This document shows, one piece after another, positions 1 to 64,000 of a stretch of DNA of 64,000 nucleotides (the first letter of the stretch is position 1; each line of letters opens with the position of its first letter). Under the pieces are notes generated by a model. The model saw only the letters and a program-made list of their open reading frames with translations. It was not told where the DNA came from and did not search any database. Made by a program: the position numbers and the translations under genes. This stretch comes from an uncultured Alphaproteobacteria bacterium (GTDB lineage Bacteria; Pseudomonadota; Alphaproteobacteria; RF32; CAG-239), in NCBI GenBank assembly GCA_944391515.1, contig CALXTW010000009.1, positions 1 to 64,000 on the forward strand, written 5' to 3'.

Positions 1-681
1 TTCACAAACATTGCCATCAGGACAGCTTGAAAGCGTGCATTTGTTTTCACATGTCTTACAGTTGTTGTAATATTTAACACCGTTTAACTGGCAGTAATCA
101 TTTGGCGTTACCGGACCTAAGTCCGAACAAGTCATATTATAGCCACTTTTGCATTGGCATGAGGTATAATAGGTTACACCGTTTTGCGTACATCCCACGC
201 CCACACCTTGTTGATTTTGTCCGTCACATTTTTGATTATAGTTACTCGGGCAAACACATTTGCTGTAATAAGTTACGCCCTCTTCCACGCAACCGGTTCC
301 TTCCGGAACTTGTGGAGAGCTACAACTCGTTACCTGATATAAACTCCTGTCACAATAACACATAAATTTACCGCCACAGCTATCACCGCTGACGGTATTA
401 GGATATGAACAAGCACTCTTGTCGTATTTATAACGACTATCGCAACATTCTTTGAAATAAGCTGAATTATAAGGGCATTTCAAACCTTGAAGCTGACCTG
501 AACCGCAATTGGTCAGGCTGTAACCGTCTTTTTGGCATTGCTCAATCGTCGGGTCGGTAAAATCCATATTGCCAAAATCAAGATTGCCCCCGCCGGTAAT
601 AAAAGAAACACTTGCTTGAGCTGTTAAAGGAATTAAAGATAAAAAAATACCTAAACATAAAAAACGCTGAATTTCTTTCAT
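1..681 (-). CDS. cysteine-rich exported protein, C-terminus beyond the window
   Basis: An open frame of 227 codons runs from ATG at 681 to the left edge with no stop, so the gene is partial. A strong AGGAGG-type ribosome site precedes the ATG. The first 23 residues form a signal peptide ending in TAQA, so the protein is probably periplasmic or on the surface. From about residue 60 it is rich in paired cysteines. From about residue 140 it carries short imperfect repeats built on G-V-x-Y-Y-x-x-C (GVTYYSKC, GVTYYTSC, GVKYYNNC), about 40 residues apart. I recognise no family; the pattern suggests a disulfide-stabilised adhesin or pilus-associated protein, which is inference. It is transcribed away from the Xre regulator at 931. 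Confidence 0.8.
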   Translation of the reverse strand, partial: MKEIQRFLCLGIFLSLIPLTAQASVSFITGGGNLDFGNMDFTDPTIEQCQKDGYSLTNCGSGQLQGLKCPYNSAYFKECCDSRYKYDKSACSYPNTVSGDSCGGKFMCYCDRSLYQVTSCSSPQVPEGTGCVEEGVTYYSKCVCPSNYNQKCDGQNQQGVGVGCTQNGVTYYTSCQCKSGYNMTCSDLGPVTPNDYCQLNGVKYYNNCKTCENKCTLSSCPDGNVCE

Positions 682-708
682 CTCTAACCTCCTTCACAAA
701 AATAGCAA

Positions 709-770
709 GGAAAGATGGAAAACAAGGTGTATTATGTAGGTTTGGTTCAGTATAACGTTTCCATCTTTCC
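709..770. repeat. 13-bp perfect inverted repeat in the 682-930 intergenic region
   Basis: GGAAAGATGGAAA at 709-721 is matched exactly in reverse complement at 758-770, with 36 bp between the arms. It lies just upstream of the Cys-rich gene and 160 bp before the Xre gene. No T-tract follows either arm, so a terminator is unlikely. An operator or a leader structure is possible. The rest of 682-930 is very AT-rich, with no gene that I can support. Confidence 0.5.
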
Positions 771-930
771 ATAACTTGAGTTGCAATCAGTTAAAATTCA
801 CAATTTAATATTAATTTTACTAATTACTCACCTCTAAATTCATAATATATTAGTAATTTAAAAGAGTCAAGGCTCAAAATTACAAATTTATGATGTATTA
901 AGATTCATAATAAAATAGGAATATGCGGGT

Positions 931-1284
931 ATGACAAATGACAATTTTGCAATTTTGCTTGGAAAACGTATCCGAGAACTCCGAAAAGCCAAAGGCATCA
1001 GTCAGCTCGACCTTGCCTTTGATATGGATATGTCTATGAACACCATTTCTTACATTGAATTGGGCAAGATTTCACCCAAAATCGATACCTTACAAAAAAT
1101 CGCTGAAAAACTTGATATTTCCATGGTTGAATTATTTGAATTTTCCGAAATTCAAGCTCAAGATAAAATCACCCGTAAAAAAATTGAAGACATCGGAAAT
1201 AAACTCAAACCCTATAATAAAGAATTTTTAGATTTGGTTGACAAAGCAATTGACTTGTTGATTAAAGCCCAACAAGTCAAATAG
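931..1284 (+). CDS. Xre-family helix-turn-helix transcriptional regulator
   Basis: A 117-residue protein. Residues 8-65 form a classic lambda-repressor-like helix-turn-helix: LGKRIRELRKAKG, then SQLDLA, then the recognition helix around SMNTISYIELG. The 50 residues after it are helical and charged and may mediate dimerisation. No ligand-binding domain is visible. The ribosome site is weak (GCGGGT close to the ATG). It stands alone, divergent from the Cys-rich gene and convergent with tolA, so a role controlling the Cys-rich gene or itself is only a guess. The intergenic inverted repeats are candidate operators. Confidence 0.85.
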   Translation: MTNDNFAILLGKRIRELRKAKGISQLDLAFDMDMSMNTISYIELGKISPKIDTLQKIAEKLDISMVELFEFSEIQAQDKITRKKIEDIGNKLKPYNKEFLDLVDKAIDLLIKAQQVK

Positions 1285-1314
1285 TCTTCATTCTTTTTGA
1301 TTTTCCAATTTTTC

Positions 1315-2259
1315 CTAATTAATTGATGCATCCAAAGGATTAAAGCGGAGCAACATCGTGTTCCATTTATCATAATCATTTGCATATTTATCAGCAAAGA
1401 TTGAGTACGGCGCACAAATGTACACAGCTCTTCGAGCGCTGTCTGCAACAGAGCGGAAATGCGTATCCGAATTATAGCGGCTGCTATCCAAAATATCCAC
1501 CTTGCGCACACTACCATCTTTGTTCAAAAAGGCACGAATTTCAACCACCATGTCTTTCACGCCCATTGCCCCAGGGTCAAGGTTCCAACAAGCACGCAGA
1601 CGACCGGCAATGGCATCAATTTCTGAAATTGTCAATTCACTGAAATAAGAACCGCCGGTTCCACCTTCAATACCCATATTATTAACTTCGGTTCCTTCTT
1701 TGATTGTGGCTGTTTGTGATTTATTTCCAACCTCTTTTTCCAAAGCATCAACGGATGCCAACAAACTCTTTAACGGGTTTGCAAGTTTAGGCTTACCTTT
1801 TTCAGGTTGTTTTTCTTCTTTTTTCGGTTTGGGTTTAACTTCGGGTTTTGGTTTTGCTTGTGGAACAGGCACCGGCTTTTTCTTAACCTTCTTTTCGGGC
1901 TTTTTAGGCTGAGGTGCAACCAAATAATCTTGCTTGGGTTCTTCAGCTTTCACTTCTTTGGGAGCCGGAGTCTCGTCTTGCTCCTCAGTCACCTTGCGTT
2001 TATCGTCTTTTTTGGGTTCTTCTTTAGTATAATTATTTTCAATTTTGCGTTTAACTTTGCTGGCGGCTTTATCTTCTTTACCCATTTTGGCCTTAGGCGG
2101 AAGATTAGTCATTTCCGATATTTTCACATTATTCAAATCCACGATAATCGGCACTTGATTAAGCGTCGTTTTATTATGCCAAAACAGTGGCAAGTCAACC
2201 ACCATCAGCAACAACGCCACCAAATGTAGAGCGAGAGATTTGTATAATGACTGTTTCAT
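1315..2259 (-). CDS. tolA: TolA-like energy-transducing envelope protein
   Basis: TolA links the inner-membrane TolQR motor to TolB/Pal at the outer membrane and helps envelope constriction during division. This 314-residue protein has one N-terminal membrane anchor (about residues 5-28). A long periplasmic linker rich in Lys, Pro and Glu follows (about 55-165). The C-terminal domain (about 200-314) is of the TonB/TolA type, with the typical CWNLDPGA stretch and the RAFLNKDGSVRKVDI strand region. It directly follows tolR and tolQ. tolB and pal, which normally come next, are absent: the next gene is an unrelated regulator on the other strand. Confidence 0.88.
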   Translation of the reverse strand: MKQSLYKSLALHLVALLLMVVDLPLFWHNKTTLNQVPIIVDLNNVKISEMTNLPPKAKMGKEDKAASKVKRKIENNYTKEEPKKDDKRKVTEEQDETPAPKEVKAEEPKQDYLVAPQPKKPEKKVKKKPVPVPQAKPKPEVKPKPKKEEKQPEKGKPKLANPLKSLLASVDALEKEVGNKSQTATIKEGTEVNNMGIEGGTGGSYFSELTISEIDAIAGRLRACWNLDPGAMGVKDMVVEIRAFLNKDGSVRKVDILDSSRYNSDTHFRSVADSARRAVYICAPYSIFADKYANDYDKWNTMLLRFNPLDASIN

Positions 2260-2262
2260 GAG

Positions 2263-2718
2263 CTATTTTTTCTTCTTTCCGCTATAAGGTTGCGGTTCGG
2301 TTTTCAATCCGACCTTATCAAAACCGGCTTCTTTCAGTAAAGCCATCAAGCCGATGACACGACCATATTCCGCACCGGTATCCCCCGAAATTGTGACGGT
2401 AAGCTCAGCATTTTCTCCGCGAATAGCTTGTAATTTAGCAACGATTTCATCAGCCGGAACCTCAGTTTTACCGATATAGTAATATCCGTCTTTATCCACA
2501 CTGATGTTTACTGATGTATCTTCACCGTTTAAGGCTTTACCTCCGACTTTTGGCAAATCAAGAGCAATACCCGAAGTCATCAACGGAGCGGCCACCATAA
2601 ACACAACCAACAACACCATCATCACATCCATCAGGTTGGTCATATTAATATCAGCATTTCTGCGGCTGACATAGCGCGATGCTCTGCGACTTCCTTGTTG
2701 TTGAACAATATATCCCAT
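2263..2718 (-). CDS. tolR: TolR, ExbD-family motor protein
   Basis: TolR is the periplasm-facing stator partner of TolQ in the proton-driven Tol motor. At 151 residues this has normal family length. The single membrane helix is at about 27-47 and carries the conserved proton-path aspartate (D31, in NLMDVMMVLL). A periplasmic domain with the IALDLPK motif follows. It lies 2 bp after tolQ and 3 bp before tolA, so the three genes are surely one transcript. Confidence 0.95.
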   Translation of the reverse strand: MGYIVQQQGSRRASRYVSRRNADINMTNLMDVMMVLLVVFMVAAPLMTSGIALDLPKVGGKALNGEDTSVNISVDKDGYYYIGKTEVPADEIVAKLQAIRGENAELTVTISGDTGAEYGRVIGLMALLKEAGFDKVGLKTEPQPYSGKKKK

Positions 2719-2720
2719 AT

Positions 2721-3470
2721 TTATTCTCCGGCCATATCGGCTTTAATAGCCGTATCATCAATTTCACGAGACAAAATACTTGAAAATTCAGCCATGAAAT
2801 TTTCCAATTTTTTAGCAAAACGATCAATATCAGAAGAAATTTTGTTGTAAGCCACAACGGCTGGAATGGCGGCAATCAAACCAAATGCGGTTGTAAACAA
2901 AGCCTCTGCAATACCGGGAGCCATAGCCGACAAAGAGTTGCTTTGAGTTGCAGCAATTGCGTTAAAGCTGTTAATAATACCCCAAACCGTACCAAACAAA
3001 CCAACTAACGGAGCAACCGAACCGGTTGAAGCCAAAAATCCCATACGAGTATCCAATTCATCCAATTCTTTATCCATGGAAACCATCATGGCTTTTTCAA
3101 TACGTTGTTGCAAAGAAACACCTCGAATACCGCGATCTGTTTTGGATTTAAGAATATTGGTTCTTTTCCACTCTTTCATAGCAGCCACAAACATTGCCGA
3201 CATCGGATCTCTCGGGCGATTGCCGATAGATTCATACAATCTGTCCAAAGAACCGCCTGACCAAAATTTTTCTTCAAAACTTTTAGTAAATTGTTTGACT
3301 TGGCGTAATGTTCCCATTTTTTCAATAATGATAGCCCAAGACCACACGGATGCGGCAATCAAACCAATCATCACCACTTTTGTGACCATATCGGACGCCC
3401 AAACCAAATCCCACATTGACATTTGCTCAGCAGCAGTAGTAGCCACATTTGTTAAAGTTTCTGTATCCAT
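2721..3470 (-). CDS. tolQ: TolQ, ExbB-family proton channel subunit
   Basis: TolQ forms the inner-membrane stator ring that energises TolA. The 249-residue protein has the family's three membrane helices: one near the N-terminus (about 30-50) and two after the cytoplasmic loop (about 145-210). The conserved segment GLFGTVWGIINSF marks the start of helix 2. The cytoplasmic loop contains RIEKAM and a MGFLASTGSVAPLVG stretch typical of TolQ. It is the first gene of tolQRA. A small hairpin (TTGCGC/GCGCAA at 3501-3523) lies in its upstream region. Confidence 0.95.
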   Translation of the reverse strand: MDTETLTNVATTAAEQMSMWDLVWASDMVTKVVMIGLIAASVWSWAIIIEKMGTLRQVKQFTKSFEEKFWSGGSLDRLYESIGNRPRDPMSAMFVAAMKEWKRTNILKSKTDRGIRGVSLQQRIEKAMMVSMDKELDELDTRMGFLASTGSVAPLVGLFGTVWGIINSFNAIAATQSNSLSAMAPGIAEALFTTAFGLIAAIPAVVAYNKISSDIDRFAKKLENFMAEFSSILSREIDDTAIKADMAGE

Positions 3471-3557
3471 AGTATCTCTCTTATCAGCAATAAATAAAGG
3501 TTGCGCATAAAATTTAAGCGCAAGGTATCATAAATTATTAAAGATTCAATTAATTAA

Positions 3558-3824
3558 TCACCAGATTTTCACAAAAAAGATAAAATACAACCAACACAAA
3601 ATGAAATACAACAAAGTAAAATAAATTAAACCGTATTGATTGTTTAAGTGAAAGTATTTTTTCAACAAAGGATAGGAAAGATAAGTTATAAGATAAACAC
3701 AATAAGTTCTGCCTATATAATCATCAAACGAACCGGAAAACTCGCCTAAAATTAAAGATGCAAGAGTAGTCAATATAATAGAGCCAAGTGCAAATCTAAA
3801 AACTTTTAACAATCTCTCTTTCAT
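3558..3824 (-). CDS. small integral membrane protein of unknown function
   Basis: An 88-residue protein. I chose ATG 3824 rather than an upstream start that lies inside ybgC, because GGGGTG sits at the right distance before it. It is strongly hydrophobic with about three membrane helices: 5-27, a middle one near 40-55, and a long C-terminal one ending in IFFVKIW. No recognisable family. It sits between ybgC and tolQ, a place that is usually empty in this operon, so it may be co-transcribed with the Tol genes. Confidence 0.7.
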   Translation of the reverse strand: MKERLLKVFRFALGSIILTTLASLILGEFSGSFDDYIGRTYCVYLITYLSYPLLKKYFHLNNQYGLIYFTLLYFILCWLYFIFFVKIW

Positions 3825-3855
3825 AACACCCCAAATAATATTTTTAAGTAAAGAT

Positions 3856-4296
3856 TTACAAGCTTGAGAGTTTGTCCAGCAGCTCTGCAGGAATGCGAAC
3901 CGGGCGCTTGCGCACAAAATTCACATACGCCAATTTGACTTCAATGGATGCCAATAATTCATCTTTGCGCCATACTTCCTGAACCATAACCGCCGAGGCA
4001 CCTTTAGCCTCAGTTACTTCGCAGGTCACGGTCAAAACGTCATCTAAAATAGCCGGAAGTTTATAGTCAATTGCGCAACTTCTCACCGTAAAGCCACATT
4101 TTTCTTCAGCTTTCAAACCTTCGTTATGACAAAAGCCTAAAACACGAATAAGCTCGGTTCTGGCTCTTTCGGCAAAGCGCAGATAATTGGCATAATACAC
4201 AATTCCACCGGCATCGGTATCTTCATAATAAACTCGAACCGGAAAGGCAAAAACCTTCCCGAAAAATTGTCCCTGAGGTGCAGTTACTTCATACAT
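3856..4296 (-). CDS. ybgC: YbgC-type acyl-CoA thioesterase of the Tol-Pal cluster
   Basis: Hotdog-fold thioesterase that hydrolyses acyl-CoA and is regularly encoded with the tol genes. At 146 residues it has normal length. The active-site segment is EDTDAGGIVYYANYL at 25-39, followed by RFAERARTE, as in the 4-hydroxybenzoyl-CoA thioesterase-like family. Its ATG overlaps the ruvB stop codon by one base (TAATG), so translation is probably coupled to ruvB. Confidence 0.93.
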   Translation of the reverse strand: MYEVTAPQGQFFGKVFAFPVRVYYEDTDAGGIVYYANYLRFAERARTELIRVLGFCHNEGLKAEEKCGFTVRSCAIDYKLPAILDDVLTVTCEVTEAKGASAVMVQEVWRKDELLASIEVKLAYVNFVRKRPVRIPAELLDKLSSL

Positions 4297-5366
4297 TAGG
4301 CTTCTTCCTCTTCAATAATTTTTAGCAAATCAAATTGTTGCGCCATGTTGCGATTACGCCCAATTTTCGGCAAGCCGAGATATTCACGTCCCGTATCCGA
4401 AATCACACGTCCTCGCGGTGTCCTTTGCAAAAAACCGAGCTTAAGCAAAAACGGCTCAATCACTTCTTCAATGGTGTCTCTTTCTTCCGACAAAGCGGCC
4501 GCCAAAGTATCCGCGCCCACCGGGCCACCGCCATAGTTCACGGCAATGCATTGCAGATAGCGCCTGTCAAATGCATCAAGCCCGTATTTATCAACATCCA
4601 AACGACGCAAAGCCAAATCCGCAATTTTGTTATCAACTTCGCTTGCATCGGCCATAGCCCCGAAATCGCGCACACGGCGCAGTAAACGTCCGGCCACACG
4701 AGGAGTCCCGCGCGAACGTTTGGCAATTTCCATCGCCCCATCTTCCGAAATCGGCATACCAAGCAAATGCGCCCCGCGTACGACGATTTTTTTCAATTCT
4801 TCCGGGCTATAAAAATCCAACCGCAAAGGAATACCGAAACGCTCTCTTAAAGGGGTTGAGAGCAAACCCGAACGTGTGGTGGCTCCCACCAAAGTAAACG
4901 GCTGTAAATCGATTCGCACCGAACGAGCCGAAGGGCCTTCGCCGATAATCAAATCGAGCTGAAAATCCTCCATTGCCGAATAGAGCACCTCTTCAATAGC
5001 CGGATTCAAACGATGAATTTCATCAATAAACAAGACATCATTTTTTTCCAAATTGGTCAGGATTGCGGCTAAATCACCCGACTTTGAAATCATCGGAGCC
5101 GAGGTTGCGCGAAAACCGACCCCTAACTCTTTGGCAATAATGGAGGCCAAAGTTGTCTTACCCAATCCCGGAGGACCAAAGAGCAATACATGGTCCAAAG
5201 CATCGCCTCTTTTTTTAGCCGCTTCAATGAACACTTTCAAATTTTCACAAACCAACGGTTGCCCAACAAAGTCTTGCAAACTGTTAGGGCGAAGGCTCAC
5301 CGGCATAGAGGAAGTATTTTCATCCTCTTGAAGTTTTTCGGGACTGACTAGTCGCTCATTTTCCAT
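4296..5366 (-). CDS. ruvB: RuvB, Holliday-junction branch-migration helicase
   Basis: ATPase motor that works with RuvA to move Holliday junctions. The 356-residue protein has Walker A GPPGLGKT at 64-71, Walker B with DEIH at 115-118, the sensor segment GATTRSG, and a C-terminal winged-helix domain with TPRGR. The N-terminal 25 residues are slightly longer than the typical start. It follows ruvA by 8 bp and overlaps ybgC by one base. The ribosome site is weak, consistent with coupling to ruvA. Confidence 0.97.
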
Positions 5367-5374
5367 AATTCACA

Positions 5375-6049
5375 TTAGTCCTTATTTGCAAATTCTTTTA
5401 ACGCCAAACGAATTAAATCCGAAACATCTGCTCCCGGATTCGACGCACTGACTTTATTCACAGCCTGATAAGCCTCTAAGCGTTGATAACCCAGATTAAC
5501 CAATGCCGAAATAGCATCTTCCATTTTACTGGGATCATCAGCACGAGCTACAATTTCATCTTCATAATTTTGCGTAATTTCGTTTGCTTGTTGTTCATCC
5601 ATATCACCCTCTTGGCTCAAGTCGCCGTTAGACGTTACTTCCCAAGGCACGGTTACAATCTTGTCTTTCAATTCGGTTACAAGACGAGCCGCCAATTTCG
5701 GACCGACACCGCTGGCTCTGGTGAAAGAATTTTTATCCTGAGCGGCAACAGCTTGCGCCAGCTGAGCCGGAGACAAGACCGATAAAATACTCAAACAAAC
5801 TTTTGCTCCCACACCTTGCACTTTGGTAAGGGTTAAAAACCATTCTTTTTCCCAAGCGTCATAGAAACCAAATAAGGAAATACTGTCTTCTCTGACCACT
5901 GTTTCAATCAACAGGCAATAAGGTTTTCCTTTAACGAGTTTTCCCAAAGTTTTGGAGGATGCAAACACCAGATATCCAACCCCGTTCACATCAATGATAC
6001 AGTAGTCTTCACCGATAGTGTCAATCACACCGCGCAATTTAGCAATCAT
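5375..6049 (-). CDS. ruvA: RuvA, Holliday-junction recognition subunit
   Basis: RuvA tetramers bind the four-way junction and load RuvB. I chose ATG 6049, giving MIAKLRGVIDTIG, rather than the TTG one codon upstream; AAGGAT precedes it. The 224-residue protein has the N-terminal OB fold (1-64), two helix-hairpin-helix motifs (GVGAKVCLSIL and GVGPKLAARLV), and domain III, which contacts RuvB, at the end (ALVNLGYQRLEAYQAV). The acidic linker at about 150-175 is longer than usual. Confidence 0.96.
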   Translation of the reverse strand: MIAKLRGVIDTIGEDYCIIDVNGVGYLVFASSKTLGKLVKGKPYCLLIETVVREDSISLFGFYDAWEKEWFLTLTKVQGVGAKVCLSILSVLSPAQLAQAVAAQDKNSFTRASGVGPKLAARLVTELKDKIVTVPWEVTSNGDLSQEGDMDEQQANEITQNYEDEIVARADDPSKMEDAISALVNLGYQRLEAYQAVNKVSASNPGADVSDLIRLALKEFANKD

Positions 6050-6101
6050 CAATTTATCCTTATATCATACATAATACCTCGTATCGTAAACAAAAACCCC
6101 A

Positions 6102-6815
6102 TTAGATACAAGATTTTTTTATATCTTCCTTAGCATAATCACGAAGATAAGCCAACCACTGTTCATTATTCGATTCTCTAAACATCTCTTCCAAAAATCG
6201 ATACATAAACTCATGCCTGATTTCGGCTTCTTTGGCTCCGCTTTGCGTCATCATCAAATCTTTAAGTCGAAATAGTTTTTCAAAAAAGTGATTCACAAAA
6301 TTATCCGACTTGCGGTTAGGGCGACGATACTGCTCTGCTGTTAGATTAAGCTCCGGCCATACATCTTCAGCAAAAATTTTATCAGCACATCCGTGACACC
6401 TCTCCAACGCATAAGCCAAGGTGCGAATAACACCCCATGCCCCGATGGCATCCAACATATCAGCATCCGACACACATTTCCCCTCGAGCGAGCTAGGGCG
6501 AATTCCCTTTAAGGACTTGCTATACCCCATATGTGAGATAATATCACACACTTGGTTTGCTTTTTCTGCCCCTATTTTGCATTTTGCCATAATAGTTTTG
6601 GCATTAAGTAATTTCTCGGCTGCCTCAGCGCCAACGAGTTTATAATCATCTACATCATGCAGCAAAGCCGCCAAACCGACAATTTCTTGGTCAGCACCTT
6701 CCATTTTGGCAAATTTCAGAGCTTGGCGAAACACTCTCTCGACATGATCAAACCCATGCCCGTCATTATTGCCTATCATCAAAGACTTAACTTCTTCTTG
6801 AACCTTCTCTAACAT
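6102..6815 (-). CDS. HD-domain metal-dependent phosphohydrolase
   Basis: A 237-residue protein with an HD-superfamily signature: H24 in GFDHVERV, the HD pair at 53-54 in LLHDVDD, and a later aspartate in VSDADMLDAIGAWG (117-122). This pattern binds one or two metals and hydrolyses phosphate esters; it resembles the YedJ-like group. The substrate cannot be read from sequence. It sits between ruvC and ruvA, interrupting the usual adjacency, 11 bp after ruvC, with its own AAGGAA ribosome site. The protein ends KKSCI. Confidence 0.85.
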   Translation of the reverse strand: MLEKVQEEVKSLMIGNNDGHGFDHVERVFRQALKFAKMEGADQEIVGLAALLHDVDDYKLVGAEAAEKLLNAKTIMAKCKIGAEKANQVCDIISHMGYSKSLKGIRPSSLEGKCVSDADMLDAIGAWGVIRTLAYALERCHGCADKIFAEDVWPELNLTAEQYRRPNRKSDNFVNHFFEKLFRLKDLMMTQSGAKEAEIRHEFMYRFLEEMFRESNNEQWLAYLRDYAKEDIKKSCI

Positions 6816-6826
6816 TTTCTTTTTCC

Positions 6827-7309
6827 TTACTTAAAATGCACCACACCACGTGTATTAAAATGGCAAATTGCCATGGCCAAAGCATCTGAACTATCGTTAT
6901 TTTTGGGTTTACATCCGGGCAGTAAAACCTTCACCATGGTTTCAACCTGCGATTTGTCAGCTCTGCCCACACCCACCAAGGCTTTTTTGACTTTAGTCGG
7001 CTCATATTCACACACCGGAATTCCAAACAACGCCGGCGCCAAAATCACCACCCCACGTGCCATACCGAGTTTAATGGTTGAAGTTGGGTTATCATTTAAG
7101 AACACTTGCTCAATTGCCGCTTCTTGCGGGTGATAGGTTTCAATCACTTCGTTCAAGGTTCGATGAATAATAGCCAAGCGTTCCGGCAAAGCCATCTTAG
7201 GGTCAGTTTTAATAAAACCGTCTGCTATATACTTCAAACGATTATTCTCAACTTCAATCACCCCCCAACCGGTAGAAGATAAGCTTGGGTCCAACCCTAA
7301 AATACGCAT
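6827..7309 (-). CDS. ruvC: RuvC, Holliday-junction resolvase
   Basis: Endonuclease that cuts Holliday junctions symmetrically. The 160-residue protein has the complete RNase H-like catalytic set: D7 (GLDPSLSSTGWG), E67 (AAIEQVF), and D139 and D142 (NDSSDALAMAICH). The conserved GVGRADKSQV segment is present. It follows yebC by 67 bp and starts a run of ruvC, HD gene, ruvA, ruvB on the minus strand. Confidence 0.96.
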   Translation of the reverse strand: MRILGLDPSLSSTGWGVIEVENNRLKYIADGFIKTDPKMALPERLAIIHRTLNEVIETYHPQEAAIEQVFLNDNPTSTIKLGMARGVVILAPALFGIPVCEYEPTKVKKALVGVGRADKSQVETMVKVLLPGCKPKNNDSSDALAMAICHFNTRGVVHFK

Positions 7310-7376
7310 TTTTTGTTCCTTATATAAAAAACGGGCAAAACAACTTTGCCCGTATTCACTGTTTTCATCAGAAAAA

Positions 7377-8132
7377 TTATTCAGCTTCCAAAGCAGCCAT
7401 TACTTCATCAGAAAAGTCTGCATTGTGGTAAACGCGCTGAACATCATCATCATCTTCCAACGCATCAATAAATTCCAACAATTTTTGAGCTGTTTCTTTA
7501 TCGGTAATTTCTGTTTTAACGGTAGCTTTCCAATCCAAACGAGAGGCCGAAGGAGTACCGAATTCTTTTTCCAAAGTCTCGGTAACGGCATTCAAATCAT
7601 CTGGTAAAGTTTCAATTTCATGATGTTCTTCATCAGAAACCACATCATTAGCACCGGCTTCCAAAGCAGCCTCAAAAATCTTATCACTATCAGCAACGCT
7701 TGCCGGATATTGAATAAAGCCAATACGTTCAAAGTTAAAAGCAACAGAACCGGCATCACCCATCATACCGCCGCGTTTACCAAAAATAGTACGAACATTA
7801 CCAACCGTACGATTTTTGTTATCTGTCATAGCTTCAACAATAACGGCAACTTTACCCGGACCAAAACCTTCATAGCGAACGGAAACATAATCACTTCCGC
7901 CGGCAGTTTGGCTAGCCTTGGCAATAGCGCGTTCAATATTGTCTTTTGGCATACTTTCAGCACGAGCGGCTTGAATAGCCAAACGCAAACGAGGATTTTT
8001 ATCAGGTTCAGGCAAACCGCTTTTAGCGGCAATTGTAATATCTCTTGCCAATTTAGCAAAAACTTTTGCTTTTTTGGCATCTTGAGCACCTTTACGGTAC
8101 ATAATATTCTTAAACTGGGAGTGTCCAGACAT
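7377..8132 (-). CDS. yebC: YebC/PmpR-family protein (translation or transcription factor)
   Basis: The 251-residue protein starts MSGHSQFKNIMYRKGAQD, a close match to the family start M-A-G-H-S-x-W-x-N-I. It continues with the diagnostic region RLAIQAARAESMPKDNIERAI and the central YEGFGPGKVAVIVE segment. YebC proteins were first described as DNA-binding regulators; more recent work implicates family members in relieving ribosome stalling on proline-rich stretches. The conserved place upstream of ruvC is kept here. Confidence 0.95.
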   Translation of the reverse strand: MSGHSQFKNIMYRKGAQDAKKAKVFAKLARDITIAAKSGLPEPDKNPRLRLAIQAARAESMPKDNIERAIAKASQTAGGSDYVSVRYEGFGPGKVAVIVEAMTDNKNRTVGNVRTIFGKRGGMMGDAGSVAFNFERIGFIQYPASVADSDKIFEAALEAGANDVVSDEEHHEIETLPDDLNAVTETLEKEFGTPSASRLDWKATVKTEITDKETAQKLLEFIDALEDDDDVQRVYHNADFSDEVMAALEAE

Positions 8133-8229
8133 CAGTGTTTCTCCTAAAAAAAACTTTAATTCGGATAGCTTTTAGCGCAATTTCCGCTTAAAATCAACCC
8201 CTAGAGATAAAAAAATACATTTTACCCTG

Positions 8230-9000
8230 CTATTCAGGCATTAAAATATAATCTAACTTTTGATTATCAGCGTGCAAAACCTTAATTCCAACCCCATAAA
8301 TATCAATCATCTTTTGGTTTTTTGGAAAACTGATATTTTCAAAACGTCCGTCGGTGCCGTTAGAATTACTATAATCATAATAAGTAAACAGCATTCTATC
8401 AAGTTTAATACCGCCATATTTAATATCATAACCTTTCACAGGCTTGGTTTGCTCGGTTTTAGATGTTACAATCGGCTCAAAATACAGATTCTCTGGATAT
8501 GGAACATAATGAGGCAACATCAAAATCAAACGGTCATTTTTAACATATCCCACCTTATCATAAGGTACACCATCACCATTAATCAAAAGCACCACATTAT
8601 CCTCTTTTGCTGGAATCAATAAGAACCGTTCTCTATCAATAGTCGATTCGCCCAAGACCTGATACTTCTCTTTTTTAGAAAAAGCCATTGGCACAGATGC
8701 GCTATTCATTATGCCATCCATTGCGGGGCGAACATATTCCGACTTATAAAAATTTTTCTGATACGTTTTGACATCGGCCACAGAATAGCCCACATAAGCC
8801 GTCAAAATTTTATTTGGCTCAAAGCTACTTTCGGTAATGTACTCGGTTTTCACTAATTTTAACTCATTATCATAATAATCTATTCCATAAGAATCCCAAT
8901 AAGAAAAGATATTATTTCTTTGTGGTAAAATCGAATAGCTGTCAGCAGACAAGCATGAAGACAGCATCAAGCAACAAATTCCGAGCACTAAATTTTTCAT
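8230..9000 (-). CDS. predicted lipoprotein, unknown function
   Basis: A 256-residue protein with a lipoprotein signal: a short basic start, a hydrophobic core and the lipobox LSSC with the acylated cysteine at about 16. The mature part has no transmembrane segment and is rich in Tyr and Lys, with several strands ending near the C-terminal YILMPE. No family recognised. It is monocistronic, divergent from prmA across 90 bp. Confidence 0.7.
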   Translation of the reverse strand: MKNLVLGICCLMLSSCLSADSYSILPQRNNIFSYWDSYGIDYYDNELKLVKTEYITESSFEPNKILTAYVGYSVADVKTYQKNFYKSEYVRPAMDGIMNSASVPMAFSKKEKYQVLGESTIDRERFLLIPAKEDNVVLLINGDGVPYDKVGYVKNDRLILMLPHYVPYPENLYFEPIVTSKTEQTKPVKGYDIKYGGIKLDRMLFTYYDYSNSNGTDGRFENISFPKNQKMIDIYGVGIKVLHADNQKLDYILMPE

Positions 9001-9090
9001 ATTATAATCTCATTTTAATGTTTTAATTACCAATAATTATACTATAATCACTCAATAGTAAATAATTGATTATGAGTTATAGGAAGAATA

Positions 9091-9963
9091 ATGCCCAAAA
9101 CCGGAAGCTGTTGGCTGGTAAAATTTAAGCCATGTGAAACACTAGATGAAGAACTATCATTTTTTATGGATGAATATTTTGACGTTGTCGCCGTCAACTA
9201 CACCGACGATGGTCTGGAAGAATATGTCGGCTATGCCAACAATAATTTTTCAACTGAAGATTTACACCAACAAGCTCAAGAAAGAGGCTTAACGCTTCCC
9301 CCCTACACTACCGAATTTTTGGAAAGCAAAAATTGGCTCAAAGAAAATGTTATCAAGTTCGCACCGGTTGAGGTGGAAGATTTCATCATCTACGGCATAC
9401 ACGAAAAAAACATTCCTGCAAGCGACAAAGTAACACTAAGAATTTATGCAGCCACCGCATTTGGCTCCGAACACCAAACCACAAAATCTTGCCTCAAAGC
9501 ATTAAGTCGCCTCAATCATGAAAACGCCAAACATACCAAAATTTTGGATATGGGCACAGGCTCCGGCATTTTAGCTTTAGCTGCCGCCAAACTTTGGCAA
9601 AATCAAACCCACATTACCGCGGTTGATATTGACCCCGAGGCAGTTGCAGTTACCAATCAAAATGCCATAGATAACCATTTGGCAACCTACCTCAGCACTG
9701 CTGTCAGTGATGGCTATAACTCTGACTTAGTGCAAAACAATTCCCCTTATGACATCATCTTCGCCAATATTTTAGCTCGTCCTCTGATTTCAATGGCACC
9801 ACAGCTCTATTCCGTACTAGCTCCTAAAGGCTACTGTATTTTATCAGGCTTTGTTGATGAACAAGAAGATTGGGTAATAGGCGAGCACCAAAAATTAGGA
9901 CTAAAATTAGTAGAACTTTATAAATTAGATAACTGGCGTGCGGCATTAATGGAGAAATCATAA
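9091..9963 (+). CDS. prmA: PrmA, ribosomal protein L11 methyltransferase
   Basis: SAM-dependent enzyme that trimethylates ribosomal protein L11. The 290-residue protein has an N-terminal L11-recognition domain. The Rossmann methyltransferase domain has motif I at 151-160 (LDMGTGSGI), an acidic end of strand 2 (AVDIDPEAV) and the catalytic-region motif FANILARPL. AGGAAG precedes the ATG. The stop codon directly abuts the next ATG (TAAATG). Confidence 0.95.
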   Translation: MPKTGSCWLVKFKPCETLDEELSFFMDEYFDVVAVNYTDDGLEEYVGYANNNFSTEDLHQQAQERGLTLPPYTTEFLESKNWLKENVIKFAPVEVEDFIIYGIHEKNIPASDKVTLRIYAATAFGSEHQTTKSCLKALSRLNHENAKHTKILDMGTGSGILALAAAKLWQNQTHITAVDIDPEAVAVTNQNAIDNHLATYLSTAVSDGYNSDLVQNNSPYDIIFANILARPLISMAPQLYSVLAPKGYCILSGFVDEQEDWVIGEHQKLGLKLVELYKLDNWRAALMEKS

Positions 9964-11673
9964 ATGACACTTTTCGATTTACAAAAAAAATTAAAAACCG
10001 AAAAACTAGACGGCTACCTTGTTCCCCGCAATAATATGTTTTTGAACCAAGACTTACGAGAAGACGAAAATCTCATATTGCAACTTACCGGATTTAGCGG
10101 CTCGGACGGAACACTTTTGATAACCCGTGAAAAAAACTTCTTATTTGTTGATGGACGCTATGAGCTCCAAGCACCTAAAGAAACCACCCCCGAAGAAGTC
10201 GAAGTTTTCTGCACCAAAGAGATTTCAATTTATCAGTGGCTCAAAGACAATACACAAGACCTCAAACGCTTCCGCTTAGGGATTAATCCTTGGTGTTTTA
10301 CCTCAGCACAAAAAGATGCCCTCGAGGTAAACTGTATCAAAGTTGTATCTGAACCTGATTTTTTACCCCCAATGCTATCATCAACTCCGGCAAACATTTT
10401 TGAGTATGAGCTTCAATATGCCGGACAAAGCCGCCACGAAAAAATTCAAACAATAATCAAATACCTCAAAGACATCCACGCCGACATTGCCTTTTTCTCT
10501 TTGGCTGACAGTGTCTCTTGGCTATTTAATTTGCGTTCGAATGCGCTTTCCGATACCCCGATTCTCAGAGCCTTTGCTCTTGTGAGCCAAGATGGCAAAT
10601 GTTGGCTCTTCGGCGATAATCTTAACAGTTCTCACATCAAGTTAGATTATCCACTATTGGCGCTCAAAGAAGTTCCCGCCATTCTCAAAAAATTCAAACA
10701 CAAAAAAATCGCTTTCGATTCTGCGGCTAATTCTTTTGGCTTATATGAACTTTTGCAACATAACGAAATTGAGATAATTCCTCAAATTGACTACTGCCAA
10801 GAACTCAAAGCAATCAAGAACCAAACTGAGCTTACAGGTATCAGACAAGCCCATTTGCGCGATGGCGTTGCGGTTACCAAATTTCTCTGCTGGTTAGACA
10901 AGAATTGGCAAGGCAAAACCGAACTTGATATTGCCGAACGTCTTCACCAATTCCGCACCAAAGAAGAGCTCTTTTTCTCTGAAAGTTTCACCACCATTGC
11001 CGCCAGCGGAACAAACGGTGCGATTGTCCACTACCACCCGACCGCCAAAACCAATGCACCTTTAAGCAAAAACAGCCTACTGCTTTTAGATAGCGGCGCC
11101 CAATATTTTGATGGCACCACAGACGTCACACGCACCATTGCTTTAGGTAATCCCAACCAACAAATGGCTGAGGATTTCACCCTTGTTCTCAAATCACATA
11201 TTGCACTCAATACAGCTCATTTTCCGCTTGAAACCACAGGCCAAGAGCTAGATGTTCTTGCCCGCGCCCCGCTTTGGGCAAATGGACAAGATTATAATCA
11301 TGGTACGGGACATGGAGTTGGCTGTTTTCTAAACGTCCATGAAGGACCGCAAAGAATCTCGCGCAAAGGCAGTTCTCACCCGCTTCAAGCCCAAATGATA
11401 ACCTCAATTGAACCGGGAATTTACAAAGCAGGCCAATATGGGATTAGAATAGAAAACTTGGTTGAAATTGTTCCAAGCGCAACTAAAGGCTATCTGCAAT
11501 TTGCAAATTTAACCCTTATCCCTATTGATAAACGGCTCATCAATAAATATCTCTTAAACGAAGATGAAATCAATTGGCTGAACAACTACCATCAAAGAGT
11601 TGAACAAGCCTTGAGCCCATATTTAAGCCCGTTGGAAAAACAGTGGTTACAAGAGGCTTGTTCTCCGCTTTAG
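9964..11673 (+). CDS. Xaa-Pro aminopeptidase, M24 family
   Basis: Cytosolic metallopeptidase that removes an N-terminal residue next to proline. At 569 residues it matches the long, eukaryotic-like aminopeptidase P group with two creatinase-like N-terminal domains. The C-terminal pita-bread domain carries the expected metal ligands: two Asp in LDSGAQYFDGTTDVTRT, His in GTGHGVG, Glu in SIEPGIY and Glu in RIENLVEI. It is translationally coupled to prmA. Confidence 0.93.
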   Translation: MTLFDLQKKLKTEKLDGYLVPRNNMFLNQDLREDENLILQLTGFSGSDGTLLITREKNFLFVDGRYELQAPKETTPEEVEVFCTKEISIYQWLKDNTQDLKRFRLGINPWCFTSAQKDALEVNCIKVVSEPDFLPPMLSSTPANIFEYELQYAGQSRHEKIQTIIKYLKDIHADIAFFSLADSVSWLFNLRSNALSDTPILRAFALVSQDGKCWLFGDNLNSSHIKLDYPLLALKEVPAILKKFKHKKIAFDSAANSFGLYELLQHNEIEIIPQIDYCQELKAIKNQTELTGIRQAHLRDGVAVTKFLCWLDKNWQGKTELDIAERLHQFRTKEELFFSESFTTIAASGTNGAIVHYHPTAKTNAPLSKNSLLLLDSGAQYFDGTTDVTRTIALGNPNQQMAEDFTLVLKSHIALNTAHFPLETTGQELDVLARAPLWANGQDYNHGTGHGVGCFLNVHEGPQRISRKGSSHPLQAQMITSIEPGIYKAGQYGIRIENLVEIVPSATKGYLQFANLTLIPIDKRLINKYLLNEDEINWLNNYHQRVEQALSPYLSPLEKQWLQEACSPL

Positions 11674-11696
11674 CTACTAAGCCACAAGGAGGAAGC

Positions 11697-12158
11697 ATGC
11701 ATAAATACATATTTTCCGGACTACTCGCTTTAGGGATAATTTCACCCGCCCAAGCTGAATTGTATTACGAAGGAGGATATAATCCCAACCTAACCTTGCA
11801 ACAACAACTCGCCGCCGATAACCCCTACTATCCCCGCCCGATAATTTTTGTATTTTATAATAACAATCAATGCTATGAATGCCCTCAAACCATTAATTTG
11901 ATAGAAAGCGTTTATAAGGAAAATTACCAAGGCACATATGATTTCTATGTCATCAATTATCAAGAAGACTTAAATTATAATTTTACTCAAAACTATAATT
12001 TAAGCCAACCTTTAGAAGTTGTCTTACAGCAGGTTGAGGATGGTCAAATGACCAATTTTAGAAAATTGGAGTACTTGCAAAATCAAATCTCAGACCCCAC
12101 AAGTTTTTCAGATAACCTCACCTACCAAATCAACAGCTTCTTAGGCGAAGAAGAATAA
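11697..12158 (+). CDS. exported thioredoxin-like protein with a CxxC motif
   Basis: A 153-residue protein starting at ATG 11697 after a GGAGGA ribosome site; an upstream in-frame start lies inside the peptidase gene and was not used. The first 20 residues are a signal peptide ending AQAEL. The mature protein has NNNQCYECPQTINL with a CYEC motif after a FVFYNN strand, which fits a thioredoxin fold. It lacks the other landmarks of DsbA or ResA. The partner is unknown. It is probably co-transcribed with the peptidase gene, 23 bp upstream, and ends at a bidirectional terminator. Confidence 0.7.
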   Translation: MHKYIFSGLLALGIISPAQAELYYEGGYNPNLTLQQQLAADNPYYPRPIIFVFYNNNQCYECPQTINLIESVYKENYQGTYDFYVINYQEDLNYNFTQNYNLSQPLEVVLQQVEDGQMTNFRKLEYLQNQISDPTSFSDNLTYQINSFLGEEE

Positions 12159-12162
12159 GTTC

Positions 12163-12198
12163 AAAAAAATCCCCTCCTTTTCAGAGGGGCTTTTTTTT
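12163..12198. terminator. bidirectional intrinsic terminator
   Basis: CCCCTC (12171-12176) pairs with GAGGGG (12184-12189), flanked by seven A on the left and eight T on the right. It can serve both the plus-strand thioredoxin-like gene and the minus-strand membrane protein. Confidence 0.9.
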
Positions 12199-13180
12199 AA
12201 GCATTTTTCTTCATTTTATGAAGTAAAGCCAAACGTAAATTTCTGGCATGTCGTAGCATTAATTCATAACCTATTAAAATTATTCCCGAAAAGACCAACG
12301 GCAATAAATAATAGATAATTCGATAGGCAATCAAAGCCCCAAACAACATAGCCTGATTATGCTCACCGGGAATAATAAACATAAACAATCCCTCAAACAC
12401 ACCCAAGCCACCGGGCACTTGACTGAACACGCCCAAAACTTGAGCAATCAAAAAGACCCCGATAAAGACATCAAAGGGAATATCCACAAAAGGAATCAAA
12501 GAAAAATACAACACCAAAGAGGCCATCAAAATATCAGCACCGCCGATAAAAACTTGTGCCAAAGCCATTTTAGGGGTCGGAATATCAAACTCAATTTCTT
12601 TAATAACGATAGGCTTCTTATAAAAGAATGACGCCCAAAAATAAATTCCTAACCCTATCAAAGAGCACAGAGCGGTAATTGAAGTCGTCATTTTAGAGAC
12701 CGAACCATCGCCAAATGCATGATCGGGAGTAAGAACATATCCCATAATAACCAAAAAGAAGCAAGCAACCAAATAAGTAAATCCGGAAAAAGTCACCATT
12801 TTGACAATTTCTTCACCATGGAAACGCCATCTGGTATATAAACGATACCTGATTGCCCCGCCCGAAACAATGGCATGACCGGCATTATTACTAACCGAAA
12901 AGCCGATAAAGCCGACAAAAATCCATTTCCAAGCGGCTAACTTGCGCCCAATATATTTCAACGCCAAAAAGTCATAAGACGATAAAGCCACATACCCCAC
13001 AAAAGAAGCAACGCAAGCATAGATTAAGTTTTGTTTAGGGATACTGAACAATGCATCTTTAATATCTTGCAAATGATATTTGGAGAGCTGCAAATACAGC
13101 ATATAGGCCGCCAAGCCAAAGAAAAACAAGCCTGACCAAGAAATAATTTTTTTCAACAAACGTTTTGCTTTAAATGACAT
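12197..13180 (-). CDS. flippase-like / lysylphosphatidylglycerol synthase TM-region membrane protein
   Basis: A 327-residue polytopic membrane protein with about eight helices, resembling the LPG_synthase_TM (PF03706) / YbhN family. Typical segments are the internal NNAGHAIVSGGAIRYRLY, with the conserved G-x-x-x-R-Y-R-L-Y motif, and the late SQVPGGLGVFEGLF motif. Family members move or synthesise lipids such as lysyl-phosphatidylglycerol, but the catalytic lysyl-transferase domain of MprF is missing. The substrate is unknown. Monocistronic. Confidence 0.85.
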   Translation of the reverse strand: MSFKAKRLLKKIISWSGLFFFGLAAYMLYLQLSKYHLQDIKDALFSIPKQNLIYACVASFVGYVALSSYDFLALKYIGRKLAAWKWIFVGFIGFSVSNNAGHAIVSGGAIRYRLYTRWRFHGEEIVKMVTFSGFTYLVACFFLVIMGYVLTPDHAFGDGSVSKMTTSITALCSLIGLGIYFWASFFYKKPIVIKEIEFDIPTPKMALAQVFIGGADILMASLVLYFSLIPFVDIPFDVFIGVFLIAQVLGVFSQVPGGLGVFEGLFMFIIPGEHNQAMLFGALIAYRIIYYLLPLVFSGIILIGYELMLRHARNLRLALLHKMKKNA

Positions 13181-13503
13181 TCTTCTTCACTCTAAAAAAA
13201 TCACAAATTACCGTTACTATATAATCACTTACAACCAAGTTTATAACCCGCTTTCAATAAATTATCAAATCAAATAGCGAAATTATTAGATAAGGATAAA
13301 TAAAAAAGAATAATTAAAGATTAAAACCCTATAAAAAAGTGAGGAGATAAACTCTCTCAGTAAGTTAATCTCCTCTGCTCATAAATGTAACAAACTCTAT
13401 CCAAAATTAAAACTAAAAGTTTTAATAAAAGTGAGATGAAAATCTAAAATGAGCAAAAAGCAAGCAAAACTAGAGTTTAGAGAATAAAATCGCCTGTGAA
13501 TAA
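13181..13503. other. 323-bp gene-free region with nested inverted repeats
   Basis: I see no coding frame here. Several perfect inverted repeats cluster in the right part: GAGGAGAT (13341-13348) with ATCTCCTC (13368-13375); AAACTCTA (13392-13399) with TAGAGTTT (13471-13478); and, inside the second pair, ATTAAAACT (13406-13414) with AGTTTTAAT (13418-13426) on a 3-nt loop. The arrangement could be a structured RNA. No clear promoter or terminator brackets it. Confidence 0.35.
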
Positions 13504-14139
13504 CTATTCTTTATTTTCTTGTTTTTGCATTTTTTGAGCTTGATTAGTTTTAACTTCAGCCAATTTTTGCAAATTTTTATTAACTATCTCATCATCAGGT
13601 CTAAGTTGATGAGCCGCTTTCAGATAAGACTCAGCCTCTTGCCAATTTCCCTCTTTCAAATAGCTGATTGCCAAAGTATTCAAACTTTCAACATTATCAG
13701 GAAAATAATTGAGTACAGCTTCGGCAATTTCACGCATTTCTGCCAAATTTCCTGCTTCCCAAAAACTTTTTTGATAATTTTGCAAAATTCCCAGCATAAA
13801 TTCGTTATCTTTAGGTTCTTCATTGAGCCACAACCATTGATTATTATTCGTTGCCGAAAAGTGTAAAATTTTCAACAACTCATCTTTAATGCACTTAGCA
13901 TCGCCCAACATCTGACACATATAAGTCTTACCAAAACGTAAATCCAATTGTTGCGGAAAGAGGAGTATTCCTTCATTTACAAAATTAAAAGCTTCTTGAG
14001 GCTGATTATTACGCAACGACAAATTAACCTGTTCAGCATAAAAAGCCGCATCATAACGATTCTTCTGCCAAATTTGCAAACCGACATATCCGCCAACCCC
14101 AATCAAAATCACAATTAAAGCCGCCAAAATCTTTTTCAT
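13504..14139 (-). CDS. membrane-anchored TPR-repeat protein
   Basis: A 211-residue protein from ATG 14139, preceded by GAGGAG at a suitable distance. The N-terminus is one membrane helix (about 3-22). The rest contains tetratricopeptide-like helices, clearest near 145-190 (LNTLAISYLKEGNWQEAESYLKAAHQLRPDD). A polar Gln/Lys tail ends the protein. Such proteins scaffold periplasmic complexes; no specific partner is indicated. Monocistronic. Confidence 0.8.
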   Translation of the reverse strand: MKKILAALIVILIGVGGYVGLQIWQKNRYDAAFYAEQVNLSLRNNQPQEAFNFVNEGILLFPQQLDLRFGKTYMCQMLGDAKCIKDELLKILHFSATNNNQWLWLNEEPKDNEFMLGILQNYQKSFWEAGNLAEMREIAEAVLNYFPDNVESLNTLAISYLKEGNWQEAESYLKAAHQLRPDDEIVNKNLQKLAEVKTNQAQKMQKQENKE

Positions 14140-14241
14140 CTTGCCTCTCCTCAAAACAGATAATAAATGAGCTTATAGAGATTTAGTTAAAAATCAGTTT
14201 CCTTTGCCAAGAAAGATGCAAACTCGATTTTGTCTATTTTG

Positions 14242-14269
14242 TTGACATTTGAATAAAACAACTTATATT
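14242..14269 (+). promoter_or_regulatory. sigma70-like promoter of the DUF1566-like gene
   Basis: TTGACA at 14242-14247, a 16-bp spacer, TATATT at 14264-14269, then 40 nt to the ATG at 14310 with no Shine-Dalgarno sequence. A TTTTGTCTAT motif lies directly upstream. Confidence 0.75.
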
Positions 14270-14309
14270 GAACCTAAATAAATCAATTATTTTAAAACCT
14301 TTAGTTATT

Positions 14310-14981
14310 ATGAAAGAAAAAGAAAACGCCTTACAGGCTGTTCGGTTGCTAATGACCAAACTCGGACTAACTTCGGCAGAAGTAATAAATTTTTTAAGTT
14401 CGACACCATCAGCCCAAACGGCAAAAGTTGGCATGTATTACTACGCTAAGGAAAACATCTATTCCCCAAAACCCATTCCAGGAAAAACAATTTCTGGAAT
14501 CATTGCTTATGTTGACCCAAGCGGACACCATGGGCTGGTCATTGGTCTGAGAGAAGAAAGATTGCCTTGGTCGAAAGAGCAATTATGGTGTGACCACCTC
14601 TTGCCAGATGATGGTCTCAAAAACACTCAGCTGATTATGTTGTACGCTCAAAAATACAAGCACAATGCACAAGCCGCTGAATGGTGCCATTCGTACGCCT
14701 ATGATGGGATTTCCGTCGGCAATGCCTTTTTGCCAAGCTCAGAACAATGGTTAAAAATTATCTCAAACATTGCAGATATTAACCTTGCCCTTGGAAAAAT
14801 TCACAAACCATTATTGGATAAATTTTTCTATTGGACTTCATCTGTAGCAGAAATAACGGATTACTCAAATTCCCGTGGCCACAAAGAGCAAAGAGCCGAG
14901 ACAATAGGCACCACCACTTTAGACACAGGCTTAACAGAGAAAAACGTAAAAGAATATACACGCTGCGTTATATCTTTCTAA
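14310..14981 (+). CDS. DUF1566-like protein, unknown function
   Basis: A 223-residue protein from ATG 14310; the upstream ATG at 14268 falls on the promoter's -10 region and was rejected. It has no signal peptide. The C-terminal half has hallmarks of the DUF1566/FISUMP-type domain: AFLPSSEQWLKI, then FYWTSS, then the closing TRCV. These domains are found in diverse proteins and their role is not established. The leader is AT-rich without a ribosome site, like four other accessory genes in this window. A strong terminator follows at 15001. Confidence 0.7.
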   Translation: MKEKENALQAVRLLMTKLGLTSAEVINFLSSTPSAQTAKVGMYYYAKENIYSPKPIPGKTISGIIAYVDPSGHHGLVIGLREERLPWSKEQLWCDHLLPDDGLKNTQLIMLYAQKYKHNAQAAEWCHSYAYDGISVGNAFLPSSEQWLKIISNIADINLALGKIHKPLLDKFFYWTSSVAEITDYSNSRGHKEQRAETIGTTTLDTGLTEKNVKEYTRCVISF

Positions 14982-15000
14982 CTTTTTTATTAAGCCTTTT

Positions 15001-15033
15001 CTCCCATATCTTTTCCGATATGGGAGTTTTTTT
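15001..15033 (+). terminator. intrinsic terminator after the DUF1566-like gene
   Basis: CTCCCATATC (15001-15010) pairs perfectly with GATATGGGAG (15017-15026), followed by seven T. The T-tract touches the stop codon of the convergent catA remnant. Confidence 0.92.
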
Positions 15034-15660
15034 ATCTTAAAGAATTTATAAAATCTTGCAGTTCCTGAACCAAACGACAGACATGAAAACCATCACATAC
15101 CGCATGATGAACTTGAATACTCAAAGGCAACACACATTTTTCATTTTCAAAAAAATATTTTCCGAAAGTAAAAATCGGCAACAAATAATCATACCCTTTT
15201 TGCAGATTAAGATTAAATCCCTCAAAACTCATCCAAGGTATCATTGAGACATTAAAAACATTCTCAGGCATATCGGGCTTTCCGACCACACCTTTATTTT
15301 TGCAAAATGTTGCAACATCACTTTTATAGATATCATAAAAATCTTCATATTTTTTAGGAACATTCGACCAAATACTTGTAAAAGTTTCCGTCTCAGGGTT
15401 AAACACCGTATAACTTGGCAACATCTCATCAAAATAGCCCAAACGCCCTTGAGCATCAAAACTAAAACGAAATTCACGGTGTTGATTAATAATTTGCGTT
15501 AAGAAAAAAGCAAAGCAGAATAAAGATGCTTACCTCGTTGTTTAAGCGACGTAATATCCAGTTTCACACTCATACTGTAAGTGCATGGAATATTTTGATA
15601 ATAATGCTCAAAATATTCTTTTCTATCCCAATTGTTCATATCAATTAAAGTAAATTTCAT
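15032..15660 (-). pseudogene. catA: chloramphenicol acetyltransferase (type A), frameshifted
   Basis: Reading from ATG 15660 gives the start of a CatA-type enzyme (MKFTLIDMNNWDRKEYFEHY, then CTYSMSVKLDI). A stop follows directly after SALLFS. Shifting frame by one base at the A6 run at 15504-15509 (T6 on the coding strand) restores the family sequence: FLTQIINQHREFRFSFD and so on to the catalytic HHAVCDG motif and the end ELQDFINSL. One missing T therefore disrupts the gene. All other family landmarks, including SMIPWMSFEGFNLN and PIFTFGKYF, are intact, so the loss is recent, a sequencing error, or a slippage switch. Full-length CatA would acetylate chloramphenicol with acetyl-CoA. Confidence 0.88.
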
Positions 15661-15695
15661 CACACACCTTCATAAATTTTCAAAACCTAAAAACA

Positions 15696-15724
15696 AGAGA
15701 GACCCTTATCGGATCTCTCTTTTA
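15696..15724 (-). terminator. intrinsic terminator of the NifU-like/GGGtGRT operon
   Basis: AGAGAGA/TCTCTCT arms extended by paired G and C residues around a short loop, with a T-rich tract on the minus strand, 24 bp after the GGGtGRT stop codon. Confidence 0.75.
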
Positions 15725-15747
15725 GGAGTGCTATTATTTTGCTACGC

Positions 15748-16746
15748 TTATTTTTTAAGACTTTCTTCAATAGCAACGGCCACAGCAACCGTAGCACCAA
15801 CCATCGGATTGTTACCCATTCCGATTAAGCCCATCATCTCAACGTGAGCCGGAACAGATGAAGAACCGGCAAATTGAGCATCACTATGCATTCTTCCCAT
15901 AGTATCGGTCATACCATAAGAAGCCGGACCGGCAGCCACGTTATCTGGGTGCAAAGTACGACCTGTACCACCACCGGAAGCAACAGAGAAATATTTCTTG
16001 TCATGTTCGACGGCCCATTTCTTATAGGTACCGGCAACCGGGTGTTGGAAACGAGTTGGGTTGGTTGAGTTTCCTGTAATAGAAACATCAACACCTTCTT
16101 TAATCATAATTGCAACGCCTTCAGAAACATCATCGGCACCATAGCATTTTACTTTAGCTTTATCACCGTTTGAAAAAGCTTTTTCTTCTACGATTTTCAA
16201 ATTACCGGTAGAATAATCGTATTCGGTTTCAACATAAGTAAAGCCATTGATACGAGAGATGATATAAGCGGCATCTTTACCCAAACCGTTCAAAATAACT
16301 CTTAACGGCTCTTTTCTTACTTTGTTGGCAGAGCGAGCAATACCGATAGCACCTTCTGCAGCAGCAAAAGATTCATGACCGGCCAAGAAGCAGAAACATT
16401 TTGTTTCTTCTCTGAGCAACATAGCGGCCAAGTTTCCGTGTCCCAAACCAACGGCTCTTTGGTCAGCCACAGAACCCGGAACGCAGAAAGCTTGCAAACC
16501 GATACCGATTTTTTCAGCAGCTTCGGAAGCGTTTTTTACATTTTCTTTCAATGCAATAGCGCAACCCAGGGTATAGGCCCAAACAGCGTTTTCAAATGCA
16601 ATTGGTTGAATACCTTTAACCAACTTTTCAACGTCAACACCTTTGCTCAAGCAAAAATCTCTTGTTTCTTCAATTTTTGAGAATCCGTATTTTGCCAAAA
16701 CCGGAGTAATTTTTTCTATTCTTCTATCATAACCTTCAAATAACAT
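15748..16746 (-). CDS. GGGtGRT-family protein
   Basis: A 332-residue protein containing SVASGGGTGRTLHPDN (about 250-266), the motif that names the GGGtGRT family. Further conserved-looking blocks are PGSVADQRAVGLGHGNLAAML and ALGCAIALKEN-like helices. Its function is not established as far as I know. The gene starts 3 bp after the stop of a NifU-like Fe-S scaffold gene, with AGGAG inside that gene's end, so the two proteins are made together. The operon is preceded by a fluoride-type riboswitch. Confidence 0.88.
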   Translation of the reverse strand: MLFEGYDRRIEKITPVLAKYGFSKIEETRDFCLSKGVDVEKLVKGIQPIAFENAVWAYTLGCAIALKENVKNASEAAEKIGIGLQAFCVPGSVADQRAVGLGHGNLAAMLLREETKCFCFLAGHESFAAAEGAIGIARSANKVRKEPLRVILNGLGKDAAYIISRINGFTYVETEYDYSTGNLKIVEEKAFSNGDKAKVKCYGADDVSEGVAIMIKEGVDVSITGNSTNPTRFQHPVAGTYKKWAVEHDKKYFSVASGGGTGRTLHPDNVAAGPASYGMTDTMGRMHSDAQFAGSSSVPAHVEMMGLIGMGNNPMVGATVAVAVAIEESLKK

Positions 16747-16749
16747 AAC

Positions 16750-17454
16750 TTACTCCTTTCTCGGATCAATTACTTTTACGGCTTCATCAAAACGACCATA
16801 GGTTTTGATGTTGCTTTCAAAAGCCGTTTTCGGGTCAGTACCGTTTTTAATAGCTTCCATCATTTTGCCTAAGTGAACAAACTTATAACCAATGATTTCA
16901 TTATTAGCATCAACGCCGACATTCAAAACATAGCCTTCAGCCATTTCCAAATATCTCGGACCTTTAACTTTGGTAGAATACATGGTACCGACTTGAGAAC
17001 GCAAACCTTTACCCAAATCTTCCAATCCGGCACCGATCGGCAAACCGTTTTCAGAGAATGCTGTTTGAGTACGACCATAAACAATTTGCAAGAACAATTC
17101 ACGCATAGCAACGTTAATTGCATCGCAAACCAAGTCTGTATTCAAAGCTTCCAAAATTGTTTTACCCGGCAAAATTTCAGCAGCCATAGCAGCTGAGTGT
17201 GTCATACCGGAACAACCGATTGTTTCAACCAAGGCTTCTTCAATCACACCTTCTTTAACGTTCAAGGTCAATTTACATGTACCTTGTTGCGGAGCGCAGC
17301 AACCGCAACCATGTGTCAAACCGGAAATATCGGTAATTTGTTTAGCCTTCACCCATTTTCCTTCTTCAGGAATTGGTGCAGGATCGTGTCTTGCCCCTTT
17401 ATACAGCGGGCACATCTGTTCAACTTCGTGTGAGCATTGATGTTTGCAAGTCAT
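16750..17454 (-). CDS. NifU-like iron-sulfur cluster assembly scaffold protein
   Basis: A 234-residue protein from ATG 17454, with AAGGAG 6 nt upstream. A longer start at 17517 would lie inside the riboswitch and was rejected. The N-terminus has a cysteine cluster (MTCKHQCSHEVEQMC), then CGCC at about 50. A NifU_N-like core follows with ETIGCSGMTHSAAMAAEIL and DLVCDAINVAMREL. The cysteines could hold an Fe-S cluster. It pairs with the GGGtGRT gene downstream. Expression should depend on the riboswitch in its leader. Confidence 0.85.
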   Translation of the reverse strand: MTCKHQCSHEVEQMCPLYKGARHDPAPIPEEGKWVKAKQITDISGLTHGCGCCAPQQGTCKLTLNVKEGVIEEALVETIGCSGMTHSAAMAAEILPGKTILEALNTDLVCDAINVAMRELFLQIVYGRTQTAFSENGLPIGAGLEDLGKGLRSQVGTMYSTKVKGPRYLEMAEGYVLNVGVDANNEIIGYKFVHLGKMMEAIKNGTDPKTAFESNIKTYGRFDEAVKVIDPRKE

Positions 17455-17472
17455 AAAAAACTCCTTATTTAA

Positions 17473-17514
17473 AAATAAAAAAACTTCTCCCTTAAAACGA
17501 AAGATGGTAGAAGT
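17473..17514 (-). terminator. riboswitch-controlled intrinsic terminator
   Basis: On the minus strand ACTTCTACC (17514-17506) can pair with GGGAGAAGT (17491-17483), followed by a T-rich run. The 5' arm is the last conserved piece of the upstream aptamer. Ligand-bound aptamer and terminator are therefore mutually exclusive, which gives an ON switch. Confidence 0.8.
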
Positions 17515-17567
17515 CATCAGCCATAAAGGCGGTTTGGTTAATATTAACCGGGGAGAACATCATTCCC
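17500..17567 (-). promoter_or_regulatory. fluoride-type (crcB motif) riboswitch
   Basis: On the minus strand from 17567 the leader reads GGGA-AUG-AUGU-UC-UCCC. This matches the aptamer's first stem (GGGA/UCCC) and the AUG...UUC core. It continues with the conserved AACCAAACCGCC, a short loop, and GGCUGAUGACUUCUACC. The GCC/GGC stem is present. The long-range helix (GAUGU with ACUUC) pairs except for one U-U mismatch. A small palindromic hairpin (GGTTAATATTAACC) is inserted between the first stem and the AAACCGCC segment. Known switches of this class raise expression of fluoride-resistance genes when fluoride binds. Here the next gene is a NifU-like scaffold, which I do not know as a fluoride-resistance gene. 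Confidence 0.82.
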
Positions 17568-17575
17568 TTGCTTTT

Positions 17576-17604
17576 TGTATAAAAGATAAATCCCCTCATT
17601 GCAA
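17576..17604 (-). promoter_or_regulatory. promoter of the riboswitch leader
   Basis: On the minus strand TTGCAA (17604-17599), a 17-bp spacer and TATACA (17581-17576). The expected transcript start falls a few bases before the first aptamer stem, so the leader begins with the riboswitch. Confidence 0.75.
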
Positions 17605-17714
17605 GTTTTTTATAAAACTGTGAATCTCTTTTTTCTCAACAAAAAATTGACTTTTGTCTATTTTTGTGATAAAAAAATAAACATTACAAAAGTTATTCTT
17701 TAGATTATTAACCC

Positions 17715-17756
17715 ATTTCAGAATATGTAAGAGCTTGCTCCCAGGGATTCTGAAAT
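17715..17756. repeat. 10-bp inverted repeat with an inner palindrome
   Basis: ATTTCAGAAT (17715-17724) and ATTCTGAAAT (17747-17756) are perfect inverted arms. Between them lies GAGCTTGCTC (17731-17740), itself a GAGC/GCTC hairpin. It lies 40 bp before the HAD hydrolase start and is probably in its leader. It could be an operator or an RNA structure; there is no T-tract. Confidence 0.45.
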
Positions 17757-17795
17757 ATTAAAAACAAGCCAAGTCGAGACACGAAAGTGGGTAAG

Positions 17796-18689
17796 ATGTT
17801 GGCCTTATTTATGAGACAAATCGATGCAAAAATCGTAATTGTAGACGCATATGGCGTCTTTAATTTTGGAGAAGGAATTTCTCCTAATGCCATCGCAACA
17901 TTCCAGCAGTGGTTAAACGAGGGTAAGAAAGTATATATTCTTTCAAACACAACAGCCCTCAATGATGGAGCAATCAAAAGCTACGAGAAAAAAGGTGTCA
18001 TCAAAGGCATACACTATACCGACATGATGACATCGGGCCAGTATGCTCATGAAGACATTCTTGCCGGAAATCTCCCAGTCAAAGGAAAGAAATACTTCGT
18101 TTTTGGAACCCCAAATTTCAAAAATACCAATCCGATACCGGCAATTTTTAACGGTTCGGAATATGAAGTTGTAAAGGACATCTCCGAAGCAGACTTTATT
18201 TATTGTGGAATTCCACAACTCAAAGATGATGCCGGAGAAGCCTACGACAGCGAAAAGGAAGAGGATTTTTTGCCTTTGGTACAAGAGTTGGCAGAGAGCC
18301 AAAAACCGCTTGTCTGTGCCAATCCTGACAAAACGGCCAATGAAGGCGGCCGCTTTGTTATCAGACAAGGAACGATTGCAGAACTTTACCAAAAATTTGG
18401 CGGTCAGGTAATATTATACGGAAAACCCGATAGTCGAATTTTTGATAAGCTGATTGAGCGCTATTGCTCTCAAATTCCAAGGCAAGAGATGCTTATGATC
18501 GGCGATACGGTCCGCACTGATATCAAAGGAGCAACTTTAGCAGGAATTCCTTCCGCCCTCGTTTTGGAAGGTGGTGTTTCTGCAAGAGATATGGTTATCG
18601 GTCAAATTCCTCTCGAAATGTATCTCAAAACTCAAGGTTTCTCGCCAACATACGTATGGGAGCGAGTATGTGAGGAACCTTTATTTTAA
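17796..18689 (+). CDS. HAD-superfamily class IIA hydrolase (TIGR01459-like)
   Basis: Phosphatase-like HAD protein of about 297 residues. The nucleophile motif is IVDAYGVF, with Tyr where many HADs have the second Asp, as in the TIGR01459 subgroup. SNT follows in the second motif (VYILSNTTA), then the lysine motif ILYGKPDSRIF and the acidic motif MIGDTVRTDIKGA. The order of the class IIA cap and core is intact. The start is uncertain: GTG 17787, ATG 17796 or ATG 17811 are all in frame and none has a good ribosome site. I prefer 17796 or 17811. The substrate is unknown; relatives include sugar-phosphate and nucleotide phosphatases. Confidence 0.85.
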   Translation: MLALFMRQIDAKIVIVDAYGVFNFGEGISPNAIATFQQWLNEGKKVYILSNTTALNDGAIKSYEKKGVIKGIHYTDMMTSGQYAHEDILAGNLPVKGKKYFVFGTPNFKNTNPIPAIFNGSEYEVVKDISEADFIYCGIPQLKDDAGEAYDSEKEEDFLPLVQELAESQKPLVCANPDKTANEGGRFVIRQGTIAELYQKFGGQVILYGKPDSRIFDKLIERYCSQIPRQEMLMIGDTVRTDIKGATLAGIPSALVLEGGVSARDMVIGQIPLEMYLKTQGFSPTYVWERVCEEPLF

Positions 18690-18706
18690 CCCTCCCAAAA
18701 GCCTCA

Positions 18707-18735
18707 AAGCCTTGCCCAAAGCAAGGCTTTTTTTT
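18707..18735 (+). terminator. intrinsic terminator after the HAD hydrolase gene
   Basis: AAGCCTTGC (18707-18715) and GCAAGGCTT (18721-18729) form a perfect stem, followed by a T-tract. Confidence 0.93.
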
Positions 18736-18754
18736 ATAAAGAAATTTTTTGAAC

Positions 18755-18782
18755 TTGAAAAATTGCATATTTTTGCTATAAA
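18755..18782 (+). promoter_or_regulatory. sigma70-like promoter of the 18824 gene
   Basis: TTGAAA (18755-18760), a 16-bp spacer, TATAAA (18777-18782), then 41 nt of AT-rich leader to the ATG at 18824 with no Shine-Dalgarno sequence. Confidence 0.7.
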
Positions 18783-18823
18783 AAAACAAATATTTATTTT
18801 TATTACCTAAATTATTAGAAATT

Positions 18824-19702
18824 ATGAAGCAGCAAGAAAAAGACAAGTTTTTAAGGTATTGTAAGATGAAACAATACCCAAGACAATCTATTTTGTTTGA
18901 GTATTTTCTGACAAGCCTATTTCATCAAATTGAGCAAAATCATAAGACTCAAATGACAGAGCAGTCCTTCGGCTTACCATCTATTTCGTCATTACATTTA
19001 TTTATGTATGTCGTTTTAATGAATCATTTTGAAACAAAAAAAGAATGCCCTCGTAGCATATTAACTTATTTTCCGCAATGGTTCATAGACGTAAAATCGG
19101 GATTAAATTATTATGCACGTTGGCTACTGTCTTTGGATTTGGCTCAGGCACCGCTTTTATCTTTTGTTCGCACCAATGAGGGCATATGTCACAGAACAAA
19201 ACCTTTGACGACTGATGAGGATTTAGCCATTCGCTTAAGTTTTGGAATCCCTCAAAATGTGGATTGGAACAAAGATGAATTGATTGAGCTAATGTTTTCT
19301 CAAGATGAAATTGCCGAAATTAAAAATGATTTTGATTTATCGATAAAATCGTTGTTGCAAAAAACAGAAAATTGGCCAATTGAATTTTGGAGAAATAAAA
19401 GAGCTTTTTCGGTGTTAGGTTTTTGTCCTTTTTTGACTTTGCCTTCTAATTTGTTTGAACGCATTATACAAGATTCGCACTATTTGGGGTGTGACCTTAA
19501 TTGCCATCATGATATGTTTGTCGTTATGGATAAAGTGTTGCAAAATGCAGATTTTATCAATTTGCCACCTCAAAGCCTTATGGTAAATTCACTAGAGTGC
19601 GATGATTTTATTAAAAAAATTATGCTATCTATGCAGCAAGATAATACTCTTATTTTTGATAATATGAAAACAAATATGAGTATTTATTGGAAAAAAAGCT
19701 AA
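18824..19702 (+). CDS. unknown 292-residue cytosolic protein
   Basis: I recognise no family. The protein has no signal peptide or membrane segment. It begins with an A-rich, charged stretch (MKQQEKDKF) and is mostly helical, with a tryptophan- and phenylalanine-rich middle part. Histidine-cysteine stretches such as LGCDLNCHHDMF near the C-terminus might bind metal but match no motif that I know. The AT-rich, SD-less leader and promoter spacing match other accessory genes in the window. An efficient terminator closes it as a single-gene unit. Confidence 0.65.
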   Translation: MKQQEKDKFLRYCKMKQYPRQSILFEYFLTSLFHQIEQNHKTQMTEQSFGLPSISSLHLFMYVVLMNHFETKKECPRSILTYFPQWFIDVKSGLNYYARWLLSLDLAQAPLLSFVRTNEGICHRTKPLTTDEDLAIRLSFGIPQNVDWNKDELIELMFSQDEIAEIKNDFDLSIKSLLQKTENWPIEFWRNKRAFSVLGFCPFLTLPSNLFERIIQDSHYLGCDLNCHHDMFVVMDKVLQNADFINLPPQSLMVNSLECDDFIKKIMLSMQQDNTLIFDNMKTNMSIYWKKS

Positions 19703-19728
19703 CTAGAAACTAGTATCTATTCAACGAC

Positions 19729-19760
19729 AAAAAAGCCTCCACTTTGGGAGGCTTTTTTTA
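19729..19760 (+). terminator. intrinsic terminator, same sequence as in the tRNA-Thr units
   Basis: GCCTCC/GGAGGC stem on a 6-nt loop, with six A before and seven T after. The 30-base core is identical to the terminators inside the two 202-bp units at 20461-20864. Confidence 0.93.
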
Positions 19761-19876
19761 TTTTAAATTTTCAAATCTTTCAGTACTTGTATTTAAACGG
19801 AGTAAAGAACATAAAAAGCATATAGACAATAGACAAAAAAAATGATATAAATATGTCAGAAGGAAATTATTATTGG

Positions 19877-19911
19877 CCTATTGCTATTTTCAAGCATTCA
19901 ATAGTAATAGG
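19877..19911. repeat. 12-bp inverted repeat upstream of the ankyrin-like gene
   Basis: CCTATTGCTATT (19877-19888) and AATAGTAATAGG (19900-19911) match at 11 of 12 positions, with an 11-nt loop. It is either in the leader or a promoter-proximal operator of the gene at 19966. A TTTTGTCTAT motif (minus strand, 19829-19838) lies 40 bp upstream. Confidence 0.4.
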
Positions 19912-19965
19912 TTATTATTAAAAACAAAGGGAAGAAGCTTGATTCCGCCCTCAAAAGAGATAATT

Positions 19966-20415
19966 ATGAAAACATTAAAGATTAATGAGGTATTTTATGC
20001 CTCTGCTAAGAAAATTTATGCCTCAGAGCTAAAGAAGGAATATGAACGTCCTTATATGATTAGTAGATTTCTCGAATTTGTAAGGAAGAGAGATTTCTTG
20101 AATATGAAAAAATTTCTGGATAAAGGATTCAATCCTAATCTTGTTTGCGTCCCGATAGAAAGTAGCTACAGCTACGATACTGGAATGATTACAGGTACGG
20201 AAACTCTTTATTATCGTATAATGGATATATGGGGAGATAATCCGGCCATAGCAAAATTACTGCGCTTATATGGTGCAAAAACAAGCAAAGAAATCTCTGA
20301 AGAAAGTGACAGAGAATGGAAGCGAAAACGAGAAGAAGAAGAGGCTAAAGAAACGGCAAGAAAATTAGCCGTGCACAAAAAAGAAATGGAGGAGTTAGAT
20401 AAAATATTAGGCTAA
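19966..20415 (+). CDS. small ankyrin-like protein with a coiled-coil tail
   Basis: A 149-residue protein from ATG 19966, chosen because it starts an A-rich MKTLKINEV segment and an upstream in-frame start gives an unlikely N-terminus. Residues about 32-60 (FVRKRDFLNMKKFLDKGFNPNLV) look like one ankyrin repeat, and IAKLLRLYGA near 105 looks like the helix of a second. The last 40 residues are a charged coiled coil rich in Glu and Lys. Probably a protein-binding adaptor; the partner is unknown. It ends in a terminator related to that of tRNA-Thr. Confidence 0.6.
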   Translation: MKTLKINEVFYASAKKIYASELKKEYERPYMISRFLEFVRKRDFLNMKKFLDKGFNPNLVCVPIESSYSYDTGMITGTETLYYRIMDIWGDNPAIAKLLRLYGAKTSKEISEESDREWKRKREEEEAKETARKLAVHKKEMEELDKILG

Positions 20416-20429
20416 TTTCTCCGCAATAT

Positions 20430-20458
20430 AAAAAAGCCTCCATTTTGGAGGCTTTTTT
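20430..20458 (+). terminator. intrinsic terminator shared by the ankyrin-like gene and the distal tRNA tail
   Basis: GCCTCC/GGAGGC stem with A6 and T6 flanks. It differs from the terminators inside the 202-bp units at the loop (ATTTT instead of ACTTTG). It works for the plus-strand gene and, read on the minus strand, for transcripts that pass through the tRNA units. Confidence 0.85.
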
Positions 20459-20460
20459 AA

Positions 20461-20864
20461 TGGTGCCGACTGAGGGACTTAGGGAGTTCGGTTTGTAAAC
20501 CTCGCTCATTTCGCTCACGCTCACTTGCTTGGTAACAAACTCTCACCGCTCACAACGAAAACACCGGAGCAACGGTGTTTTCTATCGGTTCGCGCCCGCT
20601 TGGGTTCAAGTCCCAAATATTAAAACCATTAAAAAAGCCTCCACTTTGGGAGGCTTTTTTAATGGTGCCGACTGAGGGACTTAGGGAGTTCGGTTTGTAA
20701 ACCTCGCTCATTTCGCTCACGCTCACTTGCTTGGTAACAAACTCTCACCGCTCACAACGAAAACACCGGAGCAACGGTGTTTTCTATCGGTTCGCGCCCG
20801 CTTGGGTTCAAGTCCCAAATATTAAAACCATTAAAAAAGCCTCCACTTTGGGAGGCTTTTTTAA
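20461..20864. repeat. two identical 202-bp tandem units, each starting with the tRNA-Thr 3' end
   Basis: Units 20461-20662 and 20663-20864 appear identical base for base. Each begins with the same 20 bases as the 3' end of the tRNA-Thr gene at 20865 (reverse complement of AAGTCCCTCAGTCGGCACCA). About 150 bp of unrelated, more GC-rich sequence follows, with two hairpins (GGTTT/AAACC; AAAACACCG/CGGTGTTTT), then an inverted T-arm-like piece (GGGTTCAAGTCCC), then a terminator. No open frame of note. The layout resembles tandem integration at a tRNA 3' end, or repeated duplication of the tRNA tail and terminator. Confidence 0.9.
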
Positions 20865-20940
20865 TGGTGCCGACTGAGGGACTTGAACCCCCGACCCACT
20901 GATTACAAATCAGTAGCTCTACCAACTGAGCTAAGTCGGC
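20865..20940 (-). tRNA. tRNA-Thr, anticodon TGT
   Basis: Minus strand, 76 nt with the CCA end encoded. The acceptor stem GCCGACT/AGTCGGC pairs fully. The D-arm is GCTCAGTTGGTAGAGC. The anticodon arm CTGATTTGTAATCAG has TGT at positions 34-36, reading ACA threonine codons. The T-arm contains GGTTCAAGTCC. A terminator follows on the minus strand. Confidence 0.97.
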
Positions 20941-20958
20941 ATCGACTTAACGACCTAA

Positions 20959-20987
20959 CTTATATAATCACAAAACGCCCTTGTCAA
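20959..20987 (-). promoter_or_regulatory. promoter of tRNA-Thr
   Basis: On the minus strand TTGACA (20987-20982), a 17-bp spacer and TATAAG (20964-20959), 18 bp before the mature tRNA 5' end. Confidence 0.85.
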
Positions 20988-21000
20988 CAAAAATTTGCAT

Positions 21001-22410
21001 TTATTCTGCAGACAAAGTTTGGGGAGCATCTTGCCCGTTTTCCACCCGCAAAGAAGCAAACTTAAGATTAACAGTTCCTAACTTTCTTTTTAACCCACGA
21101 ATGGTAAACCAATACCCAATAGCCACTACTGACGCAGCCCCCACCCAAGCAATAGGATTAGCGTAAAAGATCCCTTTATATCCCATTAAATCAGCTAAGA
21201 CCACCGCTGCATATGAACGTACTAACAATTCCACAACACAAGCCAACATTGGGATAAACGCTTGCCCCATTCCTTGTAAAGCATTTCTAAAAATATAAAT
21301 TTGACTTAAAAACAAATAAAAAACTGTAGAAATACTTAAATACCCTTGGGCGATATCAATAATACGTTCATTTTTATCTTTGATGAACATATCAACCATT
21401 TCTTCTCCCCAAAACCGAACAATCAGTGCAATTCCTATACTAATCACCGACGCAATCAACGAACAATTAAACACGCCTTTACGGATTCTAAATATCTTGC
21501 CGGCGCCATAATTTTGAGCTGTATAAGTCGCCAAAGCAGCCCCTAAAACGACCAACAACTGTGTTGACAACAATTCAATTCTCAAAGCAGCTGTCATTGC
21601 CGCAATCACATCAGACCCAAAGGAATTACAAACACTCTGAATAATAATCAACCCTAAAGCAATCAAGGAAAACTGCAAAGCCATCGGAATAGCAACACGC
21701 AAATGCGTTTTCATAAAGTTCCAATCAAATTTCCAATCTTCGCGTTGGAGACGCAATAAAGGAAATTTTCTTTCCATATAAACCAAACACAACACCACCG
21801 AAATTGTCATAGCAATCACAGTACCAATAGCTGAACCGACCACGCCGAGTTTTCCGAAATAAATCAATAAAAAATTCAGCAAAATATTAAGGACAGAAGA
21901 AAAAATCAAAAAATACAAAGGCGTTTTACTATCCCCTAACGCCCGAATAAATCCAGACAGCAGATTATAACTCACAGTCAACACCAACCCTGAGCCTAAT
22001 ACAAACATAAAACGATAAGCATCATTCATAATATTTTCAGGTATATTCATTAATCCCAAAAATTGATGCAAATAAAGCAAAGTCACACAGGTAAGACACA
22101 AACTCAACACAACGCTTGCAATCAAACTATGAACGACAGAACTTTTAACACCTTTTTCATCTTGAGCACCAAATCGCTGAGCTGTAATTACAGTCAAACC
22201 ACTAGTAAAACCAAAAGAAATCATTAAAAGCGTCATAAATAAAGGAGAAGAAGCGCCGACAGCAGCCAAGGCTTCGACCCCAATAAGTCTACCAACAATC
22301 AAAATATCCGAGACATTATACAACTGCTGAAACAAATTCCCCATCAACAAAGGGATTGCAAAACCAACAATCAATTGGGTAGGTTTTCCAACAGTCATAT
22401 CTTTTATCAT
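21001..22410 (-). CDS. MATE-family multidrug/cation antiporter
   Basis: Inner-membrane exporter of the MATE (DinF/NorM-like) superfamily, driven by proton or sodium gradients. The 469-residue protein has twelve predicted helices in two homologous halves. It starts with the typical IGKPTQLIVGFAIPLLMGNLFQQLYN-like segment and contains VGASSPLF and the second-half GMGQAFIPML. Substrates cannot be told from sequence. The leader holds a hairpin whose 3' arm directly abuts the GGAG ribosome site. The gene is followed by the tRNA-Thr promoter. Confidence 0.93.
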   Translation of the reverse strand: MIKDMTVGKPTQLIVGFAIPLLMGNLFQQLYNVSDILIVGRLIGVEALAAVGASSPLFMTLLMISFGFTSGLTVITAQRFGAQDEKGVKSSVVHSLIASVVLSLCLTCVTLLYLHQFLGLMNIPENIMNDAYRFMFVLGSGLVLTVSYNLLSGFIRALGDSKTPLYFLIFSSVLNILLNFLLIYFGKLGVVGSAIGTVIAMTISVVLCLVYMERKFPLLRLQREDWKFDWNFMKTHLRVAIPMALQFSLIALGLIIIQSVCNSFGSDVIAAMTAALRIELLSTQLLVVLGAALATYTAQNYGAGKIFRIRKGVFNCSLIASVISIGIALIVRFWGEEMVDMFIKDKNERIIDIAQGYLSISTVFYLFLSQIYIFRNALQGMGQAFIPMLACVVELLVRSYAAVVLADLMGYKGIFYANPIAWVGAASVVAIGYWFTIRGLKRKLGTVNLKFASLRVENGQDAPQTLSAE

Positions 22411-22449
22411 ATTATTTCTCCTTTTCGGGCGCTAATGTATGACCGAAAA
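22411..22449 (-). promoter_or_regulatory. leader hairpin directly before the MATE gene ribosome site
   Basis: On the minus strand TTTTCGG (22449-22443) pairs with CCGAAAA (22428-22422). The next bases are GGAG, the ribosome site of the MATE gene. A longer stem could mask or expose the site. A near-identical design precedes the gene at 60490. Confidence 0.5.
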
Positions 22450-22536
22450 CTAAAATTGTAAAGACGCTTTTCCATACAAAATTTTATTTACAAAAGAAAT
22501 CCCTCTCTAAGAAATAACTGAGAAGTTTTTAGAGCC

Positions 22537-23151
22537 CTAATTTTTGCAAAACTGATTCAAGCTAAAACCTAATTTTTTTAATCCGGCTAAAATAGAATAA
22601 ACATCATATAAAGCATTATGTTTATCCAAACCCAATTTTTGGAGCTGATTTTCACATCCCAGCAACTGTGCTATTTCGCCAGAACACTGACTTTGAATAT
22701 CAAAGTTGTGTAATTGATACTGGGTTTGAAACCACGGAGCTATGTTTTCAAAAGACGGATGTTTTTCATCTGTTTTTCCCCAAAGAGCTAAATTATCCAA
22801 CATAACCTGCCCATCAGTCATATGCTCTTGAGGCAAATTCCATCCATGAGAAAAACAAGGACTACTTCCAACAAAATCCTTAAATTTCTGATAAGCTTCT
22901 AAAAATCCCATACCTTTTTCAGCCAATAATTCATCGGTAATTCCCGTCAACTTAATAAAATACTGTGTCAATTTCGGACGAAAATAAGGTTTAACATAGA
23001 GATTCAATTCTTCAACAACCTCTAAATCATCAGCATTGATTTTTAACGCTGCAATTTGCACAATTTCAGCTTTCTTTTTATTTTCGGGAGTATCAGTCAA
23101 AAAACCATCCCAACTGGCATATTCAGTATCAAAAATAACAAATTGCTTCAT
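22537..23151 (-). CDS. DEDDh-family 3'-5' exonuclease
   Basis: A 204-residue protein with an exonuclease fold of the RNase T / DNA polymerase III epsilon / ERI1 type. Exo I is FDTEYAS (D8 and E10), a central motif contains SHGWN, and Exo III is HNALYDVYSIL, with His and Asp spaced as in the DEDDh group. There are no extra domains. The likely substrate is RNA or single-stranded DNA; which one cannot be told. AAGGAT precedes the ATG. Confidence 0.85.
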   Translation of the reverse strand: MKQFVIFDTEYASWDGFLTDTPENKKKAEIVQIAALKINADDLEVVEELNLYVKPYFRPKLTQYFIKLTGITDELLAEKGMGFLEAYQKFKDFVGSSPCFSHGWNLPQEHMTDGQVMLDNLALWGKTDEKHPSFENIAPWFQTQYQLHNFDIQSQCSGEIAQLLGCENQLQKLGLDKHNALYDVYSILAGLKKLGFSLNQFCKN

Positions 23152-23249
23152 ATTTTATCCTTGTGTATCCAATAAATATCAGAAAACCAATATAGAATAA
23201 ATTTCTTAATTTATACATAAAAAAACCGCCCAAAGGCGGTTTATTTTAT

Positions 23250-23446
23250 GGCTGCCTCGCCTGGATTGTAAATTCCCATTGCACAGCAATGGACCCCTTT
23301 CGCGCCGTAAGGCTCAAGCTCACATTTCGATTAGGTTCACACCTAATCTCTTGTTCGCTTTCTCCAACTATCCGCTCCGAACCTTGGTTCTCATCGGGCT
23401 ACGACACGCCATAAAAAAAACCGCCTCAAAAGGCGGCTTTTTTTTA
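23250..23446. repeat. 197-bp unit starting with the tRNA-Gln 3' end
   Basis: The first 19 bases (23250-23268) are identical to 23447-23465, the 3' end of the tRNA-Gln gene. About 145 bp of unrelated sequence follows, with two hairpins (CCATTGC/GCAATGG and ATTAGGT/ACCTAAT), an inverted T-arm-like stretch (TTGGTTC...GCCA) and a terminator at 23413-23445. A second, slightly different terminator flanks the distal copy at 23219-23249. Apart from the tRNA-related ends it shares no clear sequence with the tRNA-Thr units, but the architecture and length are the same. Confidence 0.85.
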
Positions 23447-23520
23447 TGGCTGCCTCGCCTGGATTCGAACCAAGATACCAACATCCAGAGTGTCGTGTCC
23501 TACCGTTAGACGACGAGGCA
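23447..23520 (-). tRNA. tRNA-Gln, anticodon CTG
   Basis: Minus strand, 74 nt with the CCA end encoded. The acceptor stem TGCCTCG/CGAGGCA pairs. The anticodon stem CGACA/TGTTG encloses loop CTCTGGA, with CTG at positions 34-36 (reads CAG). The T-arm contains GGTTCGAATCC. The first base T is typical of tRNA-Gln. Confidence 0.96.
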
Positions 23521-23535
23521 TTAAATTCGTTAAGA

Positions 23536-23564
23536 TATTTACTCTCATTTCTTTAAGAAGTCAA
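23536..23564 (-). promoter_or_regulatory. promoter of tRNA-Gln
   Basis: On the minus strand TTGACT (23564-23559), a 17-bp spacer and TAAATA (23541-23536), 15 bp before the tRNA 5' end. Confidence 0.8.
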
Positions 23565-23588
23565 AATATTTTTTTAGCCTCCTTAAAA

Positions 23589-24257
23589 TTATTGCAAACC
23601 TGCGTTAATCCGCTCAAAATCATTGGCAATATTTCGATTAATTTTCCTTAAAGCATCTTTCAGAGCTTTAATTGAGCTCATTACCAACGCTTCTTCTTCA
23701 CTATAGCCATAATACATTGCTACGATTTCCTCACCTTTTCCCATTTCGGTTGATTTCCAAATCAAATCTCCGTTATTGTTCAAAATTGATACCTCAACTT
23801 CCAAATCCGTATTTCTATATCCGAATGGGAATCCCAGCAAATTCAAACTATAAATACTAATCCATGAAGGAACAGTATAATAATATCCCGAAGAATAAAT
23901 CCGACTATTGGTAAAACGCATTTTAATACTTCCCTTACGAGTTCCATAAACTTGAGAAATATTTTCAACATTGCGTTCAAAAAGCGTAATCATATCACGG
24001 GTCCGACTATCTTTTTTCTTCACAAAGGTATAAGTATCACCACTAACGCTCCAATCCTCTGATTCAAAACCGCTTCCTACCGAAGAGCCATGAATAGTCG
24101 TATCAAAACTATCTTTAATACTGTCTTTATCCACCTCTGTTCTCAAAGGAGGCAGTAATTGCGAATTAGGAGCCCTCAAATTCAAATCATTAAAACTAAC
24201 CGATTTACAAGCACTTAAAACCAGCACCATACTCCACAACATTAACAGTTTTTTCAT
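23589..24257 (-). CDS. predicted lipoprotein, unknown function
   Basis: A 222-residue protein with a lipoprotein signal ending in the lipobox LSAC (Cys about 17). The mature part has a polar N-terminal stretch, then mixed strands (SIKMRFTNSRIYSSGYYY, DLEVEVSILNNNGDLIWKSTEMG) and a C-terminal helix (SIKALKDALRKINRNI). The -LIWKST- strand followed by a final helix resembles small envelope lipoproteins that sit at the outer membrane, but I cannot name a family. GGAGAG precedes the ATG. Confidence 0.7.
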   Translation of the reverse strand: MKKLLMLWSMVLVLSACKSVSFNDLNLRAPNSQLLPPLRTEVDKDSIKDSFDTTIHGSSVGSGFESEDWSVSGDTYTFVKKKDSRTRDMITLFERNVENISQVYGTRKGSIKMRFTNSRIYSSGYYYTVPSWISIYSLNLLGFPFGYRNTDLEVEVSILNNNGDLIWKSTEMGKGEEIVAMYYGYSEEEALVMSSIKALKDALRKINRNIANDFERINAGLQ

Positions 24258-24322
24258 ATTATTCTCTCCGTGATTGATAATCTTTTTTCCTCATATCACA
24301 TTTAACTTAAATTTTAGTATAT

Positions 24323-24353
24323 AAAAAAGCCTCTCCGAAGAGAGGCTTTTTTT
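24323..24353. terminator. intrinsic terminator after aspS
   Basis: GCCTCTC/GAGAGGC stem on a CGAA loop, flanked by six A and seven T. It lies 4 bp past the aspS stop codon on the minus strand. Confidence 0.92.
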
Positions 24354-24356
24354 GAC

Positions 24357-26129
24357 TTATTTCTTTTCTTCAACCGGAACAATTTTAATATGCAATTCTT
24401 CCAATTGTTTATCGGTTACAAAGTTTGGAGCCTGCATCATCAAATCTTGTGCCTTACCATTCAGCGGGAACAAGATAACGTCACGAATAATCGGCTCATC
24501 CAACAGCAACATAACCGTACGGTCAATTCCTGGAGCACAACCGGCGTGCGGAGGAGCGCCATACTTAAAGGCATTAATCATACCGCCAAACTTGCTGTCC
24601 ACGAATTCTTTGTTATAACCGGCAATTTCAAATGCCTTATACATAATTTCCGGCTCATGGTTACGAACACCACCTGAAGCCAACTCAACACCATTGCAAA
24701 CCAAGTCATATTGGAAAGCCAAAATATCCAAAGGCTTTTTGTTGCACAAAGCATCCATTCCGCCTTGAGGCATTGAGAACGGGTTATGAGAGAATTCAAC
24801 CGCGCCGGTTTCTTCATTTTCTTCATAGAATGGGAAGTCAACCACCCAGCAAATTCTAAAGACATTCTTTTCGTTAATATCTAAATCTTCACCGAGTTTC
24901 AGACGAACCTTACCGGTAAATTTAGAAAGTTTCAAACCACTACCGACCATAAACAAAATAGCATCGCCGTCTTTTGCATTAAGGGTTGATTTAATTTCTT
25001 GCAATTTTTCGGCACTCAACATTTTGGCAATACCTTTGGCACCACCTTCGGCAAATGCAATATAAGCAATACCGCCCATATCATTTTCTTTGGCAAAAGC
25101 ATCCAATTTATCAAAGAAAGAACGCGGTTTATCGGCAATTCCCGGAACCACAATGGCGCGAACATCATTTCCTTCGGCCACTTTGCTGTCATAAACGCCA
25201 AAGCCTGAATTACCAAACAATTTAGTAGCACATTGAATAATCAGCGGGTTACGCAAATCCGGCTTATCCGAACCATATTTCAGCATAGCCTCTCTAAACG
25301 GGATACGCATAAACGGAGCTTGGTCAACCTTTTTGCCGTTAGCAAATTCGTTAAACACACCACCCATTGCATGTTCAATAACTTTGAAAACATCTTCTTG
25401 CGTAGCAAAAGACATTTCCATATCGAGCTGATAAAATTCGCCGGGAGAACGGTCAGCTCTGGGGTCTTCATCGCGAAAACAAGGAGCAATTTGAAAATAT
25501 TTATCAAATCCGGCTACCATCAACAATTGTTTGAATTGTTGCGGAGCTTGCGGCAAAGCATAGAACTTGCCCGGATTAATACGAGACGGAACCAAAAAGT
25601 CACGCGCCCCTTCGGGAGAAGAAGCGGTCAAAATCGGGGTCTGATATTCAGTAAAACCTTGCTCGGTCATCAAACGACGCATTGCCGAGATAACCTTTGA
25701 GCGCAACATAATGTTTTGGTGAATACGATCTTTACGCAAATCCAAGAAACGATATTTCAAACGCAATTCTTCAGGAGCATCATCTTCCTGAGCAACTTGA
25801 AAAGGCAAAACCTCGGCCCGAGAATGCACCTCAAGAGCCTCAACCTTAATTTCAATGTCGCCTGTAGGCATATTTTTATTAACGCTTTCGCGGTGCAATA
25901 CCTTACCCGTAACACCAATAACGCTTTCAACACGAATATCGTTGATTTTATCGAACAAATCGGAAGAACTGTCAATCACACATTGGGTAATTCCATAATG
26001 ATCTCGTAAATCTATAAAGCATAGATTTCCCAAATTTCTCTTGCGATGGATCCAACCGGCTAAAGTCACGGTTTTATTCACATCTGTCTCCCGCAATTCT
26101 CCGCAGGTATGTGTTCGATATTGATTCAT
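24357..26129 (-). CDS. aspS: aspartyl-tRNA synthetase
   Basis: Class II synthetase that charges tRNA-Asp. The 590-residue protein starts at ATG 26129 with GAGG upstream; a longer frame adds 17 unlikely residues. It has the N-terminal OB anticodon-binding domain ([24 protein letters not shown]), motif 2 [10 protein letters not shown], the bacterial insertion (GAD) domain in the middle, and motif 3 [14 protein letters not shown]. Whether it is discriminating or also charges tRNA-Asn cannot be settled from this window. Confidence 0.97.
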
Positions 26130-26227
26130 AAAAACCTCATTATTAATATTAATTAACAAGCCTTTTATTTGTAGAACCAAAAATTCCCATTTGCAAGCAA
26201 TTAAACAAAATTTACGTCATTAAGGCA

Positions 26228-26255
26228 CAAAAAAGGCGAGACGCACGCGTCCCGC
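26228..26255 (-). terminator. intrinsic terminator of the 26263 gene
   Basis: GGCG-GACGC/GCGTC-CGCC arms around a 2-nt loop, with six A on the left that become the T-tract on the minus strand, 8 bp past the stop codon. Confidence 0.85.
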
Positions 26256-26262
26256 CCCAAAA

Positions 26263-27369
26263 TTATTCACAAGATAAAACAAATACCCCATCTGTAAGAC
26301 TTTCTTTCGTCAACACAACGATTCGTTTTACTTGCTGTATTTTTTTAAGCTCCTTTATCAAAAAAGGAAAATGCTTAGCTTGCAAAACAAGGCTTTCAAC
26401 CGCAGACTGTTGAATCAATTCCAACAAATCCTCTTTGGCCTTCCAGTTCTTTTGCTCCAAACAAGCAAGCAGTTCCAAGACCAAAATCTTGTCCTCAGGT
26501 TCAACCCCTACACCGACCATAGAGGTCATATTGAATCCTTTTTGCTCATCATCAAAAGGCAAAAATTGTGACCAAAAATTGTTGAAATCTCGGTGAGCCG
26601 ACAACAATTCCTCCACATTTCTGGCATTTTTGACCACCTTTTCCAAGAGTTCAACGTCCTTACCCAAAACCTGACGAATTGCACTCATCCAAGCTTCAAA
26701 TTCGCTTTCAGGGTCTGTGGTGTAATTGAATTGAAAATATTCTTTCAACAACAACCGGCTTTTCACCAATACTTTTAAACGTTTATCATCGTCCATGCCA
26801 ACATAAACATTGCGCTGTAATTGTCCGAGCCAATAAGCATCCAGACATAAAGTGAAGTAAAAACGCTTCATATCAGCTTGAGAGACAGCTGTTTTTTTCT
26901 TTTCACCCTTCCAGACACCTTCTTGAGTTAACTGTTTATGTATTTGCAACAGACGGTCATCTTTTTTCATTCCCATCAATAGAGATGAATTTTTTGCGCC
27001 GATGTGAGCAACAACTTTTTTCGGACGCGCAGCCTCAAGCGAAACGACTTTAGGTTGTTTAATTTTATCTTGTTGGTACATATAATACCAACGTTCCAAC
27101 TTAGCAACACCGGCCTCATCCTTTGCCACAAAAATATAAATTTCTGCCAAATGATGTTTCATCGCCGCCAACGCCCCTAATCTCAAAGACAATGCAGCAC
27201 CGACGGCACACATTTGTCCTTTGCGTTTCTGCAACAAATCTTCCTTTTCGCGAACCAGACAATAAAGTTCAATAATATCCTGAGGGGAATAATTAAACTT
27301 TTTCACGTCCTCACTCATAATCTCTGCCATTAAGGCCAAAAACTGCTTGTTTACTTTACTTGTTTCCAT
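26263..27369 (-). CDS. unknown 368-residue cytosolic protein
   Basis: Start at ATG 27369 (METSKVNKQF); a longer frame begins with an improbable hydrophobic stretch encoded in the promoter. I recognise no family. It has no membrane helix or signal. The sequence is largely helical, with basic segments (KKDDRLLQIHKQL, RPKKVV) and many Leu and Lys. The leader is AT-rich without a ribosome site, with a promoter 49 nt upstream. It shares an N-terminal motif (MET-SKV) with the neighbour at 28052 but no other similarity that I can see. Confidence 0.65.
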   Translation of the reverse strand: METSKVNKQFLALMAEIMSEDVKKFNYSPQDIIELYCLVREKEDLLQKRKGQMCAVGAALSLRLGALAAMKHHLAEIYIFVAKDEAGVAKLERWYYMYQQDKIKQPKVVSLEAARPKKVVAHIGAKNSSLLMGMKKDDRLLQIHKQLTQEGVWKGEKKKTAVSQADMKRFYFTLCLDAYWLGQLQRNVYVGMDDDKRLKVLVKSRLLLKEYFQFNYTTDPESEFEAWMSAIRQVLGKDVELLEKVVKNARNVEELLSAHRDFNNFWSQFLPFDDEQKGFNMTSMVGVGVEPEDKILVLELLACLEQKNWKAKEDLLELIQQSAVESLVLQAKHFPFLIKELKKIQQVKRIVVLTKESLTDGVFVLSCE

Positions 27370-27418
27370 AATAAAAAAAATAAAAATTGGTAAGACATAA
27401 AAATGATAAATTAAGTCT

Positions 27419-27447
27419 GTTATAGCCAACATTTTAGACAAAATCAA
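27419..27447 (-). promoter_or_regulatory. sigma70-like promoter of the 27369 gene
   Basis: On the minus strand TTGATT (27447-27442), a 17-bp spacer and TATAAC (27424-27419), beginning directly after the terminator of the upstream gene. The spacer contains TTGTCTA, part of a TTTTGTCTA motif shared with other accessory-gene upstream regions. Confidence 0.7.
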
Positions 27448-27450
27448 GCT

Positions 27451-27489
27451 AAAAAACAAAAAAAGGGGTAGTCATTTGACCAACCCCTT
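27451..27489 (-). terminator. intrinsic terminator of the 28052 gene
   Basis: AAGGGGT/ACCCCTT arms extended by GTCA/TGAC, with a T-rich tract on the minus strand formed by the A-run at 27451-27464. Confidence 0.85.
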
Positions 27490-27518
27490 CAAATTTCTTT
27501 TTTCTGGCTTAAGGATTT

Positions 27519-28052
27519 TTAAAATTCACGAATTTCAGCATCCCAAAGAACAACCTCCGAACCAAGAACCTGAGCAATCTTGTCGAGCTGCGGCTTCCAC
27601 TGCTCTACCGACAACCGGCGGTTCTTTGAACAAAAGATTTCGACCCATGGCGTTTCATCGCGCGCCAAGATATCCGATACCTTCATTTTGAGGTAAATTT
27701 TGGTTCCGGCAGCCACATCTTCAACAATGCGCTTGGCTGTTTCCACCACTTCGTCAAAGGACTTACCTTCAACGCGGATGGTACCAACCACCTGTGTACA
27801 CAATTCATCGCCCTGTCCATAAGCATGAAGCTTGTAGTAGGTAATCGGAGCCACTCGATGAGCCATAGCACGACAAATTCCCTGCGTCGTATTAGAGTGG
27901 TTTCGAATTCTAATTCGCATATAGTCCTCCGTCACATAACGCGAAATATACACAGCTTGGCGAACGTTATTACTCTGGCTTTCCAATGCAGCCTTTAATG
28001 AAGCACTCTTTGGTGCAAACAAAAACCTTTTAACTTTACTTGTAGTTTCCAT
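27519..28052 (-). CDS. unknown 177-residue protein
   Basis: No family recognised. The N-terminal 40 residues are basic (METTSKVKRFLFAPKSASLK). A mixed alpha/beta part follows (QVVGTIRVEGKSFDEVVETAKRIVEDV and IYLKMKVSDIL). No signal peptide or membrane helix. The ATG is preceded by CTGCCTT and an AT-rich leader without a ribosome site. A perfect 10-bp hairpin lies in the probable leader. Coding GC content is a little higher than in the neighbouring SD-less gene. Confidence 0.65.
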   Translation of the reverse strand: METTSKVKRFLFAPKSASLKAALESQSNNVRQAVYISRYVTEDYMRIRIRNHSNTTQGICRAMAHRVAPITYYKLHAYGQGDELCTQVVGTIRVEGKSFDEVVETAKRIVEDVAAGTKIYLKMKVSDILARDETPWVEIFCSKNRRLSVEQWKPQLDKIAQVLGSEVVLWDAEIREF

Positions 28053-28101
28053 AAGGCAGTTAATTAATAAAATTAATAATTATTTTGGTGAATTCTCACA
28101 A

Positions 28102-28130
28102 GTTAACTAAAACCACCACCTTTAGTTAAC
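28102..28130 (-). promoter_or_regulatory. perfect 10-bp hairpin in the leader of the 28052 gene
   Basis: GTTAACTAAA and TTTAGTTAAC flank a 9-nt loop that reads GGTGGTGGT on the minus strand. It lies 50 bp upstream of the ATG and downstream of a promoter (TTGCAA 28187-28182, 17-bp spacer, TATAGA 28164-28159). It is therefore probably transcribed. The symmetric loop repeat is unusual. Operator or RNA element. Confidence 0.5.
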
Positions 28131-28285
28131 ATACAAAATTATATATATTCTGATTTGCTCTATATCCCCATATAGACAAAATTGCAAGTATTTTTTTCAA
28201 TTTTTTTAAATTTTTTTTGACATTAAACGAAAATTAACAACAATCAGCTATTATTTCTCAAAAACGAATCAATAATGGATAAAAA

Positions 28286-29467
28286 ATGAAACTGATAAAT
28301 ACCACCACTGCCCTACAAGATTTTTGCACCTATCTTCAAGACCATGACTTCATCACGGTTGACTTGGAATTCCTAAGAGAAAAGAGCTATTACGCCCACT
28401 TATGCCTCATTCAGGTAGGCGCCGTTGATGATGCAGCCATCATTGACCCTTTGGCACCGGACCTAGATTTATCAGCCTTTTTTGACTTATTGCGCAATCC
28501 CAAAATTACTAAAGTTTTTCACTCTTGCCGTCAAGATATTGAGATTCTCTACAAACTATCAGGTTTTATTCCCGAACCCTTGTTTGACACACAAATTGCC
28601 GCCATGGTCTGTGGCTACGGCGATTCGGTCAGCTATGAAACTTTGGTCAAAAAAATCTGCAACATAGAATTAGACAAGACGTCAAGACTCTCCAACTGGT
28701 CCTTACGCCCGTTAGACGAGAACCAACTGCACTACGCCCTAAGCGATGTAACACACTTGGTAAACGTTTACCTTGGGCTAAAGCAACAGCTTCAAGAAAA
28801 CAAACGTCTTCATTGGCTCGATGAAGAAGCCGAACTTTTAACTAAACCCGAAACCTATGTGGTCGCCCCGCATGATGCTTGGCTTAAAATCAGACATCGC
28901 TCTCATAGTTCTAAGATGCTGACAGTTTTACGCGAACTGGCCGCTTGGCGTGAAGAACGCGCCCAAAGAAAAGATGTTCCAAGACAAAACATTATCAAAG
29001 ATGACCTTTTGGTAAACATTGCCGCTCTCTGCCCCAAATCTAAAGAAGAATTGGAACAAGTCCGCGGCATGCGCAAAGAAATTTCAGGGGGCAAACTAGG
29101 CACCGAAATCCTAGAGGTTATCCAAACAGCTCTGCAAATTTCACCCGAAAACTATGTAAAATTGCCCAAAGACAAACCCATTCCGCAAGGCAGTGCCGGA
29201 CTTTATGAGCTCTTAAAACTTTTGCTCAAACTTGTCAGTCAAGAAAGCGGTGTTGTCGCCAAATTAATTGCCACCGAAGAAGATTTAAAATATTTTGCTA
29301 CCCATAATAATGAGCGCAACCTCCCCATCCTCAAAGGCTGGCGTAAGGAACTCTTTGGAAATCAGGCTCAAGCCCTCAAAAACGGACAATTAAATATTAG
29401 CTATGATTGTGCCAAACATGCTATCAAACTAACACAAATACCTGAAAGCACCTCTCCTCAAGCCTAA
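28286..29467 (+). CDS. rnd: ribonuclease D
   Basis: 3'-5' exoribonuclease that trims stable RNA precursors, including tRNA 3' ends. The 393-residue protein has a DEDDy exonuclease domain: Exo I VDLEFLREKSYYAHLCLIQ (D26, E28), Exo II FHSCRQDIEIL, Exo III HYALSDVTHL with the Tyr. One or two HRDC domains follow, from about 210 (LRELAAWREERAQRKDVPRQNIIKDD). Normal length. Its 3' end overlaps the convergent arsR-type gene by 4 bp. Confidence 0.95.
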   Translation: MKLINTTTALQDFCTYLQDHDFITVDLEFLREKSYYAHLCLIQVGAVDDAAIIDPLAPDLDLSAFFDLLRNPKITKVFHSCRQDIEILYKLSGFIPEPLFDTQIAAMVCGYGDSVSYETLVKKICNIELDKTSRLSNWSLRPLDENQLHYALSDVTHLVNVYLGLKQQLQENKRLHWLDEEAELLTKPETYVVAPHDAWLKIRHRSHSSKMLTVLRELAAWREERAQRKDVPRQNIIKDDLLVNIAALCPKSKEELEQVRGMRKEISGGKLGTEILEVIQTALQISPENYVKLPKDKPIPQGSAGLYELLKLLLKLVSQESGVVAKLIATEEDLKYFATHNNERNLPILKGWRKELFGNQAQALKNGQLNISYDCAKHAIKLTQIPESTSPQA

Positions 29468-29769
29468 AAATCATATTCGCTTTTGTAAGGCTTATTATAA
29501 ATTTTATCCAATAGAGCAAGCAGTTTCAGAGCTGCTTCACTTTTGATTGTATAATAAATCGTTTGCGCTTCGCGCCTGGTCTTAACGATTCCTTCTTGTC
29601 TTAACACAGCCAAATGCTGAGAAAGAGCCGATTGACTAAGCCCAATTTTTTTCTCCAACGCACCGACGCTGTGTTCCCCCTCACGCAAATGCCATAAAAC
29701 CTCCAAGCGCTTAGGGTTAGCAAGAGCCTTCAACAAACCGGCCCCTTTTGTAATCACTAAGTTTTTCAT
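29464..29769 (-). CDS. ArsR-family winged-helix regulator
   Basis: A 101-residue protein from ATG 29769 with GGAG upstream. Winged helix-turn-helix of the ArsR/SmtB type: LLKALANPKRLEVLWHLREGEHSVGALEKKIGLSQ, then the recognition helix SALSQHLAVLRQEGIV, and the wing RREAQTIYYTI. The ELCVCD metal motif of arsenic or zinc sensors is absent, so the signal may be a redox or other cue. There is no obvious target gene beside it other than xseB and itself. Confidence 0.88.
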   Translation of the reverse strand: MKNLVITKGAGLLKALANPKRLEVLWHLREGEHSVGALEKKIGLSQSALSQHLAVLRQEGIVKTRREAQTIYYTIKSEAALKLLALLDKIYNKPYKSEYDF

Positions 29770-29940
29770 ATCTTTCACTCCTTGGTTTATTACTAATATA
29801 CCATAAACCTCGTCCCTTTGGGAGTTATAGAACAACTAAGAGCTATATAGACTTTAGCCGTTAATCACATCTGCTATTGTTTAAGTTGCCTTTATGAGAG
29901 GAATATAATAATATTGCTATAATCAAAAAGGAGATATTAT

Positions 29941-30183
29941 ATGACCGAAGAAGAATTGAAAAACCTAAGCTTTGAAGAAGCCCTTCAAAAGCTGGAAAAT
30001 ATCGTACGAGAACTCGAAGGAGGACGCATCAAATTAGATGATGCCGTAGCGGCCTATGAACAAGCCGTTCAGCTCAAACAATTCTGCGAACAAAAACTCA
30101 AAGCGGCTCAATTAAAAATCGAAAAAATCGAAATCGCCCCCGACGGCACCATAACCACCGCCCCTCTCCCGCCTATGGACTAG
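29941..30183 (+). CDS. xseB: exodeoxyribonuclease VII small subunit
   Basis: An 80-residue helical subunit of exonuclease VII, which degrades single-stranded DNA. The family sequence is clear: LSFEEALQKLENIVRELEGGRIKLDDAVAAYEQAVQLKQFCEQKLKAAQLKIEKI, a two-helix bundle. AAGGAG precedes the ATG. It lies 4 bp before ispA, the common xseB-ispA order. The large subunit xseA is not in the window. Confidence 0.96.
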   Translation: MTEEELKNLSFEEALQKLENIVRELEGGRIKLDDAVAAYEQAVQLKQFCEQKLKAAQLKIEKIEIAPDGTITTAPLPPMD

Positions 30184-30187
30184 ATGA

Positions 30188-31087
30188 ATGACTGATATCA
30201 AAACAACTATTTCTGAATATTCCGCAAAATTCAACCAAGCCTTACCCTCCTTTTTTCCTCTCCCGCAAGGAGCCGAAAAAAGAGTTGTTGAGGCGATGCA
30301 ATATTCCGTCATGAACGGAGGAAAAAGACTAAGACCCTTCTTAGTCTATGAAACGGCGCACCTTTTCGGACTGGACTTTAATGCCTCACTTCGTACGGCC
30401 GCCGCTCTTGAAATGCTTCACTCTTACTCACTGATACATGATGATTTGCCCGCCATGGATAATGATGACCTCCGCCGTGGCAAACCAACTTGTCACAAAC
30501 AATTTGATGAAGCCACCGCCATTTTGGCCGGAGATGGGCTACTGACTTATGCTTTTGAAATTTTGAGCGCACCTGAAACTTGTGCTGATGCCCAAACACG
30601 TTGTGAACTCATATCGTTGTTAGCCTCCGGTGCCGGTGCATTTGATGGCATGGTTGCCGGACAAATGCTGGATTTAATCGCTGAAGACTTACCTCAAAAT
30701 GAGAACAGTGAACAATTAATCAAACGTATTGAAGAAATGAAAACCGGACGTCTGATTCGCTATGCTTGTGAAGCAGGCGCCGTTTTAGGACACGCCACTT
30801 CAGCGCAGCGCCAAGCTTTGGTTGACTATTCTCGCAAAATCGGCATTGCTTTCCAAATTGCCGACGACATTTTAGATGTTGAAGGTGAGCAAACTCTTGT
30901 CGGCAAAACCTTAAATAAAGACTCAGCTCAAGGCAAAGTTACCTTTGTCAGCCTCTATGGTCTAAACAATGCCAAACAAATTGCGCAACAACTCATTGCA
31001 GAAGCCAAGCAAGTTATTTCTACCTTTGGCCCTGCTTCCCAAACATTGCAAGATTTGGCCGACTTCATCATCAATCGAAAATATTAA
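30188..31087 (+). CDS. ispA: farnesyl diphosphate synthase
   Basis: Short-chain trans-prenyltransferase that makes farnesyl-PP from IPP and DMAPP or geranyl-PP for undecaprenol and quinones. The 299-residue protein has the first aspartate-rich motif DDLPAMDNDDLRRG (85-98) and the second, DDILD, at about 228. The GGKRLRP substrate loop is at 44-50. The two residues inserted into the first motif are typical of the bacterial short-chain group. Operon with xseB. Confidence 0.96.
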   Translation: MTDIKTTISEYSAKFNQALPSFFPLPQGAEKRVVEAMQYSVMNGGKRLRPFLVYETAHLFGLDFNASLRTAAALEMLHSYSLIHDDLPAMDNDDLRRGKPTCHKQFDEATAILAGDGLLTYAFEILSAPETCADAQTRCELISLLASGAGAFDGMVAGQMLDLIAEDLPQNENSEQLIKRIEEMKTGRLIRYACEAGAVLGHATSAQRQALVDYSRKIGIAFQIADDILDVEGEQTLVGKTLNKDSAQGKVTFVSLYGLNNAKQIAQQLIAEAKQVISTFGPASQTLQDLADFIINRKY

Positions 31088-31097
31088 TTCAAACATC

Positions 31098-31131
31098 AAA
31101 AAAAGGAGTTCTTTGCAGAACTCCTTTTTTT
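31098..31131. terminator. bidirectional intrinsic terminator
   Basis: AAAGGAGTTCT/AGAACTCCTTT stem on a TTGC loop with A and T runs on both sides, between convergent ispA and the DsbA-like gene. Confidence 0.93.
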
Positions 31132-31144
31132 AAGCTTCAAACAA

Positions 31145-31861
31145 TTACTTGTTCAAATTTTCCAAAATAACGGCACCATCCAAGGTTTGAACCATTTTAC
31201 CGTTAATAATCATAGCCGGAACGCCATTGATTTGGATTTTGTTAGCTAAGTTGCTGACAGCAGCCAATTCATCGCTAACTTCTTGAGAATTCATATCAGC
31301 TTTGAATTTTTCCATATCCAAACCTTGAGCTTGAGCGATTCCATCAATTGCAGCTTCGTTCAATTGGCCACCAAATTCAAACATAGCATTGTGAACTTCA
31401 ATAAATTTGCCTTGTTTGTTAGCCGCAAAAGCAGCACGAGCAGCATATTCAGAAATCGGAGAAACGAAAGTCAACGGTTTGAAAACATACTTAACATCAG
31501 TATTACCATCCATTACTTTTTTGAGTTCAGGATACAATCTGTGGCAATATCCGCAAGAATAATCATAGAACTCAACAACAACCTTTTGAGCATCGGCCGC
31601 ACCAACAAACGGAGCTTTACCATCATTGTTGATTTCATTGATATTTTCATCAATCAATTTTTGAGCACCAGCCAAAGCTTGTTGACGCATATTTTCTTCA
31701 TACTTTTGCATAGCTTGAACAATGATTTCCGGATTATCCAGCAAAGTTTGTTCAACATTAACAGACTTAGTATTCTGGCAGTTCAAGAAGCACATTACTG
31801 CAGAGGCAATGGCAACGACTAAAGCCAGCAGAGATACATAAATTGAATTCAATTTGTTCAT
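31145..31861 (-). CDS. DsbA-family thiol:disulfide oxidoreductase
   Basis: A 238-residue periplasmic protein with an N-terminal signal anchor (about 8-28) and a helical linker. The DsbA/DsbG-like thioredoxin domain has active site CGYC in VVEFYDYSCGYCHRLYPEL (about 108) and the cis-proline loop NGVPAMIING near 215. It resembles the DSBA_oxidoreductase group often called Com1-like in alphaproteobacteria. It probably oxidises or isomerises cysteine-rich exported proteins such as those at 1-681 and 34648-38445; that link is inference. Confidence 0.9.
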   Translation of the reverse strand: MNKLNSIYVSLLALVVAIASAVMCFLNCQNTKSVNVEQTLLDNPEIIVQAMQKYEENMRQQALAGAQKLIDENINEINNDGKAPFVGAADAQKVVVEFYDYSCGYCHRLYPELKKVMDGNTDVKYVFKPLTFVSPISEYAARAAFAANKQGKFIEVHNAMFEFGGQLNEAAIDGIAQAQGLDMEKFKADMNSQEVSDELAAVSNLANKIQINGVPAMIINGKMVQTLDGAVILENLNK

Positions 31862-32045
31862 AATATTGGCATCCTTAAAGTTTCGAATTATAATTAAAAC
31901 AGATATAATCTACTCAATTCTCAAAACATTTACAAGCAAAATATCTACTTTTTTGTGCACCATAAGAGCAAAACCTAAATCATTTATTCATAAATTGTAG
32001 CGTATAATAAAAGCAAAGTAACTTTTGCAGACGAAAGAAAAAATA

Positions 32046-32705
32046 ATGTTTCACGTAAAGATTTCACTATTTGCTAAGACCAAATCTTTAGAAAGCAAAA
32101 TAGACTTATTTCACGATAAAATTATTGATGTGGCCATGACATTTCAAAAGGCCATACGAGTCTATTTAAATGAACAAAGAAGCAATGAATACAAAAAACT
32201 CAACAAACAAATCAAACAAATCGAACACGACGCAGACATCATCCGCCGCGATATTGAAAGCAGGCTCTACGAACACAATCTCATACCGGACCTCCGTGCC
32301 GACGTTTTGAATCTTGTTGAAAATTTAGATAAAATCATCAACAAGTTTGATGAAGTAGCTTATCGTTTTTATATTGAGCGTCCCGAGTTTCCTCAAGAAT
32401 ATCACATGCGCATGTTAGAACTTTGTGACCAAGTAACGGATTGTTGCGAAAACACAGCTATCGCTTCACGAGCTTTCTTCCGCGATATCAGTTCGGTACG
32501 CGATTATTCTCAAAAAGTTTACTTTATTGAGCACGAAACCGATGTTTCTTCTGGTCATATGAAAGAAGCCATATTTGATTCGGATTTACCTCTGGCCAAT
32601 AAATTACAATTAAGTAATTTAGTAACAGAAGTCGCCGACATTGCCGACATTGCCGAAGATTGCATTGATGAGTTGCTGATATTTACAATTAAAAGAGACA
32701 TTTAA
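32046..32705 (+). CDS. DUF47 (PhoU-like) phosphate transport accessory protein
   Basis: A 219-residue helical protein of the DUF47/TIGR00153 family. It is typically encoded directly before a PiT transporter, as here (4 bp), and is thought to regulate it. Typical features are KLNKQIKQIEHDADIIRRDIESRLYE and LVENLDKIINKFDEVAYRF, with acidic His/Asp repeats that bind metal in PhoU-like proteins. Start at ATG 32046 (MFHVKISLF). Confidence 0.92.
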   Translation: MFHVKISLFAKTKSLESKIDLFHDKIIDVAMTFQKAIRVYLNEQRSNEYKKLNKQIKQIEHDADIIRRDIESRLYEHNLIPDLRADVLNLVENLDKIINKFDEVAYRFYIERPEFPQEYHMRMLELCDQVTDCCENTAIASRAFFRDISSVRDYSQKVYFIEHETDVSSGHMKEAIFDSDLPLANKLQLSNLVTEVADIADIAEDCIDELLIFTIKRDI

Positions 32706-32708
32706 CCC

Positions 32709-33764
32709 ATGGACCATATGTTTTTCATCTTTTTAAGCAGTGGCTTATTTTTAGGTTGGTCATTAGGCGCAAATGATGCCGCCAATATTTTTGGTACGGC
32801 TGTTGGGACGAAAATGGTGCGCTTTAAAACCGCTGCAATTATAGCTTCCATTTTTGTAATTTTAGGCGCGGTTATTTCCGGTAGTGGCGCTAGTAAAACC
32901 TTAATGGAATTAGGTGCCGTCAATACTCTGGCCGGTGCTTTTATGTGTGCTTTTGCTGCTGCCGTAACTGTTTATTGGATGGTTAAAAGCTCTCTTCCCG
33001 TCTCCACCTCTCAAGCTATCGTTGGGGCAATTATCGGTTGGAACATTTATAGCAACAAACCAACCGACTACACAATTCTCTCACAAATCATCAGCACTTG
33101 GGTTTTGTGCCCTGTTCTAGCAGGACTTATTGCTATTTTGCTTTATTTTTTAACAAAATATTGGCTCAAACATGCCAAAATTCATTTACTCAGACTAGAT
33201 AGTTATACACGTTTTGGCCTCATTGCTACGGGTGCTTTCGGAGCCTATGCTTTAGGCTCAAACAATATTGGTAACGTCATGGGAGTCTTTGTTGATGCTA
33301 ACCCTTTGCATGATGTACATTGGCGTAATTTTAGCCTTACCAGCACTCAATTATTATTTTTAATTGGAGGTATTGCTATCAGCGTAGGTATTTTTACTCG
33401 CTCCTATAAAGTAATGCGCACCATAGGCAAAAAGATAATAGTAATGACCCCGATAACCGCATGGATTGTCGTTGTCGCTCAGTCTATAGTATTATTTTTA
33501 TTTGCCTCCCAAGGGCTTGAACAATTTCTATTAAGTAAGAGCTTACCAACCTTACCTTTGGTTCCGGTATCCAGCTCTCAAGCCATAATCGGCGCCGTAA
33601 TGGGCATTGGCTTAGCCAAAGGCGGGCACAATATGCGCTGGGATATATTAGGAAAAGTCTCTCTTGGCTGGGTAACCACCCCGATAATTTCCGCCGTAAT
33701 TTGCTTTATTTCTCTCTTCTTTTTGGAAAACGTCTTTAATCAAATCGTTTATATTGCAGATTAA
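32709..33764 (+). CDS. PiT-family inorganic phosphate transporter
   Basis: A low-affinity, cation-coupled phosphate (or metal-phosphate) symporter. The 351-residue membrane protein has about ten helices and two copies of the family signature: GANDAANIFGTAVGTK near the N-terminus and GSNNIGNVMGVF in the middle. The conserved SSLPVSTSQAIVGAIIGW and VPVSSSQAIIGAVMGIG loops are present. Co-transcribed with the DUF47 gene. Confidence 0.94.
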   Translation: MDHMFFIFLSSGLFLGWSLGANDAANIFGTAVGTKMVRFKTAAIIASIFVILGAVISGSGASKTLMELGAVNTLAGAFMCAFAAAVTVYWMVKSSLPVSTSQAIVGAIIGWNIYSNKPTDYTILSQIISTWVLCPVLAGLIAILLYFLTKYWLKHAKIHLLRLDSYTRFGLIATGAFGAYALGSNNIGNVMGVFVDANPLHDVHWRNFSLTSTQLLFLIGGIAISVGIFTRSYKVMRTIGKKIIVMTPITAWIVVVAQSIVLFLFASQGLEQFLLSKSLPTLPLVPVSSSQAIIGAVMGIGLAKGGHNMRWDILGKVSLGWVTTPIISAVICFISLFFLENVFNQIVYIAD

Positions 33765-33767
33765 AAT

Positions 33768-34532
33768 CTATTTTCCAAACTTTAGATTATTCCAGCCACC
33801 GGATTTTTTCTGTTGTTGAGCAGGTTGAGATGGTTGCTCCCATTTACGAATAGGACCACTTTGCTGTTTAACCACCTCTTTTTGCTCTTTAGTTTGTGGC
33901 ACACCAACCGGCAATAATTGATTAAGCAAGGTCGGAGAAACAAAATCGACACTCAAATTTTGAAAAGCCTCAACCATTGTATCAACAATTTCAGCTCCGG
34001 GTTTAAAGTTAAAAGTCTTAACTTTTCCACCATAAAAAATTGAATAAGAATAGCAAGGAGCTGAAATCAACATATCTGTAAAATCCACGCCTCTTACCCA
34101 ACGAATCATTATTTTAGGCTTAATAATACATTTTTCAGAATTCACAAAATCAATATTATTTTCATTAGCAAAGAATTCTGTTTTAATTGTTTCCTGCAAG
34201 GGAGCTGACACTACCCCGCAAAAACCGGTAATAGCCATTCCGTTCAGTGTATAACCGCTATAATTATGAGGACGCCCTGCCACTTGATAACAAAAAACTT
34301 GTTCAGCTCCGGTAATATTTGCTAAAGCTGCAGGACCAATAGAATCCTTCACTGCTTGCAAAATTTCCAAACGTTTTTCCTCTTGCCTACGCCAAGAATC
34401 TTCATCCTTTTGAAAAGATTGAACTCCTTCAGCTCCTCCATCAAAATAAGTAGCTTGAGCACAAGTTTCACTACTCCAAGCTGCGCTTAACAACAAAGTT
34501 CCCAAAAGAAAAAATTTTGCATTCATTTGCAT
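33768..34532 (-). CDS. exported protein of unknown function
   Basis: A 254-residue protein with a signal peptide (about 1-25, ending ETCAQA). The mature part has several cysteines (EQVFCYQ, GFCGVV, EKCIIKP, SAPCYSY) that may form disulfides, and a polar Pro/Gln-rich C-terminal tail (about 215-254). No family recognised. Two in-frame ATGs are close to the TAGGAG site; the first is used. It follows the prepilin pair on the same strand, separated by a terminator. Confidence 0.7.
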   Translation of the reverse strand: MQMNAKFFLLGTLLLSAAWSSETCAQATYFDGGAEGVQSFQKDEDSWRRQEEKRLEILQAVKDSIGPAALANITGAEQVFCYQVAGRPHNYSGYTLNGMAITGFCGVVSAPLQETIKTEFFANENNIDFVNSEKCIIKPKIMIRWVRGVDFTDMLISAPCYSYSIFYGGKVKTFNFKPGAEIVDTMVEAFQNLSVDFVSPTLLNQLLPVGVPQTKEQKEVVKQQSGPIRKWEQPSQPAQQQKKSGGWNNLKFGK

Positions 34533-34609
34533 TCAACTCCTATAAACCATAAAAACATTATACAGAAGTTTTTAAACATTGCCTTAAATTTTCCAATTCT
34601 TTACACAAC

Positions 34610-34637
34610 AAAAAGCCCCGCTATTGCGAGGCTTTTA
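34610..34637 (-). terminator. intrinsic terminator of the prepilin genes
   Basis: AAAAGCC/GGCTTTT outer arms and CGC/GCG inner arms with a TATT loop, 11 bp after the prepilin stop codon. Confidence 0.75.
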
Positions 34638-34647
34638 CTTATCAATA

Positions 34648-37600
34648 TTACCAAGGATCCGTATATCCTAAAGTTGGATCATTTAAACGCTTAACATAAT
34701 TCTCATTATCCTTTGCATTAACGGCTCTAAAGCTTCCTAATTGATCATACGTTTTATCAACTATAGTAGAATTCCAAACAGTCTCTGCTCGATTGAAATA
34801 ACAATAAACTGTTGCGTATCCTTCTAATGATTGATTATACACCGGAAAGAGATTCCAAATAACTGTTGTTGTACCTGCACCTGTTGGAGCTAAGCCTAAT
34901 AAATCCACATATTTCTTATAATAAGAATATGGATAAATAAATCCCATAACTGTACTCCACCCCTTAAATCCACTATTTGTATAAGGAATAACCATCGATC
35001 TTAACCATGTATTTTTTTGGAAATACAATGGCATTGGAGCCGTTGTAACATAACTAGATTTATTATAATACTTTGTACCGGTATAACCATCCACATATTC
35101 ATTCGGATCACGAACATTATAATCAATAATCAAATCAGGTTTTGCAGTTGTTTTGGGTCCAGCTACCCCTGCTTGAGCCATTGATAAGGTAGCCGGAGTT
35201 AAGGTAATAACCTTCATATAACCAGGCGGACATGTTGGTGTCGGAACAAAACCTAACCAAGGACTAACCTCACAAGAAGCATTCGTTCCACAATTATTTT
35301 TGCCTTGTAAATCAATTGGATTAGCAGTCTCCCATCCTGGTCCAATTGCACTTTCTTGATAAGTATTATCAACAATATAAATACCTTTATTGATAAAATC
35401 AGGTAAAATATCGCTTAAACGAGCCCCACCTCGAGTAGTCAATTTAATATCATGCATAACTGAGGTATAAGCTGGATTAACTTGATAATGATCATAGGCC
35501 ACATACGCTCCCCCACCATAATCCGTTGGTCTAGTCAAAGCATTGGTATCCAAACCATGATTAGCGACAAAACGATCAGCTTTCACATAACCTTTATGTG
35601 TCTCTAGACCTCCTGCTGCACTACTAGTGTTAGTTGCCAATTCTAATACCCCTTTACGAATATACACATCCCCTTTATTTGCAGCAGTTGCACTCCCAGC
35701 TTGCGTCCCTTTCACATCGACAGTCAAAACACGTGAGGAATCTACCATATTATTAACTTTTAAATAATCATCATCTATTGTAACAGTTGCCGGATTAATA
35801 GCTACGTCATCTTTTTGGTTACTTGGATTGACCTGAAAAACATTTGTTGAATCATTATTCAATACCGAAAATTTTCCGCGCATTGAAGCATATCCAGTAT
35901 TAACAGCAGCAGTTCCTGAAACTCCTGTACCTCCAGGATCGACAACAAAGCCATCAACACCACTACTATCTTTCATCACCAATCTCATTTTTCTAGTTGC
36001 CAATTGTCTGTTTTCGACATCAGTTTTGGCATAAGTAGCACCTGCCGAAGCCTCATTACTATTAGCTTCAGTATTTCCTACTAACATCGAGTTTAAAATC
36101 GACTTTACCTGAACAGATTGCGGATACAATTTCATCATAGTTTCATTTAAAGAGATTGGCGTTGAATCAGTACTACCACTGGTAATTTTAATTTGACCTG
36201 TTGAATCAATCAGAGTACCGCTAGAACCAGATTTAATCTCTGTTTTACCATTAGTTGTATTACTTTGCATCAAAACATTTTGAGACGATTCTAGCAACAA
36301 TCCCGCTGTTCCACCTCTTAAAACACTCTGAGTAGCATTAGTAAACAAACGAGCATCTGTTGAACCAGTTCCTCCCACTCTAAAATCAGGTTGTTTAAAT
36401 ACAGAACTTGTCTCCGTAACAATCGCATTTGTTGGTGCCGCCGGCGTCCCTCCAACTGTCAATTGCGTCCTCGCATGGAGCTTATTCGCATCTATTGTTC
36501 CGCCAACCTTCAAATCTCCACCTAAATATTCATTACCTGTAACATGTAAATTTCCGGTAATTTTTGTATTGGCATTAATATTAACAGGAGCTCCGGTCAC
36601 TCCTGTATCTGCATTCCAAGAACCACCGCTATAACCTAATGTTAAACCTGAATTGGTAGCATTAAAACCAGTTGTTCCATCTCCCAATCTTAATAAATTA
36701 CTTTCAGCTAAAAAGTTATCAGCTATAAATTTTACGGCAGTAGCCGAACCGGCATTATCAACCACAAACTGTCCATCAGCAGCTTTAATACCGCTTTTAA
36801 TGGTTGCGCCACCATTTTTAATATAAAGAGCAGACTCAACATCACCGGCATTTTCAGCAAAATTTGCAGGACGTCCGGCAGCAATAATCATCTGATTAAC
36901 ACTTTTAATATTGTTTCCCAATGCCTCGCTTGAGCCCATCAACAAATCCGTTTCCATTGTATTTAGTTCTCGATTGGTACGATACTTACGATACAAAACA
37001 TTTTCATTATCCACACCGCCTTGAGAAGCAATTCCTTGAACCGAAGAAGCAATAATCGCGCCATCTTTCACTTTATTAGCTGCTAAGCCTAATTCATTAT
37101 TTAAATCTTCCACACTCCAAATACCTTGCGTACCCATCGCTGAGGCCTTTCCCCCAGAAACATTGATATAACCACCGTTACTACCAATCATTGAAGCAAT
37201 ACGTGAAGCGCGCAATTTGGGAAATGTTCCACCATCACTTGGTTCTGTAACCAAAAATGCAGTAATTACCCTCTTACGTCCCTCTCCACCATCAACTTTT
37301 TTGAGCACGACTTGATAATTTTTACTAAATGTTTTTGAATTTTGGGCTTCTTTATCTTTATCTAAAAAACCATAGGGTAAATATTCACAAAAGTGGTTAA
37401 TATTAACGGTTTTATTTTGGGTAGATTCACCAGCTGTTGCCACCATATCCCCATAATCTACAGAAGCTGTTTTACAATTTTGCGATACTGTATTTCCTTG
37501 AATAATATCATCGTAGTGATCCGAAACATAATCATCTAAAGATTTAATTAATGCGCGTACTTCACTGGCTGCATTAATATCCTGCAATTCGGTTGTTCTT

Positions 37601-37716
37601 TCAGCTGATTTTTTATATAAAATCGGCGTCACCATAGAAATAAGGGCCAACATAGCCATAGCCTCAATCATTAAACTACCGATTTCGTTTAATTTTGACT
37701 TTTTATGTTTCAGCAT
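34648..37716 (-). CDS. giant type IV prepilin-like surface protein (PilV-like)
   Basis: A 1022-residue protein from ATG 37716 (GAGGAG upstream). The N-terminus is a type IV prepilin signal: basic leader MLKHKKSKLNEIG, cleavage after G, then SLMIEAMAMLALISMV with the conserved Glu at +5 and a hydrophobic helix. The body (about 200-800) is a Ser/Thr/Asn/Gly-rich, repetitive beta-type sequence resembling phage tail fibres. The C-terminal 200 residues contain cysteines (NNCGTNASCEVSPW, PTCPPGYMK) and many aromatic residues. The architecture recalls PilV tip adhesins of conjugative thin pili. I see no shufflon repeats. The gene follows a PilM-like gene by 18 bp. Confidence 0.8.
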   Translation of the reverse strand: MLKHKKSKLNEIGSLMIEAMAMLALISMVTPILYKKSAERTTELQDINAASEVRALIKSLDDYVSDHYDDIIQGNTVSQNCKTASVDYGDMVATAGESTQNKTVNINHFCEYLPYGFLDKDKEAQNSKTFSKNYQVVLKKVDGGEGRKRVITAFLVTEPSDGGTFPKLRASRIASMIGSNGGYINVSGGKASAMGTQGIWSVEDLNNELGLAANKVKDGAIIASSVQGIASQGGVDNENVLYRKYRTNRELNTMETDLLMGSSEALGNNIKSVNQMIIAAGRPANFAENAGDVESALYIKNGGATIKSGIKAADGQFVVDNAGSATAVKFIADNFLAESNLLRLGDGTTGFNATNSGLTLGYSGGSWNADTGVTGAPVNINANTKITGNLHVTGNEYLGGDLKVGGTIDANKLHARTQLTVGGTPAAPTNAIVTETSSVFKQPDFRVGGTGSTDARLFTNATQSVLRGGTAGLLLESSQNVLMQSNTTNGKTEIKSGSSGTLIDSTGQIKITSGSTDSTPISLNETMMKLYPQSVQVKSILNSMLVGNTEANSNEASAGATYAKTDVENRQLATRKMRLVMKDSSGVDGFVVDPGGTGVSGTAAVNTGYASMRGKFSVLNNDSTNVFQVNPSNQKDDVAINPATVTIDDDYLKVNNMVDSSRVLTVDVKGTQAGSATAANKGDVYIRKGVLELATNTSSAAGGLETHKGYVKADRFVANHGLDTNALTRPTDYGGGAYVAYDHYQVNPAYTSVMHDIKLTTRGGARLSDILPDFINKGIYIVDNTYQESAIGPGWETANPIDLQGKNNCGTNASCEVSPWLGFVPTPTCPPGYMKVITLTPATLSMAQAGVAGPKTTAKPDLIIDYNVRDPNEYVDGYTGTKYYNKSSYVTTAPMPLYFQKNTWLRSMVIPYTNSGFKGWSTVMGFIYPYSYYKKYVDLLGLAPTGAGTTTVIWNLFPVYNQSLEGYATVYCYFNRAETVWNSTIVDKTYDQLGSFRAVNAKDNENYVKRLNDPTLGYTDPW

Positions 37717-37734
37717 AACTATTCTCCTCAATTC

Positions 37735-38445
37735 CTACATATAAGGCGTCATATAAATCAAACAATAGGGGCAATTATTATTGTTAACGCAAACTCTACT
37801 AAACGATTTATTACCGACACCGTCTAATTCATTTGAAATAATATACTGAGGAATAGAAGTATATGTTACCTCACGCCCTCTAATAGCCATTGTCGATTTA
37901 ACGGTTTCTTCTGGCCCCCATAAATCAGAATTTGCCTGAGTTGCATAACCAAAATCCGTTCCCATACCCACCGTATTTTCAATTGCTTTAAGTAAATTAC
38001 CATCAGGTTTCCCTGAAATCAAATTTCTCCAACGAGACGGAATACATCCAAAAGTCACTAAATAAGTAATAGCTTTAGGATTAGAACAACAACTAACACC
38101 ACCTGCAGCACATCCTGCAACAGCACTTGATAAATTCGTACTATCTCTATCCAGGCAATAGATTAAAGAGGTATATTCTTCAGTTCTGTCAAATCCATAA
38201 GGTAAATAATATTCCAAATCATCAAGCTCTATTTGCCCCGGATAATAAGAAACAACAGTATTGCCATTTTCTGGAGGCTGATGATCTTTAATATATGCTT
38301 GAGCAGCTTTGTGTTGCGTAACAATTTTAGCCACGACAGATTCAGCTTGAGGAACAGTATACAACTCAGCCATATCTTCACGCGTTGACAAATTAAACGC
38401 GTAAATCATGACAATAAATGTCGCCAACAGCATCCACGTATACAT
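37735..38445 (-). CDS. PilM-like membrane-anchored pilus protein
   Basis: A 236-residue protein with an N-terminal membrane helix (MYTWMLLATFIVMIYAFNL), then a mostly periplasmic domain with paired cysteines (CAAGGVSCCSN, CVNNNNCPYC). The N-terminus resembles PilM of R64-type conjugative pili, which also precedes PilV-like genes, but at 236 residues it is longer than those. It may be the assembly partner of the giant prepilin. Moderate certainty; the family match rests on the N-terminal 60 residues and on context. Confidence 0.6.
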   Translation of the reverse strand: MYTWMLLATFIVMIYAFNLSTREDMAELYTVPQAESVVAKIVTQHKAAQAYIKDHQPPENGNTVVSYYPGQIELDDLEYYLPYGFDRTEEYTSLIYCLDRDSTNLSSAVAGCAAGGVSCCSNPKAITYLVTFGCIPSRWRNLISGKPDGNLLKAIENTVGMGTDFGYATQANSDLWGPEETVKSTMAIRGREVTYTSIPQYIISNELDGVGNKSFSRVCVNNNNCPYCLIYMTPYM

Positions 38446-38717
38446 TTTTTCCTCTTATTCAATACATTACAATATATTTTAACATATTAAAAGCTCCATT
38501 ACCAGATATAGTAAAAAGAGCAAAAAAAATTTAATATATTTGTAACACAAATCCATTCATTATCCTAATTATTGTTATTATACACTCTCATTCAATAATT
38601 ATTAGTTAAAAAAACACTCTTTTTAAGAGGAAATCCGTTTAATAAGTTGCTTTTTAATGTTTATTAATTTTATTAATAATGTAAAATAGGCAAGAAATAA
38701 ACAATGGGGAAAACATT
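38446..38717. other. 272-bp AT-rich divergent intergenic region
   Basis: No gene seen. It separates the prepilin operon (minus) from the flagellar operon (plus) and must hold both promoters. A candidate for fliL is TTGCTT with a 17-bp spacer and TATTAA near 38645-38675. GGGGAAAACATT before the fliL ATG gives a ribosome site. Confidence 0.4.
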
Positions 38718-39239
38718 ATGGACTTCGAAGACGACGACCAAGAACCAGAAAAAGAACTACTAAAACCTTTTAACAAAAAAAAGGTTTTACTCTACGTTTT
38801 ACCGATAGTGGTCATTATTGGTTTGGTCGTGAGTTTTATCATCGTATTCACCAAAAAAGACGCCGACTTAGGAGGTGAATATAGTATAATATCTAGCAGC
38901 AACGAGGATGGCTCTTCTTCAAAAATAACGGTTTTTTATTCACTCCCCGAATTAATGGCCAATCTCCGCACTTCTGACGGAAAGACGACAACTGTAAAAC
39001 TAAAACTAAGTATTGAATTATCCTCAGTGGATGATATAAAAACCATAGAAGCCTTACTACCAAGAATAAATGACACCTTATTGGCACATATTGTAGAACT
39101 TACCCCTGATGAACTAAGTGGGGCAAATGGTCTTTACAATTTGAAAAGAGAGTTGTTATACAGAATAAACCTGTTAACAGACCCAATTAAAGTTTCAAAT
39201 CTGAATTTCAAAACTTTTGACATTCAGAAAAATAATTAA
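38718..39239 (+). CDS. fliL: FliL, flagellar basal body-associated protein
   Basis: Inner-membrane protein that surrounds and supports the flagellar stators. The 173-residue protein has a cytoplasmic acidic and basic head (DFEDDDQEPEKEL), one membrane helix (about 27-47) and a periplasmic stomatin-like domain, ending near ILLTDPIKVSNLNFKTFDIQ. This fits the FliL family, whose C-terminus usually contains V-x-x-V-x-F-x-x-F-x-x-Q. First gene of the flagellar block. Confidence 0.85.
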   Translation: MDFEDDDQEPEKELLKPFNKKKVLLYVLPIVVIIGLVVSFIIVFTKKDADLGGEYSIISSSNEDGSSSKITVFYSLPELMANLRTSDGKTTTVKLKLSIELSSVDDIKTIEALLPRINDTLLAHIVELTPDELSGANGLYNLKRELLYRINLLTDPIKVSNLNFKTFDIQKNN

Positions 39240-39253
39240 AAGAGGATAAGACA

Positions 39254-40336
39254 GTGGCTGAAGAGCAAAAATCCGCAACCGATAGCACCACAGACAACAA
39301 AGCACAAGATTGGACCGATAGAATTGAAGTCAGAGAAGGTGGTAGCGTCTCCAATACATCGCTGGATGGGGATTCCAAAATACTTAATCAAGAAGAGATT
39401 GACACTTTGTTTGGCTATACTCCTGACCAAGATGAAGAAGGCTACGCTCTAAAAACAGGTGTTCAAGCAATTCTAAATTCATCAATGGTGTCTTATGAAC
39501 GCCTTCCGATGTTAGATATTGTCTTTGATCGTTTGATTCGCATGATGGCTACATCTTTAAGAAATTTCACCCAAGATAACGTTGAAGTTTCTTTAGACAG
39601 TATAGAATCAATGCGTTTCGGTGAATATATCGATTCTTTAACTCTTCCTACATTACTCGGTGTATTCAAAGCAGAAGAATGGGACAACTATGGCCTAATG
39701 TCGGTTGATTCTTCTTTAGTTTATTCTATGGTTGATGTTTTGTTAGGCGGACGCCGCGGCACTGCAGCCATGCGTATTGAGGGACGCCCCTATACCACAA
39801 TTGAGCTCAACCTCGTTAAAGATATGATTGAGTTAATATTATCAGACTTATCAACGGCATTCGACCCCATAACCTCAGTCACATTCAGCTATGACAGATT
39901 GGAAACCAATCCTCGTTTTGCCACTATTTCACGTCTTTCCAATGCTGTAATTGTAGCACGTTTAAGAGTTGATATGGAAGACCGCGGCGGCAAGATGGAT
40001 TTGATGATACCTTACGCCACATTAGAACCGATTCGTGAGCTTTTACTGCAAATGTTCATGGGTGAAAGATATGGCCGTGATGCCATTTGGGAAAATCATC
40101 TCATAGAGCAGCTCTGGGAAACAGATGTTGAATTACAAGCGATTCTCAAAGAAAAAGTCGTCACTTTAGGCGAAATTGCCAAATGGGATAAAGGCTCATT
40201 TTTACCATTAGATATGTACCCTCACGATGATGTAACGCTTATCTGCGGAGATGTTCCTTTATTTACGGGCGCTATGGGGCGAAAAGAAGAAAATGTGGTT
40301 ATCAAGATTAAAGGAAAGGCAGAAAAAAATGGATAG
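39254..40336 (+). CDS. fliM: FliM, flagellar motor switch protein
   Basis: C-ring protein that binds CheY-P and sets rotation direction. The 360-residue protein starts at GTG 39254 with AGAGGA upstream. The CheY-binding motif LNQEEIDTLFG is at about 44-54. The middle domain follows (SLDSIESMRFGEYIDSLTLPTLLGVFKAEEWDNYGLM). The C-terminal SpoA-like domain contains LGEIAKWDKGSFLPL. The first 40 residues are a polar extension. Overlaps the next gene by 8 bp. Confidence 0.95.
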   Translation: MAEEQKSATDSTTDNKAQDWTDRIEVREGGSVSNTSLDGDSKILNQEEIDTLFGYTPDQDEEGYALKTGVQAILNSSMVSYERLPMLDIVFDRLIRMMATSLRNFTQDNVEVSLDSIESMRFGEYIDSLTLPTLLGVFKAEEWDNYGLMSVDSSLVYSMVDVLLGGRRGTAAMRIEGRPYTTIELNLVKDMIELILSDLSTAFDPITSVTFSYDRLETNPRFATISRLSNAVIVARLRVDMEDRGGKMDLMIPYATLEPIRELLLQMFMGERYGRDAIWENHLIEQLWETDVELQAILKEKVVTLGEIAKWDKGSFLPLDMYPHDDVTLICGDVPLFTGAMGRKEENVVIKIKGKAEKNG

Positions 40337-40769
40337 TCTTGAGTTAATCATCAATTTAAGCATCATTATTCTTTTGATACCAACCATTATTTACGCTTAC
40401 AAGCTAAATAAAAACTTAAGCCTATTGCGCCAAAATCAAAAGAGTCTTTCACAGTTGATTTCATCTCTCAATGAGGCAACCTACAAAGCGGAAAACTCCA
40501 TTCCAAAGCTTAAAACCGTCACTCAAAACTCCTCAGAAGATTTGAAAGAAGTCATTGACAGTGCCAAAACTCTGAAAGACGATTTAACTTTCATAAATGA
40601 GCGAGCTGACAATCTGGCTGATCGTTTGGAAAATGTCATTCATGCCGGTCGAGAAATCTCCCCTGCTGGAAACAAATCGCAAAGAATAGATGACAATAAG
40701 CTCTCAGAAGACGATTCTCGTTCTTTAGCTGAAATGGAACTCTTAAAAGCTCTTCGCTCGATAAAATAA
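40329..40769 (+). CDS. flagellar-cluster membrane protein (DUF6468-like)
   Basis: A 146-residue protein from ATG 40329, overlapping the end of fliM. One N-terminal membrane helix (about 5-25, LELIINLSIIILLIPTIIYAY) is followed by a long helical, coiled-coil-prone cytoplasmic or periplasmic region (LSLLRQNQKSLSQLISSLNEATYKAE). This size and place, between FliM and MotE, matches the DUF6468 protein of alphaproteobacterial flagellar clusters; the family name is from memory. Its role is unknown. Confidence 0.75.
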   Translation: MDSLELIINLSIIILLIPTIIYAYKLNKNLSLLRQNQKSLSQLISSLNEATYKAENSIPKLKTVTQNSSEDLKEVIDSAKTLKDDLTFINERADNLADRLENVIHAGREISPAGNKSQRIDDNKLSEDDSRSLAEMELLKALRSIK

Positions 40770-40779
40770 GGTTTATGTT

Positions 40780-41430
40780 ATGTTAAAAAAACTAAAACAA
40801 CATTTTCGTATATTACCCTTGGTTATATTTATGGCTGTTTTGACGTTATCAATACGCGTCAACAATTTATTTGATATGCTCAAAAACCCCTACAACAATC
40901 ATTTCAGCATTTCTCAAAGCAATGCTTTTGCAGAAGAAAAAGATACGCAAGAGACTGCCGACTTAAGCAAAATTTTGGAATCAAATGCAACATCTCAAAC
41001 CTCCGCCAACGGCACACAAACAAATAGTGCTTTTTCGCAATCAGAGATTATGATTTTGCAAGAATTGGCTGAACGCCGTGAGGCTTTAGATATCAGGAGT
41101 CGTGAAATAGACAAGAAAGCCGTTCAACTACGCGTTGCCGAACAAGAAATTGACAAGCGTTTAACCCAGCTTCGAGACTACGAGCAAAAATTGCGCAAAC
41201 TAATCAAAGAATATAACGATAAAGAAAAAGCCAAAATAGATGCTCTAGTTAAGGTATATTCGACCATGAAACCCAAAGACGCCGCCAGAATTTTCAATAC
41301 CTTGGATATTGATGTGACCGTGTCTTTGTTAAAAGAAATGAAACCCTCAACCTCTTCGGCGATTCTCTCACAAATGAAAGCAGAAAAAGCCAAAGAAATT
41401 ACGGATAAGATTATAGGCAACAATATTTAA
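40780..41430 (+). CDS. motE: MotE-family flagellar motor chaperone
   Basis: A 216-residue protein with an N-terminal signal anchor (about 10-30), a long coiled coil (about 85-150, RREALDIRSREIDKKAVQLR) and an MgtE-N-like domain at the end (VKVYSTMKPKDAARIFNTLDIDVTVSLLKEMKPSTSSAIL). That layout is typical of MotE, which helps fold or stabilise the MotC/MotB stator part in alphaproteobacteria. The stator genes motA and motB are not in the window. Confidence 0.85.
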   Translation: MLKKLKQHFRILPLVIFMAVLTLSIRVNNLFDMLKNPYNNHFSISQSNAFAEEKDTQETADLSKILESNATSQTSANGTQTNSAFSQSEIMILQELAERREALDIRSREIDKKAVQLRVAEQEIDKRLTQLRDYEQKLRKLIKEYNDKEKAKIDALVKVYSTMKPKDAARIFNTLDIDVTVSLLKEMKPSTSSAILSQMKAEKAKEITDKIIGNNI

Positions 41431-41442
41431 GCGGACATTAAA

Positions 41443-44400
41443 TTGATTATTATCAAGCAACATAAAATATCCCGTTTTCTGCAAACTCTGCTTTGCAGTA
41501 CGGTATTTTTATCTCCTGACATCTCTGTTGCTGCATCTGTCGATTCAACCATCACCATTCCGTTATCCGAAACTGTTGACTATACATTAGAGAATAAAGG
41601 GCAAGAACTTTTCTTGGCTTTTAGCCAACCTCAACCTTTAAACCAAATCATCAAAACTCTTCCGCAAACTGTAAGCAAAGCGAGTATTACCAACCTCAAT
41701 AAAGGCTTAATTTTAACATTTGACGCCCCCATCACCGTACAAAACAAAAGAGAAAACGGCAATTTGGTAATTACCGTGCAAAAACAAGAGCAAAATTCAA
41801 CTTCTCAAAGTATTGATGCAAAAAATTCAGCTCTTAAACTTGACTATGGCTCACACGACGATTTTGATAGATTTACCTTTGAATTTTCGATAGATAAAAA
41901 GCCATCTTACAAGGTAAAAGCAACTCCCAAAGAGACGATTATATCATTTAAAACCACGCCCAACATTCTTCCCCAAAATGTAACCCAATATGGGCAGGCA
42001 GCTCAAATTATGCGTCAAGGCAATAAGGATGGTGGATTAGATATTATCTTTCCGGCAGCATTGATTAAATCATTTGAGCACAATAACAAAATTGTCTTGG
42101 ATATCAAAGCGGCTACATCAAAAGCTCAAGCAAACCAAGAAAATATTGAGCCACAAAAATCGCAACCCATAAACAAATTAACACAAACTTTAGCAGTTGT
42201 TGAGCCGACATCTCTCACCAATGCACAAGCAGATATTGTTCAACCCAACCAAGTAGCAAGCTTGAGTTTTTCTTGGAATATGCCGGTAGGTTTATCTGTT
42301 TTTGAAAGAAGCGGCTATATCTGGGTAATTTTTGATCACATGCAAAATGTTGATCTTCAGACCTTGCAAAATTATGCCTCAGCTTTGGCCGATGAGGTTA
42401 TCCAACTTCCACACCCCAATGCCACGGTAATCCGTATTCATCCCAAGACTAAAGTAAACACCTTCGTCCGTAAGGAAGGTCTCCTCTGGATTGTTGACTT
42501 GTTTACGCGCGATGCACCTGAGGAAGGAGCTTCTCTACCGATTTATACGCAATACAACATCAACAATCAGCCTTATTTGTTTATTCCATCAACCGCAGCC
42601 GGAGATGTTGTTTCATTAATAGACCCTGAAATCGGTGATTTAATTGTCACAGGTACCAGCACTGAAGTAGGACTTGGCATCAAAGATGAATATAATTACC
42701 CTGACTTAACATTACTGCAAACCAAACAAGGTGTGGCTTTCAGTGCAGATGCTACTGATATTGCCTTAAACCGCGGTAATACCGGTTATACCATCCAGGC
42801 TGTCCGCAGAGGGTTAAACATCTCCCCCAATTTGGAGCTTCTGAAACACCAAAAACAATTAGCTCAAGAAGATGAAACTTTATCCAACCTTTCTTCAGAA
42901 TTCGATAAAGACCTCTTAGGTAAAACTTTCCTAGAAGCTGAAGACCAACTAAAACAAGAAATTATTCAAGTTGATGCAGACCAAAAGGACAAAGCCACTC
43001 TTGAGTTAGCCAAATATTATATTTCACAAGGCTTAGGTACTAATGCATTAGGCGTATTGCAAAAATTAGCAGCCAAGAAATCCCCGTTAACCACAACTGA
43101 GAGATTTCATGGAATGTTAGGAGCGGCTAACTTTTTAGCCGGACGATACGCTCAAGCCGCCGAAGAATTTTCTTATGGCAAACTTCCCGAAATCAACGAA
43201 GCCATCTTTTGGCGCACCTTGTCTTTGTCGGCACAAGACCCAAGCGCCGAAAACAACGCCGTTTTGGTAAGTTACTTAAATTTAGTTCGCAATTATCCGC
43301 TTCAAATTCGTAAAGCTATTGCTCGTGTTGGTGCCAGAACTGCAATTGCCGCCGGAGATGACATTACGGCGCAAAGCTTTATAGATATCCTCAAAACCAT
43401 GAATAAGCCCTATCTACAACCAGAAATTAATTATCTGACAGCCGAAAAGATGCTTATGCAAGGTTATCCGCGCAATGCCATTCAGGAATATCGTAAAGCA
43501 GCCAACAGCAATGATTTGAAATATTCCTCTTTGGCCCGTAAAAAGATTGCCGATTTGGAAATTCGCCTAAACGTTATTCCACCGATTAAGGCTATTGAAG
43601 TGCTAGAAGGCCTACGTTATGCCTGGGGTGAAATTGAGTTTAAGAAACAGCTCCTTAGTGATTTAAGTAATTTATATGTCAGAAATTATGACTATAAATC
43701 AGCGCTAAATACACTTGATGATTTGAAAAAAATCTCTCCACAGGAAGACAAACCCAAAGTAGAGCGCCGTCAAGTAAAACTCTTTGAAGATATTTATCTC
43801 AACAACCAAGCCGATAACTTGAGTGCTCTAAAAGCTCTGGCTTTATACCTTGACTACCAATACTTAGCTCCCAAGAGTAAATATTATAACGCGATTGTTC
43901 AAAAATTAGCTGATCGTCTTGTTGCTGTTGACTTATTGGACAGAGCATACAATTTATTGGAAGAAAGATTAAAAAGCGGACAATTAAATAAAATTGAGCA
44001 AGCCACCTATGGCTCTCGCTTAGCTCTGATAGAATTATTCCGTGGCAACAATTACGAAGCCTTAAAGCTTCTGGATAGCACACAAACCCCAGACCTTCCA
44101 CAAACTTTAGACCTTCAACGTCGCATTATCAAAGCTAAAGCTTTGGTTGGCACCGGACAAGAAAATCAAGCCATAGAATTGCTAAAAGATGACTACAGTA
44201 AAAATGCCTTGTTGTTAAAGAGTGAAATTTTCTGGAGAGGTGGTCTTTGGGGAAATGCCGCTGATTCGATTAAATATTTAATTGAGAAACCCACCCCAGG
44301 AAAGCCCCTCAGCGAAGAGCAAATAAATTACATTCTGGATTGGGCAACCGCACTTAAAAAAGCCGGTCGAGAAACTGTGATTATTCGTTTGCGCAACAAG

Positions 44401-44595
44401 TTTATGCCCTATTTCAAAGACACCAAATATTACAGTGCCTTTAGTGTACTTACCGGAACATTTGATAATTCTCAAATTAACATTCGCACCATAGATAAAG
44501 CGGTCAGCGATATTGAAACCTTTAGTAATTTTGCCAAGATTTATAATAAATCTTTGATAGAGGATTCTCTAAGCGATGGCAACACACCTCAATAA
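41443..44595 (+). CDS. large exported TPR protein of the flagellar cluster
   Basis: A 1050-residue protein beginning at TTG 41443 ([19 protein letters not shown]) with a signal peptide ending near SVAASV; no better start codon is in frame. The first 400 residues are beta-rich (AMIN-like strands such as [27 protein letters not shown]). From about 500 onward there are many TPR-like helix pairs ([54 protein letters not shown]). Alphaproteobacterial flagellar clusters often carry such a large TPR protein. Its stop lies 20 bp inside uvrB. Confidence 0.8.
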
Positions 44596-46570
44596 ATTTG
44601 TCATTAACAGTCCTTTTTCCCCCTCTGGCGACCAACCCACCGCAATCAAAGAGCTATGCGACGGCATCAATTCCGGCACCAAAAATCAGGTTTTATTAGG
44701 TGTTACCGGTAGTGGTAAAACTTTCACCATGGCCAAAGTAATTGAAACTTGCCAAAGACCGGCCTTGATAATGGCTCCTAACAAAATTTTGGCAGCACAA
44801 TTATATAGTGAGATGAAAGAATTTTTTCCCAACAACCATGTTGAGTACTTTGTCTCTTACTATGACTATTATCAACCAGAGGCCTATGTTCCCAAAACCG
44901 ATACCTATATTGAAAAAGATTCGGCTTTGAATGAACAAATCGATAGAATGCGCAACGCTGCCACACGCAACATTTTGGAATGCAACGACGTAATAATTGT
45001 TGCCTCTGTATCTTGCATCTATGGCTTGGGCGATGTTGAATCTTATTCCGCCATGACCATCCCCTTAAAAGTTGGCGACACATTGAGTATGAGTGATGTC
45101 TGCAAACATTTAGCTGAATTACAGTATGAGCGCAATCAAGCCAACTTTGTACGCAGCACCTTTCGCGTTCAAGGTGATGTATTAGATATTTTTCCGGCTC
45201 ACTATGAAGACCGTGGCTGGCGCATTTCCTTTTTTGGCGATGAGATTGATGAAATTTATGAATTTGATAGTTTAACAGGCAAAAGAACAGCATCACTAAA
45301 AGAAGTAACGGTTTATCCGGCCAACCACTATGTAACCCCTAGACCGGCAATTTCACAAGCCATCACGGGAATAAGAGAAGAACTGGCAGATACAATTGAG
45401 CGTTTTAAGGAAAACAATCAGTTATTGGAAGCACAAAGAATAGAGCAACGCACCCGCTTTGACCTAGAAATGTTAGAAACCACCGGCCATTGCAAAGGTA
45501 TTGAAAACTATTCTCGCTACCTCACCGGCCGCAAACCGGGCGAACCACCACCGACCTTATTTGAATATCTTCCGCCCAATGCACTGATATTTATTGATGA
45601 AAGCCATATCTCCATCCCACAAATCGGCGGCATGTTCCGTGGCGACTATAACCGCAAAAAAACATTGGCTGATTACGGTTTCAGACTTCCCTCTTGCGTG
45701 GACAATCGCCCACTAAAGTTTGAGGAGTGGAATACCATGCGCGGACAAACTATTTTTGTTTCAGCCACTCCGGGCGATTGGGAATTGGCCCAAAGCCAAG
45801 GTGTCTTTGCCGAACAAGTCATTCGCCCAACCGGACTAACCGATCCGGAATGTATTGTCCGTCCGGTTGAAAATCAGGTTGATGACCTTATGGAAGAATG
45901 CCGTAAAGTTATAGCCAAACAAGAGCGTGTTTTAGTCACCACCCTCACCAAGAAAATGGCCGAAGACCTAACCGAATATCTTAACGAAAATGGTATAAAA
46001 GTTCGCTATTTGCACTCCGATATTGATACCCTTGAGCGCATAGAGATTATTCGTGATTTGCGCTTAGGTGTATTTGATGTTTTAGTCGGCATTAACCTCT
46101 TGCGCGAAGGACTTGATATTCCCGAATGCTCACTTGTCGCTATCTTAGACGCCGATAAAGAAGGTTTCTTGCGCTCCACCCGTTCTCTTATCCAAACCAT
46201 TGGACGTGCGGCCCGCAACGCTCACGGACGCGTTATTTTGTATGCTGACCGTATGACCGGTTCCATCACCGACGCACTCGAGGAAACCAACCGCCGTCGC
46301 GAAAAACAAATTCGCTATAATCAAGAACACAACATCACCCCACAAACCATCAAAAAGAGTATCGCCTCCTCTCTCAAAGAAATGACCGAAACTGACTTCC
46401 TCAAACAAGAAACCAAACAAGAAGTCGAAGATTTGAAGAATATCGATAAAAAGCTCAAAGAATATACCCGCAAGATGAAAGAAGCCGCTCAAAATCTGGA
46501 GTTTGAGGAAGCTATGGTCTATCGTGATAAAATTAAAGAACTTGAACTTTTAGGCATGAAGAACCTCTAA
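44576..46570 (+). CDS. uvrB: UvrB, excinuclease ABC subunit B
   Basis: Damage-verifying helicase-like subunit of nucleotide excision repair. The 664-residue protein has Walker A GVTGSGKT (42-49), the damage-probing beta-hairpin region [22 protein letters not shown] (about 92-113), DEAD-like FIDESHI, helicase motifs through [16 protein letters not shown], and a C-terminal UVR motif ([17 protein letters not shown]) that binds UvrC. The ATG lies inside the end of the TPR gene, so expression may be coupled to the flagellar transcript. Confidence 0.97.
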
Positions 46571-46592
46571 AAAAATTTTTTACTATTCTCTC

Positions 46593-46620
46593 TTGACTTT
46601 AGACATAAATTTGACATAAT
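46593..46620 (+). promoter_or_regulatory. sigma70-like promoter of the 46662 gene
   Basis: TTGACT (46593-46598), a 16-bp spacer, CATAAT (46615-46620), then 41 nt of AT-rich leader to the ATG with no Shine-Dalgarno sequence. Confidence 0.7.
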
Positions 46621-46661
46621 AAGTTAAATTTTCTATTTTTATAAACTTAAAACTTACAATT

Positions 46662-47069
46662 ATGAAAACAAAAAAAATTACAATCGAAGCCGGAGAAATT
46701 TTTAACGCTCTTAAAGAGCAGGTAAGAAACAACACTGTTGCACTTGCCAAGAAACAACCTATCACAGTGCAGCCAATTCACATTTTTCCAGAAGAGGTAC
46801 CAAACCTCGAAACTGCTTTTGAAATATTCAAAGCAGCTCTTGAAAAAGAGAATCTGGCAGTAACCAAACTCCGCCGTGAGAATGGAAAGGACATTTTGCC
46901 ACCTACGCTCTACGTAATGGAGGCAGACCCTAACACGGTTCTGGCGATTTCTGGAGATAAAATGTTTTTCCTTGATAGCCGCGTCTATCAGGTAACCAAC
47001 CACTTCCGCAGGGGTGTGGCAGAAATTCAAAAAATTGAGAACGGCGAGATTACGGCACAATACCGTTAA
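46662..47069 (+). CDS. unknown 135-residue protein
   Basis: No family recognised. Soluble and mixed alpha/beta, with no signal peptide. It starts with an A-rich MKTKKITIE, continues with an amphipathic helix (LETAFEIFKAALEKENLAVTKLRREN), then strands (TVLAISGDKMFFLDSRVYQVT). It is a single-gene unit with its own promoter and terminator, and has the same SD-less leader type as the genes at 14310, 18824 and 47686. Confidence 0.65.
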   Translation: MKTKKITIEAGEIFNALKEQVRNNTVALAKKQPITVQPIHIFPEEVPNLETAFEIFKAALEKENLAVTKLRRENGKDILPPTLYVMEADPNTVLAISGDKMFFLDSRVYQVTNHFRRGVAEIQKIENGEITAQYR

Positions 47070-47088
47070 ATATCGTCCTTCTCCTCCC

Positions 47089-47115
47089 AAGCGGTCTAAA
47101 CAGACCGCTTTTTTT
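47089..47115. terminator. intrinsic terminator between the 46662 gene and rlmH
   Basis: AAGCGGTCT (47089-47097) and AGACCGCTT (47102-47110) form a perfect stem followed by T7. It overlaps the rlmH stop codon. Confidence 0.93.
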
Positions 47116-47554
47116 ATTCTCTATGATACGGATGATGATTGATAATTGTCTGAATACGATAAATTTGTTCAGTCAAGACTGCGCGCATGAGCATATGCGG
47201 CAAAGTAAGTTTACCAAAAGATAAGAGCAAATCGGCCTTATCTCGAGTCGATTGCAAATGTCCGTCCGCCCCGCCGATAAGAAAACAAATATCCGAACAA
47301 CCATTCAGCATCCAGTTTTCAATTCTGTGTGCCAGTTCCAAACTCTTGATGTTTTCGCCCCGTTCATCTAACACCACCACTTTTGCCCCTTGCGGAATGG
47401 AAGATTGCAAAAACTTAGCCTCCTCTTCTTGGGTGGCGTTATCTTTTTCTTTAATCACAATATCCCAACCGGAACGCTTCACATATTCATCAATAATTTG
47501 CGCTTCTGGTGAATTTTTTTTGCATTTTCCAATAGCAATAATATGTACCTTCAT
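47114..47554 (-). CDS. rlmH: RlmH, 23S rRNA pseudouridine-1915 N3-methyltransferase
   Basis: SPOUT methyltransferase that modifies m3-pseudouridine in 23S rRNA. The 146-residue protein starts at ATG 47554 with AAGGAGA upstream. Conserved parts are MKVHIIAIGK, LDERGENIKSLELAHRIE, FLIGGADGH, and the C-terminal LTLPHMLMRAVLTEQIYRIQTIINHHPYHRE knot region. Usually near rsfS, which here lies about 1 kb away with two accessory genes inserted between them. Confidence 0.95.
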   Translation of the reverse strand: MKVHIIAIGKCKKNSPEAQIIDEYVKRSGWDIVIKEKDNATQEEEAKFLQSSIPQGAKVVVLDERGENIKSLELAHRIENWMLNGCSDICFLIGGADGHLQSTRDKADLLLSFGKLTLPHMLMRAVLTEQIYRIQTIINHHPYHRE

Positions 47555-47615
47555 GTTTGTCTCCTTGCACATACTCTAACAAATATTTTCCCAAAAACAA
47601 GCCTCTTCTAAAAGA

Positions 47616-47644
47616 TTGACATTTTAAGAGTAAGCCGATACATT
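47616..47644 (+). promoter_or_regulatory. sigma70-like promoter of the 47686 gene pair
   Basis: TTGACA (47616-47621), a 17-bp spacer, TACATT (47639-47644), then 41 nt of AT-rich, SD-less leader to the ATG. Confidence 0.7.
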
Positions 47645-47685
47645 AAGCGCAAATAAATATTATTAATCATCAAAACCCTATTTTT

Positions 47686-48165
47686 ATGGATACATCTCAT
47701 ATTTATATGTTTATTGACTATGACGGTGTCGTAAAAACCTATGCCGAATGGCTGCCCAATTATAACCGGCGGCAAATTGCCCCTTTTAGCCACTCCATGA
47801 TTAGGATACTCTCCTATTTTGCCTGGCGGGCAAATTTACCGGCATATTTTATTCCGATATCATCAACACCGGGCTCTTACAGCAAAGCAGAACTCAAAAC
47901 CATGTTTGAGCAAGAATATGGCGTTTATAATTTGGAGCTTCATCCGCAAGAACCGATTGTTCCTGTTCGCACCAATCGTCAGGATTATGTAAAAAACATC
48001 TTGCAAAAATACGACGTCCAATATCACCTGATATTAGACGACGAGTTTTTGTGGTATGAACACGAAAATTTGAACTATTTCCGCACCGACACTTTTGACG
48101 GCATCAAACATGACACCTTCTGCCAAATCTGTAATTGGATAGAAACAATAAACCCTCTAAAATAA
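47686..48165 (+). CDS. HAD-like domain protein (resembles HAD_SAK family)
   Basis: A 159-residue protein. FIDYDGVV at 9-16 matches the HAD nucleophile motif, and PISSTPGSY near 58 could be the second motif. A later LILDDEFLWYE stretch supplies acidic residues. The best fit is the HAD domain that Pfam places in 'Swiss Army Knife' RNA-repair-like proteins, which are often encoded in accessory loci. The substrate is unknown. It is followed 8 bp later by a second small gene, so the two form an operon. It lies between rlmH and rsfS. Confidence 0.65.
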   Translation: MDTSHIYMFIDYDGVVKTYAEWLPNYNRRQIAPFSHSMIRILSYFAWRANLPAYFIPISSTPGSYSKAELKTMFEQEYGVYNLELHPQEPIVPVRTNRQDYVKNILQKYDVQYHLILDDEFLWYEHENLNYFRTDTFDGIKHDTFCQICNWIETINPLK

Positions 48166-48173
48166 CAATTATT

Positions 48174-48512
48174 ATGGAAACAAAATCAGAAATCAAAAAC
48201 AAGATTCAAGCTTACTTGGCTAAAAACGATCTGCGATTTGAAACCTTGGGAGAAAATAACACCCTAAACAAGCACACACTATGTGTTACCCAAAGCCAAG
48301 AAACGATTTGCACTCCCAAACAAGCTTATGAATTCTTAAACGAAGTCTTTGAGTATGAGGTCGATAAAAAAATGGTAAAATTTGACCATTTTAGCCTACC
48401 AACACTCGAACAAAATATCTTAGGCTGGATTTATCCTGCCTCCGAAGGCTACTACTTCATCAAGTTTAGAGGAAATCACCTCTACCTGGTTGATAGAAGA
48501 TTTTTTGAATAA
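48174..48512 (+). CDS. unknown 112-residue protein, partner of the HAD-like gene
   Basis: Start at ATG 48174 (METKSEIKNKI); an upstream in-frame start lies inside the HAD-like gene. No ribosome site precedes it, so translation may depend on the gene before. Mixed alpha/beta, soluble, with two cysteines (HTLCVTQ, ETICTPK) and an aromatic C-terminus (GYYFIKFRGNHLYLVDRRFFE). No family recognised. A strong terminator ends the operon. Confidence 0.6.
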   Translation: METKSEIKNKIQAYLAKNDLRFETLGENNTLNKHTLCVTQSQETICTPKQAYEFLNEVFEYEVDKKMVKFDHFSLPTLEQNILGWIYPASEGYYFIKFRGNHLYLVDRRFFE

Positions 48513-48525
48513 GCTAAAAAAAACA

Positions 48526-48557
48526 AAACCCTTGGAAATTTCATTTTCCAAGGGTTT
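48526..48557. terminator. intrinsic terminator between the accessory pair and rsfS
   Basis: AAACCCTTGGAAA (48526-48538) pairs perfectly with TTTCCAAGGGTTT (48545-48557). A-rich and T-rich flanks allow use in both directions. Confidence 0.88.
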
Positions 48558-48561
48558 CTAA

Positions 48562-48933
48562 TTATTCACCAGAACGAGGCTTAATCGCCGACCACATTTT
48601 TTCCAAACTATAAAAAGCTCTGACCTCCGGCTTAAAGATATGAACAATCACATCAAAAGCATCAATCAAAACCCAATCAGCTTTTTCCTCACCTTCTGAA
48701 GTTGACGTATAGCCGGAAGCTTTCAAATTTTCTTGAACTTTTTCAGCCAAAGCCGCTACATGTCTTTGGGAAGTACCACTGGCGACCACCATTTGATTAG
48801 CGATTGATGTTTTGCCCTTTAGGTCAATAACCACCACATCTTCAGCTTTGTTATCTTCCAAAGTTTTTTCAATAATTTCCAAAACTTTATCTTCGTCTTT
48901 TACTTCGGTTTGTTTTGCAGCTGCTTTTGCCAC
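48562..48933 (-). CDS. rsfS: RsfS, ribosomal silencing factor
   Basis: Binds ribosomal protein L14 and blocks subunit joining in stationary phase. The 123-residue protein starts at GTG 48933 with AAGGAG at good distance. The N-terminal 17 residues are a Lys/Ala-rich extension. The core has DVVVIDLKGKTSIANQMVVASGTSQRHVAALAEKV and the diagnostic WVLIDAFDVIVHIFKPEVRAFYSLEKMW. It lies 30 bp after obgE. Confidence 0.95.
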   Translation of the reverse strand: MAKAAAKQTEVKDEDKVLEIIEKTLEDNKAEDVVVIDLKGKTSIANQMVVASGTSQRHVAALAEKVQENLKASGYTSTSEGEEKADWVLIDAFDVIVHIFKPEVRAFYSLEKMWSAIKPRSGE

Positions 48934-48963
48934 GTCTTCACTCCTTAAAAAAATAGTTATCTC

Positions 48964-50034
<1,071 letters not shown>

Positions 50035-50080
50035 TCAACAATTCACAAGAAATATAAAATACCAATATTTTAAGAAAAGT

Positions 50081-50104
50081 AAAGGGGATGATAAACACCC
50101 CCTC
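50081..50104 (-). terminator. weak hairpin after rpmA
   Basis: GGGG/CCCC arms with a short inner TG/CA match and a loose T-rich stretch on the minus strand. It may terminate part of the rplU-rpmA transcripts before obgE. Confidence 0.45.
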
Positions 50105-50128
50105 CACCGTATTGAATTTCTTCAACAA

Positions 50129-50383
50129 TTATTCGGTAACAACAGAAACAACTGTTTTATCACCGGCTTTTTTGCTGAATTCAACTTTACCTTCAGCAGT
50201 AGCAAAGATGGTATAATCTTTACCTAAGCCAACATTTTCACCCGGATGATATTTTGTACCGCGTTGACGAACAATAATGTTACCAGGGATAACGGCTTGA
50301 CCACCGCTTTTTTTCAAACCTAAACGGCGTCCTTCGGAATCACGTCCGTTATTAGAACTACCGCCTGACTTCTTATGTGCCAT
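50129..50383 (-). CDS. rpmA: 50S ribosomal protein L27
   Basis: An 84-residue protein beginning [25 protein letters not shown], the flexible N-terminal tail that reaches the peptidyl transferase centre. [28 protein letters not shown] follows. Normal length, with no N-terminal prosequence to be cleaved. 23 bp after rplU. Confidence 0.98.
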
Positions 50384-50406
50384 AACTTAATCTCCTAAAA
50401 CTAAAA

Positions 50407-50709
50407 CTATTTACCAAGGATATCGGTAATTTTAACCAGAGTGATGCTCTGTCTGTGACCGTTTTTACGACGATAATTTTGTCTTCTTTTCTTTTTGAAA
50501 ACAATGATTTTATCATCTCTGGTTTGTTTTAAAACCTGAGCTTTAACGCTGGCACCGGCAACCAAAGGAGTACCGATAACATCATCAAGAGCCAAAACTT
50601 CGTTAAAAACGACTTCTTTACCTTCTTCGGCGGCGAGTTTCTCGAGTTTAACAACATCACCAGTTGAAACTTTGTATTGCTTTCCGCCAGATTTAATTAC
50701 TGCGTACAT
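50407..50709 (-). CDS. rplU: 50S ribosomal protein L21
   Basis: A 100-residue protein with the family start [14 protein letters not shown], then GDVVKLEKL and the C-terminal basic [24 protein letters not shown]. First gene of rplU-rpmA, behind a consensus promoter. Confidence 0.98.
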
Positions 50710-50758
50710 TTTTATTCACCTAAAATTTCGTTATTTTAAACATAAAACGTTGCTTTGC

Positions 50759-50786
50759 ACTATACATAACTTTTCGGCTCTGTCAA
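50759..50786 (-). promoter_or_regulatory. strong promoter of rplU-rpmA
   Basis: On the minus strand TTGACA (50786-50781), a 16-bp spacer and TATAGT (50764-50759), 50 bp before the rplU ATG. Confidence 0.88.
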
Positions 50787-50822
50787 CAAGAATCTGTTGA
50801 AAAATCCACTTTTTGGCAGATT

Positions 50823-51281
50823 TTAGTGTTTCATTAAAATTCTATAGAGCTCTGGGGTCATAAATTTCCCCTGCCACAAGCCTTTTTTAGCTTTTTTTGC
50901 CAGATTTTGAGCCTTTATGTATTTAGGGTTATCCGTACGATACACCACCGCCCATCCGTTTGCAAGCACTTTAAGGTTAAGATTTTCACCATTGGCAAAA
51001 CATTCCGACAAATCACGCTTATAAATATCAGTTGCAATTTTGTTGCAAGACACATTTTTGCCCCTAACCAAACGGCGCATAAATTCAAGAGCTCTTTGTC
51101 CGCAAGGATAATCAAACCCGTCTTTATCACCGCAAGTCTGGTTATATTCAGGGGCATCTATACCTTGCAAGCGAATTCTCCGTCCATGCATAACCAAACT
51201 ATCCCCATCAGTAACCTTAACATCCGCAGCCCATGCATGAGCTGAGACAAATATTATTCCGAGCACCAACCAAAATTTCAT
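50823..51281 (-). CDS. exported thermonuclease-like nuclease (SNase family)
   Basis: A 152-residue protein with a signal peptide (MKFWLVLGIIFVSAHAWA) and a staphylococcal-nuclease fold. VTDGDSLVMHGRRIRLQGIDAPE carries the calcium-binding Asp residues and the first catalytic Arg. CGQRALEFMRRLV and the VYRTDN region follow. A calcium-dependent sugar-nonspecific nuclease is the known family activity. Periplasmic or secreted. GAGGGA precedes the ATG. Confidence 0.9.
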   Translation of the reverse strand: MKFWLVLGIIFVSAHAWAADVKVTDGDSLVMHGRRIRLQGIDAPEYNQTCGDKDGFDYPCGQRALEFMRRLVRGKNVSCNKIATDIYKRDLSECFANGENLNLKVLANGWAVVYRTDNPKYIKAQNLAKKAKKGLWQGKFMTPELYRILMKH

Positions 51282-51420
51282 ATATCCCTCAATCTGAAAA
51301 AACTAAAGCCGAGTCTAAAACGTAAAATCCGCTGAATAACCTAAAAAAAAACTTTGTTGTTTCTCAAACTTTGTCTTATGATACGAATAAATTAACAGAT
51401 GTCAAATAAGGTTTAATAAC

Positions 51421-52263
51421 GTGTTCAACTTAAGATATAAAGTTTTGCCTTGCATTACGGCACTCCTCTTAGCCGGATGTTCTTTTCAAGACGCATTTTG
51501 GTTTATGACACATCCTTCTCGCCCCTACGGAGGGTCGGCCTTTGGTGGTCAGCTTCAAGCCCCTAATTCCGTTGTTGTCTGCCGCAGCAAACAATGTGCC
51601 GCTGCCAAACTATCCATGTCTAGAGAGTACATCTATAACAGCCTGCTTCACTTATTTGACAATAACAATCACAAAACTGCTCTGGTTTGCGCAGCCAACC
51701 CCGGTAGCCATACCTGCACGGAATCTTTTATCACCATGCCGATTACGGTTGGAATTACCCCTGCCTATGCTTACATAGATTCGGTTAAAATCACCGATGT
51801 TTCGGTTGGCAAAGGCAACACGCAATTAGGTCTAATCTTAAACTACAACGTAACTTATAACGGGCAGTCTCCTGATTGTACCCCAGCCAAGAGTCTGATG
51901 TATGTAAAAAATGTCAACAACATCATTTTAGAGGATTCGGGCTATAGTTGCAAAATGACCACAATTGGCCAAACCTCCATAAAAACCTTATTTACAATCG
52001 ACTATATTGATTTAGACTTTGGCTTTATCGGCGGTTATTATTCAATTGGCTTCTCAGGTCCAGCCTACGGCGGCGGTTCAGGCTATATGTTACTGCGTCT
52101 ACCCAAAGATGCTTACCCTCTTTCTCCTGAACTTACCCAGCCTAAAAGTGCCGGTAAACAAGTAAGCACTTTGCTTAAAGGCTCAGCGGTTGCAGAAAGC
52201 ATAACCGAAGAAGAGGAAGTTTCAACCACCCAAGGTGTTCAAATTTTTCCATTACATAAGTAA
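51421..52263 (+). CDS. predicted lipoprotein, unknown function
   Basis: A 280-residue protein starting at GTG 51421 (AAGG upstream). The lipobox is LAGC at about 20. Mature part: Gly-rich stretches (RPYGGSAFGG, AYGGGSGYMLL), pairs of cysteines (VCRSKQCAA, ALVCAANPGSHTC) and beta-type sequence. No family recognised. Likely outer-membrane attached. Ends in a strong terminator. Confidence 0.7.
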   Translation: MFNLRYKVLPCITALLLAGCSFQDAFWFMTHPSRPYGGSAFGGQLQAPNSVVVCRSKQCAAAKLSMSREYIYNSLLHLFDNNNHKTALVCAANPGSHTCTESFITMPITVGITPAYAYIDSVKITDVSVGKGNTQLGLILNYNVTYNGQSPDCTPAKSLMYVKNVNNIILEDSGYSCKMTTIGQTSIKTLFTIDYIDLDFGFIGGYYSIGFSGPAYGGGSGYMLLRLPKDAYPLSPELTQPKSAGKQVSTLLKGSAVAESITEEEEVSTTQGVQIFPLHK

Positions 52264-52270
52264 AAAAAAT

Positions 52271-52297
52271 AAACCCCGCTAAGCGGGGTTTATTTTT
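52271..52297. terminator. bidirectional intrinsic terminator
   Basis: AAACCCCGC (52271-52279) and GCGGGGTTT (52283-52291) with A-rich and T-rich flanks, between convergent genes. Confidence 0.92.
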
Positions 52298-54560
52298 ATC
52301 CATAAGTAAAATATTGTGCTGCCTCATAAATAATAATTTTTTCGACATTAGCAAATTTTAAGGTTTGTTGTCCGTGCGTAATAACTCCTGAGTTATCTGG
52401 TAATTGTCCATAACGAGTTTGGTATTCCAATAAATCCCTAAAGCTCATAAACAAACCATTGCTAAACGTAATATTCCACCCATAGTGCGAAATTCCAACA
52501 TTAACATGAATAATCTTGCACTCATTATTACCGACAAATTCTGAAATTTGTGATTTAGCATCAAATTCAAAACATTTATCGTCACTGCTACCACTATACC
52601 ATCTGGCAGCCTTTGAACGCTCTTTTTCCTCATTTTGGTGCATTTGTTTAGCACTAGGCACAATCACCGAACGAACATCACTAAAATAAAGCTTAGAGGC
52701 TTTAGGTCCAGTCAGTAAACCAGAAACAGGTTTGTTAAAAGTAATTTGTTTGCCTAACTTATCGCCCAAAGAAATATTTACAAAATCTTTGACAATGAGT
52801 TTGGAGTTATTGGCGATATTGCCATAAATATAATGTCCACGAATTTTTGCAAAATCTTCCGTTGGCGCCATAAAAGTATATTTTTCTTCATTAAAGAGTT
52901 CCAATTTCGTTTTGCCGGATTTCATAATTTTAGCATAACGTACGGTATTATCTCCTTTAGGCAAAACCAATTCTTTTTCATTTGGGCTTAGCCGAACCCG
53001 ATAATCATCAAAAATAATCAAGCTCCAATCATTTTCTTCATGTTGATTAACATCAATATCTTCAATCACCAAATTATAGACTTTCTCATCCGCTTGAAAG
53101 CCTCTGAAACCGGAATTTTTATTAAACGGAAAAGCCACACTGCACAATGATTGATACTCATCATCGCTCATATCATAAACCTTAATTTCAACCGGAATTT
53201 CCTCTGTTTGTTGAAAGACATGAGCTGGCGTTGGTTCCGCTACCGGAGCATGTGCCACTGGTGCGGTTATAACCGGCACATTTTCTTCCACCAAACCAGA
53301 TACGCTCACTTGTTCATCTTTTGCAACGCTATCAGTTTTTATAACAGCTTCTTGAGGAGGAACTTGATAATCCAGACTTTGAGGTAAAGAATCTTTGCTC
53401 TGGATTGAAACAATTTCTTCTCGAACAGACAAAAGCTCCTCATTAGGCTCCTCTTGAACCTTTTGTTCTTGAACCATCGGTTCTGGAGCTGGCATAACTT
53501 CCTCTGCCACCACAGGCTCAGCTACCGGCTCTGGTGCAGGAACAACTTCCTCTGTCATCACAGGCTCAACCACCGGCTCTGAAGCTGGCGTAACTTCCTC
53601 TGCCATCACTGGCTCAGCTACCGGCTCTGGGGCAGGAACAACCTCTTCTGTCATCACAGGCTCAACCACCGGCTCTGGTGCAGGAACAATTTCCTCTGCC
53701 ATCACTGGCTCAGCTACCGGCTCTGGGGCAGGAACAACTTCTTCTGTCATCACAGGCTCAACCACCGGCTCTGAAGCTGGCGTAACTTCCTCTGCCATCA
53801 CTGGCTCAGCTACCGGCTCTGGGGCAGGAACAACCTCTTCTGTCATCACAGGCTCAACCACCGGCTCTGGGGCAGGAACAACTTCTTCTGTCATCACAGG
53901 CTCAACCACCGGCTCTGGTGCTGGCGTAACTTCTTCAAAATCATCTAGATTCAAATCTGGTGCCGGCGTTCCAAATAATTCTTTTTCAAATTCATCGTCA
54001 GCAACTTCACCTTCAGGCTGAAAATTAACATTTTGCAACGGAGAATCATCATCCAATATTTCATCCAAACGTGCAGATTCGCTACGCGGCTCAGTCAAAA
54101 AATCAGGCATTTTCAAATCTTCCACCTGATTATCCTCAGCCAAGTCTTCAAATTTTGGCAGACTTTCATCTTCTTTCCATTCTCCTGATGGTGTTTCAAT
54201 TTCAAGATGAGGTTCTTCAACAATCTCACTTTGAGAAACAAGAGGCTCTCCTACCGGCTCATATACCACTTGTTCTGCCACATTATCTGCATTACTTTTC
54301 ACAAACTGAGATGTATTCTCTTGAGGCAAAACATTTTGCCCCTCAGTTGCTACATCAGTTATTTGGGATACAACATTCTCGTCTTCACTAAAGATTTCTT
54401 GCCCTGCTTCATCAACCGGAACTTCAACATATTCATACTCATATTCTGCACCTTCGGGCAATTCTTCCCCTTCTGCCAATTCAATATATTCGTACTCATA
54501 TCCGTCATCAACAGAAACCGTTGTAGCACTATTCACTTGAGAATTTGTTTCATCCACCAT
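52296..54560 (-). CDS. acidic repeat-rich protein, unknown function
   Basis: A 754-residue protein. The N-terminal part (1-208) is very acidic, with tyrosine repeats (YEYEYIELAEGEELPEGAEYEYEYVEV). Residues 209-368 hold about ten copies of a 16-residue Pro/Glu/Val repeat (type EEVVPAPEPVAEPVMA). The C-terminal 300 residues form an apparently folded domain with many strands and aromatic residues, ending EAAQYFTYG. There is no signal peptide or membrane helix, so it is probably cytoplasmic, or exported by a pathway that I cannot see. No family recognised. GAGGAT precedes the ATG. Confidence 0.7.
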   Translation of the reverse strand: MVDETNSQVNSATTVSVDDGYEYEYIELAEGEELPEGAEYEYEYVEVPVDEAGQEIFSEDENVVSQITDVATEGQNVLPQENTSQFVKSNADNVAEQVVYEPVGEPLVSQSEIVEEPHLEIETPSGEWKEDESLPKFEDLAEDNQVEDLKMPDFLTEPRSESARLDEILDDDSPLQNVNFQPEGEVADDEFEKELFGTPAPDLNLDDFEEVTPAPEPVVEPVMTEEVVPAPEPVVEPVMTEEVVPAPEPVAEPVMAEEVTPASEPVVEPVMTEEVVPAPEPVAEPVMAEEIVPAPEPVVEPVMTEEVVPAPEPVAEPVMAEEVTPASEPVVEPVMTEEVVPAPEPVAEPVVAEEVMPAPEPMVQEQKVQEEPNEELLSVREEIVSIQSKDSLPQSLDYQVPPQEAVIKTDSVAKDEQVSVSGLVEENVPVITAPVAHAPVAEPTPAHVFQQTEEIPVEIKVYDMSDDEYQSLCSVAFPFNKNSGFRGFQADEKVYNLVIEDIDVNQHEENDWSLIIFDDYRVRLSPNEKELVLPKGDNTVRYAKIMKSGKTKLELFNEEKYTFMAPTEDFAKIRGHYIYGNIANNSKLIVKDFVNISLGDKLGKQITFNKPVSGLLTGPKASKLYFSDVRSVIVPSAKQMHQNEEKERSKAARWYSGSSDDKCFEFDAKSQISEFVGNNECKIIHVNVGISHYGWNITFSNGLFMSFRDLLEYQTRYGQLPDNSGVITHGQQTLKFANVEKIIIYEAAQYFTYG
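53475..53936 (-). repeat. 48-bp tandem repeat array in the acidic protein gene
   Basis: About 9.6 copies of a 48-bp unit encode the 16-residue repeats 209-362. Three main unit types (VAEPVMA, VVEPVMT after PAP, VVEPVMT after PAS) alternate, which suggests a higher-order 96- or 144-bp duplication. Copy number can be expected to vary by slippage. Confidence 0.9.
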
Positions 54561-54631
54561 GTTTTTATCCTCTTGAAATCAAAACTTAAAAAACATTATA
54601 AACAGATTCTCTTAACATCGATTTAACAATT

Positions 54632-54667
54632 AAAAAGAGCATCAAAATAAAATTTGATGCTCTTTTT
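54632..54667. terminator. intrinsic terminator after the two-component genes
   Basis: AAAAAGAGCATCAAA (54632-54646) pairs perfectly with TTTGATGCTCTTTTT (54653-54667) on a 6-nt loop. Symmetric, so usable from either side. Confidence 0.9.
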
Positions 54668-54676
54668 AATTGGCTT

Positions 54677-54743
54677 TAATAGCTCGCAAATTCCAGCGTA
54701 GCGCTCAGCCCAACCAGGCCATAAATTTACGAATTTGCGTGCT
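54677..54743. repeat. 15-bp inverted repeat around the end of the sensor kinase gene
   Basis: ATAGCTCGCAAATTC (54677-54691) and GAATTTGCGTGCTAT (54729-54743) match at 14 of 15 positions, with a 37-nt centre that contains further small palindromes. The right arm includes the kinase stop codon. It has no T-tract and lies upstream of the terminator at 54632. Confidence 0.5.
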
Positions 54744-56103
54744 ATAAGGGAATAGAAATGAGAACCCTCAAGCCTCCTATAGGACTATCTTGGAGTTCGA
54801 TCGTACCTCCATGAGAAGTTATCACATCTTTGGCAATAGCCAATCCCAAACCGACACCACCGGTTTCTTTATTACGAGATTCATCTAAGCGATAAAATGC
54901 CTTAAACACTTCTTCACGCTTATCTTTAGGAATTCCCGGACCATCATCATCAACCACAATTTCCATTTTCCGGTTATTGCTTTCCAAATCAACAGAAACG
55001 GTTTTGCCATATTTGAAAGCATTACCGATAACATTTGTCAAAGCCCGTTTCAGAGCTTGTTCACGCCCTTGAATAGCGCTGACTTGGTCATTTGTTTTAT
55101 AACGAATCATAGCATTTTGGTTACGGAATTTATTCAAAACACTCATAATCAATTCGTTCATATCCACAAAAGTAGCCTTTTCTCCACCTTCTCCACTGAC
55201 AAAAGACAAATATCCATCGAGCATTTTTTCCATTTCATCAATATCAGAGAGCAAATCTTTTTGCTCTTGCGGATCCGGCAACATTGTTGCTTGCAATTTC
55301 ATACGCGTCAAAGGAGTTCTCAAATCGTGAGAAACGCCGGCCAACATTTGTGTTCTTTCACTGATTTGTCGTTGAATACGTTCTTTCATCTTAATAAAAG
55401 CAATCGCAGCTTTTCTGACTTCAGAAGAACCACAAGGCTTAAAGTTTTTATTATCAATACCTTTACCAAAATCTTCCGCCACTTGAGCCAATTCAGCAAT
55501 TGAACGAACCTGAATACGCAAGAACATCACAGCCACTAAAAACAGCAGTAAAGAAGTTCCAATCATCCAAGCTACAAACCCAAAGATAGAAGTAGAGAAA
55601 ATATTTTTTGAGGAAGTCTCAAACTTAAACAAGCGCTTGGGAGTATCCACAAACACGGTTAAATTTCTGTCACCTTTTTTGCCCATATAAATCGTTGTAA
55701 CATATTCAGGAAAAGTACGATTTAACTCTTTCTCCAAAAATCCGGTTACGAGTTCATTATTTCGACTAACCTTATTAATGATACGGTGTTTATCCTTGTT
55801 CAAATAAACACTAACCGTCATATCAAAAGTATCACTCGTTACTTTTTTAATTTCTTGCAGTTTGTCAGGAGATTTATCAATAAGTTGCATCACAAAAGAC
55901 ATATCTGAGGTCAAATTATTTGATAATCTTTTACCGACACGTCCCCATGTTCCGTCAAAGAAAGCAACGATTGAAACAACTTGCACCACAATCAATGGAA
56001 TAAAAATCAATAACATCGTGCGGAAGAACAAAGTTTTTGGTAACAACTTCAGTTTCAAATAGCGCAAAGTGTTATCAACTTTTTCAGGAAATTTAATTCG
56101 CAT
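54742..56103 (-). CDS. sensor histidine kinase, EnvZ-like
   Basis: A 453-residue inner-membrane kinase with helix 1 (about 27-48), a periplasmic sensor domain of about 120 residues, helix 2 (about 180-200) and a HAMP domain (VRSIAELAQVAEDFGKG). The phosphoacceptor His is in AGVSHDLRTPLTRMK (about 259). The ATP domain has N-box NVIGNAFKYG, G1 DDDGPGIP and G2 GVGLGLAIAK. The layout is that of EnvZ. It lies 140 bp after its OmpR-like regulator gene. Confidence 0.93.
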   Translation of the reverse strand: MRIKFPEKVDNTLRYLKLKLLPKTLFFRTMLLIFIPLIVVQVVSIVAFFDGTWGRVGKRLSNNLTSDMSFVMQLIDKSPDKLQEIKKVTSDTFDMTVSVYLNKDKHRIINKVSRNNELVTGFLEKELNRTFPEYVTTIYMGKKGDRNLTVFVDTPKRLFKFETSSKNIFSTSIFGFVAWMIGTSLLLFLVAVMFLRIQVRSIAELAQVAEDFGKGIDNKNFKPCGSSEVRKAAIAFIKMKERIQRQISERTQMLAGVSHDLRTPLTRMKLQATMLPDPQEQKDLLSDIDEMEKMLDGYLSFVSGEGGEKATFVDMNELIMSVLNKFRNQNAMIRYKTNDQVSAIQGREQALKRALTNVIGNAFKYGKTVSVDLESNNRKMEIVVDDDGPGIPKDKREEVFKAFYRLDESRNKETGGVGLGLAIAKDVITSHGGTIELQDSPIGGLRVLISIPL

Positions 56104-56243
56104 TTACTTACTCCTAAAATCAATAACTGAAAACAGTTTAGAATCATTTCGCAGCAAATTCCAGTAAAATAATCGGCTTTGAGCAAACGAAAAGTTACAA
56201 AGTACTACAAAAAAAACTCAGCCCTAAAGCTGAGTAAAATTTC

Positions 56244-56933
56244 CTAATCAGAAAGAAGCATATACCCTTTACCGCGCATAGTCTGTAAATAGCGCGGATT
56301 TTTTGAATCTTGCTCAATTTTTTTACGCAAGCGAGTAATTTGCACATCAATTGAACGAGGACTCTGCCCTGCTCCCAAAATCTCTGCCAACTTCTCTCGA
56401 GAAAACACCTGACCTGATTTTTCGCCCAAGACGGAAAGCAAAAGTTGTTCCACCGGTGTAATATGGACAATCTGATTTTGTTTGGTCAACAACTCTTTCT
56501 TATCCAAATCATAGGTACACAGCCCCAAATCCAAGACTTGCTTTTTAGCTTTACTATCTTTAGGTGTGCGTTTCAAAATATTTTTAATACGCAAAACCAG
56601 CTCTTTAGGCTCAAAGGGTTTGGGCAAATAATCATCAGCCCCTATTTCGAGACCTGCGATTCTATCAGCGGTTTCGCCCATAGCTGTCAGTAAAATAACC
56701 GGAACTAAACTTTCCTGACGCAATTTTTTTAAGAATTCCAATCCGGTTTCATGGGGCATCATAATATCGACAATCAACAAATCAAATTGATAGTCTTTTA
56801 AGCGCTCTCTTGCATCTTCAGCATCTTTCGCCACCGAAACAAAAAAATCACTTTCACGCAAAAAACGCTGTAAGAGCGAGCGTAAACGAGTGTCATCGTC
56901 CACTACTAAAATATGTGCTTTTGTATCACTCAT
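56244..56933 (-). CDS. OmpR-family response regulator
   Basis: A 229-residue DNA-binding regulator. The receiver domain has the acidic pocket in VVDDDTRL (11-14), phospho-acceptor D56 (LLIVDIMMP) and K in PKPFEPKEL. The C-terminal winged helix contains SREKLAEILGAGQSPRSIDVQITRLRKKIEQD and RGKGYML, close to OmpR. Partner of the adjacent kinase. In alphaproteobacteria this pair often regulates envelope genes; the targets here are unknown. Confidence 0.95.
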   Translation of the reverse strand: MSDTKAHILVVDDDTRLRSLLQRFLRESDFFVSVAKDAEDARERLKDYQFDLLIVDIMMPHETGLEFLKKLRQESLVPVILLTAMGETADRIAGLEIGADDYLPKPFEPKELVLRIKNILKRTPKDSKAKKQVLDLGLCTYDLDKKELLTKQNQIVHITPVEQLLLSVLGEKSGQVFSREKLAEILGAGQSPRSIDVQITRLRKKIEQDSKNPRYLQTMRGKGYMLLSD

Positions 56934-56954
56934 CTCACTCGCTCTACACAGTTT

Positions 56955-57683
56955 TTATTTTGCTGAGTTAGCTTCTTTCTTGGCTGATTTTTTAGCCTTA
57001 GATGCTTTTTTTGCCACTTTGGCAACAGCTCTTTTCTTGGCAATTTTTTTGCCGGTTTTAGCCACTACCTTTTTAGCCTTTTTTACAACAGCCTCAATTT
57101 CGGCCACAGCTTCTTTCATATCGGCCAATTTAGGATTTTTCTCAGCCTCGATAGACTTAACATAATCCAAACTTTTTTGAAAATATTGATAACCGGTCAC
57201 AAAAGTCAAAACAGCGGCAATCCACAATAAAATTACACCCAAATCATGGAACATATAGCCCACCAAAATCATGGATAAAGCAGTCATCTGAAAACCTGTT
57301 TTCCACTTAGCCAAGCGGGTAACCGGCATACCAACATGAACTTCGGCCAAAAATTCTCTTAAACCAGAGACCAAAATTTCACGACACAAAATCACAATCA
57401 CCGGAATAAAGTTGATAGGATGAACCATATTATCTGCCAAAATCACGATTAAAGCAGAAGCAACCAACAACTTATCGGCAATTGGATCGAGCAAACGACC
57501 GAAAGCCGAAGTCTCATTACGGCTTCTGGCCAAATAGCCATCAAAATAATCGGTAATGGAAGCAATGATAAACAGCACTGCTGCCAACATCGACCAAACC
57601 GCCGTATGAATATAAATTGATAAGAAAATAACCGGAATCACCAAGATTCTGGAAATTGTAAGCAAATTAGGCAAACTATACAT
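56955..57683 (-). CDS. pgsA: CDP-diacylglycerol-glycerol-3-phosphate phosphatidyltransferase with a Lys/Ala-rich tail
   Basis: Membrane enzyme of phosphatidylglycerol synthesis. The 242-residue protein has the CDP-alcohol motif DYFDGYLARSRNETSAFGRLLDPIADKL (D-G-x2-A-R-x8-G-x3-D-x3-D, about 45-72) and about five or six helices. The catalytic part ends near residue 175. The last 60 residues form a strongly basic Lys/Ala tail (KKAKKVVAKTGKKIAKKRAVAKVAKKASKAKK) absent from usual PgsA, resembling histone H1-like tails. Directly after uvrC, a common order. Confidence 0.92.
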   Translation of the reverse strand: MYSLPNLLTISRILVIPVIFLSIYIHTAVWSMLAAVLFIIASITDYFDGYLARSRNETSAFGRLLDPIADKLLVASALIVILADNMVHPINFIPVIVILCREILVSGLREFLAEVHVGMPVTRLAKWKTGFQMTALSMILVGYMFHDLGVILLWIAAVLTFVTGYQYFQKSLDYVKSIEAEKNPKLADMKEAVAEIEAVVKKAKKVVAKTGKKIAKKRAVAKVAKKASKAKKSAKKEANSAK

Positions 57684-57736
57684 TATTGTCCTCTCAATTA
57701 TTTAACAAAATTTTGCCTTATGGTATGTCAGAAATT

Positions 57737-59542
57737 TCAATTATGGAAGTAATTATAAATCTTTTCCGCTGTTTTTTTACTAATTCCTTCCACTTTTTCA
57801 ATATCTTTGGGTAAAGCCTGAGAAATTGCCTCAACCGAACCGAAATGATTGAGCAAATCACGCTTTCTTTTAGCCCCGATTCCTTCCACTTCATCAAGCC
57901 TTGATTTGGTAATGGATTTAGCTCGTTTTTTACGGTGTGTACCGATTGCAAAACGGTGAGCCTCATCACGCAAATTTTGCAAATAAAAAGCGATAGCCGA
58001 TTGGTAAGGCAAAGCAAAACTCTCTTTACCCACTTGGTGATAAAACTCTTTACCTGCATTTCTATCCGGACCTTTAGAAATTGCAATAATCGCAATTCCG
58101 GACAAATCATAGTCTTTTAATGCCTCATGCACGGCATGGAGTTGCCCCAAACCACCATCAAGCAAAATCACATCGGGACGATTTTCATCACTCATGCGTT
58201 CGAAGCGTCTGGTCAAAACTTCTTTCATCATTGCAAAGTCATCATTAGTAATATTCGGATTTTTGATATTAAATGTGCGATAACTTTTTTTATCAAACCC
58301 ATCAGGTGTTGCCACAACCATAGCCCCGATTGCATAACTGCCTTGAATATGCGAGTTATCATAAATTTCGATTCTTTTGGGCAAACAAGGCAGCTCAAAA
58401 ACTTTTGCCATTTCTTCCAAATTAGCCCTAACAGATGCCTCCATAGCTACTTTTCTATCGATTGAAGCATAAGCATTGTTCAAAGCATTTTGGAGCAATT
58501 TTGCCTTAGCTCCTTTTTGGTAGGTATTGATGTGAGTGGACAGCGCCTCTTCCAAAAACTCTTTATTTTCTAATTCCAAAGACACCACAACTTCTTTGGG
58601 CGGAATATGTTCCCCATAAAAGCTGCTCAAAAATGCTTCCAAAATTTCCCCGTCTTCAGCATCTTGAATTTGTTTAGGAAAATAGGGGACATTGCCGCAA
58701 TTTTGCCCGGAGCGAATAAAAAACACCTGAATACAAACCATATTTCCTTTTCTAGCTAAAGCAACCAAATCGCAAGAATTGATATTTGCATATTCAACCA
58801 TTGTTCCGTTCTGAACATTAGTTAAGGCTCTGATTCTGTCTCTCAAAATAACGGCTTTTTCAAACTCCAGATTATCGCTTGCTTCTTGCATTTTTTGTGA
58901 CAGTTCTTCTTGAATTTTGGTATTTTTGCCATCTAAAAAATCAACAGCTTCCCGCACTAATTTATGATAATCTTCGCGTGAAATTTTCCCAACACAAGGA
59001 GCCGAGCAACGTTTTATTTGGTACTGCAGACAAGGCCTTTCGCGGTTATGAAAAACATAATCTTGACAAGAACGCAGCAAAAAGGCTTTTTGCACTGTAT
59101 CTAAGACATGATTAACCGCCAACACACTGGCAAAAGGCCCAAAATATTTACTCTTATCATTACGTTTGCCACGATATTTGCGCAAAGCTGGAAAATCCGA
59201 TTCGACATCAATCACCAAATGCGGAAAAGTTTTATCATCTTTCAGTAAGATGTTGTATTTAGGTTCGAGTTTTTTAATCAACTCATTTTCCAAGAGTAAG
59301 GCTTTTGCCTCATTTTCAACAATAATAAATTCCATGCGATGGATTTCGGAGACCATTCTTTGCAGTCTGACCGGAAGTTTATGAATATGAGAATAAGCCA
59401 CAATTCTTTTCTTGATATTTTTGGCTTTACCGACATAGAGAACTTTTTCATTTTCATCAATCATTCGATAAACCCCGGGTTTCTCCGGAGCTACTTTGAT
59501 ATGACGTTTCAAGTTTTCCAATCCTCTTTGGATATTTCCCAT
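57737..59542 (-). CDS. uvrC: UvrC, excinuclease ABC subunit C
   Basis: Dual nuclease of nucleotide excision repair. The 601-residue protein has the N-terminal GIY-YIG nuclease (PGVYRMIDENEKVLYVGKAKNIKKR, about 19-45), a UVR motif that binds UvrB (ASDNLEFEKAVILRDRIRAL, about 210-230), the RNase H-like C-terminal nuclease (EIYDNSHIQGS and DVILLDGGLGQ) and tandem helix-hairpin-helix motifs at the end. AAGGGT precedes the ATG. Operon with pgsA. Confidence 0.97.
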   Translation of the reverse strand: MGNIQRGLENLKRHIKVAPEKPGVYRMIDENEKVLYVGKAKNIKKRIVAYSHIHKLPVRLQRMVSEIHRMEFIIVENEAKALLLENELIKKLEPKYNILLKDDKTFPHLVIDVESDFPALRKYRGKRNDKSKYFGPFASVLAVNHVLDTVQKAFLLRSCQDYVFHNRERPCLQYQIKRCSAPCVGKISREDYHKLVREAVDFLDGKNTKIQEELSQKMQEASDNLEFEKAVILRDRIRALTNVQNGTMVEYANINSCDLVALARKGNMVCIQVFFIRSGQNCGNVPYFPKQIQDAEDGEILEAFLSSFYGEHIPPKEVVVSLELENKEFLEEALSTHINTYQKGAKAKLLQNALNNAYASIDRKVAMEASVRANLEEMAKVFELPCLPKRIEIYDNSHIQGSYAIGAMVVATPDGFDKKSYRTFNIKNPNITNDDFAMMKEVLTRRFERMSDENRPDVILLDGGLGQLHAVHEALKDYDLSGIAIIAISKGPDRNAGKEFYHQVGKESFALPYQSAIAFYLQNLRDEAHRFAIGTHRKKRAKSITKSRLDEVEGIGAKRKRDLLNHFGSVEAISQALPKDIEKVEGISKKTAEKIYNYFHN

Positions 59543-59664
59543 ATTTTACCCTTTTCTGCTGTTTGAGCTAAAGTATAATCATTTTTTTAATGAAGTGTTA
59601 GCAAATTTATGGTATAATCCCAAAATAGAGTGATAAAAGACAATACAAGTCTAAGGAGGAAAAG

Positions 59665-59844
59665 ATGTCAGAATTAGGAGCAATCAGCGAATACGCCTTA
59701 GCTGTGCAACAAATGCAAATGTCCCTAATTAAGAATCAAGTTGAAATGCAGCAGCAAGCTGTAGAGATATTGCTTGGCGGCACTGATGACCGCACTGTTG
59801 CCCCATCAGCAACCACGGGCATAAATGTTGATAAATCTATTTAG
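59665..59844 (+). CDS. YjfB-like putative motility protein, 59 residues
   Basis: A short gene with an excellent AGGAGG ribosome site 6 nt before ATG 59665. The protein, starting MSELGAISEYALAVQQMQMS, is helical and ends in a polar tail (PSATTGINVDKSI). Length, the repeated Gln/Met heptad and the motif AVEILLGG fit the YjfB putative motility protein family. It supports a flagellated lifestyle together with fliL-fliM-motE, though it lies far from them. Single-gene unit with its own terminator. Confidence 0.8.
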   Translation: MSELGAISEYALAVQQMQMSLIKNQVEMQQQAVEILLGGTDDRTVAPSATTGINVDKSI

Positions 59845-59853
59845 AACAATCAC

Positions 59854-59885
59854 AAAAAAGCTATCCTTAAAGGATAGCTTTTTTA
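59854..59885. terminator. intrinsic terminator after the YjfB-like gene
   Basis: AAAAAAGCTATCCTT and its complement AAGGATAGCTTTTTT form a near-perfect stem, 10 bp past the stop codon. The symmetric A/T flanks also suit the convergent minus-strand gene. Confidence 0.9.
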
Positions 59886-59907
59886 TTACAAAACAAAAGA
59901 CTAACTT

Positions 59908-60282
59908 TTATTGTTTAAGTTGCTGTTCAAAACTTTCTGCGGACTGATAATCTCCGTCATCTCCGCCAAATGACCAAAAACTAATAAACGCCATCATCAA
60001 TAGAGAGCTCACTACTAATTTCAACCCTGATAACACGGCATTTGAAGCAGTCTTTTTGGTATCAATAGTCAAACCGCCTCTGCGATAAGCGGGCCGAAAC
60101 GCAAAATTATAAACAATCGCCAGCATCAAAGCCAAAGCATAAAATCGATAATCAAAATAAACTGCCGTCACTTGCTCATAGCTCAAGTTAAAATAAAAGA
60201 AACCACCTAAAACCAAGCCCAGCAAGACAAATGGATCGAGCAAAATCCCCGAAGTAAATAATGCTTGAATTCCTTTAAGCAT
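59908..60282 (-). CDS. small membrane protein, unknown function
   Basis: A 124-residue protein from ATG 60282 (GGAG upstream within the end of the preceding gene). About three membrane helices: about 16-36, 47-66 and 88-108. The C-terminus is acidic and polar (GGDDGDYQSAESFEQQLKQ). It overlaps the upstream 71-residue gene by 8 bp, so the two are translationally coupled. No family recognised. Confidence 0.7.
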   Translation of the reverse strand: MLKGIQALFTSGILLDPFVLLGLVLGGFFYFNLSYEQVTAVYFDYRFYALALMLAIVYNFAFRPAYRRGGLTIDTKKTASNAVLSGLKLVVSSLLMMAFISFWSFGGDDGDYQSAESFEQQLKQ

Positions 60283-60490
60283 CTTTACTCCATACACGAC
60301 GGCTCAAAACATTAGAATCATTTTTGTAAGGATTCGGCCAAACACAACGAGCTTTAGCTGATTGAACCATCTCTCCGTTACGATAACGAGTCGTAGCTAA
60401 CAAAGCCAAATTTCCTTTACGAACGACCACACGAGAAGGCGCCACAACTTTATTTTTATACCAATCCAAATTTTCCAATGCTTTTTGCAT
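60275..60490 (-). CDS. small basic protein of unknown function
   Basis: A 71-residue protein with a strong AAGGAGG ribosome site. The sequence is basic and soluble (APSRVVVRKGNLALLATTRYRNG, CVWPNPYKNDSNVLSRRVW). No family recognised. Forms an overlapping pair with the membrane protein gene at 59908. Its ribosome site is abutted by a leader hairpin like that of the MATE gene. Confidence 0.65.
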   Translation of the reverse strand: MQKALENLDWYKNKVVAPSRVVVRKGNLALLATTRYRNGEMVQSAKARCVWPNPYKNDSNVLSRRVWSKDA

Positions 60491-60497
60491 AATATCC

Positions 60498-60540
60498 TCC
60501 TTTCGGGTAGCCTAAATTAGGTATAATTTACGCCCGAAAA
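60498..60540 (-). promoter_or_regulatory. leader hairpin abutting the ribosome site of the 60490 gene
   Basis: On the minus strand TTTCGGG (60539-60533) pairs with CCCGAAA (60507-60501), and the next bases are GGAGG, the ribosome site. An inner CCTAA/TTAGG palindrome extends the structure. Same layout as the leader at 22411-22449. Confidence 0.55.
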
Positions 60541-60576
60541 GTAAATAAAAACTTAAGACCAAGAGATATCACTTTG

Positions 60577-61944
60577 TTATACCGATTTTTTTGCCTCAAA
60601 GCCGGCAGATTTTTCCAATACAGCCACAGCCTCTGCATTAACTTTTTCAGCTAAAGCAACATCATCACTCCAAACCCAAACTTGAATTTTAGGTTCAGTT
60701 CCGGACTTACGCACCAAGACCTTACCTTTACCTTGGATTTCTTGTTCAGCTTGTTTGATTGCTTGTTGAAAATCAGGGTTTTCAAACGCTTTAAGCATTT
60801 CTTCTTTAGATTTAAACTTGCTGTCAACACGTTTTCTAAACATTGGCAAGAACAAAGGAAACAGCTCACTCATTTTTTGGGAGCTTTTGAGCAAACCTTG
60901 AGAAAGCACGAGGGCTGCCACCATAGCATCACCTGTTTTACCGAAATCAGACAACACCATATGTCCTGATTCTTCCCCTCCGAGGTTTGAGCCATTCTTT
61001 TTCATCTCGTCAATAACAAATCTTTCTCCCACACCAGAACGAACACATTTAATACCCAGTGTTTCAAAAAATCTATCCAAAGCCGGATTAGAAACGATTG
61101 TCGCCACCACGGTATCATTTGCCAAACGCTTCTCGTCTTTCAAGCATTTTCCTAAGAAAGCAATAATTTGGTCACCATCTAGACGATTGCCCAATTCATC
61201 ACAAACAATAATTCTATCCCCGTCTCCATCAACGGCTATACCTAAATGAGCATGAGAGTTACGAACTGTTTCAATCATTTTTTCGGTATGTTGTGACCCA
61301 CAATTGAGGTTAATATTTTTACCATTAGGCTCATTACCAATCACAATCACACCAGCACCCAAGCTCTTAAAAACTTCTGGCATAATTTTAGAAAACACCC
61401 CGTTAGCGCAATCAAGCACTACACGCAAACCAGACAGCGGCTGTTCACCTTGTACAGCATTTAAGGCCTTATCAACATAACCGACCACAGCATCAGGAAT
61501 CTCTTCTGAGCTCCCGATTTCATTAGGATTGAGCGTAAAGTTATCTGCACTGATTGCCGCTTCAATTTTGGCGGTGTCTTCATCGGAAAATTTATCCCCT
61601 TGAGCATTAATCAGCTTAATACCATTATCTTGAAACGGGTTATGCGAAGCGGTAATCATCACACTCATATCAACATTCAATGATGGCGTCAGCATCGTAA
61701 TGGCAGGAGTAGGAATAACGCCCAGTTTAAGCACATTCACACCTTTTGCATTAAAACCGGCACAAAGTGCTACCTCTAACATTTCACCGGAAACTCTGGT
61801 ATCTCTGGCGATAGCGACTTTCTTTTTATTGGTGCAAATCAATTCACCTGCAGCCATCCCCAGCTTCAAAGCAAAATCAGCCGTCATCGGATAAACATTT
61901 GCCACACCACGCACACCATCAGTACCAAATAATTTATTTCCCAT
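60577..61944 (-). CDS. glmM: phosphoglucosamine mutase
   Basis: Converts glucosamine-6-phosphate to glucosamine-1-phosphate for UDP-GlcNAc, the precursor of peptidoglycan and LPS. The 455-residue protein starts at ATG 61944 (MGNKLFGTDGVRG) with CAGGAG upstream. Active serine S100 in MITASHNPFQDNG, metal loop DGDGDR, and phosphate-binding RKSGTEPKIQVW near the C-terminus. Full length. Lies after ftsH, a common alphaproteobacterial neighbour. Confidence 0.97.
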   Translation of the reverse strand: MGNKLFGTDGVRGVANVYPMTADFALKLGMAAGELICTNKKKVAIARDTRVSGEMLEVALCAGFNAKGVNVLKLGVIPTPAITMLTPSLNVDMSVMITASHNPFQDNGIKLINAQGDKFSDEDTAKIEAAISADNFTLNPNEIGSSEEIPDAVVGYVDKALNAVQGEQPLSGLRVVLDCANGVFSKIMPEVFKSLGAGVIVIGNEPNGKNINLNCGSQHTEKMIETVRNSHAHLGIAVDGDGDRIIVCDELGNRLDGDQIIAFLGKCLKDEKRLANDTVVATIVSNPALDRFFETLGIKCVRSGVGERFVIDEMKKNGSNLGGEESGHMVLSDFGKTGDAMVAALVLSQGLLKSSQKMSELFPLFLPMFRKRVDSKFKSKEEMLKAFENPDFQQAIKQAEQEIQGKGKVLVRKSGTEPKIQVWVWSDDVALAEKVNAEAVAVLEKSAGFEAKKSV

Positions 61945-62055
61945 ATTAAACTCCTGCATTAAAAAAATTCACAATAAAAGTATCATAAACGACACAATCA
62001 AAACTACAAGCTAAAATCCAAGATATTAACCTCAACAAATATTCTGAAATATTAC

Positions 62056-62086
62056 AAAAAACCCGTTCTTTTTGCAGAACGGGTTT
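62056..62086 (-). terminator. intrinsic terminator of ftsH
   Basis: AAAACCCGTTCT/AGAACGGGTTTT stem on a short loop with a T-run on the minus strand, 17 bp past the ftsH stop codon. Confidence 0.9.
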
Positions 62087-62102
62087 TGAGAATTAAGGGA
62101 AA

Positions 62103-63968
62103 TTAAATTTCAGGAACCGAAGAATGGGTTCTTTTAGCTTCATCAACCGGAGCTTCATCAGACTTATCAATCTTCTCTCCATTGATAACTTTCTTAATCT
62201 CATCTCCGGTCAAAGTCTCGTATTCAATCAAAGCCTCAGCCAACAAATTCCACTCCTTTTCTTTTTCCTTCAGGAGTTTTTTAGCTCCCTCATAGCCGGT
62301 ATTAACCAAGCGTTTGATTTCCGCATCAACCAAACGAGCTGTTTCTTCGCTCATATTTTGGTTTTGCGTTACCGATTTGCCTAAAAAGACTTCACCTGAA
62401 TTTTCGGCATAGAGCACAGGCCCCAATAAATCACTCATACCCCATTCGGTTACCATCGAGCGAGCCAAATTGGTTGCCATCTGAATATCGCCTGATGCAC
62501 CTGAGGTCACAGAGTCATAGCCAAATTTCATTTCTTCGGCCACGCGTCCGCCCATTGCCACCACCAAACGCGACATCATCTGTTGTCTGGTAATGGAATA
62601 ACGGTCTTTTTCCGGCAATTGCTGAACCATACCCAACGCTCTGCCCCGAGGTATAATCGTAGCTTTATGAATTGGGTCAGACCCTTCGGTAAACAAACTG
62701 CAAATTGCGTGTCCGGCCTCATGATAAGCAGTATTCATCTTTTCCTTCTCATCCATGGCCATAGACTTGCGCTCAGCACCCATCAAGACCTTATCTTTGG
62801 CCTCGTCAAATTCTTTTAGGGTAACTTTGCGTTTGTTTTTGCGTGCAGCTAACAAAGCAGCCTCATTAACCAAGTTCGCCAAATCCGCACCAGAGAACCC
62901 AGGCGTCCCTCTAGCCACAACATCTAACTTGACGTCTTTTGCCAGAGGTACCTTTTTGACGTGAACTTTCAAAATTTCTTCACGCCCTTTAATATCTGGG
63001 TTAGACACGGTAACCTGACGGTCAAAACGTCCTGGACGCAGCAATGCTGGGTCCAAAACATCGGGTCGGTTGGTTGCGGCAATCACAATCACGTTTTGAT
63101 TATCATCAAAACCGTCCATTTCAACCAACAGCTGGTTAAGTGTTTGTTCACGCTCATCATTACCACCGCCCAAACCGGCTCCACGATGACGCCCTACCGC
63201 ATCAATTTCATCAATAAACAAGAGGCAGGGAGCATTTTTCTTGGCCTGAGCAAACATATCTCGAACACGCGATGCACCCACACCGACAAACATCTCCACA
63301 AAGTCTGAACCCGAGATTGAAAAGAACGGAACATTAGCCTCACCGGCCACAGCTTTTGCTAATAAGGTTTTACCTGTTCCCGGAGGTCCAACCATCAAAA
63401 CACCTCTAGGGATTCGACCACCCAAGCGTTGAAACTTAGTCGGATCTTTCAAAAAGTCGATGATTTCTTCAAGCTCTTGTTTGGATTCATCGCATCCGGC
63501 CACATCGGCAAAAGTAACTTTTTTGTTATTTTCAATCAATCTGGCACGCGATTTTCCAAAACTCATGGCCTTGTTGTTGCCTGAATTTGCTTGGCGCATG
63601 AAATAAATCCATACCCCGATTAACAAAATCATCGGGAACCAAGAAATAAAGATTCCCCAAAAAGTGTTAGAAGACGTATCTTCAGGCTTAGCCTCCACCT
63701 TCACACCATTCTGACGCAAGGTCTCAACCATAGAAGGGTCATACGGCGCATAGGTATAAAAATTTCTGCCATCAGTGAGCTTTCCTTCAATATTTGCACC
63801 CGAAATCACCACTTCACTGATTTTTTTATTTTCGGCTTCATTCATAAAATCCGAAAAAGCCAATTCGGCATAACTTGCCTTTTTAGCACTTTCGGTAAAA
63901 CCATTCATCAACGAGGTCAGCAAGACAATCGCCACCAACCAAACAATAATACTTTTTCCTGAACTCAT
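62103..63968 (-). CDS. ftsH: FtsH, membrane-bound ATP-dependent zinc metalloprotease
   Basis: Hexameric quality-control protease of the inner membrane. The 621-residue protein has two membrane helices (about 6-24 and 105-125) around a small periplasmic domain. The AAA module has Walker A GPPGTGKT (about 193), Walker B FIDEIDA and the SRH region [20 protein letters not shown]. The zinc site is HEAGH at about 418, with the distal Asp further on. tilS, often upstream, would lie beyond the right edge. ATG 63968 has AAGGAA upstream. Confidence 0.97.
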
Positions 63969-64000
63969 TTACATTAATTCCTTAAAAGCTTTTACACTTG

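Follow-up and report, generated by a model that had tools for sequence, protein, structure and literature searches.

How a tRNA gene comes to be followed by two identical 202-nt units, each closed by a copy of the 3′ end of that tRNA, is the question raised by the tRNA-Thr(TGT) locus of an uncultured alphaproteobacterium. We analysed this locus within a window of 64,000 nt, the whole stretch of DNA under study, which comprises bases 1–64000 of the 66-kb contig C9 in a draft genome of 1.67 Mb (G000, here the own genome). The two units lie in tandem behind an intact tRNA gene and agree letter for letter over their full length (Table 1), at a copy number of two that is taken from the assembly alone. 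Read on the minus strand, the order is CCA, terminator hairpin, antisense copy of the T-arm, two body hairpins and finally AAGTCCCTCAGTCGGCACCA, the 20-nt tRNA 3′ end (nt 57–76), which closes each unit. The unit terminator (..CCTCCCAAAGTGGAGG..) is the same in both copies, and its stem, ACCATTAAAAAAGCCTCC/GGAGGCTTTTTTAATGGT, reaches into the CCA. The terminator behind the last tail differs (..CCTCCAAAATGGAGG..) and is left over either from another unit or from the host site. The first-pass annotation had recognised both the identical tandem units with their exact tails and the divergent distal terminator.

Table 1 Features of the tRNA-Thr(TGT) and tRNA-Gln(CTG) loci in the window
Feature	Positions	Strand	Remarks
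tRNA-Thr(TGT), intact host gene	20865-20940	-	ARAGORN
Proximal 202-nt unit, beginning directly behind the tRNA CCA and running through the next tail copy	20663-20864	-	Identical to distal unit
Distal 202-nt unit	20461-20662	-	Identical to proximal unit
Tail copy 1 (tRNA-Thr 3′ end)	20663-20682	-	Exact 20-nt match
Tail copy 2 (tRNA-Thr 3′ end)	20461-20480	-	Exact 20-nt match
Unit terminator hairpin	20827-20868; second copy 20625-20666	-	Inverted repeats; 18-bp stem continues into tRNA CCA
Antisense copy of tRNA-Thr T-arm, GGGACTTGAACCC	20804-20816; second copy 20602-20614	-	Inverted repeats
Body hairpin 1, GAAAACACCG..CGGTGTTTTC	20759-20784; second copy 20557-20582	-	Covarying helices 5-6 of alignment A3
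Body hairpin 2, GTTTGTTACC..GGTTTACAAAC	20693-20742; second copy 20491-20540	-	Covarying helices 7-9 of alignment A3
Variant terminator after last tail	20429-20459	-	Differs from unit terminators
Displaced ancestral terminator, matching that directly behind tRNA-Thr in congener G004	19729-19761	.	Alignment with L055
tRNA-Gln(CTG), host of second case	23447-23520	-	ARAGORN
198-nt type-C unit behind tRNA-Gln(CTG)	23249-23446	-	Ends in exact 19-nt Gln tail, 23249-23267

Comparison with relatives supports the earlier suggestion that a tiny element, inserted at the 3′ end of the tRNA, brings its own terminator and displaces the original one. Copy number is not fixed: the own genome has two units, the congener G004 and genome G006 have none, and G045, from another genus, has a near-identical single unit. 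Window positions 18735–19761 align contiguously with positions 8650–7630 of the G004 locus (L055), where the tRNA ends at 7630, and the own tRNA-Thr now lies about 1.1 kb from the corresponding terminator, further than the units alone account for. This extra sequence of about 1.1 kb comprises the two units, the tail with the variant terminator and a 180-aa open reading frame (ORF). The ORF (19873–20415, plus strand) lies between the displaced terminator and the unit array, is missing at the G004 locus and has no Pfam match. At its tRNA-Thr, G006 carries a 1.9-kb integrase-less element encoding a Fic-domain protein of 489 aa (L056, 5052–7150) and no units; the direct repeat of this cargo element spans the anticodon loop into the terminator. 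A truncated Thr unit is retained in G037, where it is followed by an ORF that looks ankyrin-like by eye.

The first-pass annotation treated these units as one odd locus, a view contradicted by their occurrence across the genome and the family. Already within the window, tRNA-Gln(CTG) is followed by a unit of another body type, present in one copy in the own genome, none in G004 and two in G006. Two loci from another genus (L044 and L045) show tRNA-Gln(CTG) followed by tandem units of about 165 bp and a further body type, with a terminator and hairpin 2 and without a full tail. Across the own genome, 14 of 38 tRNA genes are followed by a repeat of their own tail 160–250 bp downstream (13 of 37 surveyed tRNAs, plus Gln-CTG, in a survey for the 18-nt own tail with ≤3 mismatches 60–450 nt downstream); unrelated tRNA tails, used as a control, matched in the same regions in 4 of 1,252 cases. 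The same survey found tail copies behind 4 of 31 tRNAs in the congener G004 and behind 0 of 31 in G070, an alphaproteobacterium of another family. Units with decayed tails also stand behind the Asp, Trp, Phe, Gly-GCC, Leu-CAG and Arg-TCT tRNAs of the own genome.

Covariance models extend this distribution. Model R1 was built from eight type-B units and R2 from thirteen units of type A, the type to which the Thr body belongs; R2 matches the Thr units at 20677–20818 (proximal) and 20475–20616 (distal). Within the family, R1 matches 49 of 50 genomes and R2 48 of 50; outside it, matches fall to 2 of 40 genomes for R1, both weak, and 1 of 40 for R2. Among the best 30 matches of each model, 25 (R1) and 19 (R2) lie ≤450 nt behind a tRNA gene on the same strand, and some of the others sit at contig ends. 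A hairpin-pattern scan for the type-A motif returned 17 stretches, in uncultured Alphaproteobacteria or proteobacteria and one of them in a record from water deer rectum; an exact-pattern scan of genome contigs for the Thr-unit loop returned no match. At the sensitivity used, neither a BLAST search of the Thr unit against phage and plasmid collections nor a search of viral contigs for body types A, C and E gave a match. On this sequence evidence, the window units are members of a large family of putative small, gene-less, folded elements behind many different tRNAs of these gut bacteria.

The duplicated piece can be delimited from 79 non-redundant tRNA/unit pairs covering 25 isoacceptors in Alpha- and Gammaproteobacteria. 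Counted back from the CCA, identity between tRNA and unit runs for 19 nt in 45 pairs and for 18 nt in 13 (58 of 79 together). In the 18-nt cases position 58 deviates (C or T) and position 59 follows the tRNA, so that the duplicated piece is nt 59–76; A58 is mostly contributed by the element, and type-B elements end in GARTA or similar. The antisense segment is matched to its host: its match to the tRNA 3′ half averages 9.2 nt for the own tRNA against 6.2 nt for other tRNA types, and the summed match was reached in 0 of 2,000 permutations. Unit size stays within 165–250 bp across dozens of tRNAs in two bacterial classes.

The bodies themselves covary as folds. For type A, 31 of 32 base pairs have changes on both sides (57 distinct sequences; score 0.579, slid controls ≤0.072), and for type B 21 of 26 (50 sequences; score 0.365, slid controls ≤0.091), counts that come from alignments fitted to the models and thus biased towards structure. 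The covariation of both types exceeds every shuffle and slid control. A folded body together with a matched antisense segment suggests that the form recognised or kept is a folded single strand, either RNA or single-stranded DNA.

Movement of such units is well supported by comparison between genomes. The clearest empty site is at tRNA-Ser(GCT): once the units are removed, 47 of the first 50 nt equal the unit-free G004 flank, displaced terminator included. With the units taken out, the own flank likewise matches the unit-free G004 flank at Thr-GGT, with a homologous terminator, and agrees with G004 at 83% over 150 nt at Gly-GCC and at 81% at Arg-CCG, where three units were removed. These empty sites could also be precise losses between tail repeats. 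At tRNA-Met (tail ..CTCGCTACCA), G004 has one unit and the own genome two, the latter beyond a 7.4-kb island. An assembly artefact as the general cause is ruled out by single units in other genomes and by several diverged tandem arrays (three units at Arg-CCG; two at the G006 Gln locus).

Further comparisons point to horizontal spread and to tail switching between tRNAs. The Thr units of the own genome and of G045 are 92.3% identical, against 75.7% for aspS. G045 and G015, which belong to one genus, share 85.8% in the Thr unit and 82.4% in aspS; partial decay of the G015 unit makes this incongruence less telling but does not touch the contrast of 92 versus 76. Bodies are also shared behind different tRNAs whose tails differ: Arg-CCG and Pro-GGG units are 87.5% identical over 112 nt of body and agree in 9 of 18 tail positions, and Met and Gly units are 84% identical in the body and agree in 8 of 18. 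At the G045 Thr locus, the tail is that of the local tRNA allele and the antisense arm fits the allele of other genomes.

The Thr units are probably two tandem copies of a non-autonomous, gene-less mobile element of about 200 bp that lives behind tRNA genes. As judged from the loci compared, an element of this class begins right after the CCA and ends with a copy of nt 59–76 of the local tRNA, which leaves the tRNA intact and pushes the old terminator outward. It brings its own terminator (in the window's family), an antisense T-arm and a conserved folded body; presence and copy number differ among congeners, and where related bodies stand behind different tRNAs the tail is in each case that of the host. 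The elements would spread, including across genera, by insertion at the T-loop/3′-end site, with the 18-nt tail duplicated or exchanged, and tandem copies would be gained and lost through recombination or slippage between tails, for which no special enzyme is needed: inverted repeats enclosed by direct repeats readily undergo precise deletion. Because the Thr copies are identical, a double insertion is indistinguishable from one insertion followed by tandem duplication, and the pair may stem from the latter. Mobilisation would take place in trans, with a site-specific recombinase as the likeliest agent, for example one of the tyrosine integrases whose islands occupy tRNA 3′ ends in the own genome.

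The first-pass annotation had stated that no integrase is present, which holds for the window, no tyrosine integrase (PF00589) having been found on its contig; elsewhere the genome does contain them. Islands headed by a tyrosine integrase of 600–601 aa (DUF6538 + PF00589) occupy the 3′ ends of tRNA-Met (L162, contig C20) and tRNA-Gln(TTG) (L165, contig C13); they measure 7–9 kb, repeat the tail at the far end and both encode the DUF6538 integrase together with a small resolvase. The Met island also has what looks by eye like a restriction-like protein, and the Gln island a 1266-aa restriction-modification-like protein. A broken integrase gene (contig C31, 54–1626) lies about 1 kb behind tRNA-Arg(CCT). 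Since the islands use the same tRNA 3′ ends, a recombinase acting on such a site is at hand. However, the repeat core of the Met island (TCGAATC..CCAAGATT) is about 27 nt long against 18 nt in the units, and no antisense T-arm is present at the island end; one integrase therefore need not serve both island and units. A search by proximity for the mobilising enzyme found no unit-like sequence within the integrase islands. We hold it possible, although doubtful, that a tyrosine integrase is responsible for moving the units.

The proposed element resembles several known classes in part. Islands and integrative and conjugative elements at tRNA sites share with it the T-loop-to-CCA site, the tail repeat at the far end, the functional tRNA and the displaced flank. 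The units differ from them in a size of about 200 bp with no recognisable protein and hence no encoded integrase, in an 18-nt rather than a longer core, and in the antisense T-arm and conserved fold; what they have of an integrative element is the direct repeat of the tRNA 3′ end. MITEs and CIMEs are likewise short or integrase-less and presumably moved in trans. The units depart from MITEs in having an 18-nt tRNA-derived tail instead of a 2–10-bp target duplication, and inverted ends that are imperfect and derived from the tRNA; no autonomous transposon was seen as a partner.

A further likeness is to the rtT repeats of E. coli tyrT (RF00391), tandem 178-bp units directly behind the tRNA that each end in its last 19 nt. 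Their layout, with an antisense T-arm stretch and a GGTTCGACT..AGCGAAAGCG..GARTA-tail body, is that of the window's family apart from the terminator, and variable copy number is common to both. R1, built from alphaproteobacterial type-B units with no E. coli sequence, picks out each of the three rtT units at one E. coli locus, with E 1.8e-8 to 1.8e-7 for a search space of 3 kb; R2 has no match at the E. coli locus (L161), which leaves type A untied to rtT. The Rfam RtT model, which scores the E. coli tyrT units at 121–134 bits, has no match in the own units up to E 5 and none in the own genome at the gathering threshold of 45 bits, and an Rfam search of nine loci gave nothing but tRNAs above threshold. 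The own units share the placement of RtT: they stand in tandem downstream of a tRNA gene, and a copy of the tRNA 3′ end closes them. They differ in the terminator between tRNA and body, which is absent from the E. coli layout, and in the many types and hosts per genome. The window's type-A unit is laid out like rtT and appears to work like it, and we class it as a variant rather than as RtT.

RtT itself occurs elsewhere in the phylum. Its Rfam model matches 46 of 398 sampled genomes, with up to 8 matches per genome, and among the matches listed all lie outside the window's class. In other Gammaproteobacteria, the RtT loci examined immediately follow Tyr, Pro, Lys, Ser and Gln tRNAs, with mostly exact tails. 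In genome G384 (L228), both members of a pair of tRNA-Ser(GGA) genes separated by about 600 bp have an RtT-like unit behind them, one scoring 41.5 bits, just under the Rfam threshold. The query rtT unit occurs in 4,584 of 5,426 complete E. coli genomes, in 1–9 copies (median 2). The sole match of an E. coli rtT unit among ‘phages’ is a 515-kb Salmonella record that is probably bacterial. Two strains of Paratyphi A are reported to differ in rtT copy number (a 175-bp VNTR) and in a 220-bp VNTR at tRNA-Gly (PMC2658671), and rtT-like similarity has been noted in some BIMEs (PMC2965389).

RtT is annotated as a stable or regulatory RNA, and the window units could likewise be a resident structured RNA, an rtT-like small RNA or tRNA-operon RNA with a regulatory or processing function in tRNA expression, for which mobility would be minor and past. 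The strong covariation is what such an RNA would show, and RtT RNAs have been detected by Northern blot beside tRNA genes in A. pleuropneumoniae (PMC4986893). Type-B units have the orientation of the tRNA in 25 of 25 cases with none reversed, and on the tRNA strand their helices hold 122 G-U against 11 A-C cells, an excess as expected for RNA, although in DNA, too, G-T is the less severe mismatch, and the sequences compared are related to one another. The absence of units from the same tRNA in congeners speaks against this account, as do the 842 of 5,426 E. coli genomes with no match to the query rtT variant and the placement of units behind a strong terminator in the window's lineage. Type-A-like bodies are moreover reversed behind Val-TAC (G026) and behind Gly-GCC and Arg-CCG in the own genome, which is hard to square with any function that depends on transcription together with the tRNA. 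We consider a resident RNA a serious but less than probable explanation of the units; function and mobility are in any case compatible.

How the tail is gained bears on a second alternative. Among 74 last copies in the arrays, 34 show similarity into or through the terminator, 26 show no extension and 14 are followed by truncated further units; duplication of the tail alone is insufficient for the first group, and in many last copies tail and terminator are shared up to a point near the T-tract. Together with the fixed 58/59 boundary, this extension leaves room for an RNA-templated route, in which the element takes the tail of the tRNA where it lands by copying it from the mature tRNA (nt 59–76) or from the primary transcript (tail plus terminator), with a reverse transcriptase or template switching as candidate means. 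The sharpness of that boundary at 18 nt over 25 isoacceptors and two classes of bacteria fits such copying, and so does the tracking of local tRNA alleles by tails, as at the G045 Thr locus with its antisense arm of another allele. Yet integrase attachment sites within tRNA genes also often start in the T-loop, and the last copies that share both tail and terminator may be what is left of lost units. We regard RNA-templated insertion as unlikely.

Leftovers of integrase islands or phages, that is, decayed attachment sites of the attL/attR or CIME-like kind, would fit the tyrosine-integrase islands at the same tRNA 3′ ends, the position of the Met island between tRNA-Met and two units, and the 1.9-kb Fic element at the G006 tRNA-Thr. 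Such scars would not have a common covarying body, an antisense arm or so narrow a size range, and the island ends show no significant body similarity, the sole strong match near an integrase being a genuine neighbouring unit; this account is very improbable. A purely local duplication, in which the tRNA 3′ end was repeated in tandem together with its flank and no mobile element took part, was the alternative raised in the first-pass annotation. Similarity between loci would then reflect nothing more than shared terminators and tRNA sequence. It fits the identical tandem Thr units, the common stem of unit and distal terminators and the copy-number changes that surely occur by unequal exchange (two, one and none at Gln-CTG), but in its simple form it is ruled out and overall is the least credible account, because it cannot produce homologous, covarying bodies that stand behind different tRNAs and in other genera and are missing behind the same tRNA in congeners.

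With a mobile element as the probable source of the Thr units, a wider reading can be put forward tentatively: rtT-like repeats in general may be widespread, tiny, RNA-structured mobile elements, diverse in body type, that can settle behind nearly every tRNA gene and there gain a copy of exactly the last 18 nt (59–76) of the tRNA, possibly copied from the tRNA itself rather than brought along by the element. In the literature covered, which did not extend to the founding rtT paper, we found rtT-like repeats nowhere described as mobile elements that switch tails, and no paper describing tail-repeat mini-elements. The rtT repeats have so far been without an explanation of their origin, and a family with empty sites in relatives makes that question testable: which agent brings a folded element of 200 bp to tRNA 3′ ends, and by what route is the tail of each new tRNA acquired? 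The lineage of the window carries such units, of many types, behind at least a third of its tRNA genes, and adds structured families absent from Rfam. Repeats flanking tRNA genes are common reference points for genomic islands, and caution is due because they can themselves be elements.
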